64,000 bases of DNA from Streptomyces sp. RKAG293 (GTDB taxonomy: Bacteria > Actinomycetota > Actinomycetes > Streptomycetales > Streptomycetaceae), in contig NZ_JAJOZB010000001.1 of the NCBI RefSeq assembly GCF_023701745.1, positions 1,673,501-1,737,500 of the forward strand. The letters run 5' to 3'. Below are positions 1 through 64,000 of the stretch, in pieces. The position numbers and the translations under genes were made by a program. A model generated the notes under the pieces. It was not told the DNA's origin. It ran no database searches and was given only the letters and a program-made list of their open reading frames with translations. Numbering within the stretch: the first letter of the stretch is position 1; the number at the start of each line of letters is the position of its first letter.

Positions 1-692
1 TCGGAGAGCAGGAAGGCGGCTGCGCCGCCGATGTCCTCCGGGACGCCCAGCCGCTTGAGCGGATAACCCGCGGCGGCCTCCTCCTCGCGGCCCTCGTACA
101 GCGCCGCGGCGAACCTCGTCTTGACCACCGCCGGGGCGATGGCGTTCACCCGCACGCCCGGCGCCATCTCGGCGGCGAGCTGGATCGTCAGGTTGACCAT
201 GGCGGCCTTGCTGATGCCGTAGGCGCCGATGAAGGGCGACGGGGCGAGACCGGCGACCGAGGCGATGTTGACGATCGCCCCGCCGTTCTCCTTCTGCCAG
301 GCCTTCCAGGTCTGCTGCGCGAAGCCGAGCGCCGAGATCACATTGGTCTCGAAGACCTTGCGCGCGACGTTCAGGTCGAGTTCGGCGATCGGGCCGAAGA
401 CCGGGTTGGTGCCGGCGTTGTTCGCCAGGAAGTCGACGCGTCCGAACGCCTCCATGGTGCGTTCGACGGCGACCGCCTGGTGGGCCTCGTCGTGCGCCTT
501 GCCGGCCACCCCGATCACCCGGTCGGCGCCGAGCTTCTCGACGGCCTCCTTGAGCGCGTCCTCGTTCCGGCCGGTGATGCAGACGCGGTCGCCACGGGCC
601 ACCAGGGCCTCGGCGATGCCGTAGCCGATACCGCGGCTGGCGCCGGTGACGAGGGCGACCTTGCCGCTGTCGGTGGGAATCTCACGTGTCAT
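1..692 (-). CDS. SDR family oxidoreductase (partial, C-terminus off window)
   Basis: A classical short-chain dehydrogenase/reductase using NAD(P)(H). The first 230 codons are visible and the gene runs off the left edge. The Rossmann motif TGASRGIG sits at residues 16-23, an NNAG motif follows in mid-protein, and the catalytic pair is Y158 and K162 in YGISK. It lies 23 bp downstream of another SDR gene on the same strand (stop at 716), so the two are probably co-transcribed. FabG-like SDRs next to each other in actinobacteria often serve 3-ketoacyl or steroid/fatty acid degradation; the exact substrate cannot be read from the sequence. Start ATG at 690-692. Confidence 0.9.
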   Translation of the reverse strand, partial: MTREIPTDSGKVALVTGASRGIGYGIAEALVARGDRVCITGRNEDALKEAVEKLGADRVIGVAGKAHDEAHQAVAVERTMEAFGRVDFLANNAGTNPVFGPIAELDLNVARKVFETNVISALGFAQQTWKAWQKENGGAIVNIASVAGLAPSPFIGAYGISKAAMVNLTIQLAAEMAPGVRVNAIAPAVVKTRFAAALYEGREEEAAAGYPLKRLGVPEDIGGAAAFLLS

Positions 693-715
693 GGTGCTCA
701 GATCTCCGATGCGCG

Positions 716-1477
716 TCAGTTGAGCGGGCCGCCGGCCACGTACAGGACCTGGCCGGAGACGAAGCCGGCCTGCTCACCGGTGAAGAAGGCGATCGCGTTG
801 GCGATGTCGTCCGGGTTGCCGACCCGCTGGACGGGGATCTGGGTCGCGGCGGCCGCCTGGAACTCCTCGAAGCCCATGCCGATCCGGGCGGCCGTGGCGG
901 CGGTCATGTCGGTGACGATGAAGCCGGGCGCCACGGCGTTGGCGGTGACGCCGAACTTGCCGAGCTCGAAGGCCAGCGTCTTGGTGAAGCCCTGCAGACC
1001 CGCCTTGGCGGCCGAGTAGTTGACCTGGCCGCGGTTGCCGAGCGCGGAGCTCGACGACAGGTTGACGATCCGGCCGAACTTCGCCGCCACCATGTGCTTC
1101 TGCACCGCGCGGGACATCAGGAAGGCACCCCGGAGGTGCACGTTCATGACGGTGTCCCAGTCGGTCGCGCTCATCTTGAACAGCAGGTTGTCGCGGAGCA
1201 CACCCGCGTTGTTCACGAGGATGGTCGGCGCGCCCAGTTCCTCCGCGACCCGGGCCACCGCCGCCTCGACCTGCGCCTCGTCCGATACGTCGCAGCCGAC
1301 CGCGAGCGCCCTGCCGCCGTCCGCCGTGATCTGCTCGACGGTCTCCTTGCAGGCACCCTCGTCGAGGTCGAGTACGGCGACGGCGCGGCCCTCGGCCGCC
1401 AGCCGCTTGGCGGTGGCGGCGCCGATGCCGCGCGCGGCCCCGGTCACGATCGCGACGCGCTGCTCGGTCGTGGACAT
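716..1477 (-). CDS. 3-oxoacyl-ACP reductase-like SDR (FabG family)
   Basis: A 253-residue SDR that reduces a 3-oxoacyl thioester or a similar ketone with NAD(P)H. The cofactor motif TGAARGIG is at residues 12-19, NNAG is present, and the catalytic motif is S...YSAAK. The C-terminus (SGQVLYVAGG) is typical of FabG. Start ATG at 1475-1477 is supported by AAGGAG eight bases upstream. It leads a two-gene minus-strand operon with the SDR at 1-692. A possible TetR-type operator lies about 60 bp upstream. Housekeeping FabG usually sits with fabI or acyl carrier genes; this one does not, so it is more likely a catabolic or secondary paralogue. Confidence 0.9.
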   Translation of the reverse strand: MSTTEQRVAIVTGAARGIGAATAKRLAAEGRAVAVLDLDEGACKETVEQITADGGRALAVGCDVSDEAQVEAAVARVAEELGAPTILVNNAGVLRDNLLFKMSATDWDTVMNVHLRGAFLMSRAVQKHMVAAKFGRIVNLSSSSALGNRGQVNYSAAKAGLQGFTKTLAFELGKFGVTANAVAPGFIVTDMTAATAARIGMGFEEFQAAAATQIPVQRVGNPDDIANAIAFFTGEQAGFVSGQVLYVAGGPLN

Positions 1478-1536
1478 GCAGTCTCCTTGCCCTCAGATAC
1501 GGCGCCGGGCGGAATCCCGCACGGACTCCGCACATG

Positions 1537-1550
1537 AGCAACCGCTTAGT
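1537..1550. promoter_or_regulatory. Candidate TetR-type operator upstream of the SDR operon
   Basis: The sequence AGCAACCGCTTAGT is an imperfect palindrome close to AGCAAGCGCTTGCT-type sites bound by TetR regulators of fatty acid and sterol degradation operons (KstR2-like consensus). It lies about 60 bp upstream of the SDR start at 1477. The similarity is by eye and the match is imperfect. Confidence 0.35.
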
Positions 1551-1616
1551 AGGTTAGTTGTCGAAACCGTAGGAGCCCTGTGACCCGCTGTCAACGGAAC
1601 CCCTCGCGAGTGTGTT

Positions 1617-2015
1617 TCAGCGCACCAGGAGACCGAGCAGCCGGTCCACCTCGGCCTCCGGGTCCGCGGTCAGCCCGGTGTGGATCGGACCGGGCTGCAC
1701 CACCGTGCTGCGCGGCGCCGTGAGCCAGCGGAAACGCCGTCCCGGGTCGTCGCCGGCCGCCTGTCCGGCCCGTTCCCCGCCCTCGCACACACCCTCGTAC
1801 CCGCGCAGCGCGGCGCGCACCCCCTCGACGTCCACCTTCTCGTCGAGACAGCGCAGCCGCGCCTCGTCCAGGTGGATCCGCGCGCCGACGAACGACTGCG
1901 CGCGGCAGTAGACCAGCACCCCCGCGTTGATCATCTCGCCGCGCTCGATCCGCGGTACGACGCGCACCAGCGCGTACTCGAACACATCCCGGCCACTGCC
2001 CCGGTACCCGGTCAC
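1617..2015 (-). CDS. DUF3037 domain-containing protein
   Basis: A 132-residue protein matching the DUF3037 family: the N-terminal pattern FEYALVRVVPRIERGEMINAG and a Cys-Arg-Ala-X-Ser segment are characteristic. Molecular function is unknown. Its start codon overlaps the end of the HipA-like kinase gene by 4 bp (2012-2015), so the two are translationally coupled. DUF3037 proteins are commonly found beside HipA-like kinases in actinobacteria and other bacteria, which suggests the pair acts together, perhaps with DUF3037 as partner or regulator of the kinase. Confidence 0.85.
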   Translation of the reverse strand: MTGYRGSGRDVFEYALVRVVPRIERGEMINAGVLVYCRAQSFVGARIHLDEARLRCLDEKVDVEGVRAALRGYEGVCEGGERAGQAAGDDPGRRFRWLTAPRSTVVQPGPIHTGLTADPEAEVDRLLGLLVR

Positions 2016-2833
2016 TTCGCGGCCTTCCCGTCCACCCAGGTGCGCAGCCAGTCCGGCGCGTCCTGCTTCGGCTTCTGTCCCGCCACGAGGACGATCCGCT
2101 CATGCACCGAGCCCGCGCGGGCGAGCAGCACCCGCTCGTACGCCCTGCGCACCTCGTCGGGACCGTCGAAACCGGGCTCCCCGTCCAGCCACTCGTCGGG
2201 CACCAGAGCGGTGACCTCGCGCAGCAGTTCCTCGGTGACCTTGGGCGCGAGCTCGGCCGCGGCGGCGGCCGGGTCGGGCGAGAACCGGGACAGCGCGTGG
2301 TCGGCGGCGTCGAAGGGCTTCGCCGACGCCTGTTCGGCCGTCTTCCAGTTGTGGTGCCAGATCAGCGAGGCGCCGTGGTCGATGAGCCAGAGGTCCTTGT
2401 GCCAGATCAGCAGGTTGGGGTTGCGCCAGGACCGGTCCACATTGCCGATCAGGGCGTCGAACCAGACGATGCGGCCGGCCTCGGCCGGCTCGATCTCGAA
2501 GACCAGCGGGTCGAACCCGAGCGAGCCCGGCAGGAAGTCCATCCCCAGGTTGAGGCCGCCGCTGGACTTGAGCAGATCCTGGATCTCGGCGTCGGGCTCG
2601 CCGAGCCCGATCACCGGGTCGAACTGGAACCGGACGAGCTCGGGGACGCGCAGTCCCAGCCGGCGGGCCAGCTCGCCCGCCACGATCTCGGCGACCAGCG
2701 CCTTGCGGCCCTGCGCGGCGCCGGTGAACTTCACGACGTACGTACCGAGGTCGTCGGCCTCGACCACCCCCGGCACCGAGCCGCCCTCGCGCAAGGGCGT
2801 CACGTAACGGATCCCTGTTACCTCTGTGAGCAT
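2012..2833 (-). CDS. HipA-family kinase (HipA_2-like)
   Basis: A 273-residue single-domain protein resembling the kinase domain of HipA. It shows an N-terminal lysine in YVVKFTG (candidate ATP-binding lysine), then WFDALIGNVDRSWRNPN, which fits the HipA catalytic Asn-X-Asp...Asn loop, and LIDHG, which fits the metal-binding Asp. It lacks the N-terminal Couple_hipA region and no hipB-like DNA-binding partner is adjacent; instead DUF3037 follows with a 4-bp overlap. It is probably a Ser/Thr or small-molecule kinase, but a toxin role is not established. Confidence 0.8.
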   Translation of the reverse strand: MLTEVTGIRYVTPLREGGSVPGVVEADDLGTYVVKFTGAAQGRKALVAEIVAGELARRLGLRVPELVRFQFDPVIGLGEPDAEIQDLLKSSGGLNLGMDFLPGSLGFDPLVFEIEPAEAGRIVWFDALIGNVDRSWRNPNLLIWHKDLWLIDHGASLIWHHNWKTAEQASAKPFDAADHALSRFSPDPAAAAAELAPKVTEELLREVTALVPDEWLDGEPGFDGPDEVRRAYERVLLARAGSVHERIVLVAGQKPKQDAPDWLRTWVDGKAAK

Positions 2834-3049
2834 CGCCCCAGGCTACTTGCGCGGCGCCGGACCACGGCGACCGTGGGGAACGGTGGCGAAGTCCGGTGAT
2901 CACGAATGCGCTGGGCCATCAGCCGGAATTCTTCGGGAGGCTTTGAACGCGCCGGAGGATCTCTGCGTATGACCGGGCGGGCACGGCATCACGCCCACCG
3001 GGCGACCGCTCCCGCGCCACCCGGCTCCTCTACCGACAGGACGTGCCAC

Positions 3050-3541
3050 ATGACCGACACCTCCGGTATTCCCGCGGCTCCGACCCGCCGCACGATGGTC
3101 GCCGCGGCGGGCGGCGTGGGTCTCATCGCCGCTCTGACCGCGTGCGGCGGATCGGATACGAAGGCCAGTGACACCCCGGCCACCACCCCGGCCCAGCCTT
3201 CGGCCCCGGCGGACTCCTCGGCACCGGCCGCCACCACTCCGGGCGGGAGCGGCGCCGACGCACTGGCCAAGACCACGGACATCCCGGTGGGCGGCGGAAA
3301 GATCTTCGCGGACCAGAAGGTCGTCGTCACCCAGCCGACCGCCGGTGACTTCAAGGCGTTCTCCGCGGTCTGCACGCACCAGGGCTGTGCGGTCAGCGAC
3401 GTGGCGGACGGCACCATCAACTGCCCCTGCCACGGAAGCAAGTTCAAGATCGCGGACGGCAGTGTCGCCGCCGGTCCGGCGACCAAGCCGCTGGCCGCCG
3501 CCAAGGTCACCGTCGCGGGCGGCTCGTTGCAGCTGGGCTGA
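3050..3541 (+). CDS. Secreted Rieske (2Fe-2S) lipoprotein
   Basis: A 163-residue exported electron-transfer protein. The N-terminus has a twin-arginine motif (TRRTM, residues 12-16), a hydrophobic stretch and a lipobox L-T-A-C with C32, so it is probably exported by Tat and lipid-anchored. A Thr/Pro/Ala-rich linker follows. The Rieske domain carries C108-X-H110 and C125-X-X-H128 as cluster ligands, and C113 and C127 as the likely disulfide. Start ATG 3050 was chosen over an upstream in-frame codon at 2906 because it gives the signal peptide and has ACAGGA upstream. Small soluble Rieske proteins of this kind are common in Streptomyces; the redox partner is not in the neighbourhood. Confidence 0.9.
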
Positions 3542-3584
3542 CGGGCGCGAGCGGGCTGTGGCAGCGCCGCCGGGGCGTTGGCGG

Positions 3585-4238
3585 CTACGGCTTTCCGGCG
3601 TGCTGCCCCTGCCGCTTCCAGCAGGCCAGGATGTCGTCGGTCGTGCCGACCGTGGAGACGAGCGCGAGGGTGTGCCGGACGACGGCCTCGGTGTACTCGC
3701 GGGGCACCCCTGCGATGGCGTCGGCGGGAACCACCACCTGGTACCCCAGGTTGACGGCGTCGAAGACGGCATTGGGGATCGCGATGTTCGCGGAGACCCC
3801 GGCGACGATCAGGGTGCGGCAGCCCAGGTTGCGCAGCAGCGCGTCGACATCGGTACCGGCGATCGGTGACAGCCCGTGCAGCCGGCGTACGACCAGGTCG
3901 CCGTCGGCGAGCGGTATCCCCTCGGCGAGCCGCACGGCCGGTGTGCCGGTCAGCTGCTGCACGGGCAGCCGCCCGGCGGCACGGAAGAGCCGCGCGTTGT
4001 GGTTGGCGCCGAGCCCGTCCGGGCGGCGTTCGGCGATGGCGTGCAGGACGGCGGCGCCCACCTCGTGGGCGCCGCCGACCAGCCGTGCCACATGGCCCAG
4101 TGCCCCGGAGTCCCGCGCCTCGGCGGCGAGTTCCGGCAGCGCGCTGTCCGGCCCGACGACGCCGCGCTGGCACTCCACGGTCAGTACGGCGGTGACCGCC
4201 GGGTCCAGCAGTTCCGCCAGCCGGTCGCTCGGCGCCAT
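3585..4238 (-). CDS. Isochorismatase-fold protein with altered catalytic triad
   Basis: A 217-residue protein of the isochorismatase-like (cysteine hydrolase) superfamily. The fold signature is clear: TVECQRGVVG near residue 20, the GTDVD region near 128, and AGVSANIAIPNAVFDAVNLGY from residue 146. However, the usual catalytic Asp is E22, the usual Lys is replaced by Arg (R118/R119) and the nucleophilic Cys position is A153. It therefore lacks the Asp-Lys-Cys triad of amidases such as nicotinamidase. It could be a non-hydrolytic member or bind a small molecule. It is divergent to a PPOX-type gene, with two similar palindromes between them. Confidence 0.8.
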   Translation of the reverse strand: MAPSDRLAELLDPAVTAVLTVECQRGVVGPDSALPELAAEARDSGALGHVARLVGGAHEVGAAVLHAIAERRPDGLGANHNARLFRAAGRLPVQQLTGTPAVRLAEGIPLADGDLVVRRLHGLSPIAGTDVDALLRNLGCRTLIVAGVSANIAIPNAVFDAVNLGYQVVVPADAIAGVPREYTEAVVRHTLALVSTVGTTDDILACWKRQGQHAGKP

Positions 4239-4327
4239 GACTGCCCCCTCGTACGACGGACCTCAACGGCCGCAACGGACCGACGGACCGCAAGGGGCCC
4301 GCAACGGATGACGACGGAGCGACCGTA

Positions 4328-4344
4328 GCTGACGAACCGTCAGC
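4328..4344. promoter_or_regulatory. Palindromic operator, copy 1 (GCTGAC-N5-GTCAGC)
   Basis: A perfect 6+6 bp inverted repeat with a 5-bp spacer in the divergent intergenic region 4239-4458. The TGAC-N5-GTCA core is shared with the second site at 4422-4438. This architecture is typical for TetR-family regulators. No regulator gene is adjacent, so the regulator would act from elsewhere. Confidence 0.6.
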
Positions 4345-4421
4345 CAGGAAGGGATGCGGCGCGCACGGGCGCACCCGCCGGCCACCACCACTGGACGGCC
4401 GCGCCGCCGTCCTCCATTATT

Positions 4422-4438
4422 TCTGACACACAGTCAGA
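4422..4438. promoter_or_regulatory. Palindromic operator, copy 2 (TCTGAC-N5-GTCAGA)
   Basis: A second perfect 6+6 bp inverted repeat with the same TGAC-N5-GTCA core, centred 94 bp from copy 1 and only about 20 bp upstream of the PPOX gene start at 4459. It immediately precedes the ribosome binding site, so a bound protein would block transcription or sit at the transcription start of that gene. Confidence 0.6.
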
Positions 4439-4458
4439 TAAATGGAGGTGCTCGACTC

Positions 4459-4923
4459 ATGGCCGTCATTCAGCGGCGGGGCCGCAGAATCATGATGACC
4501 CCGCACGAGGTCGACGCCTTCCTCGCGGAGCAGCGCACCTGCCGCGTGGCGACCGTCTCCAAGGACGGCCGTCCGCACGTCGGCGCCCTGTGGTTCACCT
4601 GGGACGGCGCATCGCTGTGGCTCTACTCCATCGTCCGCAGTCAGCGCTGGACCGACCTGCTGCGCGATCCCCGCGTCTCGGTCGTGATCGACGACGGAGT
4701 GGAGTACGGGGAGCTGCGCGGCATCGAGCTCTCCGGGACCGTCGAATTCATCGGTGAGGCGCCCCGAACCGGCGAGCCCGTCCCGGAGCTGGACGCCCCC
4801 GAGCGGCTGTTCTCGGCCAAGAACTTCGGGCTCGACACCATGCCGCACGACGGCCGTCACGCCTGGCTCCGGCTCACCCCGGAACGGATGGCCTCCTGGG
4901 ACTTCAGCAAGATTCCGCAGTAG
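4459..4923 (+). CDS. PPOX-class flavin/F420-dependent oxidoreductase-fold protein
   Basis: A 154-residue split-barrel protein of the pyridoxamine 5'-phosphate oxidase-like superfamily, which binds FMN or F420. Typical features are the N-terminal helix ending in AEQRTCRVATVSKDGRPHVG, then LWFTWDG and the SQRWTDLLRDPRVSVVID segment. The true start is ATG 4459, not the upstream in-frame codon at 4354, because GGAGG lies at 4444-4448 and the upstream region contains an operator. Substrate is unknown. It is divergent from the isochorismatase-fold gene and both are probably controlled by the twin palindromes. Confidence 0.85.
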   Translation: MAVIQRRGRRIMMTPHEVDAFLAEQRTCRVATVSKDGRPHVGALWFTWDGASLWLYSIVRSQRWTDLLRDPRVSVVIDDGVEYGELRGIELSGTVEFIGEAPRTGEPVPELDAPERLFSAKNFGLDTMPHDGRHAWLRLTPERMASWDFSKIPQ

Positions 4924-4948
4924 AGCCGCGGGGCGGAGCGGGCGGGCG

Positions 4949-6442
4949 TCACTTGCTCCCCCGCGCCGCCGCCTCGGAGATGTTGCGGGCCATGCCGCCG
5001 AAGACCACGGCGTGGAACGGTGCCACGCTCCACCAGTAGAGCTGGCCGGCCAGACCGTGCGGATGGAACAGCGCACGCTGGCGGAGGAGGGTGGCGCCCG
5101 CGTCGTCGTGGTCCACCGACAGTTCCAGCCAGGCCAGGCCGGGCAGCCGCATCTCGGCGCGCAGCCGCAGCAGACGGCCCGGTTCGATCGCCTCGACCCG
5201 CCAGAAGTCCAGTGAGTCCCCGACCCGCAGCCGCGCGGTGTCGCGGCGGCCCCGGCGCAGCCCGACGCCGCCGGCCAGCCGGTCCAGCCAGCCCCGTACG
5301 GCCCAGGCCAGTGGGAACGAGTACCAGCCGTTCTCGCCTCCGATGCCCTCGATCACCCGCCACAGCGCGTCCGGCGGAGCGTCCACCGTGCGTTCGCGCC
5401 GGTCGGCGTACAGACTGCCGCCGGCCCAGTCGGGGTCCGTGGGCAGCGGGTCGCTGGGGGCTCCGGGCACCGCGGCGGACGACCAGCGGGTCGGGACGTC
5501 GGCGTCCCGCAGCCGTTTGAGCGCCAGCCGCACCGAGTCGTCGAAGCCGATCCGCCCGGTGGGCGGGTCGGGTACGTACCGCGCCAGGTCGTTCTCCGAA
5601 CAGATCACTTCGTGCCGCAGTGACTCGGTGAGCGGGCGGGCGATGGAGCGCGGCACCGGGGTGACGAGGCCGATCCAGTGACTGGACAGGCCCGGCGTCA
5701 GGACCGGTACGGGCAGGATCAACCGCCGCGGCAGGCCGGCGACGGCCGCGTACCGCTGCATCATGCCGCGGTAGGTGAGGACGTCCGGGCCGCCGATGTC
5801 GAAGGACCGGCTGACGTCGGGCGGCAGGGTGGCGGCGCCGACGAGGCAGTGCAGTACGTCGCGGACGGCGATCGGCTGGATGCGGGTCCTGACCCAGCTC
5901 GGGGTGACCATCAGCGGGAGCCGCTCGGTGAGATAGCGCAGCATCTCGAAGGAGGCCGAACCGGAGCCGATGATCACCGCGGCCCGCAGGACGGCGGTGG
6001 GCACCCCCGACCTGAGCAGAATGTGCCCGACCTCGGCACGGGACCGCAGATGCGCGGAGAGCTCCGGCTCCGGGACCCCGGTCGGCGTCAGCCCGCCCAG
6101 ATAGACGATGCGCCGCACTCCGGCGGCGCGGGCCTGCTCGGCGAAGAGCCGGGCGGCACGGCGGTCGGTCTCCTCGAAGCCACGGCCGGTGCCCAGCGCG
6201 TGCACCAGGTAGTACGCGGTGTGCACGCCCTCGAACGCGGAGCGCAGCGAGTCCGCGTCGGTCACATCGCCCCGCACCGTCTCGACCCGATCGGCCCAGG
6301 GGTGGTCACGGAGCTTCTCCGGCGTGCGGGCGAGGCAGCGGACGGCGTATCCGGCATCGAGCAGCTCGGGCACGAGCCGGCCGCCGATGTATCCGGTGGC
6401 TCCGGTGACCAGGCAGCGGCGGGTGCTTTCGTCTTCGGGCAT
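4949..6442 (-). CDS. NAD(P)-binding SDR protein with C-terminal DUF2867
   Basis: A 497-residue two-domain protein. Residues 1-300 form an extended/atypical SDR with TGATGYIGG (residues 13-21) as cofactor loop and sequence like complex I NDUFA9-type or YbjT-type proteins. Residues from about 330 match DUF2867 (START-like fold), with WSVAPFHAVVFGGM near the end. Function is unknown; homologues are proposed to bind lipids or quinones. Start ATG 6442 was chosen because the upstream in-frame extension to 6613 is made of 39-bp DNA repeats and is Pro/Gly/Arg-rich low-complexity. Transcribed alone. Confidence 0.85.
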   Translation of the reverse strand: MPEDESTRRCLVTGATGYIGGRLVPELLDAGYAVRCLARTPEKLRDHPWADRVETVRGDVTDADSLRSAFEGVHTAYYLVHALGTGRGFEETDRRAARLFAEQARAAGVRRIVYLGGLTPTGVPEPELSAHLRSRAEVGHILLRSGVPTAVLRAAVIIGSGSASFEMLRYLTERLPLMVTPSWVRTRIQPIAVRDVLHCLVGAATLPPDVSRSFDIGGPDVLTYRGMMQRYAAVAGLPRRLILPVPVLTPGLSSHWIGLVTPVPRSIARPLTESLRHEVICSENDLARYVPDPPTGRIGFDDSVRLALKRLRDADVPTRWSSAAVPGAPSDPLPTDPDWAGGSLYADRRERTVDAPPDALWRVIEGIGGENGWYSFPLAWAVRGWLDRLAGGVGLRRGRRDTARLRVGDSLDFWRVEAIEPGRLLRLRAEMRLPGLAWLELSVDHDDAGATLLRQRALFHPHGLAGQLYWWSVAPFHAVVFGGMARNISEAAARGSK

Positions 6443-6521
6443 ACGGGGATGCCTACCCGGCCGTCGTCGGCAATCACAGCAGGTGGGCGGCGGATCGCTG
6501 TTCCGACGGCTGCCGGGGACC

Positions 6522-6612
6522 GGATCCGGAGGCCGGGTCCGCGGTCCGGGTCCGCGGGACAGGTCCGCAGGCCGGGTCCGCGGTCCGGGTCCGTGAGCCA
6601 GGTCCGCGGGCA
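6522..6612. repeat. Tandem direct repeat, about 39 bp unit
   Basis: Two nearly identical copies of a GC-only unit based on GGCCGGGTCCGCGGTCCGG (6522-6561 and 6562-6600) and the start of a third (6601-6612). They lie in the divergent gap between the DUF2867 gene and the SDR at 6722, upstream of both promoters. Confidence 0.75.
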
Positions 6613-6623
6613 CGGCGTAACAG

Positions 6624-6643
6624 CGCTACGCCTGGGGGTAGCG
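6624..6643. promoter_or_regulatory. Candidate operator CGCTAC-N8-GTAGCG upstream of the SDR operon
   Basis: A 6+6 inverted repeat about 80 bp upstream of the SDR start at 6722. Its half-site GCTACGCC and a following TAGCG resemble the sequence in front of the TetR gene at 8948-8980, which suggests the TetR protein controls both promoters. Confidence 0.45.
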
Positions 6644-6721
6644 TCGATACTCTCTTGGTGTTAGCGTTGCTGTTGTCGGGTTGCGAAGGACGCCACCCCA
6701 GCCGGATCAGGGAGCACCGTC

Positions 6722-7477
6722 ATGAGCGCGCAGACCACCACCTCCAAGTCCTCGAGCCGGGTCGCGATCGTCACCGGCGGCTCCCGCGGCATCGGCCGGG
6801 AGAGCGCCGAGCGACTGGCCGCCGACGGATTCGCCGTCGTCGTCAACTACGCCGGCAACCAGACCGAGGCCGACGCGACGGTGTCGGCCATCACCGCCGC
6901 CGGCGGGCGGGCGGTCGCCTTCCGTGCCGACGTCGCCGACGAGGTCTCGGTCTCGGCCCTCTTCGACACCGCCGAGAGGACGTTCGGCGGAATCGACGTC
7001 GTCGTGCACGCGGCGGGCGTCATGACGCTGGCACCGCTGGTCGACACGGATCTGGACGCCATGGACCGTATGCACCGCACGAACATCCGCGGCACCTTCG
7101 TCGTCGATCAGCAGGCCGCCCGACGACTGCGCGGCGGCGGGGCGATCATCAACTTCTCCAGCTCCGTGGTGGGACTGGCCATCCCCGGCTACACCGCATA
7201 CGCGGCCACCAAGGGCGCCGTCGAGGCGATGACGCTGATCCTGGCCCGGGAGCTGCGCGGCCGGGACATCACCGTCAACGCCGTGGCCCCGGGACCGACC
7301 GCCACCGCCCTGTTCCTGGACGGCAAGGACGAGGAGACCGTCGCGAGGATGGCCGCCCAGGCACCGCTGGAGCGCCTCGGCACCCCGCAGGACATCGCCG
7401 AGGTCGTCTCCTTCCTCGCCGGCCCGGCCCGCTGGGTGAACGGCCAGGTCGTCCGGGCCAACGGCGGCATCGTCTGA
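6722..7477 (+). CDS. SDR family oxidoreductase
   Basis: A 251-residue classical SDR. TGGSRGIG is at residues 18-25, HAAG occupies the usual NAG position, and the catalytic motif is S...YAATK. Closely resembles 3-ketoacyl-ACP reductase-like enzymes and glucose/ketone reductases; NADP use is plausible from the Arg after the glycine loop. Start ATG 6722 follows GGAGCACCGTC. It is the first gene of a plus-strand group: SDR, SDR, SnoaL-like protein, TetR regulator. Such TetR-controlled SDR/NTF2 groups in Streptomyces probably handle xenobiotic carbonyl compounds. Confidence 0.9.
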   Translation: MSAQTTTSKSSSRVAIVTGGSRGIGRESAERLAADGFAVVVNYAGNQTEADATVSAITAAGGRAVAFRADVADEVSVSALFDTAERTFGGIDVVVHAAGVMTLAPLVDTDLDAMDRMHRTNIRGTFVVDQQAARRLRGGGAIINFSSSVVGLAIPGYTAYAATKGAVEAMTLILARELRGRDITVNAVAPGPTATALFLDGKDEETVARMAAQAPLERLGTPQDIAEVVSFLAGPARWVNGQVVRANGGIV

Positions 7478-7596
7478 CCGGCGCCCCGGCCGTCCCTTCC
7501 GCCTTTCCCTTCTTTCCCTCGCGTTCTTTCCCTCGCGCTTTCGCGCTCGACCGACCGACGACCAACGACCGACCGACCGACCGAGGAGTTTCCGCC

Positions 7597-8505
7597 ATGG
7601 GCAGCACCATCGTCATCACAGGAGCCGGTTCCGGTTTCGGAGCCCTGGCCGCACGGGCGCTGGCCCGCTCGGGCCACACCGTCTACGCCGCCATGCGCAA
7701 CACCACCGGCCGCAACGCCGACCGGGTCGCCGAGGCCCGGCAGTACGCCGCCGAGCACCAGGTGGACCTGCGCACCGTCGAACTCGACGTCCTCTCCCAG
7801 GAGTCCGCCGACGCCGCCGTCGCCACCATCCTGGCCGAGGCGGGCACCCTGGACGTCGTCATCCACAACGCCGGCCACATGGTCACCGGCCCCACCGAGG
7901 CCTTCACTCCCGAAGAGCTCACCGCCGTCTACGACACCAACGTGCTCGGCACCCAGCGGGTCAACCGCGCCGCCCTCCCCCATCTGCGGGCGCGGCGGCA
8001 CGGCCTCGTCGTATGGATCGGCTCCACGAGCACCCGTGGCGGTACCCCGCCGTACCTCGCCCCGTACTTCGCCGCCAAGGCCGCCATGGACTCGCTCGCC
8101 GTCAGCTACGCCGCCGAACTGGCCCGTTTCGACATCGAGACCTCCATCGTCGTCCCCGGCTCCTTCACCTCGGGCACCAACCACTTCGCCACGGGCGGGC
8201 ACCCGGCCCAGCAGGACATCGTCGACGCCTACGAGGAGCACTACGCCGGCCTCATGGACCAGGTCTCCCGGCGACTCGCCGACCTGGCCCCGGCCGGTGC
8301 CGACGTCTCCCAGGTCGCGGACGCCATCGTCGACGTCGTCAACGCGCCGCACGGCACGCGTCCGTTCCGCGTCCACATAGATCCCGCGGGCGACGGCGCC
8401 GAGGAGGTCAGCGAGGTCGCCGACCGCATCCGCGCCGAATTCCTTGCCCGGATCGGCCTCGGGGACCTCCTTCACCCGCACACCCACCCGCACGCCGCCG
8501 AGTAG
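7597..8505 (+). CDS. SDR family oxidoreductase (second of operon)
   Basis: A 302-residue SDR with TGAGSGFG near residue 8 and the catalytic YxxxK in PYFAAKAA. The His/Pro tail (HPHTHPH) at the C-terminus is unusual. The reading frame is open far upstream (to 6655), but ATG 7597 is the start because it has CGAGGAG nine bases before it and begins at the Rossmann fold. It belongs to the same group as the SDR at 6722; the 119-bp gap between them contains short tandem repeats (TTCTTTCCCTCGCG twice, CGAC-CGAC runs). Confidence 0.88.
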   Translation: MGSTIVITGAGSGFGALAARALARSGHTVYAAMRNTTGRNADRVAEARQYAAEHQVDLRTVELDVLSQESADAAVATILAEAGTLDVVIHNAGHMVTGPTEAFTPEELTAVYDTNVLGTQRVNRAALPHLRARRHGLVVWIGSTSTRGGTPPYLAPYFAAKAAMDSLAVSYAAELARFDIETSIVVPGSFTSGTNHFATGGHPAQQDIVDAYEEHYAGLMDQVSRRLADLAPAGADVSQVADAIVDVVNAPHGTRPFRVHIDPAGDGAEEVSEVADRIRAEFLARIGLGDLLHPHTHPHAAE

Positions 8506-8582
8506 CACCCCGGCGCGAGCGCGGAGACCATGAGACCGTCCCCGCCCCACCCCGACCGACCCCGACCGGACAGGAGAACACC

Positions 8583-8909
8583 ATGGCCACGACCGAACTG
8601 CACCCCGCCGTCCAGCGCGCGGTGGACGCCGCCAACTCCGGCGTCACCGACGACTTCCTCGACAGCTTCACCGCGGACGGCGCGGTCGACGACTGGGGCC
8701 GTGTCTTCGCCGGACGTGAGGCCATCCGGGGGTGGAGCGACAAGGAGTTCATCGGGGTGGACGTCAGCCTGGACGTCACGGCGGTGCACCGGTCGGGCGA
8801 CACCGTGACCGTCACCGCGACGGTGGGCGGGAACGGCTTCAACGGCCCCTCCGACTTCGCGTTCACGGTGGCGGGCGACCGGATCTCCCTGATGCGGATC
8901 ACCGGATGA
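8583..8909 (+). CDS. SnoaL-like / NTF2-fold small protein
   Basis: A 108-residue protein with the cone-shaped NTF2 fold pattern: helix PAVQRAVDAANSG, DDFLDSFTADGAVDDWGRVFAGREAI with the typical Trp/Phe core, then four beta strands. These domains bind small hydrophobic ligands and act as isomerases, cyclases or binding proteins. Start ATG 8583 with GGAGAACACC upstream. It sits 77 bp after the SDR and before the TetR gene, so it probably works on the same compound as the two reductases. Confidence 0.85.
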   Translation: MATTELHPAVQRAVDAANSGVTDDFLDSFTADGAVDDWGRVFAGREAIRGWSDKEFIGVDVSLDVTAVHRSGDTVTVTATVGGNGFNGPSDFAFTVAGDRISLMRITG

Positions 8910-8947
8910 CGACCGGCCGGCCGCGGCGCGGAAAGCCCGCCACCGTA

Positions 8948-8962
8948 CGTAGCACCGCTACG
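8948..8962. promoter_or_regulatory. Perfect palindrome CGTAGC-N3-GCTACG at the TetR promoter
   Basis: A 15-bp palindrome directly upstream of the TetR gene, followed by TAGCGTT at 8973-8979. The half-site is shared with the element at 6624-6643. The likely role is autoregulation by the TetR protein. Confidence 0.55.
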
Positions 8963-8985
8963 CCGTGCTTGATAGCGTTCCCCGT

Positions 8986-9714
8986 GTGAGTACCCGAGCG
9001 CGCATCCTGGAAGTGGCGGCCGACCTGGTCGCGGAGTCTCCGGACGGGGACGTGTCCACGCGGGCGGTGTGCGAGGCCGCGCAGGTGGGCGCCCCGGCGC
9101 TCTACCGGTACTTCGGGGACAAGGAAGGCCTGCTGTCGGCCGTCGTCGACCACGGCTTCGACAAGTACCTGGCGACGAAGCGGCAGCACCGCGCCGGTGC
9201 CGACCCCATCGAGGATCTGCGCAACGGCTGGGACAGCCACGTGGAGTTCGCCCTGCAGAACCCGAACCTGTACCGGTTGATGAACTCCCCCGCGATGCGC
9301 ACCACCCCGGCCGCGGCGCTGGAGTCCCATCAGATCCTCACCCGGGACCTGGAGCGGGCGGCGGCACTGGGGAAACTGCGGCTCGCCCCCGAGCTGGCCG
9401 CCCAGATAGTGATGTCGGCCAACGTCGGTGTGGCCCTGATGCTCGTCGCCCGGCCCTCGACCTTCACCGACCCGAGCACATCGCATCGCGTCCGTGACGC
9501 CGTGCACGCCTCCGTCTTCACCCCGGACGTGTTCGGCACCCGAGCCGCCCCGGACGGCTCCGCCGGCGACCGGGACGACGCGCGGCTGCAGTCGACCGCG
9601 AGCCGGTTGAACGCACTGCTGCGCCAGTCGCCAGACCAGACGCTCAGCGTCGCCGAGACGGTCCTGCTGACCGAATGGCTGGACCGGCTGTCGAACACCC
9701 CCCAGCACCAGTAG
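8986..9714 (+). CDS. TetR/AcrR family transcriptional regulator
   Basis: A repressor-type regulator of about 242 residues. The N-terminal HTH is clear: TRARILEVAADLVAES, then VCEAAQVGAPALYRYFGDKEGLL. The C-terminal ligand domain is TetR_C-like and ends in a Gln-rich segment. Start is uncertain: GTG 8965 gives 249 residues but lies 2 bp after the operator palindrome; GTG 8986 fits better with a leader. Probably senses the substrate of the upstream SDR/NTF2 genes and represses them and itself through the CGTAGC-type sites. Confidence 0.88.
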   Translation: MSTRARILEVAADLVAESPDGDVSTRAVCEAAQVGAPALYRYFGDKEGLLSAVVDHGFDKYLATKRQHRAGADPIEDLRNGWDSHVEFALQNPNLYRLMNSPAMRTTPAAALESHQILTRDLERAAALGKLRLAPELAAQIVMSANVGVALMLVARPSTFTDPSTSHRVRDAVHASVFTPDVFGTRAAPDGSAGDRDDARLQSTASRLNALLRQSPDQTLSVAETVLLTEWLDRLSNTPQHQ

Positions 9715-9746
9715 GCACGGAAATCCGCGGATGTTTCCCGCCGCGG

Positions 9747-9773
9747 TGTCGATCCGGGCCCGGGCCGTTCGTA
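9747..9773 (+). promoter_or_regulatory. Candidate ECF42-type promoter
   Basis: TGTCGA at 9747-9752, 17 bases, then CGTA at 9770-9773, 52 bp upstream of the DGPF gene. This fits the target promoter described for ECF42 sigma factors (TGTCGA in the -35 region), as I recall it. It would make the sigma factor gene downstream autoregulated. Confidence 0.5.
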
Positions 9774-9824
9774 TAGGGAGTGAGAAGCCGGCACGAGGCC
9801 GGCGGAACGACCTAGGAGGACACC

Positions 9825-10178
9825 ATGCCGCAGTACCTGCTCAGCGTGATGCAGCCCGAAGGGGAGCCGCCCGCCCCCGAGGTCCTGCAGGAGATCATGC
9901 GCAACGTGGAGGCTCTGCACGAGGAGCTCAAGGCCGCCGGAGCGTGGGTCTTCGCCGGCGGTCTGCACGCCCCGAGCACCGCGACCGTGGTCCGTCTCCA
10001 GGACGGCGACGTGCTCACCACCGACGGCCCGTACCTCGAGGGCAAGGAGTATCTCGGCGGCCTGTCCATCATCGAGGCGCCCGACCTGGACGCCGCGCTG
10101 GAATGGGGCCGTAAGAGCGCCCGGGCGACCACCCTCCCGATCGAGGTGCGCCCCTTCTACTGGGAGGCCACCGGCTGA
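9825..10178 (+). CDS. YciI-like DGPF-domain protein
   Basis: A 117-residue protein of the DGPF/YciI family; the signature is [23 protein letters not shown] in mid-protein. The N-terminus [14 protein letters not shown] is typical. The stop codon overlaps the start of the ECF sigma factor gene by one base (TGATG at 10176-10180), so the pair is translationally coupled. In Streptomyces, DGPF proteins are the characteristic partners and targets of ECF42 sigma factors. Biochemical function is unknown. AGGAGG precedes the start. Confidence 0.9.
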
Positions 10179-11413
10179 TGGCTGATCTGCCGGCCGTCCC
10201 CGCCGCGGAGATCGAACAGGTCTTCCGTGCGGAGTACGGCCGCTCGGTGGCGGTCCTGGTCCGTGTCTTCGGCGACATCGACATCGCCGAGGAGGCGGTC
10301 CAGGACGCGTTCACCACGGCGCTGGAACGGTGGCCGTCCGCCGGGCTGCCGCCGAGCCCCGCCGGCTGGATCATCACCACGGCACGCAACCGGGCGATCG
10401 ACCGGCTCCGCCGGGAGGCGTCCCGCCAGGACCGGCATGCCCAGGCCGCTCTGCTGCACGCCCGCGACGAACCGATCGAGGAGGGCCCCGTGCGCGACGA
10501 CCGGCTCCGCCTGATCTTCACGTGCTGCCACCCCTCGCTCGCCACCGGAGCCCAGGTCGCGCTGACGCTCCGGCTCCTGGGAGGCCTGAGCACCACCGAG
10601 ATCGCCCACGCGTTCCTGGTTCCTGAACCGACGATGGCCCAGCGGCTGGTGCGGGCCAAGGGCAAGATCCGGGACGCCCGGATCCCCTACCGGGTCCCGT
10701 ACGAGGCGGACCTCCCGGGGCGGCTCCGGGCCGTACTGGCCGTCGTCTACCTCATCTTCAACGAGGGCTACACGGCCAGTTCGGGCGACCGGCTGGTCCG
10801 TGAGGACCTCTGCGCGGAGGCCCTGCGCCTCGGACGGCTGCTGGCCGAACTCATGCCGGACGAACCCGAGGTCATGGGGCTGCTCGCGCTCATGCTGCTC
10901 ACCGAGTCCCGGCGCCGGGCCCGCTCCGCCCCGGACGGCGGGCTGGTCCCGCTGGCCGAGCAGGACCGGGCCCGGTGGGACGGCGCCCTCGTCGCCGAGG
11001 GACAGACCATCGTCCGGCAGTGCCTGCGGCGCGGCCGGCCCGGCCCCTACCAGGTCCAGGCGGCCATCAACGCCGTCCACAGCGATGCTCCGAGCACGGC
11101 CGCCACGGACTGGCGGCAGATCCTGCAGCTCTACGACCAGTTGCTGACGCTCACCCCGACCCCCGTCGTGGCCCTCAACCGCGCGGTCGCGGTGGCCGAG
11201 GTCGACGGGCCGGAGGCCGCGCTCGCCCTCGTCGACGAGCTCGGCCTCGACGGATACCACGTGCTCCACGCCATCCGGGCCGACCTGCTCCGGCGGCTGG
11301 GCCGCACCGCCGAGGCGCGGTCGGCATACGGGACGGCGATCGCGCTCGCCGGGAACCAACCGGAGCACGACTTCCTCACGCGCCGGCAGCGGGAACTCGG
11401 CCCGGACCTCTGA
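10178..11413 (+). CDS. ECF RNA polymerase sigma factor, ECF42-like with C-terminal TPR extension
   Basis: A 411-residue sigma factor. Region 2 is at residues 15-85 ([26 protein letters not shown]), region 4 at about 125-175 ([27 protein letters not shown]). A long C-terminal extension (residues 190-405) has [11 protein letters not shown] and tetratricopeptide-like helices with [14 protein letters not shown], the DUF6596 type. No anti-sigma factor is adjacent, as is usual for this group, in which the C-terminal extension is required for activity. Coupled to the DGPF gene upstream; promoter candidate at 9747. Confidence 0.92.
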
Positions 11414-11458
11414 TCGGCGGTCAGCGGTCCGTGCTCCATGCTCCGCGGTCTGTGACGT

Positions 11459-12522
11459 TCAGTCGAGCGCCGTCGGAGCGGGCGGGGCGATCGCGAAGTC
11501 CGCCGGGTCCACGCCACCCTGCTTCGTGTCGTCGTTCGCGAAGACGAACGACTCGATGGAGATGTTCCGTTCGTCGCTGAGCGCCGCCACCAGCTCCTGC
11601 ATGACGACGGTCTCCAGCACCACGCGGACACTCGGCGGCACGTCGGGCAGCCGCACCACGCCGAGGTCGGCGCCGCCGCCGACCGGCCGGGTGGTGACGA
11701 GCAGCGTGAGGTGCCCGGCGTCCGAGAGGGAGCGGGCCAGGGCGACCTCGCGGCCGTCCCCGAAGACGATGTGCAGGGTCCGGCCCGCGGACTCCATCTC
11801 GCCGTGCAGATAGTTCCTGGTGACGGAGGCGGTGGCCGGCATCCGGACGACCTCACGCAGCAGCAGCGCCCCCTCCTCCGCGGCGGCCCGTGAAGCACCC
11901 GACGCGACGACGTCGGCGGCCACCCGGCGCGCGGCGCGGGCCCGCAGCGGGTCGATCACCTCCGCCGCGTCATGACGGACGGCCGCCGCCAGCGCCGCGA
12001 TGCCCTGCCAGGGATCGTCCGCGCCGATCCGGCCCGTCATCGCCCCGGCGATCAGGTCCAGGGCGACGACCGCTCCGGTGAATCCGATCGTCGAGGCGTA
12101 CGAGTCGGGCTCGTTGCCGAGGTCGACCGTCATCTCCGCGAGCTCGCCCAGCGGGGACGGCGTGACGTTCAGCAGGGCGACGCGCGGTACGTCGTTGGCC
12201 TCCTTGAAGGCCGCGAGGGTCTCCGAACTGCGGCCGCCCTGCGACACCCCGATCAGTACATCGACGTCGAACCCGGCGGTGCCCCGATCGATCTCGCTGG
12301 AGAGCACCCGCTGGGTGACCACCCCCGGGCACGCAGCAGATCGACCGCCACCCCCAGCGCCGCGTACGACGCGCCGATCCCCGCGAAGAGCGGGCGCTCG
12401 GCGGCGCGCAGCCGCTCGAGGCCCGCCCCCTCGAACTGCCCGCGCACATGCGCGACCACCCGCTCCAGCGCGTTCGGCTGGTCGGCCTGCCCCTGGAGGA
12501 AGGTAATTCGCGATCCGGACAT
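11459..12522 (-). pseudogene. SIS-domain sugar-phosphate isomerase/deaminase-like gene with a frameshift
   Basis: Two reading frames together encode one protein of about 354 residues with tandem SIS domains (GlmS/AgaS-like). Codons 1-67 (12522 down to about 12325) start MSGSRITFLQGQ and contain the first SIS core PLFAGIGASYAALGVAVDLLRARG. The rest continues in another frame as VVTQRVLSSEIDRG, then VLIGVSQGGRSSETL and a second SIS domain to the stop at 11459. The switch lies in a run of five C (12321-12325, plus strand); six would restore the frame. This may be a real inactivating deletion or a sequencing error in a homopolymer. AGGAACCGCGAGG upstream supports the start. Confidence 0.8.
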
Positions 12523-12612
12523 CCTCGCGGTTCCTTTCGTACGTTCCCACGCCGTAGGAGGAAGGTACGGGAGCCGTCGCGCGCGGTCTGCCGAGTCGGG
12601 TGCGGAAGTTGC

Positions 12613-13623
12613 CTACGCCCCGCCCGCGTTCGGGTTCTCCCCGCGCAAGACCTTCGCCTCCTTCTCCGGGTCCAGTCCGAGCGTGGGCCGGTCCGGCCGC
12701 TGCGGTGCGGTGCCGCCCAGGGTCTGGAGCCAGGTCCAGGTGTCGGCCACCGTCTCCGCGACGGGGCGGCAGCGCAGTCCCGCGGCGAGCGCCTTCGAGA
12801 CGTCCGCGCCGTGCATCGCGTCGTGGACCTCGCCCGGTGGCAGCCAGACCGGGAGCTCCGTCCACGGCTCGATCCCGGCCGCGAGGATGGTCTCCGGGTC
12901 GGTCCAGCGCAGTTCGGCGTCCGAGCCGGTGACCCGCACGCAGGTCTCCAGGAGCTCGCCCATCGTGGTGTGCCCCGGCGGGCTCACCAGGTTGTACGGG
13001 CCACCGAGCCCCTTCACGGCCGCGTCCAGCGTCCAGGCCGCGAGGTCCCGCGCGTCGATGTACTGCAGCCTCAGCTCCCGCGGGCCGGGCGCCAGCACGC
13101 CGCCTCCGCGGGCGATCCGTCCCAGCCACCACGGCAGCCGTCCGATGTTCTCGCCCGGCCCGAGTATCAGCCCCGCCCTGAGCAGCAGCGCCCGCTCCCC
13201 GAAGGCCGCCAGCGCCGCCAGTTCCCCGCCCCGCTTGGCCTGGGCGTACTCCACTTCACCGTCGTCGTCGGGGGACGCGTCCACGAGCGGGCCGTCCTCG
13301 GTGAGGCCGGCGGGCGGCGGGTACGCGTACACCGACCGGCTGGACACATACGCGTAGGACGTGACCCGGCCGGCGAGCAGCCGGCCCGCGTCGCGCACCG
13401 CCGACGGCGCGCCGGACCAGGTGTCGACGACGATGTCCCACTCACCCCGGTCCAGCGCCGCCAGACCGCCCTCCGCGGTCCGGTCGCCCAGCAGCGTGGC
13501 CACCCCCGGCGGCGCCGCATGGCGCCCCCGGTGGAACGCCGTCACCTCCCAGCCCCGTCCCAGCGCCTCGTCGGCGACCGCGCGCCCGACGAACTCCGTC
13601 CCACCCAGCAGCAGAATCCTCAT
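12613..13623 (-). CDS. NAD-dependent epimerase/dehydratase family protein
   Basis: A 336-residue extended-SDR protein. The cofactor loop GGTEFVGRA is at residues 7-15 (MRILLLGGTEFVG). It carries WSGAPSAVRDAG and VSSRSVYAYPPP, which matches the group of reductase-like proteins related to chloroplast isoflavone reductase-like/CSP41 proteins in actinobacteria; a classical YxxxK is not obvious, with EYAQAKRGGE as the best candidate. Start ATG 13623 chosen at the Rossmann strand; the frame is open 22 codons further upstream without fold content. Substrate unknown. Confidence 0.85.
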   Translation of the reverse strand: MRILLLGGTEFVGRAVADEALGRGWEVTAFHRGRHAAPPGVATLLGDRTAEGGLAALDRGEWDIVVDTWSGAPSAVRDAGRLLAGRVTSYAYVSSRSVYAYPPPAGLTEDGPLVDASPDDDGEVEYAQAKRGGELAALAAFGERALLLRAGLILGPGENIGRLPWWLGRIARGGGVLAPGPRELRLQYIDARDLAAWTLDAAVKGLGGPYNLVSPPGHTTMGELLETCVRVTGSDAELRWTDPETILAAGIEPWTELPVWLPPGEVHDAMHGADVSKALAAGLRCRPVAETVADTWTWLQTLGGTAPQRPDRPTLGLDPEKEAKVLRGENPNAGGA

Positions 13624-13739
13624 ACGGATCACCCTGCCCCCGCACCGGCCCGGCGGTAACCGTTCCATGCTCACAGCGGAATCGCCCACGGCGGAATGCG
13701 GCTGTGCGGGCCCGGCCTGCGGCGTCGTAAGGTCGGGGT

Positions 13740-13985
13740 ATGCGACTGAGCACTGTGATCCTTCCCGTGTACCGCTGGACCGAGGGCCGGGAGGTGTGGC
13801 GGCGGGCCGAGGATCTCGGCTTCGACACCGCCTACACCTACGACCACCTGTCCTGGCGGACCTTCCGGGACGGCCCGTGGTTCGGCGCGGTACCCACCCT
13901 CACCGCGGCCGCGACGGCCACCGAGCGACTGCGGCTCGGCACGCTCGTCACGTCAGTCAAGCCTTCTTCACCTATCGCAGCCTGA
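13740..13985 (+). pseudogene. N-terminal fragment of an F420-dependent LLM-class oxidoreductase
   Basis: Residues 1-72 (to 13955) match the N-terminus of the intact luciferase-like monooxygenase encoded at 14002-14895 with only 7 differences in 72 positions. After LGTLVTS the frame continues with 9 unrelated residues and stops. The matching C-terminal part of a gene of this type lies on the same strand at 27150-27350. This is therefore the 5' half of a gene broken by the island. Confidence 0.85.
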
Positions 13986-14001
13986 CCAGGCAACATCCGT
14001 C

Positions 14002-14895
14002 TCAGACGAGCTGCTTCAGGCCCTCGGTGGCGATCTGCTCGAAGGTCTTGAGGTCGGCAGCGAAGTCGGTCTCCGGGATCGGCCAGTGCAACACGAGCTC
14101 GGTGATCCCCGCCTCGCGGTGCTTGCCCGCGAAGTCGACGAACGAGTCCACGGACTCCAGCGGGCCGCGCGGGTCGGGGGTGAAGCCGGTGAGCATGATC
14201 TTCTCCAGCTCGCCGACGTCCCGGCCGATCGCCTCGCAGGCCGCGCCGAGCTTGTCGAGCTGACCCTTGATGGCCTCCAGTGACTGCTCGGGGGTGCCGG
14301 TCTCGAACAGCTTCGGGTCGCCGGTCGTCACCCACGCCTGGCCGTGGCGTGCGGCCAGCTTCAGCCCCCGCGGCCCGGTGGCGGCCACAGCGAACGGCAG
14401 CCGGGGGCGCTGCACGCATCCGGGGATGTTCCGCACCTCGTGCGCCGAGTAGAACGCGCCCTCGAAGCTGACGACGTCCTCACTCAGCAGCTTGTCCAGC
14501 AGCAGCACGAACTCCGCGAACCGGTCGGCCCGCTCCCTCGGCGTCCACGCCTCCTGCCCCAGCGCCGTGGCGTCGAACCCCGACCCCCCGGCCCCGATCC
14601 CCAGCGTGATCCGCCCACCGCTCACGTCGTCCAGCGTGATCAGGTCCTTCGCCAGCGTCACGGGATGCCGGAAATTAGGAGACGTTACGAGGGTCCCCAA
14701 CCGAAGGCGCGTCGTGGCAGCCGCAGCGGCGGCCAGCGTGGGCACTGCGCCGAACCACGGCCCGTCGCGGAAGGTCCGCCAGGACAGATGGTCGTAGGTA
14801 TACGCGGTGTGGAAGCCAAGGTCTTCGGCGCGCCGCCACACCTCCTGGCCCTGCTGCCAGCGGTACACGGGAAGGATCACAGTGCTGAGTCGCAT
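14002..14895 (-). CDS. LLM-class F420-dependent oxidoreductase
   Basis: A 297-residue TIM-barrel protein of the bacterial luciferase-like superfamily, probably using reduced F420 for hydride transfer. Landmarks are the N-terminal beta strand MRLSTVILPVY, YTYDHLSWRTF, GTLVTSPNFRHPVTLAKDLITLD and GRITLGIGAGG. It lies head-to-head in inverted orientation relative to the N-terminal fragment at 13740, so the first 216 bp of the two form a long inverted repeat. It is inside the left edge of the accessory island and may be a displaced or duplicated paralogue. A rare-codon, AT-richer patch occurs around 14670-14700, exactly at the LVTS|PNF position where the fragment is broken. Confidence 0.9.
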   Translation of the reverse strand: MRLSTVILPVYRWQQGQEVWRRAEDLGFHTAYTYDHLSWRTFRDGPWFGAVPTLAAAAAATTRLRLGTLVTSPNFRHPVTLAKDLITLDDVSGGRITLGIGAGGSGFDATALGQEAWTPRERADRFAEFVLLLDKLLSEDVVSFEGAFYSAHEVRNIPGCVQRPRLPFAVAATGPRGLKLAARHGQAWVTTGDPKLFETGTPEQSLEAIKGQLDKLGAACEAIGRDVGELEKIMLTGFTPDPRGPLESVDSFVDFAGKHREAGITELVLHWPIPETDFAADLKTFEQIATEGLKQLV

Positions 14896-15208
14896 GCTCC
14901 GAGCCTACGGGGAACACGCCTAAACAACCTGGTCGGAGACGCGTGCCAGGTCGGCGGCATCAGACGTCCTTCCCAGCGGCGGGGTAGCGAATCGGCAAGG
15001 CCGCCTTCCGCGGCGACCCGGGGGCCGGCACAAGGCCGGTCACCGACCCAAGGCCGGGCCCCCAGGACCGACCGCGCTTGGCTGGCTACCTGCGCGAGAC
15101 CTACGGCAACCTCTACCGCCAATTCTGGGTTAACTCTCCAGCGGCAGTGATCATCGCTACGGTGGGTGCACAGGGAATGATCCGCGGCACCGGGTCTTGG
15201 GGGATGCT
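14896..15208. other. Intergenic gap at the left end of the island
   Basis: About 310 bp with no gene I can support. GC drops towards 15120-15180. No integrase, tRNA or clear att direct repeat is visible here. Confidence 0.5.
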
Positions 15209-16489
15209 ATGGGCAGACGTCGCGGTTTCATCGCGGAGTTGAACTACCAGACGCAGCAGGCGGAAAAGCGCCGGCGACAGCAGGATGCGGCCGCCCATCG
15301 TGCTCATCTTGCAGCGCAGCGCGAAACCGAACGAGCCAAGAAGTCATACGAGCGCGCGCAGGCGACGGCGGCAAGAGCCTCTGCTGCCGACAAAAAGGCC
15401 GCCGAGCGTGAGGTCGCGCGGCTCCAGCTGGAGTCCAGGCTCGCCGAGGTTGAGTCCCTGAACACCGATCTGGCCCGCGATCTTGCCGATATCGACGGTC
15501 TGCTCGCGTGGACCCTGGACATAGATGACTATGTCGATCTCGAATCATTGAAGATCTCAAAGGTTAAGCACCCTCCGTTCGAGCCTGGTGGCTTGGCCCT
15601 CCCTTCGCCCGCGGCCATCGAGCCGAAGCACACCCCTGAGCCCGTGTATCAGGAGCCGACTGCACCCAGCGGACTCTCAGCCGTGCTCGGTGGCAAGAAG
15701 AGGCACCAGCAGGCTGTCGAGGCAGCTAGGGTCGCCTTCGAGAACGCGCATAGCGAGTGGGAGCGCGTCAGGCATGCTCTCCACAAAATCTACGTCACAG
15801 AACTTGCCCGGCGCGAGAAGATGGAAGCCAAGCGAGTGGCGGAACTGTCTGCCGCCGAGGAGAAATACGAGCAGGAATGCAAAAAGCGTGAGCTCGAGGC
15901 GTCATCTCATAACGCCGAGCTCACCAAGCTCATCAACGACCTTGCCTTCGATGTTGAATCCGCCATCCAGGACTACGTCAGCATCGTCCTGTCCAACTCA
16001 CTCTACCCCGAGGTCTTCCCGGTCGAGCATGACCATGCTTTTAATCTCGGCTCCCGCGAACTCACGCTTGCAGTCAGCGTTCCTGATCCCTCAACCGTAC
16101 CCTCGGTGAAGGGGTACCGATACGTGAAGGCGAGGGACGAGATCACCTCAACCGACCTGCCCATTCGTGAAAAGAAGGACCGGTATGCGAACGCGGTCTG
16201 GCAGGTCGCAGTTCGCAGTCTGCACGAAGTCTTCGAGGCCGACCGCGCCGGCAAAATCCACTCGATCGCACTGACGGTCGGTGTCAACACAATCGACCCC
16301 GGCACTGGCCGACCGGCAACCGTTCCTCTTGTCGTCGTCGCCGCAGACCGCGAGACCTTCAACGGGTTCGATCTGGCCAGAGTTGTCCCGCAGGCGACGT
16401 TGCAGCATCTCGGTGCCGCGCTGTCGAAGGCGCCGTTCGACCTGGTGCCGGCCGACACCAGTCGCGGCATCCGCGTGCGAGGGCAGTGA
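15209..16489 (+). CDS. Coiled-coil protein, partner of GIY-YIG protein (unknown function)
   Basis: A 426-residue cytoplasmic protein. Residues 5-90 form a strongly charged Lys/Arg/Glu/Ala coiled coil, then an acidic segment WTLDIDDYVDLESLKI and a Pro-rich linker (residues 125-165). A second coiled coil covers about 175-250, and the C-terminal 170 residues form an alpha/beta domain of unknown type. The N-terminal half resembles actinobacterial proteins in which the same coiled-coil layout is fused to an Mrr-like restriction endonuclease domain; no such nuclease motif is visible here. Start ATG 15209 with GGGGGA upstream. It overlaps or abuts the GIY-YIG gene, so the pair is an operon. Lower GC than the chromosomal genes. 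Confidence 0.75.
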   Translation: MGRRRGFIAELNYQTQQAEKRRRQQDAAAHRAHLAAQRETERAKKSYERAQATAARASAADKKAAEREVARLQLESRLAEVESLNTDLARDLADIDGLLAWTLDIDDYVDLESLKISKVKHPPFEPGGLALPSPAAIEPKHTPEPVYQEPTAPSGLSAVLGGKKRHQQAVEAARVAFENAHSEWERVRHALHKIYVTELARREKMEAKRVAELSAAEEKYEQECKKRELEASSHNAELTKLINDLAFDVESAIQDYVSIVLSNSLYPEVFPVEHDHAFNLGSRELTLAVSVPDPSTVPSVKGYRYVKARDEITSTDLPIREKKDRYANAVWQVAVRSLHEVFEADRAGKIHSIALTVGVNTIDPGTGRPATVPLVVVAADRETFNGFDLARVVPQATLQHLGAALSKAPFDLVPADTSRGIRVRGQ

Positions 16490-16491
16490 CT

Positions 16492-17865
16492 ATGAGGTTC
16501 AACTCACCGCCAGGTTGGCCCACACCACCTGAGGGCTGGACTCCCCCGGCGGGATGGAAGCCCGACCCGGCCTGGCCGACCCCACCACCTGGCTGGCGCC
16601 TCTTCGTCCCCGTCGACGATTCCGAGTCGGGCAACGCCGTCGACGAGTCCGCCCCCGCGTCAACCACAGAGACTCCCACGGACCCGGCGCCAGGGTCACA
16701 GGGAACCGGGCCAGACCAGATATCTGCCAGCCCCCAGACTCCACAACCGTTCTCCGAAATCGACCCCGCGCCCATGTTGGCCCGCATTGCCGATCTCGAA
16801 GCCGCCCTCGCCACGACGCAAAGTGCTGCGGACGTGATCGATGTCAGCGACCAACGCGCCTTGCAGGACGTCGGCATCTACCGCTACCACCATCCTCTAG
16901 AGAACGCAGCGGCTTACAAGGACCGGCTCCGCAACCTCGAAGGCCAGATCGACGACGTCATCAAGAACGGGCGCGCGATCCTCGCCGCCGACATGTTCAC
17001 CTTCGACGGATCTCTAGCCCGAGGAAGGAAGCTTGTCGGCGATCTGGCCAAGCTGATGCTGCGGGCCTACAACGCCGAGGCGGACAACTGCGTGCGCTCT
17101 TTGAGGTCAGGGAACACGCGCACTGCGCAGAAGCGACTTGAGTCGGCGGTCACCGCGATCGAGAGGCTCGGGACGATCATGGAGATGCGGATCAACCCCG
17201 ATTATCATGCTCTGCGAGTCGCTGAGCTCGAGCTGACCGCTGACTTCCAGATGATGGTGCAGGAAGAGCGCGAACACGCCCGCCAGGCGCGCCAGCTTCT
17301 TCGTGAACAGCGTCAGGCCGAGCAGGAATTGGCCGCCGAGAAAGAGCGACTCGAGAAAGAGCGAGCGCACTACATCAGCGTCCTGGAATCCCTCCGCGCC
17401 AATGGCGACGACACCGCTGTCACCGAACTGTCCCGTCGCCTCTCCGACATTGAAAAGGCCATCGCAGCCAACGACTACCGGATCGCCCACATCCGTGCTG
17501 GTTACGTGTACGTCATCTCCAACATTGGCGCCTTCGGTCCGAACATCGTCAAGATCGGCATGACCCGCCGTCTCGAGCCGATGGACCGAGTCCGCGAACT
17601 TGGCGACGCTTCAGTGCCCTTTCGGTACGACGTCCACGCCATGTTCTTCTCCGATGACGCCGTGACACTGGAGTCCGAACTCCATAAGGCTTTCGCCGAT
17701 CGCCGCGTCAACTTCGTCAATGAGCGACGCGAATTCTTCTTCGCCACACCGTCCGAGGTCCGAGCGACTTTGGCAGACAAAGCAGGCGGCCTGCTCGAGT
17801 TCACGGAGGAACCTGCGGCTCTCGAGTACTTCCAGAGCCGCAGCCGCTGGCCACAGCAGAGCTAG
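16492..17865 (+). CDS. DUF4041-type protein with C-terminal T5orf172/MUG113 GIY-YIG nuclease domain
   Basis: A 457-residue protein. It begins with four Pro-Gly-Trp motifs (PPGWPTPPEGW type, residues 5-37), then an acidic linker. A DUF4041-like helical region covers about 90-230, a long coiled coil about 235-325, and a GIY-YIG domain 335-440. The nuclease core has GYVYVIS (337-343) and VKIGMT (353-358), with E394/E396 as metal-ligand candidates and RREFF after it. Start could be GTG 16486 (overlapping the upstream TGA) or ATG 16492; GAGGG at 16479-16483 favours the ATG. DUF4041 proteins occur in prophages and mobile islands. With its coiled-coil partner this is a plausible DNA-targeting defence module. 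Confidence 0.82.
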   Translation: MRFNSPPGWPTPPEGWTPPAGWKPDPAWPTPPPGWRLFVPVDDSESGNAVDESAPASTTETPTDPAPGSQGTGPDQISASPQTPQPFSEIDPAPMLARIADLEAALATTQSAADVIDVSDQRALQDVGIYRYHHPLENAAAYKDRLRNLEGQIDDVIKNGRAILAADMFTFDGSLARGRKLVGDLAKLMLRAYNAEADNCVRSLRSGNTRTAQKRLESAVTAIERLGTIMEMRINPDYHALRVAELELTADFQMMVQEEREHARQARQLLREQRQAEQELAAEKERLEKERAHYISVLESLRANGDDTAVTELSRRLSDIEKAIAANDYRIAHIRAGYVYVISNIGAFGPNIVKIGMTRRLEPMDRVRELGDASVPFRYDVHAMFFSDDAVTLESELHKAFADRRVNFVNERREFFFATPSEVRATLADKAGGLLEFTEEPAALEYFQSRSRWPQQS

Positions 17866-18054
17866 CGATGCCGAGTAGCCGGGGCATCGCAGCCCCTGGC
17901 TATTCGGCGGTCGAGGCCCGTCGTCCCAACGGACTCGGGTGAGCCCGTTGGTTGGCCAGTAGAAGGTGTGGGCCGAGTCATGGTTCCCGCCTGCGGGGTC
18001 ACTCCCGGTACAGGAGAATGCATCGACAAGCCCACCGTTCGGGACGGAGATTCC

Positions 18055-18810
18055 ATGGGCGCACCACCGAAGATGACGGCACGAGCGGCCTTCGACCTGA
18101 ACATGCACGACGCCGAGATGCTGGTGGAGCTGGCCAAGCTGCTGAGCAACCAACGGGTCCGAAGCATGCGCCGAGAGAAGAGGGAGCGCCTGGGGGCAGC
18201 GCTGACTCTCCCCCAGAAGCAGTGGGACGATCTTGAGTGCCTTGAAAATGAGCGCGTGTTCGTCACCTTCAAGCCAGGGCACGCTGAGTGGCGCGAGCGT
18301 CTTGAGGAGCCGAACCTCCGACCGTTGCTCCGGCAGTCCCTGGTTGCGGCATGTGCGGCAATCGAGACCTTCTGCGCCGATCGCGTCATGGAACTGTACC
18401 CGGCGGCGATAAAGCAGGACCCGCGGCCGAGCCGACTGCTGGAACTGTCGCTCACGGTCGAGGAATATCTGACGATCCAGAAGAGATACACGAAGACCGC
18501 CTGGGGTCTTCGGCAGGTCGTCGAGCTTGAAGTGAGGCAGCGGGCGAGTCCCGCGCCGGCGCAGATTGGAACGCTCTTCTCACTGGTGGGCAAGAGCAAG
18601 CTCTTCCCCGGCATCGACAAGATCCGCAAGGTTGGGAATGGCGTCTCGACCGTAGAGCTGGACCGGATCGTCGAGCGGCGCAATCTCATCGCACATACCG
18701 GTGATCGAAGTGGGCGAGGTCGGGCTTCGATTGCTGTTGCCGACGTCGAAGGCGACTTGGCTATCATCGCGGCGATCATCGACGCCTTGGATCAACTGAC
18801 CACGATCTGA
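18055..18810 (+). CDS. HEPN-like putative ribonuclease
   Basis: A 251-residue mostly helical protein. Near the C-terminus it carries R209-N-L-I-A-H214, the R-X4-H motif that defines HEPN RNases, inside VERRNLIAHTGDR. The middle segment LRQSLVAACAAIETFCADRVM resembles the first HEPN helices (RiboL-PSP-HEPN or MAE_28990 type). Start ATG 18055 has GACGGAGATTCC upstream; the frame is open to 17968 but lacks a better ribosome site. HEPN RNases act in toxin-antitoxin and abortive infection systems; no nucleotidyltransferase antitoxin is adjacent. A bidirectional terminator follows at 18845. Confidence 0.7.
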   Translation: MGAPPKMTARAAFDLNMHDAEMLVELAKLLSNQRVRSMRREKRERLGAALTLPQKQWDDLECLENERVFVTFKPGHAEWRERLEEPNLRPLLRQSLVAACAAIETFCADRVMELYPAAIKQDPRPSRLLELSLTVEEYLTIQKRYTKTAWGLRQVVELEVRQRASPAPAQIGTLFSLVGKSKLFPGIDKIRKVGNGVSTVELDRIVERRNLIAHTGDRSGRGRASIAVADVEGDLAIIAAIIDALDQLTTI

Positions 18811-18844
18811 GCACTGCGGAGATTTCAAACGCCCCGCGACGGTA

Positions 18845-18878
18845 CGTGTGGCCACCGGGCATCCTGGGTGGCCACACG
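18845..18878. terminator. Bidirectional hairpin terminator
   Basis: A perfect 12-bp stem CGTGTGGCCACC / GGTGGCCACACG with a 10-base loop between two convergent genes (stop at 18810 plus, stop at 18889 minus). No T-run follows, as is common in Streptomyces. Confidence 0.75.
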
Positions 18879-18888
18879 GCATTCGCTG

Positions 18889-19173
18889 TCAGCCGGCAAC
18901 GACATCCTCGTCGGCCTCGGCCTCCGGCGGAGCGGTGTTCTTGTCGGTCGCGGGGAATGTGTGGCTCTGCGGCTCCATCTCCAGCCAGCGGTAAGCCCAT
19001 TCCCGGTGGACGACGAGGTCCTTCGCCCAGGGAAAGACTTGGGGGGTCATGCCCTTGATGGCGCCGATCATTTCGTCGGTCGCGCTGTCGACGCGGGCGC
19101 TGCGGACGTTGGCCTTCAGTCCTTCCGGGACGTGGAACTCGAAGGTGAGCTTGAGAACGCGCCTGCTGGCCAT
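18889..19173 (-). CDS. Small conserved-looking protein of unknown function
   Basis: A 94-residue protein I do not recognise. It starts MASRRVLKLTFEFHVPEGLKANV and has a mixed beta-alpha pattern, a Trp-rich centre (WAKDLVVHREWAYRWLEMEP) and an acidic tail ending DEDVVAG. Gene status is supported by a strong AAGGAGG ribosome site 6 bases before ATG 19173 and by consistent GC3. A perfect 13-bp inverted repeat lies 40 bp upstream and probably controls it. No homology-based function can be given. Confidence 0.65.
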   Translation of the reverse strand: MASRRVLKLTFEFHVPEGLKANVRSARVDSATDEMIGAIKGMTPQVFPWAKDLVVHREWAYRWLEMEPQSHTFPATDKNTAPPEAEADEDVVAG

Positions 19174-19212
19174 GGTTGCCTCCTTGGGCGTGATGTGACC
19201 CCAGCATCTCGC

Positions 19213-19246
19213 AATCTCCGCGAGACTGGTCTATCTCGCGGAGATT
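19213..19246. promoter_or_regulatory. 13-bp perfect inverted repeat upstream of the small gene
   Basis: AATCTCCGCGAGA (19213-19225), an 8-base spacer, then TCTCGCGGAGATT (19234-19246). The position about 40-73 bp upstream of the ATG at 19173 suits an operator overlapping the promoter. It could also be a transposon end or hairpin; no second copy was noticed. Confidence 0.55.
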
Positions 19247-19459
19247 TCCGCCAGTGCTCCCTCGGTCGAGCGAAGTCCCGAGCACCTCGTGCACTACAGG
19301 TGTTGCACAAATTATGGTCACTTTGACTGCTTCTGAGCTGCGAGAACTCCAACCACACGCTGGCGGAGCCCCGGACACTGGTCGGCGATTTCGACTGCTC
19401 GGGCGAGAACATAGGACGCGACTTGGTGGCGCACACGGCCTGCTGGAGTCGGACGACGG

Positions 19460-19680
19460 GTGCTGCTCGCCTACAAACAGGTGGTCCACGAGTACAAGCT
19501 CCCCGCGACCAAGGGCAAGCGCAGCGAACCCAGTGGCCGGCCTTCGCACGCCGCTACGGCTTCGACGTCGGCCGCCCCGTGCAGTGGGAGGTCGAAGCCC
19601 TGGAGGCGGCCGAGCTCCAGCGCCTAATCCTGGCCGCCGTCGACCCGTTCGTCGACCATGCCGTGCCGCCCAGCGGATCG
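19460..19680 (+). pseudogene. Decayed gene fragment with frameshift
   Basis: Two overlapping frames look coding but do not connect. From 19460 one reads VLLAYKQVVHEYKLPATKGKRSEP; about 19525 the sense switches to another frame reading WPAFARRYGFDVGRPVQWEVEALEAAELQRLI. The second part resembles C-terminal segments of proteins encoded on Streptomyces integrative elements, from memory only. No start or good ribosome site is present. Probably a remnant of the mobile element that brought the island. Confidence 0.4.
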
Positions 19681-19854
19681 CCTGAGAGGAAGATCAGCGC
19701 TGCGCCCTGTAGGGCGTTCCGAGCGGCGGGGGATCCCACCTGCGATCTGGCAACGAAGACATCGCGCGAGCGCCGGGACGAGGCGACCGTACGGGCAGCC
19801 CGCATGCGCGGGAAAGCGTGCGTGGCCGTTGCAGACAGTCCGTAGCGTGTGCGC

Positions 19855-20622
19855 ATGACCTTCTCGTACAAAGCCCCAATGCCGGCCGAGCAGATCCGGC
19901 AACTGCCTCCGCGGGATGTCGCGCTGCTCCTCCTGCAGCACCTCGGCAGCACCCAGGGCCGGCACGTACAGTTCGCCGTAGTCGTCAGCACAGCACAGCA
20001 AGCATTTCAGCACGAACCGGACACGGACGAACTCCTGGATGGATTGGCCGATGCCTGGGCCTGGCTGGAGTCGCGCGCCCTCATAGCCCGGGACTGGTCA
20101 CAGTCCGAAGCGTTCCGCCGCGTGTCCCTTCTGGGAGCGGAGTTGCTGGAAAGCTCGCAGGGAATCACCAGGTTCGAGGCACGAGAGCGCCTGTCCGGCG
20201 CGCTGCACCCAGACCTGGAAAATACCGTGCGCACCAACTTCAGCCTCGGCGACTACGAAACCGCCAGCTTCGCCGCGATGAAAGCGGTTGAGGTTGCAGT
20301 TCGAAATGCCTCCGGCCTGGACAACTCCCTGGTCGGCGTGAAGCTGATGCGCGCTGCCTTCCAGCCCCACCAGAACGGCAAGCCGGGCGGCCCACTCGCC
20401 GACGCCGAAGCAGAACCCGGCGAGCAGGAGGCCGCTTCCGCGCTGTTCGCCGGAGCTATGGGCGCCTATAAGAACCCCGCCAGCCACCGCACCGTGGACT
20501 TCGATGATCCGATCGAGGCTGCCGAGATCACCCAATTCGCCGACTTGCTACTGCGCCAAGTCGAGCGGGCCAAGCGGCGCCGGAACGCCTCGGGGGATAG
20601 AAACCAGATTCATCGGCCGTGA
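19855..20622 (+). CDS. TIGR02391 (Ymh) family protein
   Basis: A 255-residue protein matching the Ymh/TIGR02391 family: FQPHQNGKPGGPLADAEAEPGEQEAASALFAGAMGAYKNPASH is the family signature in the C-terminal third. The K206-N-P-A-S-H211 segment resembles the HEPN-type R-X4-H motif with Lys in place of Arg. The N-terminal 100 residues form a winged-helix-like segment. Function is unknown; the family occurs in phages, restriction-linked loci and mobile islands. ATG 19855 is preferred over GTG 19849. Confidence 0.82.
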   Translation: MTFSYKAPMPAEQIRQLPPRDVALLLLQHLGSTQGRHVQFAVVVSTAQQAFQHEPDTDELLDGLADAWAWLESRALIARDWSQSEAFRRVSLLGAELLESSQGITRFEARERLSGALHPDLENTVRTNFSLGDYETASFAAMKAVEVAVRNASGLDNSLVGVKLMRAAFQPHQNGKPGGPLADAEAEPGEQEAASALFAGAMGAYKNPASHRTVDFDDPIEAAEITQFADLLLRQVERAKRRRNASGDRNQIHRP

Positions 20623-20731
20623 CCCAAGACCATCACGGTGCGGAACGATCGCGGTGCGGCGGCCTGCGCGCGAACGGCAAGATATCCCACGGATCTGCTT
20701 CTCCCCACGAAGTGTTGGAGTCTGCCACCCC

Positions 20732-21562
20732 ATGCGCCGTTCCGTACCCCTTCTGGTTGCCGTCGTCGTCTCGATAGTGACCTCGGCCTGCACAACATCC
20801 ACATCGAGGAGCATAGACGCGTCGGCCGTCACGAGTGTCGGACCATGCGCGCAGGGAACACCAGATCCCGTTCTGGAACTATCCGTCGGTCGCTGCGCGC
20901 TGACGGTCGACAACCGCAGTGCGCAGATGCGTGCCTACCTGATCGATCTGACCTGTAGCGGGGGTGGTCGCCTATCTGAGTATCAGTCTGGCAGGGGCTT
21001 GTACTACGTCCGGCCGGGAACCCATGCATTCTCCAGCTTGGGAATTGCCGGTGGCCCAGCGCCAACCCCGCTGACCTGCGCCGTCTCTACCTCGACGGTC
21101 CGGAACCTGGAGCCCGACGAGGGCAATGCGAATGCAGAGCAAGACCTGCCCCGAGGCGATCCTGCTGCAGCCCTTGCCTCCCCGCCCGACCTGGACGCAA
21201 CTCCGACCTTGGACGCCTCATCACTCACCCCGTCGGATTCGCCGACGGCAATCGAACCAAGCGACGACCCCCACGCAGACGTCAGGGCCCCCATGCAAAC
21301 ACCGGACGGACTGCACTTCGCAGCGGTAGTGCTCAACGAGGACCGTGTGCCCCACGGCTACCGCATCACCTATGCGTACGACGCGTACACCGATGTCAGC
21401 GGACAACACCATCCTGCCTTCAACGTCACGCTCACCGTGCCGCGGGCGGATCCTGGGGTGGAGGTTGACGGTCCGACGTTCAGCGCTGGCGCCGGACCGG
21501 GTACGTCTGACGGTAGTGAGGGAACCTGGCATTGGAGCGTGACCCTGATGTCCCCGCAGTAG
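20732..21562 (+). CDS. Putative secreted lipoprotein
   Basis: A 276-residue protein with a lipoprotein signal: MRRSVPLLVAVVVSIV, then the lipobox T-S-A-C with C20. The mature part is low-complexity Thr/Ser/Asp/Pro in the middle (about residues 125-185) and ends in a beta-rich segment with GTWHWSVTLMSPQ. Four other cysteines (C38, C47, C65 region, C103) could form disulfides outside the cell. I do not recognise a family. The frame is open back to 20504, but ATG 20732 is chosen for the signal peptide and the GTTGGAG upstream. Alone in its transcription unit. Confidence 0.7.
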   Translation: MRRSVPLLVAVVVSIVTSACTTSTSRSIDASAVTSVGPCAQGTPDPVLELSVGRCALTVDNRSAQMRAYLIDLTCSGGGRLSEYQSGRGLYYVRPGTHAFSSLGIAGGPAPTPLTCAVSTSTVRNLEPDEGNANAEQDLPRGDPAAALASPPDLDATPTLDASSLTPSDSPTAIEPSDDPHADVRAPMQTPDGLHFAAVVLNEDRVPHGYRITYAYDAYTDVSGQHHPAFNVTLTVPRADPGVEVDGPTFSAGAGPGTSDGSEGTWHWSVTLMSPQ

Positions 21563-21589
21563 CCGCCGCCCCCACGAGGCAGATCGGCG

Positions 21590-21712
21590 TTACCGGTGAC
21601 CGGCTTCCCCTGCAGGAGTGCCAGCTTTCGACGGGGCGGTGGTGGCGAGCAGTGGCAGGACGACGGCGAGGGTGAGCGTGGGCAGGGCGCGCCGGATCAG
21701 CTGGGTGATCAT
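21590..21712 (-). CDS. 40-residue exported-peptide gene overlapping the HTH-TPR regulator
   Basis: Encodes MITQLIRRALPTLTLAVVLP and 20 further residues: a charged N-terminus (two Arg), a hydrophobic core of about 14 residues, and a polar tail ending GEAGHR after a possible signal-peptidase site near ATTAPSKA. Its ATG (21710-21712) overlaps the regulator's TGA stop (21709-21711) in an ATGA arrangement, which implies translational coupling. A regulator with HTH and TPR domains followed by a short exported peptide is the layout of RRNPP-type peptide signalling pairs. Whether the peptide is a signal is inference. Confidence 0.55.
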   Translation of the reverse strand: MITQLIRRALPTLTLAVVLPLLATTAPSKAGTPAGEAGHR

Positions 21713-23070
21713 GCCGCGGTCATCAGGTCGCGGGCTCGCTCGTTGAAGTCTGCGATGAGGCGGTGGTTCCCGAAGGGCTCCATGCGTCGCTGCAGGTCCT
21801 GTACGGCTTCGACACAGCGCGAGCTCTTGACCTGGCGGGACAGGGAGAGCGTTCGGATGCCGGCGGCGTGTGCCGATTCCAGATCTCGTCGTTGCAAGTG
21901 GGAGACGGCCAGAGCGGCTTGTGACATGGCGCCGCGCCGCGCTCGCCGCTGCTTTCGTGCGTGGTCGATGGACTGGCGGGCGTGCACCTCGGCGGTCTGC
22001 GCCTGCCCGAGGTCGCGGAAGGTGTTGGCGTGCTCTCCGTGCAGGTACGCGGGGTCGATGAACGCGGCCCATTCCTGTTCGTCTGCCAGCCGCACCCGGG
22101 AGTACGCCGCCTCGGACTGCGTGACCGCTCGGGCTGCCTCGGTCTTCTCCCCGAGCTTGGCGAGTGCCCGTGCCTCAAGAGCCCACAGGTCCGCGAGGCA
22201 GGCAGCCGACGTGTTCCGTCCCAGGCCCGCGCGGCCGGTCTGTGCGAGTCGGCGTCCTTCGGTCGGGTTGCCGAGCAGGGTTGCCTGGTCGGCCATACCG
22301 GCGAGAACGTGCGCGCCCAGGGCGGCGTTCTTCGACTCCTCCGCCAGGCGGAGGGACTGGATCAGATACCTCTGTGCGGTCCCGTGTTCGCCCGAGTCGT
22401 AGGCCATCCAACCCAGCAGGTATGTCTGCTCGGCGGCTGCCTCACACAGAGCCTTGTGCACCTCGTCGGTGTACGTACGGCGTAGCAGCGGGAAGACGTG
22501 GGCGTTCATGTACTTCGCGAGGATGAGCCGGCCGGAGCCGCCGCCCTGGAGTACGTCCATCCTCTGGAACTCGCCGAACATGTTCTTCACGGCGGTCACG
22601 TCTTCGAGCCGCACGCGAGGTCCGGGTTCGGGCTGCTGGTCAAGGGTGTTGAGCAGCCAGTCGCGGGACGGCCCGACGGCTGCCACTGCGGCAAAGGGTG
22701 CCGCTGCCAAGAACTTCCGACGGTCCACGTCTGCTCTCCCCAAGTCGGCAACGGCTTCCACGGTAGTGGCGAACGAGGAGTTGTAATCGAGGGAGCGTTC
22801 CGCGGCAGCGCTCTCACCGAAGCCGAGATCGTATGTTGTGACCCGGTATCCGGCGCAGGCCGAGAACACGTCGGCGAGGATCTCCGGGACGGGCGGCCTC
22901 GGATGATCACCGTCCAACCACCGCCGCACCGTGGTCGCATCCGGAGTGATGTGAGGCTGCCCGCACGCCTGAGCTGCGGTTTTGACGCGTCGCGCCAGCT
23001 CCTTGCGGCTGATGCCTGATCGATCCAGCCACCCGGCAAGGTCCGTGTTCGGCATCTTCTGCGTCGTCAT
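21709..23070 (-). CDS. HTH-TPR transcriptional regulator
   Basis: A 453-residue protein. Residues 8-75 form a lambda-repressor-like HTH (AGWLDRSGISRKELARRVKTAA ... TTVRRWLDGDHPRPPVPEILADV). A linker contains DRRKFLAAAPFAAVAAVG. Residues 150-450 are helical tetratricopeptide-like repeats (for example AAAEQTYLLGWMAYDSGEHGTAQRYLIQSLRLAEES). Many such regulators in Streptomyces sit beside RiPP and other secondary metabolite clusters. It is divergent from the HATPase gene at 23343 and coupled to a short exported-peptide gene. No TTA codon is present, so it can act before bldA-dependent genes. Confidence 0.85.
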   Translation of the reverse strand: MTTQKMPNTDLAGWLDRSGISRKELARRVKTAAQACGQPHITPDATTVRRWLDGDHPRPPVPEILADVFSACAGYRVTTYDLGFGESAAAERSLDYNSSFATTVEAVADLGRADVDRRKFLAAAPFAAVAAVGPSRDWLLNTLDQQPEPGPRVRLEDVTAVKNMFGEFQRMDVLQGGGSGRLILAKYMNAHVFPLLRRTYTDEVHKALCEAAAEQTYLLGWMAYDSGEHGTAQRYLIQSLRLAEESKNAALGAHVLAGMADQATLLGNPTEGRRLAQTGRAGLGRNTSAACLADLWALEARALAKLGEKTEAARAVTQSEAAYSRVRLADEQEWAAFIDPAYLHGEHANTFRDLGQAQTAEVHARQSIDHARKQRRARRGAMSQAALAVSHLQRRDLESAHAAGIRTLSLSRQVKSSRCVEAVQDLQRRMEPFGNHRLIADFNERARDLMTAA

Positions 23071-23342
23071 GTGGAGCCCTTACCCCTCAGCCACGCGCGG
23101 TAATGGAAGTGACACCCTTCGACACCCCCTCCGACGGTACCCCTCGCCGCGTCGTCGATGTTGCCTTGAGGGACGAACAACGGACGCAGGTAGGGGAGTT
23201 GCCGCGATGGGGTTAGCTGCGGCCAGTAGCGCGTTACCGACCACCTCTGTGGCCACCGCGATGGCTTGCCCTCGACCAGTGCGCAGCGATCTCTCGGATA
23301 GGCGAAACCGCAGACACTGCTTCCGGCAGCCGGCGGTGCTCC

Positions 23343-23819
23343 ATGCCTGAGCCGGTGATCCAGCGGTTTCATCGCACGCCACGAGCCGTGCCCGAGGCAC
23401 GTCTATTCGTGCAGCAGACTCTCGCCGCCTGGGGCATTTCTGGCGATGCGGACGCGGTACTGCTATGTGTCTCGGAACTCGCGACGAACGCTATCCGTCA
23501 TGGCGTTCCGGCGGGTGGCCACTTCATCGTCAAGGTGGCCAGGAACGACGACTGCCTACGCGTCGAGGTGGGCGACATGAATCGCTGCCGACCCCGGTTA
23601 CGGCACCCCAGCGCCGACGACGTCAGCGGCCGTGGGCTGCTCCTCATAGCCAACCTCGCGGACAGCTGGGGAGTAGTCCCCCGGGCGCCGAGCGGCAAGG
23701 TCGTGTGGACCGAATTCAAGATCCCGGGGGTCCACCCAGGACGCGTGCTGTTGCGCAGGACCCGCACCGATCACTTGTACAGACGGCACGCCACGAAGCC
23801 AGGAGAAGCACCCGCATGA
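23343..23819 (+). CDS. HATPase_c ATP-binding protein (RsbW/anti-sigma-like)
   Basis: A 158-residue GHKL-fold protein. The N box is CVSELATNAIRHG and the G box is VSGRGLLLIANLAD. Single-domain HATPases of this type are very common in Streptomyces and act as serine kinases on anti-anti-sigma factors or as orphan regulators. Codon 86 is TTA (23598-23600), so translation should need the bldA tRNA. The stop overlaps the next gene by 4 bp (ATGA at 23816-23819). Opens the putative peptide cluster. Confidence 0.88.
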   Translation: MPEPVIQRFHRTPRAVPEARLFVQQTLAAWGISGDADAVLLCVSELATNAIRHGVPAGGHFIVKVARNDDCLRVEVGDMNRCRPRLRHPSADDVSGRGLLLIANLADSWGVVPRAPSGKVVWTEFKIPGVHPGRVLLRRTRTDHLYRRHATKPGEAPA

Positions 23820-24190
23820 TGCCGCCGGCCTTACGCGCAGCCCTTCCCGACCCCGACGTTGTTTTTCGGCCCGCCCGCCGTGACCTCGACCCCGAGACCG
23901 GCGAAGCGGCGGCGCAAGCCCTATGGGATCGCCATACGTGGTTCCCCCACGGCAGCTGCTGGTTGTGGTGCGGGCGCGATCGCGTCGACGTGACATGGCT
24001 CGGCCCCGTCCAGTCGAGCGGGAGTCACGCCGCGATGTGGGCCTGCCTCGCCTGTCTCTACGAGCTCGATCAGCGGGTCCTCCTGGCCACCATGCGTAAA
24101 GACGGCACCACCAAGGACGCCCCCCAGCCCCCTACGTATGTGGGCGGCCCGCTCAACTTCCGGACCGCTGCCGGACGCCACCGCAGGTAG
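23816..24190 (+). CDS. Small Cys/Trp-rich protein of unknown function in the peptide cluster
   Basis: A 124-residue protein I do not recognise. The middle has FPHGSCWLWCGRDRV followed by AMWACLACLYELDQRV; the Cys pairs could bind a metal. Codon 6 is TTA (23831-23833). It overlaps the upstream HATPase gene by 4 bp, so the two are translationally coupled, and precedes the radical SAM gene by 87 bp. A helper or recognition role in peptide maturation is possible but unproven. Confidence 0.65.
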   Translation: MMPPALRAALPDPDVVFRPARRDLDPETGEAAAQALWDRHTWFPHGSCWLWCGRDRVDVTWLGPVQSSGSHAAMWACLACLYELDQRVLLATMRKDGTTKDAPQPPTYVGGPLNFRTAAGRHRR

Positions 24191-24277
24191 ATCCCGTCCT
24201 CAGCCAGCCCTGTTCCAACGAGCCGATCTCCATCGAGGTGCAGGGCGGCGAAGGTCTCACCGAGTCGAGGAGCCAGC

Positions 24278-25387
24278 ATGCACGATCTGATCGTCAGCCC
24301 ATTTCTGGACGACTACTTAGTCGTCCGACCCGGACACGCCTCCGGGATCAAGATCCCCCTCACCAGGTTCCTGGAGCTCAAGCGAGCCTTCGACGAGCAT
24401 CTCGAATCTCCCGTCTGGCTGGTTGACGCTGCGCGCCGCACCTGGAACGCAGAGGTCGGGGGCCTCCCAGCAGACGAGACGCTCCTCGTCCGCAACCCGT
24501 CTCCCTACGGCTACGGGCGTGCGTCGTACGAGATCAACAAGGGCTGCGACTACGACTGTCCGCACTGCTACCTCGGTCAGAAGAAGTTCGAGGGGCTGAA
24601 CTGGGAGCACAAGGCGCAACTACTGGAGATCATGCGTGACGCCGGGGTGCTCTGGCTGCAGATCACCGGCGGTGAGCCGCTGATCGACCGGCTGTTCCCG
24701 ATGGTCTACACCCGGGCCCATGCGCTCGGGATGATGATCTCCATCTCGTCGAACGGCTCGCAGCTGTCCAAGCCGCCCATCCTCGACCTGCTCACCAAGC
24801 GCCGCCCCTACCGGATCACGCTCAGCGTCTATGGCGCCACCGCGGCCACCTACGACGGCTTCACCCGAAACCGCGGAGCCTTCGACCGCTTCACCCGAGG
24901 ACTGTCCGCCGCCCGTGAGGCCGAACTGCCCGTCAAGCTCAACCTCATCGTGGCCGACGACAACGCTCACGAACTGGGCGCCATGCAAGCACTGGCCGAA
25001 CAGTACGGCTTCCCGCACCAGACGTACGCCAACATGTCGCCGACCATCGCCGGTGGCAGCGAGCCGCTCCCCACCCAGGCCGCGGACTTCCTGCGGCAGC
25101 GCAAACCCTTCGGCGGCTGCAACGCCGGCCACACCTTCTTCCACGCCGACCCCTTCGGCGTCGCCTCGATCTGCAAGGTCGGCCGAGACCCCAATATCCG
25201 GCTGATCGAGGAAGGCGTCGAGGGGCTGCGCCGACTCGGCGAGATCGCCGATTCCCTCATGCTTCGCACCGGTGGCTGCTCCGGCTGTTCGCTGTCCGGC
25301 ACCTGCTGGACCTGCCGACCGCTCGCCAAGCTCTACCAGGAGGCGAAGGCACCAAAACGCACCTACTGCCAACACTCAGAGAGGTAG
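24278..25387 (+). CDS. Radical SAM/SPASM peptide maturase
   Basis: A 369-residue enzyme that should cleave S-adenosylmethionine at a [4Fe-4S] cluster and modify a peptide. The radical SAM motif is C90-X3-C94-X2-C97 (KGCDYDCPHCYLG), with the TGGEP loop about residue 129. The C-terminal SPASM domain has exactly seven cysteines: C281, C299, C334, C337, C343, C346 and C364, fitting the two auxiliary clusters of SPASM enzymes. The N-terminal 85 residues may hold the leader-binding part. Codon 14 is TTA (24317-24319), predicting bldA control. GAGGAG precedes the ATG. The stop lies 5 bp before the precursor gene. Confidence 0.92.
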   Translation: MHDLIVSPFLDDYLVVRPGHASGIKIPLTRFLELKRAFDEHLESPVWLVDAARRTWNAEVGGLPADETLLVRNPSPYGYGRASYEINKGCDYDCPHCYLGQKKFEGLNWEHKAQLLEIMRDAGVLWLQITGGEPLIDRLFPMVYTRAHALGMMISISSNGSQLSKPPILDLLTKRRPYRITLSVYGATAATYDGFTRNRGAFDRFTRGLSAAREAELPVKLNLIVADDNAHELGAMQALAEQYGFPHQTYANMSPTIAGGSEPLPTQAADFLRQRKPFGGCNAGHTFFHADPFGVASICKVGRDPNIRLIEEGVEGLRRLGEIADSLMLRTGGCSGCSLSGTCWTCRPLAKLYQEAKAPKRTYCQHSER

Positions 25388-25392
25388 ACCCC

Positions 25393-25542
25393 ATGGCACC
25401 CACGTCCACCGCCACACCCGTACCCATCACCATCACCGCGCGACCGCTCGCCGAGGACGAGGTCGAGATCGTCGGCGACCTGGACACCCTCGTCGAAACC
25501 GTCATGTGCTCCTGCAACGCAGGCGACGACAACCCGTACTAA
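25393..25542 (+). CDS. RiPP precursor peptide (49 residues)
   Basis: Missed by a length cutoff. ATG 25393 lies 5 bp after the radical SAM stop with AGAGAGG as ribosome site; TAA ends at 25542. Residues 1-37 look like a leader: a Thr/Pro-rich start, then the acidic stretch LAEDEVEIVGDLDTLVETV. The last 12 residues, MCSCNAGDDNPY, look like the core, with C39, C41, N42, two Asp and a C-terminal Tyr. A Cys-X-Cys core next to a SPASM enzyme suggests thioether (sactipeptide/ranthipeptide-like) or C-C crosslinks. I do not know this core from a described family. Confidence 0.82.
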   Translation: MAPTSTATPVPITITARPLAEDEVEIVGDLDTLVETVMCSCNAGDDNPY

Positions 25543-25558
25543 ACCGCGCCGCACCACA

Positions 25559-25596
25559 GCCGACCGTCCCGGCCCCATAGGGTCGGGACGGTCGGC
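25559..25596 (+). terminator. Strong hairpin after the precursor gene
   Basis: A 17-bp stem (25559-25575 with 25580-25596, one G-T pair) and a 4-base loop. It lies 17 bp after the precursor stop and 28 bp before the kinase gene. It may terminate partially, giving more precursor than kinase mRNA, or protect the precursor transcript. Confidence 0.8.
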
Positions 25597-25623
25597 CCGC
25601 TCATTCACACCCCGGGAACCGCT

Positions 25624-26430
25624 ATGCCCGTCACCCGCATCCACTGGGAAGACCTACCGTCGGCCGCCCGTGCCGCCGTCGAGCAGCACACCGGGCCCGT
25701 CCTGTACGCCGAGACAGCTTCAGGCGGCGCAAACTCCGGCATCGCCGTCCTGGCGACCACTGCCGACGCGAGCCTGTTCATCAAGGGGGTTCCCTCGGAG
25801 CATCCGCAGGCCCGCACGCAGCAACGTGAAGCCGAGATCAACCCCCACCTTCCCCCCGCCTCCCCACGGTTGCTGTGGCGCGTGCAGGTCGCCAGCTGGG
25901 ACCTCATCGGCTACGAACGCATCATCGGTCGCCACGCGGACTACGCCCCGGGTTCCGACGACCTCCCGCTCGTCGCCGAGGCCATCGCCGAGCTGCAGGC
26001 TTCGCGATGCCCAGACCTGGAGCTCAAGCGCGCCGAGCAACGCTGGGGCAGCTACGCGGATACGGGAGAAGCCGAGCTGTTCGCTGGCCAAACCCTGCTG
26101 CACACCGACCTCGCCCCGCACAACATCCTGATCACCGAACGCGCCCACATCATCGACTGGGCCTGGCCCACCCGCGGCGCTGCCTGGATCGACCCCGTCG
26201 TCCTGATCCTGCGCCTCATGGAAGCCGGTCACAGCGCGCAGGACGCCGACGAGTGGGTACGACGCTTTCCCTCATGGCAGCAGGCTCCGCACAATGCCGT
26301 CGCCGCATTCTCCGCCGCGAACGCCCAGCTGTGGGACGAGATCGCCCAACACGATCCCCAGGGGTGGAAGAAGCACATGGCGCTCCTGTCGTGGGACTGG
26401 GTGGCGTACTGGCGGAGCCGCTCTCGGTAG
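25624..26430 (+). CDS. Aminoglycoside phosphotransferase-like (APH) kinase
   Basis: A 268-residue protein with the APH/choline kinase fold. The catalytic loop is H160-T-D162-L-A-P-H-N167 and the metal-binding Asp is D178 in IIDWAWPTRG. The N-lobe is shortened but has FIKGVP with a candidate ATP-binding Lys. It directly follows the precursor gene, behind a hairpin. In this context it may phosphorylate the peptide product or give self-protection; a true antibiotic resistance role is possible but less likely. No TTA codon. Confidence 0.85.
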   Translation: MPVTRIHWEDLPSAARAAVEQHTGPVLYAETASGGANSGIAVLATTADASLFIKGVPSEHPQARTQQREAEINPHLPPASPRLLWRVQVASWDLIGYERIIGRHADYAPGSDDLPLVAEAIAELQASRCPDLELKRAEQRWGSYADTGEAELFAGQTLLHTDLAPHNILITERAHIIDWAWPTRGAAWIDPVVLILRLMEAGHSAQDADEWVRRFPSWQQAPHNAVAAFSAANAQLWDEIAQHDPQGWKKHMALLSWDWVAYWRSRSR

Positions 26431-26532
26431 GGCAACTCACACAGTGCGGGCGGCCTCGTACGCTCCGCAGTGCGTATGGGCGGACTCTGGCGCCCACGCA
26501 ATTGCGCGAGAGAGGTAGATCGGCTGACAGGC

Positions 26533-26601
26533 GTCCGGGGGCGGGGCGGGTGTCTTGGAGGTTCGCGTGCATGGGTCACGCGCCCCGCGCCGCCCCCGGA
26601 C
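26533..26601. ncRNA. Long structured stem in the intergenic region (possible RNA element or terminator)
   Basis: A 17-base arm (26533-26549) pairs with 26585-26601 with one mismatch. The 35-base loop contains a smaller stem CGCGTG/CACGCG around GGAGG...ATG. It lies 100 bp after the kinase gene in a 312-bp gap without a supported gene. A terminator, RNA element or small ORF are all possible. Confidence 0.4.
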
Positions 26602-26687
26602 ACCGATCCCCTACCCATGCCATTCCGCGCTGACCCTTGGGTAGAGAGGCGCCCTCGACAGCTGACGATCCGGGGGTGGGCACGGCG

Positions 26688-26716
26688 GAGGCCCGGCGGA
26701 TTGTCCGCCGGGCCTC
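26688..26716. terminator. Bidirectional hairpin terminator
   Basis: A perfect 13-bp stem GAGGCCCGGCGGA / TCCGCCGGGCCTC with loop TTG, between the kinase (plus) and the small membrane protein (minus, stop at 26743). Confidence 0.85.
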
Positions 26717-26742
26717 TTCCCGTGTTCACGCGCCTGTCGTGG

Positions 26743-26913
26743 CTACCAGCGGTACCAGCGACCCCGACTTCCCGACGAGTGGGTGCCGCGCATGACGAAG
26801 CCGAGCAGCCAGACGACCAGCACCACGACCGCGACCCACCAGAGGATCTTGAGCGCGAACCCGGCACCGAACAGAATCAGTGCGAGCAGTAGAACCAAAA
26901 GCAGTGGACCCAT
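26743..26913 (-). CDS. Small hydrophobic membrane protein (lmo0937-like)
   Basis: A 56-residue protein with two adjacent hydrophobic segments (residues 3-20 and about 25-41) and a basic Trp/Arg tail ending RGRWYRW. Such proteins are common in Streptomyces and annotated as hydrophobic or lmo0937-family membrane proteins; function unknown, often stress-related. Start ATG 26913 has AGGAGG eight bases upstream. The gene is below the usual length cutoff. It lies near the right end of the island. Confidence 0.75.
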   Translation of the reverse strand: MGPLLLVLLLALILFGAGFALKILWWVAVVVLVVWLLGFVMRGTHSSGSRGRWYRW

Positions 26914-27149
26914 GGTTATCAACCTCCTGACCAGCGGATGCCCTGTCGTGCACGGGTCATGCGTACGGAAATTCGAACCCGTCAGATCCCGATGAGAGGT
27001 GACCGGCCCGGCTGCGCGGGTGCTCCATCAGCGTCGACGGCGGGGTTGATCGATCCCGGCGGGGCGGGTGGTGGTCGATGGCGAGGGCGGGCCAGACGAG
27101 CGCGGCGCTGAGGGCGGCGAGCGAGCTGCCGTCAGGGCCGGTGGCGCAC

Positions 27150-27350
27150 AAGACCATGCTCACCGGCTTCACCCCGGACCGCCCGCTGGACTCCTTCGAC
27201 GCCTTCACCGACTTCGCGGGCCGCCACGCGGAGCTGGGCATCGACGAGATCGTCATCCACTGGCCGATCCCGGACTCCGACTTCGCCGCCGACCCCAAGC
27301 TCTTCGAACGCATCGCCACCGAGGGGCTCGTCCAGCTCGCCACACCGTAG
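27150..27350 (+). pseudogene. C-terminal fragment of an F420-dependent LLM-class oxidoreductase
   Basis: From K at 27150 the frame reads KTMLTGFTPDRPLDSFDAF and continues to VQLATP, aligning with the last 70 residues of the intact protein at 14002-14895. It has no start or ribosome site of its own. It is on the same strand as the N-terminal fragment at 13740-13955; the central about 155 codons are missing. It marks the right edge of the accessory island. Confidence 0.8.
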
Positions 27351-27708
27351 CAATGCGGGGCAATCCGGACGGCGAGGCCGGCGCAGTCGTGTCCGGCCCG
27401 GCCCAGTACGGCGATTCACGTGCGCACCTGACGTCTCAGTGCGCACACTTGGTTGTGCGCTCAACGATTGACCCCGGTGCTTCCCCGCACGGTTCCGGCC
27501 GTCCGGCAGACGTGCACCCGCACACCGGCCTGGCCGGGGTCATCCATGCCGCGCCCCACCGGCGCGCACAGCCGGCCGAGCACGCCGGGCAGGGCTAAGC
27601 CCCTGGCGAACGAGCGGTACCCGTGGGTCCTCCGGGGAAGGTACGGGCCCAACAGCGGCCGGACCACCGGCCGCTGTCCCGGAGGTACGTGACACGCGGA
27701 GGTTCCCC
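27351..27708. other. Intergenic region upstream of the methyltransferase
   Basis: No gene is supported. It contains a perfect 11-bp hairpin ACAGCGGCCGG / CCGGCCGCTGT (27652-27677) about 30 bp before the methyltransferase start, which may be an operator, a leader hairpin or a terminator of upstream readthrough. Confidence 0.55.
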
Positions 27709-28422
27709 ATGGCCCCGGCTGCGGCATACGACGAGATAGCCGACTGGTACGAGGAGGAGTTCCTCGGCGGGCGGCAGGCGGGGACCGGAACCGGCGAACC
27801 GGTCGCGGACGGCGATCCGCTGGGCATCCACCGCGCCACCCGCGAACTGCTGGGCGAGGGAAGCGGCACCTGTCTGGAGATCGGCTGCGGCACCGGGACC
27901 CACGCCGAACGGGTCCGCGCGCTCGGCTGGACCCCTGTCGGCGTGGACCTCTCCGCCGGCATGTTGCGGCACGCGCGCGGCCGGCTCCCCATCGCACGGG
28001 CCGACGCCGAGCGGCTGCCGATAGCGGCCGGTTCGGTGCCCGCCGTCATCTCGATGATGGTCCACACCGACATGCCCCGATACCCGGCCGTGCTGCGCGA
28101 GGCGGCCCGGGTGCTGCGTCCCGGCGGGGTGCTGGTGCACGTCGGCGTCCACCCCTGCTTCTGCGGCGGATTCGCCGACCGCGCGGACCCCGACGCGGTG
28201 CTGATCCGTCCCGGCTACCGCGACGGCCACTGGACCAAGGCGTCCTGGACGAGCGCGGGGGTGCGCGACAAGGTCGGCGCCACGCACTACCCGCTGCCCG
28301 ACCTGATGCACGCCTTCCTCGCCGCGGGCCTGGTACCCGAACGGTTCACGGAGGGCGGCACACCGACCCCGACCGTCCTGGCCGTCCGGGCCCGCAAGCC
28401 CGGGTCACCGCCGGTGGTGTGA
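27709..28422 (+). CDS. Class I SAM-dependent methyltransferase
   Basis: A 237-residue methyltransferase (Methyltransf_11 type). Motif I is CLEIGCGTGTHAER at about residues 53-66, followed by GVDLSAGML and, near residue 130, VLRPGGVLVHVG. The substrate is unknown; a Cys-rich HPCFCGGF follows. Start ATG 27709 has GCGGAGG upstream. Convergent with the LysR gene; only 10 bp separate the stops. Confidence 0.88.
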   Translation: MAPAAAYDEIADWYEEEFLGGRQAGTGTGEPVADGDPLGIHRATRELLGEGSGTCLEIGCGTGTHAERVRALGWTPVGVDLSAGMLRHARGRLPIARADAERLPIAAGSVPAVISMMVHTDMPRYPAVLREAARVLRPGGVLVHVGVHPCFCGGFADRADPDAVLIRPGYRDGHWTKASWTSAGVRDKVGATHYPLPDLMHAFLAAGLVPERFTEGGTPTPTVLAVRARKPGSPPVV

Positions 28423-28432
28423 ACGTCGCGCG

Positions 28433-29350
28433 TCAGACCGCGGACGCGGCGAGCGCGGTGCCCGCCGATGACTGCAGGGCCTCGACCGCGGCACGGATCG
28501 CCGGTCTGCGGTCGGCGTCCTCGCGCCAGACGGCGTAGACGTGGCGGTGCATGGTGTGGCGGACGGGGACGACGCTCACGCCGTCGGGGACCGGGCCGCG
28601 GCCGAGCCGGGGGGCGACCGCGACGCCGAGTCCGGCCGCGACCAGGGCGAGCTGGGTGTGGTGTTCCTCGGCGGAGTGCGACAGGCGCGGCTCGATCCCC
28701 TTGCCGCGCAGGGTGAACATGAGCCAGTCGTGGCAGAACTCGCCGTCCGGCCAGGAGACCCAGTCGTCGTCCGCGAAGTCCTCCAGCTCGATCTGCGCCC
28801 GGCCGGCGAGGGGGTGGTCGGACGGCATCGCGACATCGGCGATGTCGTCCAGCAGCGGCGCCTTGGCGAGGCCGGGCGGCAGGGACAGCGGTCTGTTGTA
28901 CCAGTCCAGGACGACGGCGAGGTCCATGTCGCCGCGCACCACCCGGGCCACAGAACCGGCCGGCTCCATCTCCTGCATCCGGGGCCGCAGTTGGGGGTGG
29001 TCCCGGCGCAGGGCCGCCAGGGCCGTCGGCAGCAGCCCGCGGGCGGCGGTCGGGAACGCCCCCAGGACGACTTCGCCGACGGCCGCTCCCCGGTGCGCCT
29101 CCAGATCGGAGTGCGCCAGTTCGACCAGCGAGAGGATGCGTTCCGCATGGCCGGAGAGCAGCCGGCCGGCGTCGGTGAGGCGGACCCCGCGGCCGTTCTT
29201 GGCCAGCATCTGCTGACCGGTCTCGCGCTCCAGCTTGCCCATCTGCTGAGAGACGGCCGAGGTCGTCACATGCAGGACGTCGGCGGCGGCGCTGACCGAG
29301 CCGTAGGTGGCGATCGCATGCAGGATCCGGAGGCGCTCCAGGTTCAACAT
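28433..29350 (-). CDS. LysR family transcriptional regulator
   Basis: A 305-residue LysR-type regulator. The N-terminal winged HTH is MLNLERLRILHAIATYGSVSAAADVLHVTTSAVSQQMGKLE; residues 90-295 form the periplasmic-binding-like effector domain. It is divergent from the EamA transporter at 29424 with a 73-bp gap, the classical LysR arrangement, so it probably controls that exporter. The gap is AT-richer (for example TGTAAGTGATTCTACG), typical for the T-N11-A sites of this family. Confidence 0.92.
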   Translation of the reverse strand: MLNLERLRILHAIATYGSVSAAADVLHVTTSAVSQQMGKLERETGQQMLAKNGRGVRLTDAGRLLSGHAERILSLVELAHSDLEAHRGAAVGEVVLGAFPTAARGLLPTALAALRRDHPQLRPRMQEMEPAGSVARVVRGDMDLAVVLDWYNRPLSLPPGLAKAPLLDDIADVAMPSDHPLAGRAQIELEDFADDDWVSWPDGEFCHDWLMFTLRGKGIEPRLSHSAEEHHTQLALVAAGLGVAVAPRLGRGPVPDGVSVVPVRHTMHRHVYAVWREDADRRPAIRAAVEALQSSAGTALAASAV

Positions 29351-29423
29351 GTAAGTGATTCTACGCGTTCCATCGTACGTAAACTCGCTTGTTCTACGGA
29401 GTCGAATCCGTCATCTTAGGAGC

Positions 29424-30410
29424 ATGAGCGTCCCCGCCGGCCTTCGGCCCGCCTCCGCCACCGCCGCGCCCGCTCCGATACCGGAGGCGGCCCCGGGCGT
29501 CCGCCGCGCGGTGGACTGGCGGATCCGGTTCGCCGTTCTGGGCCTCATCTGGGGCTTCAGCTTTCTGTTCATCAAGGTCGGCACGGAGGCGTTCGCACCC
29601 CTGCAGGTGACGCTGGGCCGGATGGTCTTCGGCACGGTCGTGCTGGTCGCCGCCCTGCTCGTCAAGCGCGACCGGCTGCCGCGCGGGAAGCGGACCTGGC
29701 TGCATCTGACGGTCGCCGCACTGCTGCTCAACGCGCTGCCGTTCTCGCTGTTCGCCTACTCCGAGCTGACCATCCCCTCCACGCTCGCGGGGATCTGCAA
29801 CGCCACCACCCCGCTGTGGAGCATGGTGGTCTCGGTCGTCGCGCTCTCCGAGGACAAGCCGACGCGGCAGCGGTTCGCGGGGGTCGGCCTCGGCTTCGTC
29901 GGTGTGCTGACCGTGCTCGGCGCCTGGCAGGGCTTCTCCGGCCAGGACCCGGCGGGCACCGCCATGGCCCTGATCGCCGCGGCCAGTTACGCGGTCGGCT
30001 GGGCGTACGTGCGCCGCACCCTGGCGGGGTCCGGCCACTCCAACCTGGCGCTCTCCAGCAGTCAGCTGCTGCTCGGCACCGTCCAGCTCGCCCTGGTCAC
30101 ACCGTTCTTCACCTCCGTGCCGACCTCGTTCCCGATCCTTTCGGTGCTCTCGGTCGTGGCGCTCGGCGCCCTCGGCACCGGGATCGCGTTCCTGCTCCAG
30201 TACGGGCTGGTCGCCGAGAAGGGTCCGACGATCGGCGCGATGGTCACCTATCTCATCCCGGTCGTCGCGACCGCCGCGGGCGTACTGCTGCTCCACGAGC
30301 GGCTGGGCTGGAACGAGCCGGTCGGCGCGGCCGTCGTCCTGGCCGGCGCCGCCCTCACCCAGCTGCGCCCCCGCCGTTCCCGACCGGCCGCCGCTGCGAC
30401 TCAGCCGTAG
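29424..30410 (+). CDS. EamA/DMT family transporter
   Basis: A 328-residue inner-membrane protein with ten predicted helices arranged as two EamA repeats. The first repeat starts FAVLGLIWGFSFLFIKVG, the second GTAMALIAAASYAVGWAYVRR. Such transporters export amino acids, nucleotides or drugs. ATG 29424 with TTAGGAGC is preferred to the upstream codon at 29355, which would overlap the LysR promoter region. Divergent from LysR; its 3' end overlaps the convergent MocR gene by 10 bp. Confidence 0.9.
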   Translation: MSVPAGLRPASATAAPAPIPEAAPGVRRAVDWRIRFAVLGLIWGFSFLFIKVGTEAFAPLQVTLGRMVFGTVVLVAALLVKRDRLPRGKRTWLHLTVAALLLNALPFSLFAYSELTIPSTLAGICNATTPLWSMVVSVVALSEDKPTRQRFAGVGLGFVGVLTVLGAWQGFSGQDPAGTAMALIAAASYAVGWAYVRRTLAGSGHSNLALSSSQLLLGTVQLALVTPFFTSVPTSFPILSVLSVVALGALGTGIAFLLQYGLVAEKGPTIGAMVTYLIPVVATAAGVLLLHERLGWNEPVGAAVVLAGAALTQLRPRRSRPAAAATQP

Positions 30411-31741
30411 CGTCCCGCGCCCGACGCCCGGACCACCCGGGCGACCGCGTCCGCGAGCGGCACGATGTCGCCGTCGCCGAGGGCGGAGACCGTGAGCCGC
30501 ACGCCGGGCGCGGACGCGAGGCGGAAGCGGGCGCCGGGGGCGGTGGCCCAGCCGGCCTGCAGCAGGCCGGCCACCGCGCCCGTCTCGTCGGAGACCGGCA
30601 CCCAGACGTTCATGCCGCTGCGTCCGTGGGCCGCGATGCCGCGTTCGGCGAGGGCCAGGACCAGGGCGTCGCGCCGCCGGCCGTACGACCGCGCCACCAC
30701 CGGCGGGTCGACCGCGCCTGACTCCCACAGGTGCACCACGGCGCGCTGCAGCAGATGGCTGACCCAGCCGGCGCCCAGCCGGTAGCGCCCCTGAACGCGG
30801 TCGACGGTGACCGGATCGCCCGTGAAGACGGCCAGGCGCAGATCCGGGCCGTACGCCTTGGCCGTGGAGCGCACCAGCACCCAGTGCGTGGTGACGCCGG
30901 ACAGACAGTGCAGCGGCAGGTCGACCAGTCCGTGCACATGGTCGTCGTCGACCACCAGCACCTCCGGATGACGCGCGAGCACCTCGCGCAGCTCCCGGGC
31001 GCGGTCCGCCGAGATCGCCGCGCCGGTCGGGTTCTGGCCGCGGTCGGTGACGACGAGAGCGCGCACGCCGGCCTGCAGCGCCCGTGCCACGTCCGCGACG
31101 ACCGGGCCGTCGTCGTCGACCCCGACCGGCACCGCGCGCAGCCCGAGGGCGGGCGCCAGGTCCAGCACACTCCCCCAGCCCGGGTCCTCGACCGCCACGG
31201 CGTCACCCGGGCGCAGATGAGCCGCCAGCACGCGTTCGATGGCGTCGAGCGAGCCCGAGGTGAGTCCGATGGGGCCGTCGGGCACACCGTCCCGGTCGAA
31301 GGCCGCGCGGGCGAGAGCGCTCAGCCCGGCGTCGACGGCCGGTCCGCCGTAGAGCGCCGGGTTCTCGGCGTTACGGGCCACCGCCGCCGCGAACGCCGCG
31401 CCGAGCGGCGGCAGCAGCGAGACGTCCGGATTGCCGTTGGAGATGTCCCGCGTCCCCGGCGGCACCTCGATCCGGATCTGGTCGCGTGAGGTGGTGGCGG
31501 GCCGGGAGCGCACCCGGCTGCCGCGCCGGCCGGCCGTCTCGATCACCCCGCGGTCGCGCAGCAGCCGGTAGGCGGCGGCCACCGTGTTCGGGTTCACGTC
31601 CAGTTCCTGGGCCAGTTCACGCAGCGGCGGCAGCGCCGCGCCGGGCTTGAGCGCGCCCTCGCCCACCGCCCGCTCGATGTCGGCGGCGATACCCGATGCG
31701 CCCCGGCCGGTGATTCGATACTCTCCTAGCACAAAGTTCAT
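30401..31741 (-). CDS. MocR/GntR-type PLP-dependent regulator
   Basis: A 446-residue fusion. Residues 10-75 are a GntR winged helix (IERAVGEGALKPGAALPPLRELAQELDVNPNTVAAAYRLLRDRG); residues 100-440 are a class I aminotransferase fold with the PLP-binding Lys in RSTAKAYGPDLR. PdxR/GabR-like regulators of this family sense pyridoxal phosphate or an amino compound. It is divergent from a PPOX-fold gene with only 26 bp between start codons; direct repeats occupy that gap. The target is probably the PPOX gene, in line with B6 metabolism. Confidence 0.9.
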   Translation of the reverse strand: MNFVLGEYRITGRGASGIAADIERAVGEGALKPGAALPPLRELAQELDVNPNTVAAAYRLLRDRGVIETAGRRGSRVRSRPATTSRDQIRIEVPPGTRDISNGNPDVSLLPPLGAAFAAAVARNAENPALYGGPAVDAGLSALARAAFDRDGVPDGPIGLTSGSLDAIERVLAAHLRPGDAVAVEDPGWGSVLDLAPALGLRAVPVGVDDDGPVVADVARALQAGVRALVVTDRGQNPTGAAISADRARELREVLARHPEVLVVDDDHVHGLVDLPLHCLSGVTTHWVLVRSTAKAYGPDLRLAVFTGDPVTVDRVQGRYRLGAGWVSHLLQRAVVHLWESGAVDPPVVARSYGRRRDALVLALAERGIAAHGRSGMNVWVPVSDETGAVAGLLQAGWATAPGARFRLASAPGVRLTVSALGDGDIVPLADAVARVVRASGAGRYG

Positions 31742-31756
31742 TATGCACTAGTTCAA
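31730..31756. promoter_or_regulatory. Direct repeats GCAC-N2/3-AGTTCA, likely MocR operator
   Basis: GCACAAAGTTCA (31730-31741) and GCACTAGTTCA (31746-31756) are direct repeats 16 bp apart, overlapping the MocR start and the divergent promoter. MocR proteins such as GabR bind direct repeats. The very short 26-bp gap suggests leaderless or nearly leaderless transcripts. Confidence 0.5.
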
Positions 31757-31767
31757 AGGATAGCGCC

Positions 31768-32457
31768 ATGGCCGACACTGCCGCCGCCCCCACCATCTCC
31801 GGCCCCACCGTCACCGCCCCTTCCTACGAGGCGACGGAACGCACCGTCCCCACCCGGATACGGGAGCGCGCCGCCTACGACCGTGACACCGTCCACGCGA
31901 TCCTCGACGAGGGCTACCTCTGTCACCTCGGGTTCATCCGCGACGGCGCGCCCGTCGTGCTGCCCACCCTCTACGGCCGGATCGGCGAGCGGCTCTACGT
32001 CCACGGCTCGACCGGGTCGCGGCCGCTGCGCGGCGCGAAGGACCCGGGGCTGGCCGTCTGCCTGACCGTCACCCACCTCGACGCCCTCGTGCTGGCCCGC
32101 TCCGCGTTCCACCACTCGATGAACTACCGCTCGGTGGTGGTGCACGGAACCGCCCACCAGGTCACCGACCCGGAGGAGCGCGCCGAAGCGCTGGACGCCC
32201 TCGTCAACCAGGTGGTGGCCGGCCGCGCGGACGACTCGCGCCGGGCCAACGCCAAGGAGCTGGCCGCGACCACCGTCATCCGGCTCGACCTCCTGGAGGT
32301 GTCGGCGAAGGTCCGCACCGGCGGCCCGAACGACGAGCCGGAGGACACCGGACTGCCGTACTGGACCGGGATCGTGCCCGTCACCAAGACCTACGGCGCC
32401 CCCGTTCCGGCCGACGACCTCGACCCGGCCATCGCCCTGCCCGCCTACCTCGCCTGA
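31768..32457 (+). CDS. FMN-binding PPOX/NimA-like protein
   Basis: A 229-residue split-barrel flavoprotein. The core from residue 35 reads RERAAYDRDTVHAILDEGYLCHLGF, then VLPTLYGRIGERLYVHGS and RSAFHHSMNYRSVVVHG, like NimA-type and pyridoxamine 5'-phosphate oxidase-related proteins. Substrate unknown. Start ATG 31768 with AAAGGATAGCGCC. It is divergent from the MocR regulator and followed by a PaiB-like flavoprotein gene. Confidence 0.87.
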   Translation: MADTAAAPTISGPTVTAPSYEATERTVPTRIRERAAYDRDTVHAILDEGYLCHLGFIRDGAPVVLPTLYGRIGERLYVHGSTGSRPLRGAKDPGLAVCLTVTHLDALVLARSAFHHSMNYRSVVVHGTAHQVTDPEERAEALDALVNQVVAGRADDSRRANAKELAATTVIRLDLLEVSAKVRTGGPNDEPEDTGLPYWTGIVPVTKTYGAPVPADDLDPAIALPAYLA

Positions 32458-32458
32458 A

Positions 32459-32530
32459 CCCGATCCTGAACCCGAACCCGATCCCGAGCCCGATCCCGAG
32501 CCTGAGCCTGAGCCTGAGCCCGACTCTGAA
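32459..32530. repeat. Hexanucleotide tandem repeat, 12 units
   Basis: Twelve consecutive 6-bp units of the form CCYGAN (CCCGAT, CCTGAA, CCCGAG and similar), filling nearly the whole gap between the PPOX gene stop (32457) and the next gene start (32540). Confidence 0.85.
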
Positions 32531-32539
32531 GGACCCGAC

Positions 32540-33193
32540 ATGCTCATCCACCCCTGGGACGCACCACAGGACGACACCGAGTGGCAGACCTGGCTCGCCG
32601 CCCACGACTTCGGGCAGCTGGCCGTCAACGGCCTGCCCGGCGAACCCCCGTTCGTCCAGCCGCTGCACTTCGCCTACGACCCGGACAGCAATGAGGCGTT
32701 CACCCACCTCGCCCGCCCCAACCCGCTGTGGCACGCCCTCGAGGCGAACCCACGGGTGACGCTCAGCGTCGTGGACGACTACACGTTCATCCCCGGCCCC
32801 TGGCACGCCCCCGAGGGCGTGCCCGCCGAGCACGGCACCCCGACCAGCTTCTACGCCGCCGTCCAGTTGCTCTGCACGGCGCATGTCATCGACGACGAGG
32901 CGCAGAAGGCCGCCGTGCTGCACCGTCAGCTCGCGCACTTCCAGCCGGCGGGCGACTACGCGCCCGTCGCCCCCGGGCAGGACCCGTTCGGCCGGCTGCT
33001 GCCCGGGATCCGCGGCATCCGGCTGGAGGTGACCGAGGTCCGCGCGAAGTTCAAGTACGGCGGCAACAAGCCCCGGCGGATGCAGCAGCGGGACGCGGAG
33101 CGCCTCGCGGAGCGGGCCGCCCCGCACGACGAGGCGGCCCGCGCCCACCAACTGCGCCGGCTGGCGGCCTCCGACCCGGCGAACCGACTCTAG
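32540..33193 (+). CDS. PaiB-like FMN-binding regulator-family protein
   Basis: A 217-residue protein of the FMN-binding negative transcriptional regulator (PaiB) family. Family hallmarks are HLARPNPLWHAL, FIPGPWHAPEGVPAEHGTPTSFYAAVQ and RGIRLEVTEVRAKFKYGGNK. Despite the family name it has no DNA-binding domain and is likely a flavin enzyme. It is separated from the PPOX gene by the hexanucleotide repeat and probably co-transcribed with it. AAGGACCCGAC precedes the ATG. Confidence 0.9.
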   Translation: MLIHPWDAPQDDTEWQTWLAAHDFGQLAVNGLPGEPPFVQPLHFAYDPDSNEAFTHLARPNPLWHALEANPRVTLSVVDDYTFIPGPWHAPEGVPAEHGTPTSFYAAVQLLCTAHVIDDEAQKAAVLHRQLAHFQPAGDYAPVAPGQDPFGRLLPGIRGIRLEVTEVRAKFKYGGNKPRRMQQRDAERLAERAAPHDEAARAHQLRRLAASDPANRL

Positions 33194-33209
33194 GACCGCC
33201 TTCGGCGGT

Positions 33210-34187
33210 TCAGCCCGTGCCGGCCGCCGCGCGGCGGCCGGCCGAGGCCAGCCGGGCCTCCTCCAGGCCCAACGCCGTCACGGCGCCGAGCAGGACGACG
33301 GTGCCCAGTACGGTCGCGCCGGTCAGCCGTTCGCCGAGGACGACGACGGCGATGACGGCCGCGGAGACCGGTTCGATCAGTGCGATGACGGAGACCGTCG
33401 CCGCCCGGACCACCGCGGCGCCCGCGAAGTACAGCCCGTAGGCGAGTGCGGTCGGCACGGAGGCCAGATAGACCAGCAGCCACAGGGTGTGGCCCAGGTC
33501 CGCGCCGCGCGGCGACAGCCCTTCCATCAGGGCGAGCGGGAGCAGGGTCACGGCGCACACCGCGAACGCCCACAGCGAGGTCATGAACGGGTCGCCGCCG
33601 TCACCGCCGCGGCCCATCCAGCGGGTCAGCAGGGTGATGCAGGCGTAGCCGGACGCGGACAGCAGCGCGAGCCCGACCCCGGCCGGGGCCACGGACCCGC
33701 CGCCGTTGCCCAGGACGAGCACCGCGAGCCCCGCCAGAGCGCCGGAGACCGCCACGGCGCCGCCGCGGCCGAGCCGTTCGCCCATGGTGAGACGGGCGAC
33801 GACCGCGATGATGACCGGGCCCGCGCCCAGGGTGACGACGGTCGCGACGGCCAGTCCCGTCGACTGGACGGCGCCGAAATAGGCGGTCTGGAAGACCGTC
33901 AGGCCGAGACCGGTGGCCAGGATGCGCAGCACAGCGCGCCGCCGGGGTTCCTTCCTGGCCGGTGTCCGGACGGTGCCGCGACGGCGGCGGACCAGCCGGA
34001 CGAGCAGCAGCAGCGCGAAGCCGCCGGCGGTGCGCCAGAAGGTCAGGGCGATGGGGCCGAGGCCGCTGCTCCCCATGAGCAGCGCGGCGGCGGCGCCCGC
34101 GGTGCCCCAGGCGGTGGCGGCGAAGGTGATGTAGAGCAGGCCGCGTCCGACGGACGGGGCAAGGGTGTGGCCATGGATCGACGGCAC
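33210..34187 (-). CDS. EamA/DMT family transporter
   Basis: A 325-residue ten-helix membrane protein with two EamA repeats ([22 protein letters not shown] and [22 protein letters not shown]). It begins at GTG 34187 with GGGAGAACACTC upstream. Its 5' leader (to 34333) holds a short proline-rich leader ORF and two hairpins, so expression may depend on translation of the leader. Substrate unknown; amino acid export is a reasonable guess. A second EamA gene lies upstream on the same strand. Confidence 0.88.
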
Positions 34188-34250
34188 GAGTGTTCTCCCG
34201 CGGAGGACTTGAGATGGTCGCGTGGTCCCGTGTGCGGGCAGCCGCGACCT

Positions 34251-34333
34251 GCTCGGGTACGTGCCCGAGCCGGGTCGTCCGTGGGGTGGCGGCCCGCCTA
34301 GGAGGCGGGCGGCGGCAGAACGGTGAGGTGCAT
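34251..34333 (-). promoter_or_regulatory. Leader [14 protein letters not shown] with hairpins upstream of the EamA gene
   Basis: ATG at 34331-34333 opens an 11-codon ORF ending TAG at 34298-34300. The Pro-Pro-Pro stretch is a classical ribosome-slowing sequence. The stop codon sits in a perfect 8-bp hairpin (34292-34310), and a second perfect 7-bp hairpin GCTCGGG/CCCGAGC follows at 34251-34270. This looks like translation-dependent attenuation. Only a weak AAGGTG ribosome site precedes it. Confidence 0.4.
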
Positions 34334-34379
34334 GATCGTCACCTTACGAGGCGGGGACGCACCCCTACAAGGCGGTTCC

Positions 34380-34486
34380 AAGGCGCGAGATCGGGACGCG
34401 AGGTCCGAAACACGAGATCCGGGGGCGCGAGATCCGAGAAACGTGATCCGGGGCGCATGATCAGGGGCGCGAGATCAGGGGCCCGC
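34380..34486. repeat. Degenerate tandem repeat, 13-15 bp unit
   Basis: About seven copies of a unit close to CGCGAGATCCGGGG, with units containing GAGATC, GAGGTC, GTGATC or ATGATC. It fills the gap between the two EamA genes just upstream of the leader ORF. Confidence 0.65.
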
Positions 34487-34501
34487 CGGGCGGAGCCGTC
34501 C

Positions 34502-35458
34502 TCAGACCAGATCGGGCTGCGGCAGCGGTTCGACCACCGGCTTGTTCCCCCCGCTGCGGGTGGTGGTCTGGGCCACGAAGGCGCCTGCCAGCACCAGCGT
34601 TCCGCCGATGATCTGCGGTACGCCCAGGTGCTCGCCGAGCAGGATCCAGGCGAACACGGTCCCCACGACCGCCTCCAGACAGGCGACCACCCCGGCCACC
34701 TGCGGGGTCAGCTTGCGCACGGCCAGCACCCCGGTCAGATACGCGACGACCGTCGCCACCAGGACGATCCACCCGACGAGCAGCACCGCGGGCACCTGCT
34801 TGTCGCCGAGCGCGGCCTGATGGCCCAGCACTTCCCAGTTCATCCCCCACGGCCGCGCCACGACGGTCATCACCGCGGCGCCGATCAGCAGCCCGAAGGC
34901 GATGACGGCGATCGGGTCGGGGGCGTCCTCGCCCTCCGTGCCGTGGTCGGCCAGGACGAAGTAGCTGACCTGGCAGCAGGCCGCGCCGAAGGCGAGCAGC
35001 AGACCGAAGGCGTCGAAAGCCAGCCCCGACCACACCTCGACCACCGAGGCCATGCCGCCGACCGCCAGCACCACTCCGATCGCCGCTGCCCGGCTCACCG
35101 GCCGGCGCTGCACGAAGCGCACCCAGCCCAGCAGCAGGGCCGGGCCGAGGAACTCGACGAGGATGGCGACGCCCACCGGGATCCGGGATATCGCCGCGAA
35201 GTAGAAGGTCTGCACACCCGCGATGGCGAGCAGGCCGAAGCCCGCCAGCAGGCCGGGGCGCTGCCGCAGCAGGGCGCGGTGGCGCAGCGCGACCGGCAGC
35301 ATGATGAGCGCCGCTCCCGCCACGCGGAGCCACACCACATCCAGCGGGTCGAGTCCCGCCTCGATGAGCGGTTTCGCCGCTACTCCTGAACCACCGAACG
35401 CGAACGCCGACGCCAAGGCGAGCCCCAGCCCCGCGTTCCTCCCCTGAGACGCATGCAT
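34502..35458 (-). CDS. EamA/DMT family transporter
   Basis: A 318-residue ten-helix membrane protein of the RhtA-like branch: GLGLALASAFAFGGSGVAAKPLIEAGLDPLDVVWLRVAGA, then ILVEFLGPALLLGWVRF and VVACLEAVVGTVFAWILLGE. This branch includes threonine/homoserine exporters. Start ATG 35458. It lies 12 bp after the decayed Clp-N gene and upstream of the other EamA gene on the same strand; the repeat array separates them. Confidence 0.9.
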   Translation of the reverse strand: MHASQGRNAGLGLALASAFAFGGSGVAAKPLIEAGLDPLDVVWLRVAGAALIMLPVALRHRALLRQRPGLLAGFGLLAIAGVQTFYFAAISRIPVGVAILVEFLGPALLLGWVRFVQRRPVSRAAAIGVVLAVGGMASVVEVWSGLAFDAFGLLLAFGAACCQVSYFVLADHGTEGEDAPDPIAVIAFGLLIGAAVMTVVARPWGMNWEVLGHQAALGDKQVPAVLLVGWIVLVATVVAYLTGVLAVRKLTPQVAGVVACLEAVVGTVFAWILLGEHLGVPQIIGGTLVLAGAFVAQTTTRSGGNKPVVEPLPQPDLV

Positions 35459-35470
35459 CGGGCCATGATG

Positions 35471-35878
35471 TCAGCTCGCGACAGGTCCTTCGTCCAGGTA
35501 GCGGCTGACGTCCGGACCGGCGGTCCGCAGCACCTCCACGGCGCGGCTGTGCGGGTCGGCGGCCGGCGCGTTGAGCAGATCGATCCCGTCGGCCTGGCCG
35601 CGGCCTCCGCGCTGGGCCGAGCGCACGGCGGTGCGCATCGCGGCGGCGGCCCCCGGGCTCCAGCCCGGGGTGCTCTGCGCGGTGACCACCGGCAGCGCGC
35701 CGGAGTCCTCGACCGAGCCCTGCCGCTCCAGGCCGTAGCCGATGCTGCGCTGCGCCAGGTACCCGAGCACGCGCACCACCTGCCCGCCGCCCGCGTCGCA
35801 GGCGTCACGGGCCCGGGGGTCGGTCTCCAGCAGGGAGTGCAGCAGATGGGCGGTGTCGATCTGCCGGTCCCCGTCCTT
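35471..35878 (-). pseudogene. N-terminally truncated Clp-N domain protein
   Basis: The open frame of 136 codons reads KDGDRQIDTAHLLHSLLE, RVLGYLAQRSIGYGLERQG and WSPGAAAAMRTAVRSAQ, which is a Clp amino-terminal (ClpA/C N) domain protein. The usual N-terminal helix (like MFERFTKDAR) is missing. No ATG, GTG or TTG occurs between the upstream in-frame stop and codon 34 (GTG 35779). A short tandem repeat occupies the place of the 5' end. Either a pseudogene or a shorter protein starting at 35779. Confidence 0.6.
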
Positions 35879-35882
35879 ACGA

Positions 35883-35937
35883 CCGGACGCTCACGGCCGG
35901 ACCGCTCACCACCGGACGCTCACCACCTGATGCTCAC
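35883..35937. repeat. Tandem repeat of CCGGACGCTCAC, four copies
   Basis: Copies at 35883-35894, 35897-35909, 35912-35923 and a variant at 35926-35937. The last overlaps the stop codon of the PNPOx-like gene. The array abuts the missing 5' end of the Clp-N gene. Confidence 0.75.
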
Positions 35938-36596
35938 GGCCACAGCAGTCCCCGCTTCCAGTCGTCGCCCTGCCGGGCATAGTGCAGCCGCACATGGAAG
36001 CCGCCCGGGTCCCCCTGGAAGAACTCCATCTCGTCGGCCCGCAGCCGGTAGACGGTGTGGCCCGCCGGAACGGCCCCCGGGTCGGCCGCGACCAGGTCCG
36101 CGGCCCGCCGCCGCTCCTCGTCGTAGGCATCGGACCCGGTCAGCGGGGCGCTCATCCGTCCGGTGAACCCGGCGATCCGGGAGGCCTCGCGACGGCCCAG
36201 GAAGTCGCCGCGCGCGATCCCGGCGTCCAGCGCCTCGACGGGGCCGGCCGCCCGGATCTGCCGCCCCTGGGGCGGCCAGTACCAGCTCAGCGCCGCGTGC
36301 GGGTTCGCCGACAGGTCGTGGCCCTTGTGGCTGCCCGAGTCGGACGCGAACACGAACGTGCACGCGTCGGCGCCGAGGCCGCGCAGCATGAGGACCCGCG
36401 CTGAGGGGCGCCCGTCGCGGTCCGCGGTGCTGAGCGTCATGACATGGGGTTCCGGCACACCGTCGTCCAGCGCGTCGTCCAGCCAGCGGGCGAACTGGCG
36501 CCCGGGAGAGGGGTCAGCGCCGTCCGGATCGAACCGCGGCAGGGGTTCGGCCAGCACCGGAACGGCGCGCAGCCGGGCCGGCAGTTCCTCGTCCAT
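35934..36596 (-). CDS. Pyridoxal 5'-phosphate synthase-like protein (PNPOx family)
   Basis: A 220-residue flavoprotein of the PdxH family, which oxidises pyridoxine/pyridoxamine phosphate with FMN and O2. Family features are MTLSTADRDGRPSARVLMLRG, FVFASDSGSHKGHDLSANPHAALSWYWPPQGRQIRAAGPVE and the C-terminal W-X-R-G-L segment (DDWKRGLLWP), here shorter than the classical R-L-X-P. It is probably a paralogue rather than the main PdxH. Start ATG 36596 with AGGAGGACAT upstream; the in-frame codon at 36626 is less likely. Confidence 0.85.
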   Translation of the reverse strand: MDEELPARLRAVPVLAEPLPRFDPDGADPSPGRQFARWLDDALDDGVPEPHVMTLSTADRDGRPSARVLMLRGLGADACTFVFASDSGSHKGHDLSANPHAALSWYWPPQGRQIRAAGPVEALDAGIARGDFLGRREASRIAGFTGRMSAPLTGSDAYDEERRRAADLVAADPGAVPAGHTVYRLRADEMEFFQGDPGGFHVRLHYARQGDDWKRGLLWP

Positions 36597-36690
36597 ATGT
36601 CCTCCTGTTGAGCGCGCAACCGCCATGGCCCCGATCTTCGTCCCTCACAGGCACGAATGACCGCCTGCCCCGCCCTGGGGAAGGAGAGCG

Positions 36691-37230
36691 ATGGCCAAAC
36701 CGCTGCTTTTCCTCGACATCGACGGCGTCCTCAATCCGGTACTGCCCTCGGCGGAATTCACCGCGTACGACATCCTGGACCACACCGTGCTGCTCTCCGC
36801 CGCACACGGCGCGTGGCTGCGCGAGTTGTCCGCCGTCTACGAGCTCACCTGGGCCAGCACCTGGGAGCACGAGGCCAACCGGCAGATAGCCCCGCGGCTG
36901 GGCCTGCCGGTGCTGCCGGTGGTGGAGTTCGGCCGCTACCGACCGCGTCCCGGCGATCCGCGGCTGCCGCGCGCGGACCTGTTCACCGGCCGGAAGTGGG
37001 CGCCGATCCTGCGCCACGCCGGCGGCCGTCCGTTCGCCTGGATCGACGACGTCATCCCGCGCCGGCTCGCCCGGCAGGCGCGTTTCCGCCCCGACCGGGT
37101 GCTGCTGCGCATCAATCCAGGGCACGGCCTGAACCGGGGTCATGTGGACCGGTTACTGAGCCGCGGGCCGCTGCCGACCCGCAGCGTACGGCTGGCCCGC
37201 CGAGAATCCCTGACGGTTCATCAGTTCTGA
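36691..37230 (+). CDS. HAD-like domain protein
   Basis: A 179-residue protein of the HAD superfamily. The nucleophile motif LDIDGVLNP is at residues 8-16; WASTWEHEAN is the motif II region and FAWIDDVIP the acidic motif IV. A small cap and the pattern match the actinobacterial HAD_18-like group of unknown function; a phosphatase on a small substrate is likely. Start ATG 36691 with GGAAGGAGAGCG upstream. Alone in its transcription unit. Confidence 0.85.
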   Translation: MAKPLLFLDIDGVLNPVLPSAEFTAYDILDHTVLLSAAHGAWLRELSAVYELTWASTWEHEANRQIAPRLGLPVLPVVEFGRYRPRPGDPRLPRADLFTGRKWAPILRHAGGRPFAWIDDVIPRRLARQARFRPDRVLLRINPGHGLNRGHVDRLLSRGPLPTRSVRLARRESLTVHQF

Positions 37231-37327
37231 CGCTTCATCAGTATTGAATGTTCGGGCAGCTGCGACTACGTTCCGCGACACCGTCGCTGCGCGCGAGCCG
37301 CAGCGCCTTCGCACAAGGAGTGATCGC

Positions 37328-37756
37328 ATGGCCGAAGTCTCCGCACAGGCGCGCATCGCGGCCCCGGCCGAGAAGGTCTGGAGGCAGCTGACCGACTTCG
37401 CGTCGTACGGCCAGTGGAGCGCCACCCACACCAGTTTCCCGAAGGGGGGTCCGGCGCCGCTGGCGGCCGGTGCCACCTATCAGGAGAACATGAAGATGAT
37501 GGGCTTCCCGGCCGAGGTCACCTGGACCGTGGAGGCCCTGGAGGCCGAACGGGTGCTGGGCATCGCGGGCAAGGGCCCGATGGGCGTCAACCTCAGCATG
37601 CGCTACACCCTGACCCCCGACGGCGACGCCACCGAGCTGCGGATCGACAGCAGCTTCGCCGGCGCCGCGGTCGCCATGATGGCGGGCAAGCTCAAGGACT
37701 CGGCGACCGCCGCCCTCAACGAATCGCTGCGCAAGCTGGCCGGCCTCGTCGAGTAA
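37328..37756 (+). CDS. SRPBCC family protein
   Basis: A 142-residue START/Bet v1-fold protein: MAEVSAQARIAAPAEKVWRQLTDFASYGQWSATHTSFPKG at the N-terminus and a long C-terminal helix MMAGKLKDSATAALNESLRKLAGLVE. Such proteins bind hydrophobic ligands; the CoxG-like branch is similar. ATG 37328 follows AAGGAGTGATCGC; the frame is open to 37244. Ends before a strong bidirectional terminator. Confidence 0.87.
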   Translation: MAEVSAQARIAAPAEKVWRQLTDFASYGQWSATHTSFPKGGPAPLAAGATYQENMKMMGFPAEVTWTVEALEAERVLGIAGKGPMGVNLSMRYTLTPDGDATELRIDSSFAGAAVAMMAGKLKDSATAALNESLRKLAGLVE

Positions 37757-37835
37757 CGACGAAGACGAAAGGGCCGGGCGCACGGACGGGTGCGGACGGA
37801 CGATTCCGGTGCGCACGGACTCCGGTGCGGACGGA

Positions 37836-37879
37836 CGGGTGCGGGGCGGCGGCAGGGACCGACCGCCGCCCCGCACCCG
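37836..37879. terminator. Bidirectional terminator, 17-bp perfect stem
   Basis: Arm 37836-37852 pairs perfectly with 37863-37879, loop 10 bases, between the convergent SRPBCC and GH3 genes. It is preceded by short GGTGCG-ACGGAC repeats. Confidence 0.9.
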
Positions 37880-37884
37880 CCGGC

Positions 37885-40182
37885 TCAGCGCACCGTCACC
37901 GCCGCGCTCTTGTCGCCCGCCGAGAAGGTGTACGCGCCGCGCTCGACCTTCTGCGCGCCCGCGCCGTCCAGGTCGCCCGGCGTCACCGCGAGGGTCCCCG
38001 CCGACACCTGCAGCCGCACCGTACGGGTCTCCCCCGCGGCCAGGTGCACCTTGGTGAAGGCGACCAGCCGGGTCGCCGGCGTCAGGACGTCACTGGTCGG
38101 CCGTGACACGTAGACCGGCACCACCAGATCGCCCGCCTTGGCACCGGTGTTGGAGACGGTCACCTTGACCCCGACCGGGTCGCCGGCCCGTACCACCGCC
38201 TTGTCGGCCGTGATCGCACCGAAGGCGTAGGTGGTGTAGGAGAGACCGGCACCGAACGGGTAGGCCGCGTCGTACGAGGACTCCGGCCCGCCGTTGGTGC
38301 CCGGCAGCTGCTGGTAGTACAGCGGCTCGTTGCCGATGTGCTTCGGCCAGGAGACCGGCAGCCGGCCGCTGGGGTTGACCGCGCCGAACAGCACGTCGGC
38401 GATCCCGTGGCCGCCCTCACTTCCCGGCAGCCAGGACATCAGCAGTCCCTGGGTGCCGTCCGCGTCGCCGAGCGCGAGCGGCCGGCCCGCGATGACGACG
38501 GTGACGACCGGCTTGCCCGCCGCCTTCAGCGCCTTGACCAACGCCTGCTGGTCCGCCGACAGTTCGGGCCGCGGGCTGTCCGCGGCGCCTTCCGCCGCGG
38601 CCTTCTCGCCGACGACCACGACGGTCAGATCGGCGTCCGCCGCCTGCGCCACCGCGTCGGCGGCGGTCGTGGCCCGCACCACCTCGGTGCCCGCGGGCGC
38701 CGCCTCCTTGATCCCCGCCAGCACGGTCGTGCCCGGCAGCGTCACCCCTTCGGGGACACCCTGCCAGCCGATGGTCCAGCCGCCCGCCTGGTCGTTGATG
38801 TCATCGGCGTAGGAACCCGCGACGACGATCTTCTTGGCCGCCGGGGAGATCGGCAGCACCCCGGCGTCGTTGCGCAGCAGCACCTGCGACTCGGCGGCCG
38901 CCTTGCGCGCCAGGTCCTTGTCCGCCCCCAGCACCGCGGCGTCAGCCTTGGCCGCGTCCACGTAGGGGTGCTCGAACAGGCCGAGTTCGAACTTCATCCG
39001 CAGGATCCGGCCGGCCGACTCGTCGATGCGCTTGACCGACACCAGACCGCGGTCCACAGCGGTCTTCAGGCCGGTGCTCCACTCCTTGGCGAAGTACGGC
39101 TCCATGGCCATGTCCAGGCCCGCGTTGACCGCGAGGGCGATCGCCTCGGGGTAATCGGCGGCGAGCTTGTACTTCGTCTGCAGCGCCCGGACGTCCTCCC
39201 AGTCGCTGACCGTGACGCCCTTGAAGCCCCACTGGTCGCGCAGCACCTTGGTGAGCAGATACTTCGAGGAGGTCGCGGGGACGCCGTTGATGGCACCGGA
39301 GTTGACCATCACGGTCTTCGCACCGGCCTGCACGGCCTGCTTGTACGAGGGCAGCAGGGTGTCCTGCAGATAGCGCATGGAGACGTCCGCGGGCACCCGG
39401 TCGTGGCCGTTGGCCGGCTCGGAGTAGCCGCCGAAGTGCTTCACGGTGGCGACGACGTGCTTGGCGCCGTTCGCCGTGTCGATGCCGGTGACACTCGCGG
39501 CGGCCAGCGTCCCGGCCAGCAGCGGGTCCTCGCCGAACGTCTCGTAGTAGCGGCCCCAGCGCTGGTCGCGGGCGAGGTCCGCGACGGGCGCGAAGTTCCA
39601 GTCGATGCCGGTCGCCGCGACCGAGCGCGCCGTGGAGGCCCCCGCCGCCTGGACGGTGGCCGGGTCCCAGGTGGCGCCCAGGCCGATCTGGTGCGGGAAG
39701 ACGGTGGCGCCGAGCACGTTGTTGTGGCCGTGCACCGCGTCCACCCCGTAGAGCACCGGGATGTGCAGCCGCGAGTTGTCGACGGCGTACTTCTGTACGG
39801 TGTTGACCATCTTCGCCCACTCGGCGGGCGTGTTCACGGCGGGCCCCATGCCGCCGCCGGAGAGTATCGAGCCGGCCGCGTAGTCGCCCAGCACCGACTT
39901 CATGCAGGTCTCGTTGAGGGCGCCGCCGCTCCACTCGCAGTCGCCCTGGACCCGGGCGACCGCGATCTGGTCCATCTGCCCGATCTTCTCCTCCAGCGTC
40001 ATCCGCTTCAGGAGGTCCTTGACGCGCAGATCGATCGGCGCCCTGGCGTCGGTGTACTGGGCCGAGCTCCCGGCGGTGGCCGGTACCGCGCCGACCGCGG
40101 CGACACAGGCCGCGGCGGTGGCCAGGGTGACAAGTGCTCTGAAGCGGGTCCTGGGGGACTTCATTGGCATCGCGCGTGGCAT
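37885..40182 (-). CDS. Secreted family 3 glycoside hydrolase (BglX-like beta-glucosidase)
   Basis: A 765-residue exported enzyme that hydrolyses beta-glucosides. A signal peptide precedes a cleavage site near VPATAGSSA. The GH3 N-terminal TIM barrel has IGQMDQIAV, GIDWNFAPVADLARDQRWGR, VKHFGGY and the nucleophile Asp in VTVSDWED. The GH3 C-terminal domain follows, then a fibronectin III-like domain from about residue 670 (GAKAGDLVVPVYVS). Start ATG 40182 fits GGGATG spacing; ATG 40164 (MKSPRTRF) is an alternative. It is divergent from a LacI regulator with an AAACGTTT operator between. Confidence 0.93.
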   Translation of the reverse strand: MPRAMPMKSPRTRFRALVTLATAAACVAAVGAVPATAGSSAQYTDARAPIDLRVKDLLKRMTLEEKIGQMDQIAVARVQGDCEWSGGALNETCMKSVLGDYAAGSILSGGGMGPAVNTPAEWAKMVNTVQKYAVDNSRLHIPVLYGVDAVHGHNNVLGATVFPHQIGLGATWDPATVQAAGASTARSVAATGIDWNFAPVADLARDQRWGRYYETFGEDPLLAGTLAAASVTGIDTANGAKHVVATVKHFGGYSEPANGHDRVPADVSMRYLQDTLLPSYKQAVQAGAKTVMVNSGAINGVPATSSKYLLTKVLRDQWGFKGVTVSDWEDVRALQTKYKLAADYPEAIALAVNAGLDMAMEPYFAKEWSTGLKTAVDRGLVSVKRIDESAGRILRMKFELGLFEHPYVDAAKADAAVLGADKDLARKAAAESQVLLRNDAGVLPISPAAKKIVVAGSYADDINDQAGGWTIGWQGVPEGVTLPGTTVLAGIKEAAPAGTEVVRATTAADAVAQAADADLTVVVVGEKAAAEGAADSPRPELSADQQALVKALKAAGKPVVTVVIAGRPLALGDADGTQGLLMSWLPGSEGGHGIADVLFGAVNPSGRLPVSWPKHIGNEPLYYQQLPGTNGGPESSYDAAYPFGAGLSYTTYAFGAITADKAVVRAGDPVGVKVTVSNTGAKAGDLVVPVYVSRPTSDVLTPATRLVAFTKVHLAAGETRTVRLQVSAGTLAVTPGDLDGAGAQKVERGAYTFSAGDKSAAVTVR

Positions 40183-40226
40183 CGCAGCATCCCGTTTCTG
40201 TCGGGCCCCAGTGGCGGAGCCGCGTT

Positions 40227-40242
40227 ACGTAAACGTTTCCGG
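40227..40242. promoter_or_regulatory. LacI-type operator (GTAAACGTTTCC)
   Basis: A near-palindrome with the central CG and AAACGTTT core (40231-40238) typical of LacI-family sites, placed in the 148-bp gap between the GH3 gene and the divergent LacI gene, 45 bp upstream of the GH3 start. Confidence 0.7.
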
Positions 40243-40330
40243 TGCGCCGGAAGTCTGTCTTCGCCATGACACATCGTCAAGACTGTGTGCAGCACACACC
40301 CTCGCCACTCCAGGAACAGGTGCAATCGCC

Positions 40331-41350
40331 GTGAACATCCGCGAACTGGCTCTCCGCAGCGGTGTTTCGACCGCTACGGTCTCCCGCGCGCTCAACGACC
40401 GGGCCGAGGTGAGCGAGGCGACCCGCGACCGTATCCGGCGACTGGCCAGCGAACTCGGATACGCTCCGAACGAACCCGCCCGCACGCTGGTGCGGCGCCG
40501 GTCCGACACCATCGGCCTGGTCTGGGACACCGGCTACGAGACCCTCGGTTTTCAGCATCCCTTCCTGCAGGGCCTGTTGAGCGCGGTGCGCAACGCGCTC
40601 TCCGAGGCCGACTACCACCTGATGCTGCTCACCACGTCGGGTCCCGACGACGCCGACACCACCTATCTGCAGGCGGTGCGGCGGCACAACCTCGAAGGCG
40701 TCGTCGTGCTGGGCACCCCCGCCGACAACCGCGCCCTGCGGGCCCTCGCCGCCTCCGACGTCCCGTGTTCCGGGATCGACGTCGCGCTCAGCGGCCCCCG
40801 TACCGTCCGGGTCACCTCCGACAACGCGGCCGGCGCGGCGGCCGCCGTGGAGCACCTGTACGCCCAGGGGCACCGCCGGATAGCCACCGTCACCGGCCCG
40901 CTGTACCTGCCGCCGGCCGCCGAACGGCTGGCCGGATTCCGCCAGGCGTGCGCCCGGCTCGGGCTGGACGTGCCCCCGGAGTACGTGGTCACGGGGGACT
41001 TCTTCCTCAACAGCGGCCAGGACGCGGTGCGCACCCTGCTCGCCACGGAGCAGCCGCCCACCGCGGTCTTCGCGGCCGGCGACCAGATGGCCATCGGCGC
41101 GCTGCACGCGGCCGCGGACGCGGGGCTGTCGGTACCCGGCGATCTCGCGATCGTCGGCTTCGACGACATCGACGCGGCGTCGCTGGTCCGCCCGGCCCTG
41201 ACGACCGTCGCCCAGGACCAGCGCGCGCTGGGCTCCGCGGCCGTCAAGGCGCTGCGCGGACTGCTCGACGCCGATCCGGCAGAGCCGGCCGAACCCTGGA
41301 TCGTCCCGACCCGGCTCGTCATCCGCGCGTCGAGCCGGCCCGGGACATAG
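40331..41350 (+). CDS. LacI family transcriptional regulator
   Basis: A 339-residue repressor. The HTH reads NIRELALRSGVSTATVSRALNDRAEVSEATRDRI; the hinge helix is NEPARTLVRRRSDTIGLVW; the rest is a sugar-binding periplasmic-type fold ending in VGFDDIDAASLVRPALTTVAQD. Start is GTG 40331 with AGGAACAGG upstream; the frame is open to 39902 into the GH3 gene, which is only a shadow. It is likely to repress the divergent beta-glucosidase and release it on cello-oligosaccharide or another glucoside. Confidence 0.93.
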   Translation: MNIRELALRSGVSTATVSRALNDRAEVSEATRDRIRRLASELGYAPNEPARTLVRRRSDTIGLVWDTGYETLGFQHPFLQGLLSAVRNALSEADYHLMLLTTSGPDDADTTYLQAVRRHNLEGVVVLGTPADNRALRALAASDVPCSGIDVALSGPRTVRVTSDNAAGAAAAVEHLYAQGHRRIATVTGPLYLPPAAERLAGFRQACARLGLDVPPEYVVTGDFFLNSGQDAVRTLLATEQPPTAVFAAGDQMAIGALHAAADAGLSVPGDLAIVGFDDIDAASLVRPALTTVAQDQRALGSAAVKALRGLLDADPAEPAEPWIVPTRLVIRASSRPGT

Positions 41351-41366
41351 GTCCCCGGGCCGGCTC
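41332..41366 (+). terminator. Hairpin terminator overlapping the lacI stop
   Basis: A perfect 13-bp stem GAGCCGGCCCGGG / CCCGGGCCGGCTC with a 9-base loop that contains the TAG stop codon of the LacI gene. It also lies in front of the convergent PadR gene end at 41388. Confidence 0.85.
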
Positions 41367-41387
41367 GTTGGTCGGAATTCTCCGGCC

Positions 41388-41990
41388 TCAGTCCTCTTCT
41401 GCGAGGATGAGGTAGAGCTTCTTGCGGGCTTCGTTGACCACGACCAGCGCCTTCTCACGCTGGGCGGGTGTACCGGTCGACCAGACCTGCTTGAAGGCCT
41501 CGACGAGTCCGCCGCCGGCCTTCCGGATCTCGTTCATGGCATCCCAGTCGACGCCCCGGCCGGCCTCTTCCCACGGGGCCTCGGGCCCCGCTTCGGATTC
41601 GGTCCGGCCGGCGTCGGTGAGCGTGAACAGCTTCTTGCCGCCCTCGCTCGCGCTGGTGATGAGGCCCTCGTCCTCCAGCAGTTGAAGCGTCGGGTACACC
41701 GAGCCGGGGCTCGGCTTCCACGCGCCGCCACTGCGTTCGGCGATCTCCTGAATCATTTCGTAGCCGTGCATCGGCCGGTCCTTGAGCAGCGCCAGGATCG
41801 ACGCGCGTACATCGCCGCGCCTCGCCCGGCCACGGGGCCCGCCCCGACCGCGCCCGCCGGGGCCGCCGAAGGGGCCACCCCCGAAGGGCGGTCCGAACGG
41901 TCCGAAGGCCGCACGGCGCTGCTCTCCTCGTTCTCCCCGGCCATGGTGGCCGGGTCCGCGGTGTTCGTGTTCATGTCCTTGGGAACGCAT
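41388..41990 (-). CDS. PadR family transcriptional regulator
   Basis: A 200-residue regulator. A His/Gly/Pro-rich N-terminal tail (residues 1-60, with FGPFGPPFGGGPFGGPGGRG) precedes the winged HTH: RRGDVRASILALLKDRPMHGYEMIQEIAERSGGAWKPSPGSVYPTLQLLEDEGLI. The tail is typical of many actinobacterial PadR proteins. Start ATG 41990 has GGAAGGAGCGTAACC upstream; the frame open to 42389 is antisense to phzF. Two palindromes upstream (42006-42041) suggest autoregulation. Confidence 0.9.
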   Translation of the reverse strand: MRSQGHEHEHRGPGHHGRGERGEQRRAAFGPFGPPFGGGPFGGPGGRGRGGPRGRARRGDVRASILALLKDRPMHGYEMIQEIAERSGGAWKPSPGSVYPTLQLLEDEGLITSASEGGKKLFTLTDAGRTESEAGPEAPWEEAGRGVDWDAMNEIRKAGGGLVEAFKQVWSTGTPAQREKALVVVNEARKKLYLILAEED

Positions 41991-42005
41991 GGTTACGCTC
42001 CTTCC

Positions 42006-42041
42006 ATCGTTGATCGGTCGCGATGCTTCAACGATATATCG
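42006..42041. promoter_or_regulatory. Palindromes in the PadR/PhzF divergent region
   Basis: ATCGTTGA-N14-TCAACGAT (42006-42035) is a perfect 8+8 inverted repeat, and CGATATATCG (42032-42041) is a perfect palindrome overlapping it. TATATCG-containing palindromes are typical for PadR binding. The region lies 16-51 bp upstream of padR and about 90 bp upstream of phzF. Confidence 0.6.
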
Positions 42042-42128
42042 GAACCGTACGTTCGGCAACCCTCTTTCCGGGCCACCTCCCCTCGATTGGCTCTGGCCTG
42101 CGGTTTCACCGCTGTCTACGGTCGTCCC

Positions 42129-42959
42129 ATGCGGATTCGAATCGTCGACGCCTTCACCGACCGGCCCTTCGCCGGCAATCCGGCCGGGGTCCTGCTCCTG
42201 GACGCCGCCGCGTTCCCCGACGACGGCTGGATGCAGCGGGTCGCCTCCGAGGTCAACCTCTCCGAGACGGCTTTCGCGCACCGCCTCGAAGGCACCGCGG
42301 ACGCCCCGGAAGCCGACTGGGCGCTGCGCTGGTTCACCCCCGCGGCCGAGGTCGCCATGTGCGGGCACGCCACGCTCGCCACCGCGCATGTGCTGTTCTC
42401 CACGAGCGCCGCCACCTCACTGGTGCGCTTCGCCACCCGCAGCGGAGTCCTGAGCGTCCGGCCCGCCGACGGCGGTGCGCTCACCATGGACTTCCCCACC
42501 GCACCGCTCACCGCGGTCACACCACCGCCTGCCGTGGCGCTCGCGCTCGGCGCGGAGCCGCTGGCCGGGTACGACACCGGCCCGGACGTCGGCGACCTGC
42601 TGGTCGAGCTGGCGGACGAGGCGGCCGTCCGCGCCCTCACCCCGGACTTCGCCGCGCTGGCGGCGCTCGGCCCGCGCGGAGTCATCGCCACCGCCGCGGC
42701 GGAAGACCCCTCCCGCGGCTACGACTTCGTCTCGCGCGGATTCTTCCCCGCCGTCGGCATCGACGAGGACCCGGTCACCGGCAGCGCCCACACCGCCCTG
42801 GCGCCGTTCTGGTCCGCCCGGCTCGGCCGTACCGAACTGACCGGCCTGCAGGTCTCCGCCCGCACCGGTTTCGTCCGCACCGAACTGCGCGGCGACCGGG
42901 TACTGCTCACCGGCTCGGCCGTGACCGTCATCGACGGCGAACTGCACGCGGCGCCGTAG
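42129..42959 (+). CDS. PhzF family isomerase
   Basis: A 276-residue protein of the PhzF/diaminopimelate epimerase-like fold. Landmarks are RIVDAFTDRPFAGNPAGVLLLD with the family N-terminus, LSETAF with the catalytic Glu, AEVAMCGHATLATAH, and VGIDEDPVTGSAHTALAPFW. It is not in a phenazine cluster, so it probably isomerises another small substrate. Start ATG 42129. The reading frame is open from 41682 because of high GC only. A hairpin at 42953-42995 follows. Confidence 0.9.
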   Translation: MRIRIVDAFTDRPFAGNPAGVLLLDAAAFPDDGWMQRVASEVNLSETAFAHRLEGTADAPEADWALRWFTPAAEVAMCGHATLATAHVLFSTSAATSLVRFATRSGVLSVRPADGGALTMDFPTAPLTAVTPPPAVALALGAEPLAGYDTGPDVGDLLVELADEAAVRALTPDFAALAALGPRGVIATAAAEDPSRGYDFVSRGFFPAVGIDEDPVTGSAHTALAPFWSARLGRTELTGLQVSARTGFVRTELRGDRVLLTGSAVTVIDGELHAAP

Positions 42960-42995
42960 CCGTCCGGGCCGCGCCAGGGACGGCTGTGCTACGGC
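42953..42995 (+). terminator. Hairpin after the phzF-like gene
   Basis: GCCGTAGC-CGTCC pairs with GGACG-GCTGT-GCTACGGC (stem of 8 and 5 bp with a small bulge). It includes the end of the phzF gene and lies before the convergent CPBP gene. Confidence 0.6.
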
Positions 42996-43005
42996 GGGTG
43001 CCCGC

Positions 43006-43803
43006 TCAACCCGTCGGCAGCCAGCCGGCCTTGCCCGCCAGCAGCGCGTAGCCGACGAAGGCCACCGTGTCGATCAGGGCGTGCGCGGCGACGAGCGGGC
43101 CGACCCGTCCCCACCTGCGGTAGAGCAGCACGAACACCACCCCCATGACCATGTTCCCGATCATGCCGCCGACGCCCTGGTACAGGTGGTAGGAGCCGCG
43201 CAGCACCGCGCTCGCCGCCAGGGCGGCGGCCGGCGTCCAGCCCAACTGCCCGAGCCTGCGCAGCAGATAGCCGACGACGATGACTTCCTCCAGCACCGCG
43301 TTCTGCACGGCGGACGCGATCAGGACCGGGATCTTCCACCACACGTCCGGCAGCGACTCCGGCACCACCGTGAGGTTGAACCCGGCCGCGCGGACGCCGA
43401 GGTAGAACAGCAGCCCGGTGCCGCCGATCACGGCCGCGACCAGCGTGCCGCGCCCCAGGTCGCGGCGGGGTTCCTTCAGGTCGAAGCCGATCGAACCTAT
43501 CCCGACCCGTTCACGGGCCAGCAGGTGCGCGACCAGGGCGACCGGGACCAGGGCGGTGGCGATCCCGAACAGCTGCCAGGCGAGGTCGAGCCAGGGCCTG
43601 CCCGGCGCCTGGGAGCCCACCAGGGTGGCCGCCTGGTCCTTGAGCGAACCGGGCTTGGTCAGCGACCCGACGAAACTGATGAGCGCGCCGACACCGCTGG
43701 CGCCGAGCGACAGGGCCAGTACGAGCAGGGTCTCGCTCCGCAGGGTCCGCCGCGCGAGCCCGGCCTCCGCCCCGTATGACTCTGTGTGCACCCGAGCCTC
43801 CAT
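43006..43803 (-). CDS. CPBP family intramembrane metalloprotease
   Basis: A 265-residue polytopic membrane protein with the CAAX-protease/bacteriocin-processing (ABI) signature: motif 1 is AVLEEVIVVGYLLRRL with the double Glu, motif 2 is LRGSYHLYQG with the His, and motif 3 is VAAHALIDTVAF. About eight membrane segments. Function could be prenyl-protein or peptide processing. Start ATG 43803. Convergent with phzF; divergent from the vWA gene with 108 bp between. Confidence 0.9.
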   Translation of the reverse strand: MEARVHTESYGAEAGLARRTLRSETLLVLALSLGASGVGALISFVGSLTKPGSLKDQAATLVGSQAPGRPWLDLAWQLFGIATALVPVALVAHLLARERVGIGSIGFDLKEPRRDLGRGTLVAAVIGGTGLLFYLGVRAAGFNLTVVPESLPDVWWKIPVLIASAVQNAVLEEVIVVGYLLRRLGQLGWTPAAALAASAVLRGSYHLYQGVGGMIGNMVMGVVFVLLYRRWGRVGPLVAAHALIDTVAFVGYALLAGKAGWLPTG

Positions 43804-43911
43804 TTACGTCATCCCGCCTCGGTCTCGTTCCCGCTTGGCTAGGGTCTCGAAAAAAGATACGAAGATCGCGCGCGACAGGCCGGAGCACCCCTCAGGAGAG
43901 ACGCAACAGCC

Positions 43912-45702
43912 ATGGGACGTCACCGCATTCCAGTTGAGCCCCGGGAGGCCGGCGGAGCGCCGCGCCCACGGGTACGCCGCCGCACCATAGCGGTCACCAC
44001 CAGCTTCGTCCTGGCGCTGGGGGCCGGTACCTTCGTCGTGCTGCGCGGCGGCCTGCTGCCGCTGAGCGGGCACTGCGCGGAGGGCGTGGTCAAGATCGCC
44101 GTCGCCGCCTCGCCCGACATCGCGCCCGCCCTCACCACCATCGCCCAACAGGCCAGGGCCACCGGTGTGAAGACCGACGGGCGCTGCCTCGACGTCACCG
44201 TGACATCGCGTGCCTCGGCCGAGGTGGCGGACGCCCTCGGCAAGGCCCCGACGCACCCCGGCTTCCAGGTCTGGATCCCGGACTCCAGCGTCTGGCTCGA
44301 CCAGGTGACCATCGGCGGCCGCGGCACCCCGTTGTCCTCGATGACCAGCATCGCCCGCTCCCCTGTCGTCGTCGGCACGCTGCAGGCGCAGGCCAAAGGC
44401 CTGGGCTGGCCCGCCAAGGCGTACACCTGGGCCGATTTGACCACGGCCGCCGGGGAGAAGAGCAACTTCCGCCTCGGCACCGCGGATCCCGCGCGCAGCG
44501 CGACCGGTCTGCTGGGGTTCACGATGATCACGTCGTCGATCGGCCGCAGGGGCGGTGACGTGGACACCGAGTCGGCCGCCGCGGCGAAGATGCTGGCGCA
44601 GTACACCGCCCCGGGCGACGCGCAGATCATGGCCACCCTGCCCAACGACGGCAGCACGGCCGAACTGCAGAACCCGCAGCGCAACCAGGCGCTGGTGATC
44701 TCGGAACAGGCGGCGTTCGTCCGCAACACCGCGGGCGACGGCCGGCCCGGCCTGAAGCTGTTCTATCCCAAGGACGGCACCGTCGATCTGGACTACCCGT
44801 ACGCGGCGCTGGACGACGACACGCTCTCCACCGACCAGTCCCGGGCCGTGTCGCGCTTCATGTCACTGCTCGGCAGCGACGAGAGCGTGCGGCTGCTGTC
44901 CGCCCGTGGTTTCCGGCCGGCGACCGGTGCCCCCGAACCGGCGCTGGTGGTCGCCGCCGGCGGCCAGGAGCCGCAGCCGGTCGGCGCGGAGCCGGTACCC
45001 GCACCGACGGGACAGGCGCTGCAGCAGCTGCGCGTCATGTGGCAGATCACCGTGCAGAGCGCCCGGATCACCACGGTCGTCGACGTCTCCGGGTCGATGG
45101 CCGCACCGGTGCCCGGCACCGAGGGCAAGACCCGGCTGGACGTCACCAAGGCGTCGCTGCTGCAGGCGCTGACGCAGTTCACGCCCGAGGACGAGGTGGG
45201 CCTGTGGCGGTTCTCCACCCGGCTCGACGGCTCCCGCGACTACCAGAAGATCGTCGAGACGGCCCGGCTGGGCGTACGCACCGCCCAGGGCACCACCCAG
45301 CGGGACCGGCTGACCGGCGCGTTCGGCGCCCTGCAGCCCGTCGAAGGCGGTGCGACCGGCCTCTACGACACGACACTGGCGGTGTACCAGGACGCCAGGA
45401 AGTCGTTCGCCGCGGGCAAGTTCAACACGGTCGTCGTCCTCACCGACGGCGCGAACGAGGACCCGGGGAGCATCTCCCTCGACGCCCTCACCGCCAAACT
45501 GAAGGCGCTGGGCGACCCCACCCACCCCGTTCCGCTCATCGTCATCGCGGTCGGCCCCGACGCCGACAAGGCCGCGTGCGACCGGATGGCCAGGGCCACC
45601 GGCGGCGGGGCGTACCGGGTGACGGATCCCGCGCAGATCCAGGCGGTGCTGTTCAAGGCCGTGGTGGCGGCCGCGGCCAGCGCGGCGGCCGCCACCGGCT
45701 GA
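43912..45702 (+). CDS. Substrate-binding plus von Willebrand factor A domain membrane protein
   Basis: A 596-residue protein. A single N-terminal membrane segment is at residues 27-45 (IAVTTSFVLALGAGTFVVL). Residues 60-340 resemble a periplasmic substrate-binding (SBP_bac_11) domain. Residues 385-590 are a vWA domain with the MIDAS motif DVSGSM near residue 391 and LTDGANED as second site. The C-terminus ends in an Ala-rich tail. Extracellular metal-dependent binding is likely. Homologous SBP-vWA fusions are conserved in Streptomyces; the ligand is unknown. Start ATG 43912. Confidence 0.88.
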   Translation: MGRHRIPVEPREAGGAPRPRVRRRTIAVTTSFVLALGAGTFVVLRGGLLPLSGHCAEGVVKIAVAASPDIAPALTTIAQQARATGVKTDGRCLDVTVTSRASAEVADALGKAPTHPGFQVWIPDSSVWLDQVTIGGRGTPLSSMTSIARSPVVVGTLQAQAKGLGWPAKAYTWADLTTAAGEKSNFRLGTADPARSATGLLGFTMITSSIGRRGGDVDTESAAAAKMLAQYTAPGDAQIMATLPNDGSTAELQNPQRNQALVISEQAAFVRNTAGDGRPGLKLFYPKDGTVDLDYPYAALDDDTLSTDQSRAVSRFMSLLGSDESVRLLSARGFRPATGAPEPALVVAAGGQEPQPVGAEPVPAPTGQALQQLRVMWQITVQSARITTVVDVSGSMAAPVPGTEGKTRLDVTKASLLQALTQFTPEDEVGLWRFSTRLDGSRDYQKIVETARLGVRTAQGTTQRDRLTGAFGALQPVEGGATGLYDTTLAVYQDARKSFAAGKFNTVVVLTDGANEDPGSISLDALTAKLKALGDPTHPVPLIVIAVGPDADKAACDRMARATGGGAYRVTDPAQIQAVLFKAVVAAAASAAAATG

Positions 45703-45736
45703 CGCCCCCGGGAGGCCGCCAGTGGCTGACGCCCCT

Positions 45737-45803
45737 CCGGAGGACACCGCCGGCTGTCGACGCCCGCCGGGGGCCGCCGCAGGGAGCCGGCGACGTCCTC
45801 CGG
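45737..45803. terminator. Long two-part hairpin between convergent genes
   Basis: CCGGAGGAC + GCCGGCT pairs with AGCCGGC + GTCCTCCGG (9 and 7 bp separated by a 3x3 internal loop), with a 29-base loop, between the vWA gene (stop 45702) and the ligase-like gene (stop 45830). Confidence 0.7.
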
Positions 45804-45829
45804 GGCCGGTGGGCCGGCCGGGATCCCGG

Positions 45830-47323
45830 TCAGCTCACCGGCCAGGTGTGCACCGGCTCGCCGGAGTGCATCAGCTCGCAGTAGCGCAGCGTCATCGACA
45901 CCAGCGCGGCCCGCCGGTCGAGGCCGCGCTCCAGCGCCCGGTGGAACACCGCCGACTGCCATTCGGCGCCGTTGGTGCGCAGCCGGCAGCGGGCCTCGAT
46001 GATGCCCAGGTAGCGGTCGCGGTCGACGGGCTCGATGCCCCAGGCGTCGAGCCCGGCCGACGCCAGCGGCAGCAGCTCCTCCAGCACCAGCTCCGTGGCG
46101 GGCAGCTCCACGAGCCCGCCGCCGCGCCCCGGCCGCGGCCAGTGCATGACGGCGCCGATGCCGTGCCGGCAGGCGGCGTCGAAGTTCGCCGCCGCGGCGC
46201 CGAACGGCAGCCGCTGCCAGACCTGGCGGGGCGCCTCGGCCAGCGCCCGCACCAGCCCGTAGTAGAAGGCCGTGTTGGCGATGACATCGGCGACGGTGGG
46301 TCCCGCCGGCAGCACCCGGTTCTCCACCCGCAGATGCGGGACGCCGTCCACCACGGCGTACACCGGGCGGTTCCAGCGGTAGACGGTGCCGTTCTGCAGG
46401 GTGAGTTCCTTGAGCCGCGGCACGGTCCCGGCGTCGAGGGTCGCCAGCGGGTCCTCGTCGTCGCAGATCGGCAGCAGTGGCGGGAAGTACCGCAGGTTCT
46501 CCTCGAACAGGTCGTACGCCGAGTCGATCCAGCGCTCCCCGAACCAGGTGAGCGGGCGTACGCCCTGCGCCCGCAGTTCCTGCGGGCGGGTGTCGGTGGC
46601 CTGCTGGAACAGCGGCGGCCTGGTCTCCCGCCACAGCTCCCTGCCGAACAGGAACGGCGAGTTGGCGCCCACCGCGACCTGCGGTCCGCTCAGCACCTGC
46701 GCCGCGTTCCAGACCGCGGCGAACCGGGCGGGAGTCACCTGCAGATGCATCTGCATGGAGGTGCAGGCCGCTTCCGGCGCGATGGATCCCGAGGTGTAGA
46801 GCAGATGCTCCACCCCCGCGATGTCCAGGGTGATGTCCTCGCCGCGGGCGGCCAGTATCCGGTCGTTGAGCAGCGTGTACCGGTCCGCCCTGGACAGGTT
46901 CGCACCCACCAGATCCTGTGCGCTCAAGGTCGGCAGAATACCCACCATGACGATGTGCGCACCGACTTCGCGGGCCTTGCGGTCCGCGTATCCCAGCCCG
47001 ATGCGCAGCTCTTCCGCGAGCCGGTCGAGCACCCGCCCGGAAAGATGATGAGGGGCGATGTTCACTTCAATATTGAACTGCGCCAGTTCCGTCTGGAAAT
47101 CAGTGCTGGCGATCCGCTCCAGCACCTCTTCATTCATCATCAGCGGCAGACCCGCCGAATCAGCGAGATTCAACTCCAGCTCAAGTCCCATGAGATTCCT
47201 GGGCCGGTCGAACCTCTTCTCGTCCAGCAGTCGCTCCAGTCCCATGAGACACTGGCGAAGCTTCATCCGGTACCGCTGCCGGTCGGACAGGTCGAACCCG
47301 GCGGCTACGACCTTCTCCCCCAT
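45830..47323 (-). CDS. Glutamate-cysteine ligase family protein
   Basis: A 497-residue ATP-grasp-like carboxylate-amine ligase of the GCS2 superfamily. It begins MGEKVVAAGFDLSDRQRYRMKLRQCLMGLERLLDEKRFDRP, with LMGLELELNLADSAG as the Mg/ATP region (Glu-rich) and FNIEVNIAPHHLSG, then SMQMHLQVTPARFAAVWNAA, which matches the family. Streptomyces makes mycothiol, not glutathione, so the product is probably another gamma-glutamyl or amide compound. Start ATG 47323 has GAGGAGGGAC upstream. The N-terminal part has lower GC than the rest. Confidence 0.85.
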   Translation of the reverse strand: MGEKVVAAGFDLSDRQRYRMKLRQCLMGLERLLDEKRFDRPRNLMGLELELNLADSAGLPLMMNEEVLERIASTDFQTELAQFNIEVNIAPHHLSGRVLDRLAEELRIGLGYADRKAREVGAHIVMVGILPTLSAQDLVGANLSRADRYTLLNDRILAARGEDITLDIAGVEHLLYTSGSIAPEAACTSMQMHLQVTPARFAAVWNAAQVLSGPQVAVGANSPFLFGRELWRETRPPLFQQATDTRPQELRAQGVRPLTWFGERWIDSAYDLFEENLRYFPPLLPICDDEDPLATLDAGTVPRLKELTLQNGTVYRWNRPVYAVVDGVPHLRVENRVLPAGPTVADVIANTAFYYGLVRALAEAPRQVWQRLPFGAAAANFDAACRHGIGAVMHWPRPGRGGGLVELPATELVLEELLPLASAGLDAWGIEPVDRDRYLGIIEARCRLRTNGAEWQSAVFHRALERGLDRRAALVSMTLRYCELMHSGEPVHTWPVS

Positions 47324-47793
47324 CGGAGTGTCCCTCCTCGAGTGGGCCGTGTGACGATGATGCCCAGCCCATAAGATCGATAACGGTCCGGCGGCGCCGA
47401 GCAGAAGCTAAGCTGCCGGAATGTCACTCCGGCACATTCCCCCGGCATGGTCGCGCTAACCTTGGCATGAGGGGTACCCCTCGTGACAAACACCGACGAG
47501 ATCCGGCCGTCCGCAGCGGCAGGGGAATGTGCAGTTCGCGGGAGCGTACTCCGGCGCAAATGCGGAGGAAATATCTGGCGAGGTAGGCCTATTACCTTCT
47601 TGCCTGCAATGCCCGCGACAGCTAGCCGAAACACTGCGTGAACACAGGTCGTATAAACTTCGCGCACAAGGCAGAGACTCCGCGATCCGTCGGACGTAGC
47701 CTGCGCAGGAACCCCCTCATCTCGTCGCACCGCTGACAGTGCCGTCCGCACCCGCCCAGCACCACCGTGTCTCCGACTGAGAGGCAACCCACC
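47324..47793. other. Intergenic region with divergent promoters
   Basis: About 470 bp, noticeably lower in GC than the surroundings (for example around 47380-47660). I see no gene or repeat here. It should hold the promoters of the ligase-like gene and of the gene at 47794. Confidence 0.5.
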
Positions 47794-48381
47794 ATGCCGC
47801 TGCATGTCCCCGCTGTACCCGCACCCGCCCTTCGGAGTGTCCTCGCCGCCCTGAGTTCGCCCACCGCCGTTCTGGAGGCGCGTACGCCGGCGCTGCGCTC
47901 GGCCGAGGGCCCGCTCATCCCCGAGCACCCGCTGCCGGTGCATGTCTTCGAGCCGGCCGCCTCGGGCCACGGGCTGCCGCACGCCCGGCTCACCGGATGG
48001 CGCTTCCACATCCGCGCGGGCGACCGTGTCGCGGCGGCGGGCGAGACCGTCCGCACCCCGGACGGATGGGCGTTCTCGCACTTCTCGGAGGGCCCGTACC
48101 TGGCCTCCACCGAACGCGCCCTGCGGCAGGCGGAAGCACTCTCGACCGCCTACCAGCCGCATCTGCTGTCCGTGCCCGGGCTGTACATGCTGGCGCTCTG
48201 GCTGCACAGCGACATCTCGGCCGAAGCCGGCTCCGCCCAGCCCGCCCCGGCCGATCTGCTGGTGCCGCTCGCACCGGCGCCGCCGGGGATCGCCGCCCAC
48301 CGGCTGCACCGGCTGTCCGATCTGGTGCCGGTCCTCACGCTGCGACTGGCACCCGCACCTCTTCTGGGGTCTGCTGTCTGA
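47794..48381 (+). CDS. Conserved hypothetical protein
   Basis: A 195-residue protein I do not recognise. It has TGWRFHIRAGDRVAAAGETV, HFSEGPYLASTERALRQAEAL and LLSVPGLYMLALWLHSD, so it looks like a soluble alpha/beta protein; Pro/Ala-rich C-terminus. ATG 47794 with GAGAGGCAACC upstream is preferred to 47767. Followed by a strong terminator. Homologues appear common in Streptomyces from memory but no function is known. Confidence 0.72.
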   Translation: MPLHVPAVPAPALRSVLAALSSPTAVLEARTPALRSAEGPLIPEHPLPVHVFEPAASGHGLPHARLTGWRFHIRAGDRVAAAGETVRTPDGWAFSHFSEGPYLASTERALRQAEALSTAYQPHLLSVPGLYMLALWLHSDISAEAGSAQPAPADLLVPLAPAPPGIAAHRLHRLSDLVPVLTLRLAPAPLLGSAV

Positions 48382-48403
48382 CGCGCTGCCGGACGGCGGG
48401 CGG

Positions 48404-48435
48404 ACGCCCCCGTGACCCTTGGGTCACGGGGGCGT
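48404..48435 (+). terminator. Hairpin terminator
   Basis: A perfect stem ACGCCCCCGTGACCC / GGGTCACGGGGGCGT (15 bp, tight loop) followed by TTGTC, 23 bp after the stop of the gene at 47794-48381. Confidence 0.92.
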
Positions 48436-48686
48436 TGTCATGTGCGTACCGTGACGGCGTAGCCCGGATCGGTCATCTGCACCACCCGGAAAGGCACGCA
48501 CTGTGAGGGCAACCGCCCGGTCGGGTGACGCGTCCTCACCTAGCAGGAACAGCTCGCGCGAAATCCCTGCGGATTCCGCTCCGTGGGGCAACACTGGGAC
48601 CGACCGAACGAACGGGGGCGGTTATGAACCAGGTATCAGGCCAATCCGACCGCACGACTCCTCTACAGCAGCGAAAGACACCTTCC

Positions 48687-48893
48687 ATGTGCCAGCACCA
48701 GCCGCAGTGCCCCACCGCCGAGTGCTCCGACCGGGAGGCCGCCCTCATCGTGGCCCACCACCCGGAGCAGGGCTGGAGTCTGCTGTGCAACGGCGTCCTG
48801 CTCTTCGAGGACACCGGCGAGCTGCTGCCCGACGGGCAGATCATCGCCCCGCACCGGCCGCTGGGTACCGAACAGATCGCCACGGCCGCCTGA
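48687..48893 (+). CDS. DUF5999 family small protein
   Basis: A 68-residue protein starting MCQHQPQCPTAECSDREA with a Cys/His-rich head (C2, H4, C8, C13) that could bind a metal, then AHHPEQGWSLLCNGVLLFEDTGELLPDG and a polar tail. This is the DUF5999 pattern seen across Streptomyces; function unknown. ATG 48687 matches the family; ATG 48624 would add 21 residues. Convergent with gcvP. Confidence 0.8.
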   Translation: MCQHQPQCPTAECSDREAALIVAHHPEQGWSLLCNGVLLFEDTGELLPDGQIIAPHRPLGTEQIATAA

Positions 48894-48952
48894 ACCGCCG
48901 GACCCCGCGGACAGCAGCGGGGCCCGGACAGTATCGGCGGACGTTGGGAGCA

Positions 48953-48973
48953 CCCCCGACCGGAGGTCGGGGG
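48953..48973. repeat. Intergenic palindromic repeat CCCCCGACC-GGA-GGTCGGGGG
   Basis: A perfect 9-bp stem with GGA loop, inside the sequence GGGAGCACCCCC...GGGGGAG. It is related to the pair at 56243-56289 and to a repeat type widespread between Streptomyces genes. Here it probably also serves as terminator for the convergent DUF5999 and gcvP genes. Confidence 0.75.
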
Positions 48974-48993
48974 AGACGACCCCGACGCGGGTA

Positions 48994-51879
<2,886 letters not shown>

Positions 51880-51940
51880 CTACGGAGGCCTCCTGGTCTG
51901 ACACGACCTGCGAGGGGTGCCGCGGCGCGGGCACCCGAAC

Positions 51941-52153
51941 GGCCTCCCCCTCTGTCATCACAACCTGAGAGCTTCACCGTGCTGCCTAAAGCACGACTTT
52001 CACCGTCGGTGAGGCCGGGTCCCGCGCATGACTCATGCCCGGTGCCCGCCCTGCTTTCCAGAGTGACCTCATCCATGCGGTACCGGTTGCCTGAGAGATT
52101 CCGGGGAGGATTTGCTCCTTCGGCGCCCCCGACACGATCTCGGAGGACTCTCC
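51941..52153 (-). promoter_or_regulatory. Tandem glycine riboswitch
   Basis: Upstream of gcvP, minus strand. Two aptamer-like units are visible. The first has GGAGAG, then GCCGAAGGAGCAAA and CTCTCAGGCA. The second has GACGGTGAAAGT, then CTCTCAGGTTG and a GATGACAGAGG end. These conserved segments and the two-aptamer order define the glycine riboswitch. Glycine binding is expected to switch on gcvP. Boundaries are approximate. Confidence 0.92.
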
Positions 52154-52290
52154 CGCATGGGGTCTGCAGCCGCCATTCAGCCTACCAGCGGGGATGGGGG
52201 CGGATTCCTCGTGGATCCCTCGAGTCGACACCGTCCCCAATGTGGCCTTTGGTTGGTCTAGCAGAGCAGCACCGATCTGTTGGAGGGACC

Positions 52291-52668
52291 GTGCAGACCG
52301 ATATCGACCCCCGCAGCCTGATCGGCCGCCGGGCCCTGGACAGCGACGGGGCGAAGATCGGCACGGTCGACGAGGTGTATCTCGATGACGCGACCGGTCA
52401 GCCGGAGTGGGCCGCGGTCCGCACCGGGCTGTTCAGCCGTGACGCGTTCGTACCGCTGGAGCCGAGCGAGGTGGTGGACGGGCAGCTGCGGGTCCCCTTC
52501 CCCAAGGCCCTCATCAAGGACGCCCCCGACTTCGGCGTCGGCCGCCATCTCTCCCCCGAGCAGGAGATCCAGCTCTACCACCACTACGGCATGGACGTCC
52601 CGTCCGCGGGGACGGAGGCCCCCGGCCCCGGCGATCACGACTTCGGCCGGCTGGCCGGCGAGGACTGA
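52291..52668 (+). CDS. PRC-barrel domain protein
   Basis: A 125-residue protein. Residues 8-75 form a PRC-barrel (SLIGRRALDSDGAKIGTVDEVYLDDATGQPEWAAVRTGLF) and the tail is acidic Gly/Asp-rich. PRC-barrel proteins in Streptomyces are soluble, stress- or RNA-related. Start GTG 52291 has GGAGGGACC upstream. The long open frame back to 50227 is antisense to gcvP and is not real. Function unknown. Confidence 0.88.
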   Translation: MQTDIDPRSLIGRRALDSDGAKIGTVDEVYLDDATGQPEWAAVRTGLFSRDAFVPLEPSEVVDGQLRVPFPKALIKDAPDFGVGRHLSPEQEIQLYHHYGMDVPSAGTEAPGPGDHDFGRLAGED

Positions 52669-52704
52669 TCGGCCGGATGTGATCGGGTGCCCAAGATGCC
52701 CAGG

Positions 52705-54072
52705 TCAGGGCACCAGCGGCAGCGGTTCGGCCGCTTCCAGTTCCGGATCCTCCACCGCGAACGTCCGCACCCGGCCCGGTACGCAGTCCGTCGGCTCCTC
52801 GAAGCGCACGGTCACCCGTCCCACGCCACTCCCCTGCACCCACCCGGCGCCGAATTCCGTGTGCCGCACGTCCTGCCCCGGCATCCACCGCACGGCTCGC
52901 GCGGGCTCCGCCGCCGGCGCCGGCCGGCCCTCCGGATCCGCCGCCTCCCGCTCCGCCAGCTCCGCCGCCCGCACCGCGGCGGCCTCCGCGGCGAGCTCGG
53001 CCTCCAGCTCGGCCGCCTGGGCGAACAGGTCCTCCTGCGTGAAGTCGGCGAGCCCGGTGACACCCACGCCCAGCAGCCGGACGCCGTTGGCCGTGTCGAC
53101 GGCCTCCAGCAGCCGCCGCGCGGTCTCCCGCACCACTCCGGGGTCGTCCGTGGGCGCCCGCAGGGTCTCGGAGCGGGTCAGGGTGCTGAAGTCGTAGCTC
53201 CGCACCTTGATCACCACCGTCCGGCCCGACCGCCCGGCCTCCCGCAGCCGCCGCACACAGCGGTCCGCGAGCCGGTCGAGCTCCGAGCGCACCCGGACCC
53301 GGTCGGTGAGGTCCACGTCGAAGGTGTCCTCCACCGAGACGGACTTCGCGTCGCGGTCCGCGACCACGGGCCGGCTGTCCAGGCCCAGGGCCATGGCGTA
53401 GAGCGAGGCGCCGTGCGCCTTGCCGAGCAGCTGCACCAGCTCGGACTCCCCGGCCAGCGCCACCTCGCCGACCGTGCCGATCCCGGCGCGGCGCAGATGC
53501 TCACCGGTGGCGGGCCCGACGCCCGGCAGCACCCGGACCGGCATCGGGTCCAGCAGCGCCCGCTCGGTGCCGGGCTCGACCACCACCAGGCCGTTCGGCT
53601 TGCCCTGCTCGGAGGCGATCTTGGCCAGCAGCTTGGAGCCCGCGAGCCCCACCGAGGCCGTCAGCCCCGTGGCGGCCCTGATCCGCGCCCGCACCCGCTC
53701 CGCCACCCGCCGGGGGGCCTCGGTCGTCCCGCCCGCCTCCAGGTCCACGAAGGCCTCGTCCAGGCTGAGCGGCTCCACCAGGGGTGACAGCTCTCCGAGG
53801 ATCCCCATCACGGTCTCGCTGACCCGCCGGTACAGGTCGAAGCGGGGAATGAGGTAGGCGGCGTTGGGGGCCAGCCGCCGTGCGTGCGCCATGGCCATCG
53901 CCGAATGGACGCCGTGGACACGTGCCTCGTAGGACGCGGTCGCGACGACGCCGCGCGGTCCGAGACCGCCGACCACGACCGGCTTGCCCCGCAGGCTCGG
54001 CTTGGAGGCCTGTTCCACCGCGGCGTAGAACGCGTCCATGTCCAGGTGCAGGATCGTCGGAGCGGTTCTCAC
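52705..54072 (-). CDS. dinB: DNA polymerase IV
   Basis: A 455-residue Y-family polymerase for translesion synthesis. Catalytic residues lie in LHLDMDAFYAAVEQ (first Asp) and LSLDEAFVDLE (Asp-Glu). HhH motif VLPGVGPATGEHLRRAGIGTVGE and the little finger domain VEDTFDVDLTDRVRV... follow. The C-terminal extension (Glu/Ala-rich coiled part and DVRHTEFGAGWVQGSG) is usual in Streptomyces. GTG 54072 (MRTAPTILHLDMDAF) is chosen; ATG 54102 would add 10 residues without family match. Confidence 0.93.
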   Translation of the reverse strand: MRTAPTILHLDMDAFYAAVEQASKPSLRGKPVVVGGLGPRGVVATASYEARVHGVHSAMAMAHARRLAPNAAYLIPRFDLYRRVSETVMGILGELSPLVEPLSLDEAFVDLEAGGTTEAPRRVAERVRARIRAATGLTASVGLAGSKLLAKIASEQGKPNGLVVVEPGTERALLDPMPVRVLPGVGPATGEHLRRAGIGTVGEVALAGESELVQLLGKAHGASLYAMALGLDSRPVVADRDAKSVSVEDTFDVDLTDRVRVRSELDRLADRCVRRLREAGRSGRTVVIKVRSYDFSTLTRSETLRAPTDDPGVVRETARRLLEAVDTANGVRLLGVGVTGLADFTQEDLFAQAAELEAELAAEAAAVRAAELAEREAADPEGRPAPAAEPARAVRWMPGQDVRHTEFGAGWVQGSGVGRVTVRFEEPTDCVPGRVRTFAVEDPELEAAEPLPLVP

Positions 54073-54129
54073 ATCACCGATGCTCCCGCACGGCACTGAC
54101 ATTCACCGTACGGACGTACGGCGAACGGT

Positions 54130-54738
54130 TCACCCCACGCGGTTGCGGCGTCGTGCCAGCTCGTCGGAGGGGTTGTGGCCGGCCAGCGTCTCGCCGGTGT
54201 CCACCCGCTCGCCGTGCAGCTGCGACAGGGAGCTCTCGACGTCGCGCCACACCACTCCCACGGCGATCCCGAAGACGCCCTGACCGCCCTGGAGCAGGTC
54301 GACGACCTCATCGGGCGAGGTGCACTCGTAGACGGTGGCGCCGTCGCTCATCAGGGTCATCCGGGTGAGCTCGGCGGGTGCGGTGGTGCGCAGGTGGCGT
54401 ACGGCGGTGCGGATGTTCTGGAGGGAGACCCCGGTGTCCAGCAGCCGCTTGACGATCTTGAGGACGACCACGTCCCGGAAGCCGTAGAGGCGCTGTGCGC
54501 CTGTTCCGTAGGCTGCCCGGACGCTCGGCTCGACCAGGCCGGTACGCGCCCAGTAGTCCAGCTGGCGGTAGGTGATGCCGGTCGCCGCGCACGCCGTCGG
54601 CCCCCGGTACCCCACCGTCTCGGTCTCGGGCTCCGCCGCGCCGGCCACCGCACCGCCGGCCGGTGCGGGCTGCCGGGCCAAGGCCCCGCGGGTGGGATAC
54701 GGGCCGCCCGTGGCCATACCGTCGCCGGTGCTTCTCAC
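54130..54738 (-). CDS. MerR family transcriptional regulator (Rv1830/RitR-like)
   Basis: A 202-residue MerR protein: TETVGYRGPTACAATGITYRQLDYWARTGLVEPSVRAAYGTGAQRLYGFRDVVVLKIVKRLLDTGVSLQNIRTAVRHLR covers the HTH and its coiled dimerisation region. Position after DUF151 and the other MerR gene matches Mycobacterium Rv1828-Rv1829-Rv1830. Start GTG 54738 has GGAGGGCGGC upstream. The C-terminal part from residue 120 is a small effector domain. Target genes are unknown here. Confidence 0.9.
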   Translation of the reverse strand: MRSTGDGMATGGPYPTRGALARQPAPAGGAVAGAAEPETETVGYRGPTACAATGITYRQLDYWARTGLVEPSVRAAYGTGAQRLYGFRDVVVLKIVKRLLDTGVSLQNIRTAVRHLRTTAPAELTRMTLMSDGATVYECTSPDEVVDLLQGGQGVFGIAVGVVWRDVESSLSQLHGERVDTGETLAGHNPSDELARRRNRVG

Positions 54739-54930
54739 GCCGCCCTCCGTCCCTTCGCGTCCCGGCCGGCACGTGCACGTGCCAACGGGACTTTCCATCT
54801 CGACGGTAGGCAGTCACCCGGGGTGCGTCAACGATCGCCACACTCGGCACGCCGAGTGATATCAACCCCAAGAGTGGTTTCGCGTGCCCCCGAACGGGGA
54901 ACGGCTAGCCGGATGGGCCAAAAAGGCCCG

Positions 54931-55404
54931 CTACTGGTTGCTCGTGCCGAAGTCCTCTGGCGAGATCTGGTCCAGGAATTCGCGGAACTTCTCGACCTCG
55001 TCCTCCTGCTCGTCCGGGATGGCGATCCCCGCGTCGTCCAGCACGCCGTCGCTGCCGTAGATCGGCGTTCCGGTGCGCAGGGCCAGCGCTATGGCGTCGG
55101 ACGGGCGGGCACTGACCTCGACGCCGCTGGCGAAGACCAGCTCGGCGTAGAAGACACCTTCGCGCAGATCGGTGATGCGCACTTCGGTGAGCGTCTGTCC
55201 GACCGCTTCGAGCACATCCTTGAACAAATCATGGGTCAGCGGGCGAGCAGGCGTCATGCCCTGCTGCGCGAAAGCGATGGCCGTGGCTTCCCCAGGCCCG
55301 ATCCAGATGGGTAGATACCGGTCGCCTCCCACTTCGCGCAGGAGCACGATCGGTTGATTGGAGGGCATTTCGACCCGGACACCCACGACGTCGAGCTCGT
55401 TCAC
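54931..55404 (-). CDS. Bifunctional nuclease-fold protein (DUF151)
   Basis: A 157-residue protein of the DUF151 family (bifunctional nuclease in plants; Rv1829 in Mycobacterium). Signature segments are LPIWIGPGEATAIAFAQQG and PLTHDLFKDVLEAVGQTLTEVRI, then VSARPSDAIALALRTGTPIY. Starts at GTG 55404. Lies between the two MerR genes. Function in actinobacteria is not established. Confidence 0.93.
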   Translation of the reverse strand: MNELDVVGVRVEMPSNQPIVLLREVGGDRYLPIWIGPGEATAIAFAQQGMTPARPLTHDLFKDVLEAVGQTLTEVRITDLREGVFYAELVFASGVEVSARPSDAIALALRTGTPIYGSDGVLDDAGIAIPDEQEDEVEKFREFLDQISPEDFGTSNQ

Positions 55405-55485
55405 ACAGTAACCCTAGGACGTGCCCGGCCGGTTTGGGTAGTCGAGCATCCCGCACGGCGGACTTGACAGGTATCGCACAGCTTC

Positions 55486-56223
55486 TCAGAAGAGCCGCAG
55501 GCGAAGGGCGGACTGGACCATGGCGGCGTGCAGCCGGACCGACAGTGCGGCCAGTTCCCGGGCGGTCGCCTCGGCATGCGTCCGGGTCTGCGGGTTGCGG
55601 TGCCGCCGCAGCGGGGCGACCACCTGCTCCACCAGGCCGACCTCCCGGTCGGCCGCGGCCTTCACCGCGCGCAGATGGCGCGGTTCGAGCCCGAAGCGGC
55701 CCATGTCGACGATCAGCTTCCCGATGTTCACCGCTTCGGCGTCGTAACCGCCGTCACGACCGGCTTCCACCAGGCCGTAGGACTCCCACTGGTCCAGGTC
55801 GGCCTGCTCCGCGCCGGTGGCGGCCAGCAGGGCCTCCCGCCCGATCCGCAGCTCGCCGGACCCTTCGGAACCGGCCGTGCCGTCCGGTAGCTCCCGTGCC
55901 TCGCCCGGCCCCGGCAGCGGAATCTGCTCGCCCCGGTCGAGCGCGTCCAGATGCTCCCGGATCACGCGCAGCGGCAGATAGTGGTCCCGCTGCATCCGCA
56001 GCACATGGCCCAGCCGCTCCACATCGCGCATCGCGAACTTCCGATAGCCCGAAGGAGTGCGCTGCGGCTCCACCAGGCCCTCCGCCTCCAGGAAACGGAT
56101 CTTGGAGATGGTGACCTCGGGGAACTCGTCCTGCAGGTGGGTCAGCACGGCCCCGATGCTGAGCAGCCGGCCGTCCGCGGTGGCGGTGCCGATTCCGGCA
56201 CCGCCTGACGGTGTTCTTAGCAT
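55486..56223 (-). CDS. MerR family regulator FtsR-like (Rv1828 homologue)
   Basis: A 245-residue MerR protein. The HTH reads LSIGAVLTHLQDEFPEVTISKIRFLEAEGLVEPQRTPSGYRKFAMRDVERLGHVLRMQRDHYLPLRVIREHLDAL; the C-terminal domain (residues 125-245) ends RLHAAMVQSALRLRLF. The Corynebacterium counterpart FtsR activates ftsZ. Start ATG 56223 with GGGAAGG upstream. Palindromic repeats separate it from the FHA gene. Confidence 0.9.
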   Translation of the reverse strand: MLRTPSGGAGIGTATADGRLLSIGAVLTHLQDEFPEVTISKIRFLEAEGLVEPQRTPSGYRKFAMRDVERLGHVLRMQRDHYLPLRVIREHLDALDRGEQIPLPGPGEARELPDGTAGSEGSGELRIGREALLAATGAEQADLDQWESYGLVEAGRDGGYDAEAVNIGKLIVDMGRFGLEPRHLRAVKAAADREVGLVEQVVAPLRRHRNPQTRTHAEATARELAALSVRLHAAMVQSALRLRLF

Positions 56224-56242
56224 GGACCTTCCCTGAAGAGGT

Positions 56243-56289
56243 CCCCCCGGACGAAGTCTGCGGGGGTCCCCCCGGACGGAGTCCGGGGG
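56243..56289. repeat. Pair of intergenic palindromic repeats
   Basis: A degenerate copy (56243-56266) and a perfect copy CCCCCGGAC-GGA-GTCCGGGGG (56269-56289) in tandem between the FHA gene stop and the ftsR-like start. Same type as 48953-48973. They may attenuate the transcript between the two genes. Confidence 0.75.
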
Positions 56290-56291
56290 AT

Positions 56292-57149
56292 TCAGATGCC
56301 GCGCTGGCTGGCGTAGAAGACCAGTCGGTACTTGCCGATCTGGACCTCGTCGCCATTGGCCAGGGACACGGAGTCGATCCGCTCCCGGTTGACATACGTG
56401 CCGTTGAGGCTGCCCACGTCCGAGACCGTGAAGCCGCCGTCGGCCGCCCGGCGGAACTCCACGTGGCGGCGCGAGACGGTGACGTCGTCCAGGAAGATGT
56501 CGCTCTGCGGGTGACGGCCGGCCGTGGTCAGTTCGCCGTCCAGGAGGAAGCGGCTGCCCGAGTTCGGGCCGCGGCGCACCACCAGCAGGGCGGAACCGAT
56601 CGGCAGCGCGTCCACGGCGGCCTGGGCCTCCGGGGACAGCGACGGCGTCACGGTCTGACCGGTCGCCTCGGCCTCGTAGGCCTCCAGCCCCGAGATCGAG
56701 ATCGTGGACGTGGTCTCCGACGGCCGTTCGGACGGAGCTCCGGCACGCAGCGGCGCACCACAGTTGGAGCAGAAGCGACTCGCCTCCGCGTTGGTGTGCC
56801 CGCACCTGGTGCATACCGGCAAGGCCGTCATGGACTGAGCCTCCTGCCGCGGATCGCCCGCGGGGACGTTCGAAGCGTACGGACCGGAGGGAAACCCTCC
56901 ACCCGTACTTGAGGTTGATGGTTCCCCGAAACCTATGCGGCCGGAGGTGGCAGGGTCAACAGACGCCACACCTTGTCCGCCCGAAATGTCGCCGTACGCC
57001 CCGGCGGGCTCATTGCGGAACAGCGGCCGCTCCTCGCCCGGGCCGTCCTCCTGCCCGTGGCGCGGGGCACGATGACGCGCGGTAGCGGGATCACCGGCCT
57101 GCTTGGCCTGCCGCGCGCTCTTGCCGAACAACTTCCCAAACAACTTCAC
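56292..57149 (-). CDS. FHA domain protein, GarA/OdhI-like
   Basis: A 285-residue protein. Residues 113-130 form a CxxC...CxxC zinc ribbon (C113, C116, C127, C130). The motif E145-T-T-S-T149 matches the phosphorylated ETTST of GarA/OdhI. The FHA domain (residues about 185-275) has TTAGRHPQSDIFLDDVTVSRRHVEF and SLNGTYVN. In mycobacteria and corynebacteria the unphosphorylated protein inhibits 2-oxoglutarate dehydrogenase. The first 106 residues are a low-complexity leader; ATG 56831 with AGGAGG upstream is an alternative internal start giving the compact 179-residue form. Confidence 0.92.
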   Translation of the reverse strand: MKLFGKLFGKSARQAKQAGDPATARHRAPRHGQEDGPGEERPLFRNEPAGAYGDISGGQGVASVDPATSGRIGFGEPSTSSTGGGFPSGPYASNVPAGDPRQEAQSMTALPVCTRCGHTNAEASRFCSNCGAPLRAGAPSERPSETTSTISISGLEAYEAEATGQTVTPSLSPEAQAAVDALPIGSALLVVRRGPNSGSRFLLDGELTTAGRHPQSDIFLDDVTVSRRHVEFRRAADGGFTVSDVGSLNGTYVNRERIDSVSLANGDEVQIGKYRLVFYASQRGI

Positions 57150-57255
57150 GGGCGATTCCCCTTGACCGAAACAGACCCGCCCGTGGGGCAGGACGAACCC
57201 TCGCTACACACAGTTTCCAACACGGACCACCCCGACGAAGTTCCGACCCCCCGCG

Positions 57256-58188
57256 TCACTGTGATGACGACCGAGCGTAGTCAGGCTGCTTCGATGGCCG
57301 CAAGGCATCCACGACGATCTTCTCAGAACGGACGACATCCGCCGTGGCCTGCTCCTTCTTCAAAGTCTGCACCACTCCGCCGGGAATATTGAGCGCCGGC
57401 TCCAGGTCCTGCGGATTTCCGATGACCTTGAACCGGTAGGGCTGGACGACTTTGTGCCCGTCGATCTCGATCCCGTCGGCACCCTGGGTGAAGTATGTGT
57501 CGGCCACGACCCGTACGTCGTTGATCTGGATCGCCTCGGCACCCGCCGCCCGCAGCTCCTGGAGGGTGTCCAGCAGCTTGTCGGCCTCCAGGCCGCCCTT
57601 GGGGTCCGCGATCGTCAGATTGATGCCCGGTCCCTGCGCGGCGACCGTACCGGCGAGCACACCGAGCTGCTGCGCCTTCTGCTCGGTCTGCTTACGGGCC
57701 TCCTCGGCCTGGTTGGAGCTGGTCTCCAGCTCGGAGCGCTGGGTCTCCAGCCGGCGCTTCTCGTCCTGGAGCCGCTGCGTCCGGTTGTCGAGCTCGGTCA
57801 GGATGCGCACCAGGTCCTCCTGACGGGCGCCCCGCAGGGCCCCGCTGTCACTGGTGGAGCGCACCTGGATGGCCAGCCCGAGACCCAGCACGAACAGCAG
57901 CAGCGCGACGATGAGCTGCGCCCGGGACAGCCGCGGCGGCCACAGCCCCGCCAGCAGCCGCTGCCGCCCGGTCTCACCTGATGCCGGCTGCTTCGCGGGC
58001 CCGGGGTCCGGCACCCGGGCGGCGGGCGCCTCGGGGGGCAGGGCCTTGCCGGGCCGCGCGGGCGCGTCGTCCGGCTCGGGGGCACCGGAGTGCCCCGGGG
58101 TCTCGGCGCGCTCCGGTGCCCCGGCGCTCTCGGGAACGCCGCCGCTCTCGGGCGTCACGGGGCGCTCGGGGAGTTCTTCGTCGCTCAT
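57256..58188 (-). CDS. DUF881 membrane protein
   Basis: A 310-residue protein. A long acidic Pro-rich N-terminus (residues 1-95) precedes one membrane segment (LIVALLLFVLGLGLAIQVRS), a coiled coil (ELDNRTQRLQDEKRRLETQRSELET) and the DUF881 domain (GTVAAQGPGINLTIADPKGG to EKIVVDALRPSKQPDYA). The paired DUF881 gene and sbp follow. In mycobacteria the equivalents are Rv1823-Rv1825. Function unknown, envelope-associated. Start ATG 58188. Confidence 0.92.
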   Translation of the reverse strand: MSDEELPERPVTPESGGVPESAGAPERAETPGHSGAPEPDDAPARPGKALPPEAPAARVPDPGPAKQPASGETGRQRLLAGLWPPRLSRAQLIVALLLFVLGLGLAIQVRSTSDSGALRGARQEDLVRILTELDNRTQRLQDEKRRLETQRSELETSSNQAEEARKQTEQKAQQLGVLAGTVAAQGPGINLTIADPKGGLEADKLLDTLQELRAAGAEAIQINDVRVVADTYFTQGADGIEIDGHKVVQPYRFKVIGNPQDLEPALNIPGGVVQTLKKEQATADVVRSEKIVVDALRPSKQPDYARSSSQ

Positions 58189-58195
58189 ACGGCGG

Positions 58196-58528
58196 TCACG
58201 CCCGGAAGACGTGGCGGCGGATGGCGGCCGCGTTGGAGAAGATCCGGATACCCAGGACCACGACCACACCCGTGGACAGCTGCGCGCCGACACCGAGCTT
58301 GTCCCCGAGGAACACGATCAGCGCGGCCACCACCACGTTGGAGAGGAAGGAGACGACGAACACCTTGTCGTCGAAGATCCCGTCGAGCATCGCCCGCAGA
58401 CCGCCGAAGACGGCGTCGAGCGCGGCGACCACGGCGATCGGGAGATAGGGCTCGACCACTGTCGGCACGACGGGGCGGACCACGAGTCCGACCACGACTC
58501 CCACGACGAGGCCCAGTACGGCGATCAC
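58196..58528 (-). CDS. Small basic protein (Sbp, DUF1290)
   Basis: A 110-residue integral membrane protein with three hydrophobic segments, starting MIAVLGLVVGVVVGLVVRPVVPTVVEPYLPIAVVAALDAVFGG. This is the DUF1290/Sbp family found next to DUF881 genes in Gram-positive cell division neighbourhoods. Its start overlaps the upstream DUF881 stop by 4 bp (58525-58528). Confidence 0.93.
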   Translation of the reverse strand: MIAVLGLVVGVVVGLVVRPVVPTVVEPYLPIAVVAALDAVFGGLRAMLDGIFDDKVFVVSFLSNVVVAALIVFLGDKLGVGAQLSTGVVVVLGIRIFSNAAAIRRHVFRA

Positions 58529-59466
58529 TTCGTACCCTTCCCTGTTCTGGCGGCGTCCGCCTTGGTGTTGCCGGGCACCGGCTTGGCGTAGCGCACGATC
58601 AGACTGGGGGCGGCCGGCAACCGCACCTCGTCCTCCGCGGAGATGCTCGCGCGAATCCCGTAGCTCTGCTGCAGTACGTGCAGATACTGCCCGTCCGCGC
58701 TCTCCTGGAAGGCCGTGCTGAGCCGCTGACCGTCCCCGATCGCCAGCACCGTGTACGGGGGCGCCAGCGGCTTGTTGTCGACCAGTATGGCGTCACCGGC
58801 GGCGCGAATCGCCGACAGCGCCGTCAGACGCTGGCCGTTGACGGAGATCGCCTCGGCCCCCGACGCCCACAGTCCGTTGACGATCCGCTGCATGTCGCGG
58901 TCGCGCACCCGCCCGGTGTCGGAGAATCCGTTGCTCTCCCGCGGCCCGCCGCCGTTCCCCGTCGACGCCTCCTTGGCGTCGTCGACGACCAGCTTCACCC
59001 CGGGACCCTTGACGGGCGTGGCGCCAGCCTCCAGCGCCACCAGGGCGGTGCTGCCGCCGCCCTGGTCGCCCAGGGCGGCGCGCTGCTTCGCGTCGACCTC
59101 GTCACGCAGCTGGTCCACGTTCTTCTGCAGACCGTCCGCGGAGCTCGTGCCGGACTGGATGCGCTCGATGAGCTTCTGGCGCTCCAGCGCCACCGTGGGC
59201 GCCGCGACGTTCGCCTGCGCGGCCCCGAGGGTGACGACCAGGGCGGCCAGCACCAGCCCCACGGCGAGCCCCAGCTTGGCCCGCAGCGTGGTGGGCAGCC
59301 GTGAGCTGCCCACCACGCCACGACGCTCCGCCGCCTCCGCGTAGCCGTCGTCGAGGCTGTGATCCATCACGTTGGTCAGCAGCGACATCGAGGCGTCGGG
59401 GCGCCGTGGCGGGGCCTTCGGGCTGGGGCTGCTCCCATCCTGGTGCTGCTGCGGCATGCCGCACAT
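58525..59466 (-). CDS. DUF881 membrane protein
   Basis: A 313-residue protein with one membrane segment (LGLAVGLVLAALVVTLGAAQANV), a coiled coil with VDQLRDEVDAKQRAAL, and a DUF881 domain (GVKLVVDDAKEASTG, VNGLWASGAEAISVNGQRLTALSAIRAAG, YTVLAIGDGQRLSTAF). N-terminus contains SMSLLTNVMDHSLDDGYAEAA typical for this protein. Start uncertain between ATG 59466 and ATG 59457. First gene of the DUF881-Sbp-DUF881 operon. Confidence 0.92.
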   Translation of the reverse strand: MCGMPQQHQDGSSPSPKAPPRRPDASMSLLTNVMDHSLDDGYAEAAERRGVVGSSRLPTTLRAKLGLAVGLVLAALVVTLGAAQANVAAPTVALERQKLIERIQSGTSSADGLQKNVDQLRDEVDAKQRAALGDQGGGSTALVALEAGATPVKGPGVKLVVDDAKEASTGNGGGPRESNGFSDTGRVRDRDMQRIVNGLWASGAEAISVNGQRLTALSAIRAAGDAILVDNKPLAPPYTVLAIGDGQRLSTAFQESADGQYLHVLQQSYGIRASISAEDEVRLPAAPSLIVRYAKPVPGNTKADAARTGKGTK

Positions 59467-59529
59467 CGTTGCACGTCGGGGCCGCTCCACTCGAACGGCC
59501 CCCTTACGGCGCGCCGTTCGGGCCCGGAA

Positions 59530-62025
59530 TCAGTGACCCGCGCCCTCCACGATCGCCGACCACTCGTCGAGCAGCTCCTGGGCGGACGCGTCGTCCGGAC
59601 CTTCCGCCCACAGATGCGTGACCGCTTCCGCGGGGTCGGGCAGGACCATCACCCAGCGGCCGTCGGACTCCACGACCCGGACACCGTCGGTGGTGTCCAC
59701 CGACCGGTCGCCCGCGGCCTCGACCACGCTCCGCATCACGAGCCCCTTGACCGCCCACGGAGTCGCCACATCGCGCCGCAGCACATGGGCGCGCGGGATC
59801 CGGGCGTCGATCTGGCTGAGCGTGAGCTGGGTACGGGCCACCAGGCCGATCAGCCGCACGAACGCCGCCGACCCGTCGAAGACGCTGCTGAACTCGGGGA
59901 TGATGAAGCCGCCCCGGCCGTCGCCGCCGAAGATCGTGCTCTCCGCCCGGCCGACCCGCGTGAGGTCGTCGGGCGAGGTCGTCGTCCACGCCACCTGTGT
60001 GCCGTGGTACGCCGCCACCTGCTCGGCGATACGGGTCGTGGTGACCGGCAGTCCCACCCGTCCGCTGCGCCGCTCGGCCGCGACCAGGTCCAGCATCACC
60101 AGCAGCGCCCGGTCGTCCTCGACGATCCTGCCGCGCTCGTCCACCAGCGACAGCCGCTCACCGACCGGGTCGAACCGGACGCCGAAGGCCGCGCGGGCCG
60201 AGGCGACGATCTCGCCCAGCCGCACCAGCCCGGACCGGCGCTCGTCCGCGGTCTCCGTCGGCCGGGCCTCGTTCAGCCCGGGGTTGATGGTGAACGCGTC
60301 GACGCCCAGCCGTCCGAGCAGGCTCGGCAGCACCAGTCCCGCGCTGCCGTTCGCCGCGTCCACGACGACCTTCATCCCCGACTCCGCGACACCCGAGGTG
60401 TCGACGGCCCGCAGCAGCGAACCGGTATAGGAGTCGAAGACGCTCGACGGGAAGCGCAGGTCACCGATCTCACCGGGGAAGGCACGGCGGTACTCCTGGC
60501 GGGCGAAGACCCGGTCCAGCTTGCGCTGCCCGCCCGCCGACAGGTCCGCGCCGCGCTCGTCGAAGAACATGATGTCGACGGAGTCCGGGGTGCCGGGGGT
60601 CGTGCGGATCATGATGCCGCCGGCGCTGCCGCGCGCCGTCTGCTGCCTGGCCACCGGCAGCGGGACGTTCTCCAGGTCCCGGACGTCGATGGCGCTGGTC
60701 TGCAGGGCCGAGATCACCGCGCGCTTCAGCGCTCGCGCACCACGGGAGTGGTCGCGGGCCGTGGTGACCGTGGACCCCTTCTTCAGCGTGGTGGCGTAGG
60801 CACCGGCGAGCCGTACGACCAGTTCCGGGGTGATCTCCACGTTCAGGATTCCCGAGACACCGCGCGCACCGAAAAGATGCGCCTGGCCCCGCGATTCCCA
60901 GATGACCGAGGTGTTGACGAACGCGCCGGCCTCGATGGTCTTGAACGGATAGACGCGGACGTTGCCCGCGATGATCGACTCCTCGCCGATCAGGCATTCA
61001 TCGCCGATCACCGCACCGTCGTCGATCCGCGCCGCCCGCATGATGTCGGTGTTCTTGCCGACCACACAGCCGCGCAGGTTCGTTCCCTGGCCGACGTAGA
61101 CGTTGTCGTGAATCACGGCCTTGTGCAGGAACGCACCGGACTTGACGACGACGTTCGAGCCGATGACCGTGTGCTCGCGGATCTCCGCACCGGCCTCGAC
61201 CTTCGCGTAGTCCCCGATGTACAGGGGTCCGCGCAGTACCGCGTCGGGGCTGACCTCGGCACCCTCGGCCACCCAGACGCCCGGCGAGATCTCGAATCCG
61301 TCGAGATCGACATCGACCTTGCCCTCGAGGACGTCCGCCTGCGCCTTGATGTAGCTCTCGTGCGTGCCGACGTCTTCCCAGTAGCCCTCGGCGATGAAGC
61401 CGTAGACCGGCTTGCCTTCCTTCATCAACTGCGGGAAGACATCGCTCGACCAGTCGACGGACGTGTCGGCTGCCACGTAGTCGAAGACTTCGGGCTCCAT
61501 GACGTAGATGCCCGTATTGACGGTGTCGGAGAAGACCTGGCCCCAGGTCGGCTTCTCCAGGAAGCGTTCGACCTTGCCCTCTTCGTCCACGATCGTGATG
61601 CCGAACTCCAGCGGGTTCGGCACCCGCGTCAGGCATACGGTGACAAGTGCGCCCTTTTCCTTGTGGAATTCGATGAGCTCGGTGAGGTCGAAGTCCGTGA
61701 GCGCATCGCCAGAAATCACAAGGAAGGAGTCGTCCTTGAGCGCCTCTTCGGCGTTCTTCACACTCCCGGCTGTCCCGAGTGGCTTTTCCTCATTGGCGTA
61801 CGTGAGCTCCATGCCAAGTTCTTCGCCGTCCCCGAAGTAATTCTTGACGAGGGATGCGAGGAACTGCACGGTCACCACGGTCTCGGTGAGACCGTGCCGC
61901 TTGAGCAGCGTCAGCACGTGCTGCATGATCGGCCGGTTCGCAACCGGCAGCAGGGGCTTGGGCATACTCGAGGTCATTGGGCGAAGGCGCGTGCCTTCGC
62001 CGCCGGCCATCACGACGGCCTTCAT
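59530..62025 (-). CDS. Mannose-1-phosphate guanylyltransferase / phosphomannomutase-like fusion
   Basis: An 831-residue two-part enzyme. Residues 1-240 are a sugar-nucleotide transferase ([18 protein letters not shown], with GGEGTRLRP as the NTP loop), then a left-handed beta-helix (residues 250-390) with hexapeptide repeats. Residues 400-830 resemble a phosphohexomutase, with DAANGSAG for the substrate site, but the usual phosphoserine TASHN segment is replaced by [13 protein letters not shown] (near residues 468-480). The mutase part may therefore be non-catalytic. It likely supplies GDP-mannose for glycans. Start ATG 62025 has AAGGAGGAC upstream. Confidence 0.92.
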
Positions 62026-62048
62026 GTCGGAAAAGTCCTCCTTGCGGC

Positions 62049-62657
62049 TCAATCAGCCGTGGCGTCCATCCGCACAAGTCTGCGGACCTGCACTACATAG
62101 AGGATCCCTGCCCACCAGTACAGAGTTGTACCCCATCCGGCGAACGCCCATCCGCACGTTGCGGCCAGCGTGGCGAGCCATCCGCTGCCATCACTCAGCA
62201 ACAACAGCGGGAAGGCGTACATCAGGTTGAAGGTGGCGGCCTTGCCCACGAAGTTCACCTGCGGCGGTCCGTATCCGTGCCGCCGGAGGATCAGGAGCAT
62301 TACCCCCATCATCACCTCCCTGGCCAGCAGGAGCAACGGCAGCCACAAGGGGAGGATGTCCCTCCAGGTGAGCCCGATCAGGGTGGACAGTACGAACAGC
62401 CGGTCCGCGGCCGGGTCGAGGAGCCGGCCGAGATTGCTGACCTGGTTCCACCGCCGCGCGAGCTTGCCGTCCAGATAGTCACTGATACCGCTGAGCGCGA
62501 GTACCAGCAGCGCCCAGCCGTCGGCCTTCGGCCCACCGAACTCGGGCCACAGGATCAGCCACAGGAACACCGGAACGCCCACCAGGCGAGCCATACTCAG
62601 GATGTTGGGGATCGTGAAGATCCGATCCGTTTGCACCCGTGTCTCCTGGACCTCCAC
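62049..62657 (-). CDS. CDP-alcohol phosphatidyltransferase
   Basis: A 202-residue membrane enzyme transferring a phosphatidyl group from CDP-diacylglycerol. The full motif D-X2-D-G-X2-A-R-X8-G-X3-D-X3-D is present in [28 protein letters not shown]. Several membrane helices follow. The mycobacterial counterpart in this position is pgsA2. GTG 62657 ([10 protein letters not shown]) with AGGAGGGG upstream is taken as start; the frame is open to TTG 62717. Confidence 0.9.
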
Positions 62658-62719
62658 CGGGGGCCCCTCCTGTATGTACGTGCCGATGATTCCACCCGAC
62701 CCTACCCCAGACGACAAAA

Positions 62720-62756
62720 AGGCCTGGCCTCGGATCGAAGATCCGAGGCCAGGCCT
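62720..62756 (-). terminator. Rho-independent terminator of the rRNA operon
   Basis: A perfect 17-bp stem (62720-62736 with 62740-62756) and three-base loop; on the minus strand it is followed by TTTTTG, so transcription from the rRNA genes stops here, just before the CDP-alcohol transferase gene. Confidence 0.95.
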
Positions 62757-62764
62757 CGTAATGA

Positions 62765-62884
62765 TTGTTCGGCGGCGTCCTACTCTCCCACAGGGTCCCC
62801 CTGCAGTACCATCGGCGCTGAAAGGCTTAGCTTCCGGGTTCGGAATGTAACCGGGCGTTTCCCTAACGCTATGACCACCGAAAC
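62765..62884 (-). rRNA. rrf: 5S ribosomal RNA
   Basis: About 120 nt. The minus strand begins GTTTCGGTGGTCATAGCG and includes CCCGGTTACATTCCGAACCC, matching actinobacterial 5S RNA. Last gene of the rRNA operon, followed directly by the terminator. Confidence 0.97.
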
Positions 62885-62960
62885 ACTATGAAGTTAACCA
62901 ACCGGGTGTTATCACGGTTCGTTACTTCAGAACTACACAGTGGACGCGAAGCAAAAATAG

Positions 62961-64000
<1,040 letters not shown>

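Follow-up and report, generated by a model that had tools for sequence, protein, structure and literature searches.

A radical SAM/SPASM peptide gene family in which an APH-fold kinase accompanies precursors with a C-terminal tyrosine

The window, by which we mean the whole analysed stretch of 64,000 nucleotides from Streptomyces sp. RKAG293, carries on its forward strand five consecutive genes, encoding a HATPase_c_2 (anti-sigma-like) protein (23343..23819; PF13581, 2.8e-16), an optional 124-aa protein (23816..24190, its start overlapping the HATPase stop), a radical SAM/SPASM maturase of 369 aa (24278..25387; PF04055, 1.1e-12), a precursor peptide of 49 aa (25393..25542) and an APH-fold kinase of 268 aa (25624..26430). 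The 124-aa protein belongs to no Pfam family and gives only a sub-threshold match in NCBIfam. A gene for an NsdA-family TPR-like regulator (NF053720, 416.5 bits) lies divergently on the reverse strand at 21709..23070. A sequence-only reading of this DNA had described a compact cluster from the HATPase to the kinase, and all its listed parts are indeed present; the kinase, however, is not universal among homologous loci, and the neighbours recur unequally. Among the 113 loci with enough upstream DNA, a HATPase homologue occurs on the same strand within 3.4 kb upstream in 41 and in the other orientation in none (a downstream homologue was seen at five loci), whereas the 124-aa protein is encoded upstream in only four. 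The NsdA-like regulator, outside the cluster as originally delimited, recurs too: 34 of the 113 loci carry it divergently no more than 3.4 kb upstream, and none in the other orientation. Control of expression is the likely role of both the regulator and the HATPase.

The maturase bears the radical SAM-SPASM signature. The cysteines of its CxxxCxxC cluster motif (C90, C94 and C97; 24545..24568) and exactly seven auxiliary cysteines with SPASM-like spacing (281, 299, 334, 337, 343, 346 and 364; 25118..25369) are those that had been read from the sequence, and not one of them varies between the window protein and 49 homologues. Its NCBIfam matches are weak, reaching 56.8 bits for the mycofactocin model (cut-off 265) and 42 bits for the PqqE model. 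Residues 1-71 (24278..24490), which we take to be an RRE-like domain, show a beta-beta-beta-alpha-alpha order in the structure model and are predicted to bind the leader, as judged from the full-length model rather than from a separate query. In the fold search this region is covered by the alignments of SkfB and SuiB only, which begin at residue 3, most listed matches beginning near residue 74.

The precursor gene starts 5 bp past the maturase stop, as had been noted, and its product ends in MCSCNAGDDNPY (25504..25539), the last codon being that of Tyr49 (25537..25539). A motif search found such a small ORF in 84 of 88 distinct maturase loci; of the other four, two have it on inspection and two have a truncated maturase gene or contig, so that the small ORF is conserved after the maturase gene in readable relatives. 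Column statistics over 121 loci indicate that the C-terminal core is conserved as well, with the motif itself imposing part of the tail; loci failing the motif were read by eye, which is how the Asn-type precursors were found. The two conditions named beforehand as fatal to the sequence-only reading, a core that is not conserved and homologous clusters devoid of the small ORF, thus both failed to materialise. The spacing C-x3-[D/E/N] occurs in 86 of the 121 cores and C-x1 in 35, and many cores contain CSC, including those of most loci with a residue other than Tyr at the tail position. The tail residue, here called Z, is Tyr, His, Phe or Asn; it ends the core in 87 of the 121 and may be followed by trailing residues. 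A small conserved precursor gene thus stands beside a modifying enzyme, as is general in RiPP loci, and in Tyr loci the order maturase, precursor, kinase is conserved. The precursor matched no Pfam or NCBIfam family, and a single-sequence database search returned six close proteins, three of them named, and named hypothetical. The earlier remark that a described RiPP with such a core is not known holds for the literature searched, where coverage of subscription papers is thin: the gene system was not found there, and the core strings matched only four papers, unrelated by title. The family is nevertheless frequent: of 394 genomes sampled within the window's own taxonomic family, 75 carry it.

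The match of the downstream kinase to Pfam APH is weak (3e-4, below the cut-off), and it is the structure model (pLDDT 96.4) that, in a fold search, identifies the APH/choline-kinase fold suspected from the sequence. The nearest folds are small-molecule kinases (LicA and APHs), not protein-tyrosine kinases, and querying PDB sequences with a profile of the kinase yielded no match at E 0.01 or below. K54, E69, H160, D162, N167 and D178 are invariant in the window kinase and 41 homologues (42 aligned sequences), completing the residue set of an active APH-fold kinase (Lys, Glu, HxDxxxxN, Asp). Given this invariance, we rejected a cyclase of kinase fold devoid of kinase activity, of the kind represented by RosX, in which the catalytic residues are missing (PMC12291118). 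By simple patterns, HxDxxxxN is found in 87, DWxW in 89 and the Lys in 78 of the 89 kinases of our first locus set; at least one pattern is missing at 12 loci, some with short frames. Between precursor and kinase, the predicted 17-bp hairpin is confirmed at 25559..25596, with a 4-nt loop. The 81-nt gap folds at -42.4 kcal/mol (z -3.88; 0/200 dinucleotide shuffles as stable), and unusually stable folding directly 3' of the precursor recurs in 97 of 117 loci, the z-scores in this survey being based on 30 mononucleotide shuffles per locus. The hairpin is likely an expression attenuator.

The most telling result concerns the identity of Z. Over two sets of loci, chosen by similarity to the window's maturase, the kinase accompanies 126 of 127 Tyr loci and none of 49 with His, Phe or Asn: 89/90 Tyr versus 0/31 His/Phe loci in set 1, and 37/37 Tyr versus 0/18 His/Phe/Asn loci in the fresh set 2. 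At non-Tyr loci the place of the kinase is occupied by a GNAT acetyltransferase, found at 48 of the 49 as against 4 of the 127 Tyr loci and identified by Pfam at one His locus and otherwise by a profile built in the analysis. Presence was scored for genes on the same strand, starting between -400 and +1600 from the maturase stop and exceeding 60 bits; as the profiles used derive from set-1 loci (59 for the kinase, 23 for GNAT), set 2 offers the cleaner test. Set 1 comprised 127 distinct loci, six of which were dropped before counting, leaving 121: L015 (maturase frame cut; Tyr and kinase present), L122 and L129 (truncated, no precursor), L161 (truncated), L167 (contig end) and L170 (tail disrupted; GNAT present); L168 has no maturase gene. 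From the 59 loci fetched for set 2, three duplicates and L229 (unreadable frame) were left out, and L208 (broken maturase frame) was counted but is absent from the tree. At L148, the sole exception among the Tyr loci, a different APH-family kinase (PF01636, 5.4e-16) is encoded on the opposite strand at a distance of about 1.2 kb, and the Phe locus L118 lacks both families, kinase and GNAT. Genome-wide, the kinase family is absent (E 1e-10) from 18 of the 25 set-1 genomes having only non-Tyr loci, a homologue lying elsewhere in the other seven. The earlier suspicion that the peptide is the substrate of the kinase thus gains strong comparative support for Tyr-type loci; elsewhere GNAT stands in the kinase's stead.

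The association could be inherited baggage, with the kinase and GNAT clades fixed early and the residue differing by descent. Most non-Tyr loci do form one large clade, and strict paired tests, with only 4-5 independent pairs, are not significant by themselves (p 0.125-0.25); because these pairs are so few, the comparative case rests on a model-based test and the fresh set. A Pagel-type test of correlated change between kinase and Tyr gave LR 37.8 (175 loci) and 34.7 (121 loci), each fit using one fixed tree, midpoint rooting and 4-6 starts. GNAT and non-Tyr are likewise correlated (LR 22.5), so the kinase and GNAT patterns are not independent. Z switched between Tyr and non-Tyr about five times, and all paired comparisons with differing kinase go the same way. 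Kinase presence changes in step with the switch between Tyr and Phe both inside the kinase clade (L118 and the L160 group) and inside one GNAT clade, where the Phe locus L137 stands beside the Tyr loci L134-L136; the trees come from rapid searches and have long branches, and the placement of L118 is unsure. Shared descent as the whole explanation accordingly appears improbable.

We propose as the probable reading that these loci encode a RiPP family in which the radical SAM/SPASM enzyme likely crosslinks the Cys-acidic tail and the APH-fold kinase likely phosphorylates the tail Tyr, the latter because the kinase occurs with Tyr-type precursors and not with the His, Phe and Asn types. The leader would bind the RRE-like domain of the maturase, which would then link a core cysteine with the acidic residue lying four positions ahead of Z. 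A ranthipeptide-like thioether is our best guess for this crosslink, suggested by the predominant C-x3-[D/E/N] (PapB) spacing, but a doubtful one, weakened by the variation of the Cys-to-acid spacing with core type. The kinase would next place a phosphate on the Tyr phenol; Tyr is its predicted target, though Ser/Thr further upstream may also be targets if the core extends that far. GNAT would acetylate an amine of non-Tyr products. That the final cap is set by one core residue, Tyr calling for an APH-fold peptide-tyrosine kinase and His, Phe or Asn for GNAT, seems to us slightly better than an even bet. The caps would serve either to complete the product or to shield the producer against it, and leader removal and export would likely fall to proteins encoded elsewhere.

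Protection is the substance of the alternative we take most seriously, if at somewhat less than even chances: kinase and GNAT would confer self-resistance, neutralising a toxic radical SAM-modified peptide at Tyr, or acetylating its non-Tyr versions. The chemical target would be the same and the purpose alone would differ. Drug modification is a classic role of both the APH-kinase and the GNAT fold; the nearest solved folds here are LicA and aminoglycoside kinases, the kinase sits behind a hairpin, and kinase and GNAT share one place. The near-obligate adjacency and strict residue matching fit a tailoring enzyme as well, however, and the top 45 groups of recurring neighbour ORFs, viewed by eye and not annotated singly, contain only one transporter-like cluster (7/88 loci). 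That the modified peptide acts as a hormone-like signal sensed by the divergent TPR-like regulator, by analogy with the Rgg/SHP pairs that control radical SAM peptides in streptococci, is unlikely: the recurrence of the NsdA-like and HATPase genes far exceeds rough, hand-computed chance levels of 0.2% and 0.9%, but in about two thirds of loci such a gene is not detectable, and peptide binding by these proteins is putative.

Should the precursor instead be the scaffold of a redox cofactor, as in mycofactocin, where the terminal Tyr is decarboxylated, or in PQQ, where Glu and Tyr of a Glu-x3-Tyr motif are fused, the C-terminal Tyr, the acidic residue four before it and the weak matches of the maturase to both models would be explained; we rejected this very improbable reading given the variable tail residue, the trailing residues and the low scores. 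A triceptide-type crosslink, where the aromatic residue comes first, was also rejected, as the cores ending at Z (87/121) leave no room for it. Hardly any weight attaches to the idea that the kinase phosphorylates Ser/Thr of the core so that these are dehydrated and lanthionines form, the route taken by the APH-like LanK of class V lanthipeptides. The APH-like CaoK phosphorylates Ser/Thr of a RiPP precursor (PMC9486802), and CSC is common in our cores; yet 19 kinase loci have no Ser/Thr among the last 11 residues, non-Tyr loci lack the kinase though most have CSC, and a HopA1 lyase turned up in only 3 of the 30 Tyr-locus genomes searched for it, on contigs other than that of the maturase locus. 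With no lyase at the locus, such dehydration was rejected.

If the proposed kinase reading is correct, the product would be a crosslinked O-phosphotyrosine peptide made with an APH-family enzyme acting on peptide tyrosine, and tyrosine phosphorylation would be added to RiPP chemistry. Genes now labelled aminoglycoside phosphotransferase would be re-read as peptide kinases or immunity enzymes. The match of residue to enzyme is a rare, sharp prediction, made from sequence alone, of the atom that a tailoring enzyme targets, and it concerns a gene family of actinobacteria (Streptomyces and relatives) whose precursor is at best named hypothetical.

Among known systems, mycofactocin (MftA/MftC) similarly has a small precursor with C-terminal Cys and Tyr beside a radical SAM/SPASM gene. 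The C-terminal Tyr of MftA is regarded as invariant, whereas the window family has a variable tail residue, sometimes with trailing residues, and its maturase scores far below the mycofactocin cut-off. SkfB and SuiB, radical SAM-SPASM RiPP maturases to which the model of the window enzyme aligns from residue 3, are only 12-16% identical to it and act with different precursors. Aminoglycoside phosphotransferases and LicA choline kinase have the fold and catalytic residues of the window kinase at 12-16% identity (among the matches listed), but its genomic partner, unlike theirs, is a peptide precursor. Ranthipeptides (PapB/freyrasin) share the Cys-x3-Asp/Glu spacing, PapB accepting Cys-Xn-Asp with n = 0-6 (PMC9413430); in place of their six motifs the window-family core has a single Cys or two close to a fixed C-terminal tail, a kinase or GNAT gene lies next to it, and a thioether here is a guess from spacing. 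In class V lanthipeptides (CaoK/CaoY, RosK/RosY), as described in PMC9486802 and PMC12291118, an APH-like or Ser/Thr-type kinase encoded in the RiPP cluster, as in the window family, acts on the precursor; the window family, however, has a radical SAM maturase at the locus in place of a HopA1-type lyase, and its kinase tracks Tyr, not Ser/Thr.

The window locus comprises, on the + strand, genes for an HATPase_c_2 protein (23343-23819), a 124-aa protein of unassigned family (23816-24190), a radical SAM/SPASM enzyme (rSAM; 24278-25387), the precursor, a small ORF of 49 aa (25393-25542), and an APH-fold kinase (25624-26430), with a divergent gene for an NsdA family TPR-like regulator at 21709-23070 (NCBIfam, 416.5 bits). 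The sequence-only reading described the maturase correctly, with Cys 90, 94 and 97 and seven additional cysteines, and both the 5-bp gap before the 49-aa ORF and the 17-bp hairpin that it reported are indeed present.

A kinase gene adjoins nearly all precursors with Tyr in the core tail (Tyr49 in the window), and a GNAT acetyltransferase gene takes its place at nearly all non-Tyr loci; the switches between the two types are telling as to whether this rule merely reflects descent. About five such changes are seen in the rSAM tree of 175 loci, and four independent pairs can be drawn on its well-supported branches; across them, the kinase was on average concordant in 3.9, opposite in 0 and without difference in 0.1. 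The sign test on these pairs is alone not significant (p 0.125-0.25). A Pagel-type likelihood comparison of kinase and Tyr gives LR 37.8 (p 1e-7), rising to 43.1 if the locus L148 is counted as kinase-bearing; the value for GNAT and Tyr is weaker (LR 22.5, 121 loci). L160 and four relatives, with Phe and without a kinase, are placed among kinase loci; L137, which has Phe and GNAT but no kinase, has as its sister group L134-L136 and L159, where Tyr occurs with both GNAT and the kinase; and L118 (Phe, no kinase) sits on a long branch inside the kinase clade. Among the 25 genomes of the first sample holding only non-Tyr loci, the kinase family is absent genome-wide at E 1e-10 in 18, and seven carry a homologue elsewhere.

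In 19 kinase loci, Tyr is the sole hydroxyl side chain in the last 11 precursor residues, since neither Ser nor Thr occurs there, and the alternatives at this position, His, Phe and Asn, all lack a hydroxyl. Asn replaces the aromatic residue in the precursors of L209, L210 and L216 (C-terminus CSCAAGDDNPN), where GNAT is present and the kinase absent. K54, E69, H160, D162, N167 and D178 of the kinase are kept in all 42 aligned sequences (the window's own kinase and 41 of the 120 homologues listed). By looser patterns, the 89 first-sample kinases have HxDxxxxN in 87, DWxW in 89 and the Lys in 78, at least one being missing in 12 loci.

We envisage that a predicted RRE-like domain binds the leader, the rSAM enzyme would crosslink the core, and the kinase, judging from the rule, would phosphorylate Tyr, GNAT presumably acetylating an amine in non-Tyr versions; the cap may either complete or disarm the product. 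Leader cleavage and export would fall to proteins encoded elsewhere, because inspection by eye of the listed recurring neighbours revealed none, with the one exception of a transporter-like group (7/88 loci). Folding directly 3' of the precursor is unusually stable (z < -2 against mononucleotide shuffles in 97 of 117 loci), and precursor and cap enzyme are therefore likely produced in unequal amounts.

Within 3.4 kb upstream, a same-strand HATPase homologue occurs in 41 and a divergent NsdA-like gene in 34 of 113 loci, neither being found there in the opposite orientation; five loci have the HATPase homologue downstream. Hand arithmetic from the family matches in the window's own genome (46 and 13, respectively) gives chance expectations of ~0.9% and ~0.2%, and both genes seem to be part of the system across some of its range. 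A homologue of the 124-aa protein is a rare companion (4/113).

Genome G069 carries a Tyr/kinase and a His/GNAT locus ~18 kb apart (L100 and L110), and several further genomes have two or more loci. The nearly identical copies L135 and L159 (G606) sit towards the two ends of a single contig, at respective distances of about 16.6 and 7.5 kb, a placement resembling that of terminal repeats. L082 and L148 have, directly 3' of the precursor on the opposite strand, a smaller GNAT-family gene (167-171 aa; Pfam score under the cut-off in L082), which differs from the 290-aa GNAT seen at non-Tyr loci. Near L082, at about +2300 to +4100 relative to its rSAM stop, translated ORFs show by eye a densely repeated motif resembling a CRISPR array. 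L118, the only non-Tyr locus without GNAT, instead encodes 3' of its precursor a 158-aa protein that matches no Pfam family (+211 to +687 from the rSAM stop). The rSAM frame of L229 continues into an apparent GNAT C-terminus, which may reflect deletion, fusion or an assembly fault, and L170, with a precursor tail diverging from the motif past CNAGD but rSAM and GNAT retained, is possibly decaying.

RiPPs with radical SAM-SPASM maturases are an established kind; targeted literature searches did not find this precursor family, its tail or the residue-matched kinase/GNAT swap. Among solved structures, LicA and the aminoglycoside kinases come closest to the kinase in fold. A route of the class V lanthipeptide type, which combines an APH-like kinase with a HopA1 lyase (PMC9486802), is unsupported here, HopA1 occurring in 3 of the 30 Tyr-locus genomes examined and never at the locus. 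RosX is a kinase-fold cyclase without catalytic residues (PMC12291118), whereas the 42 aligned kinase sequences keep theirs.
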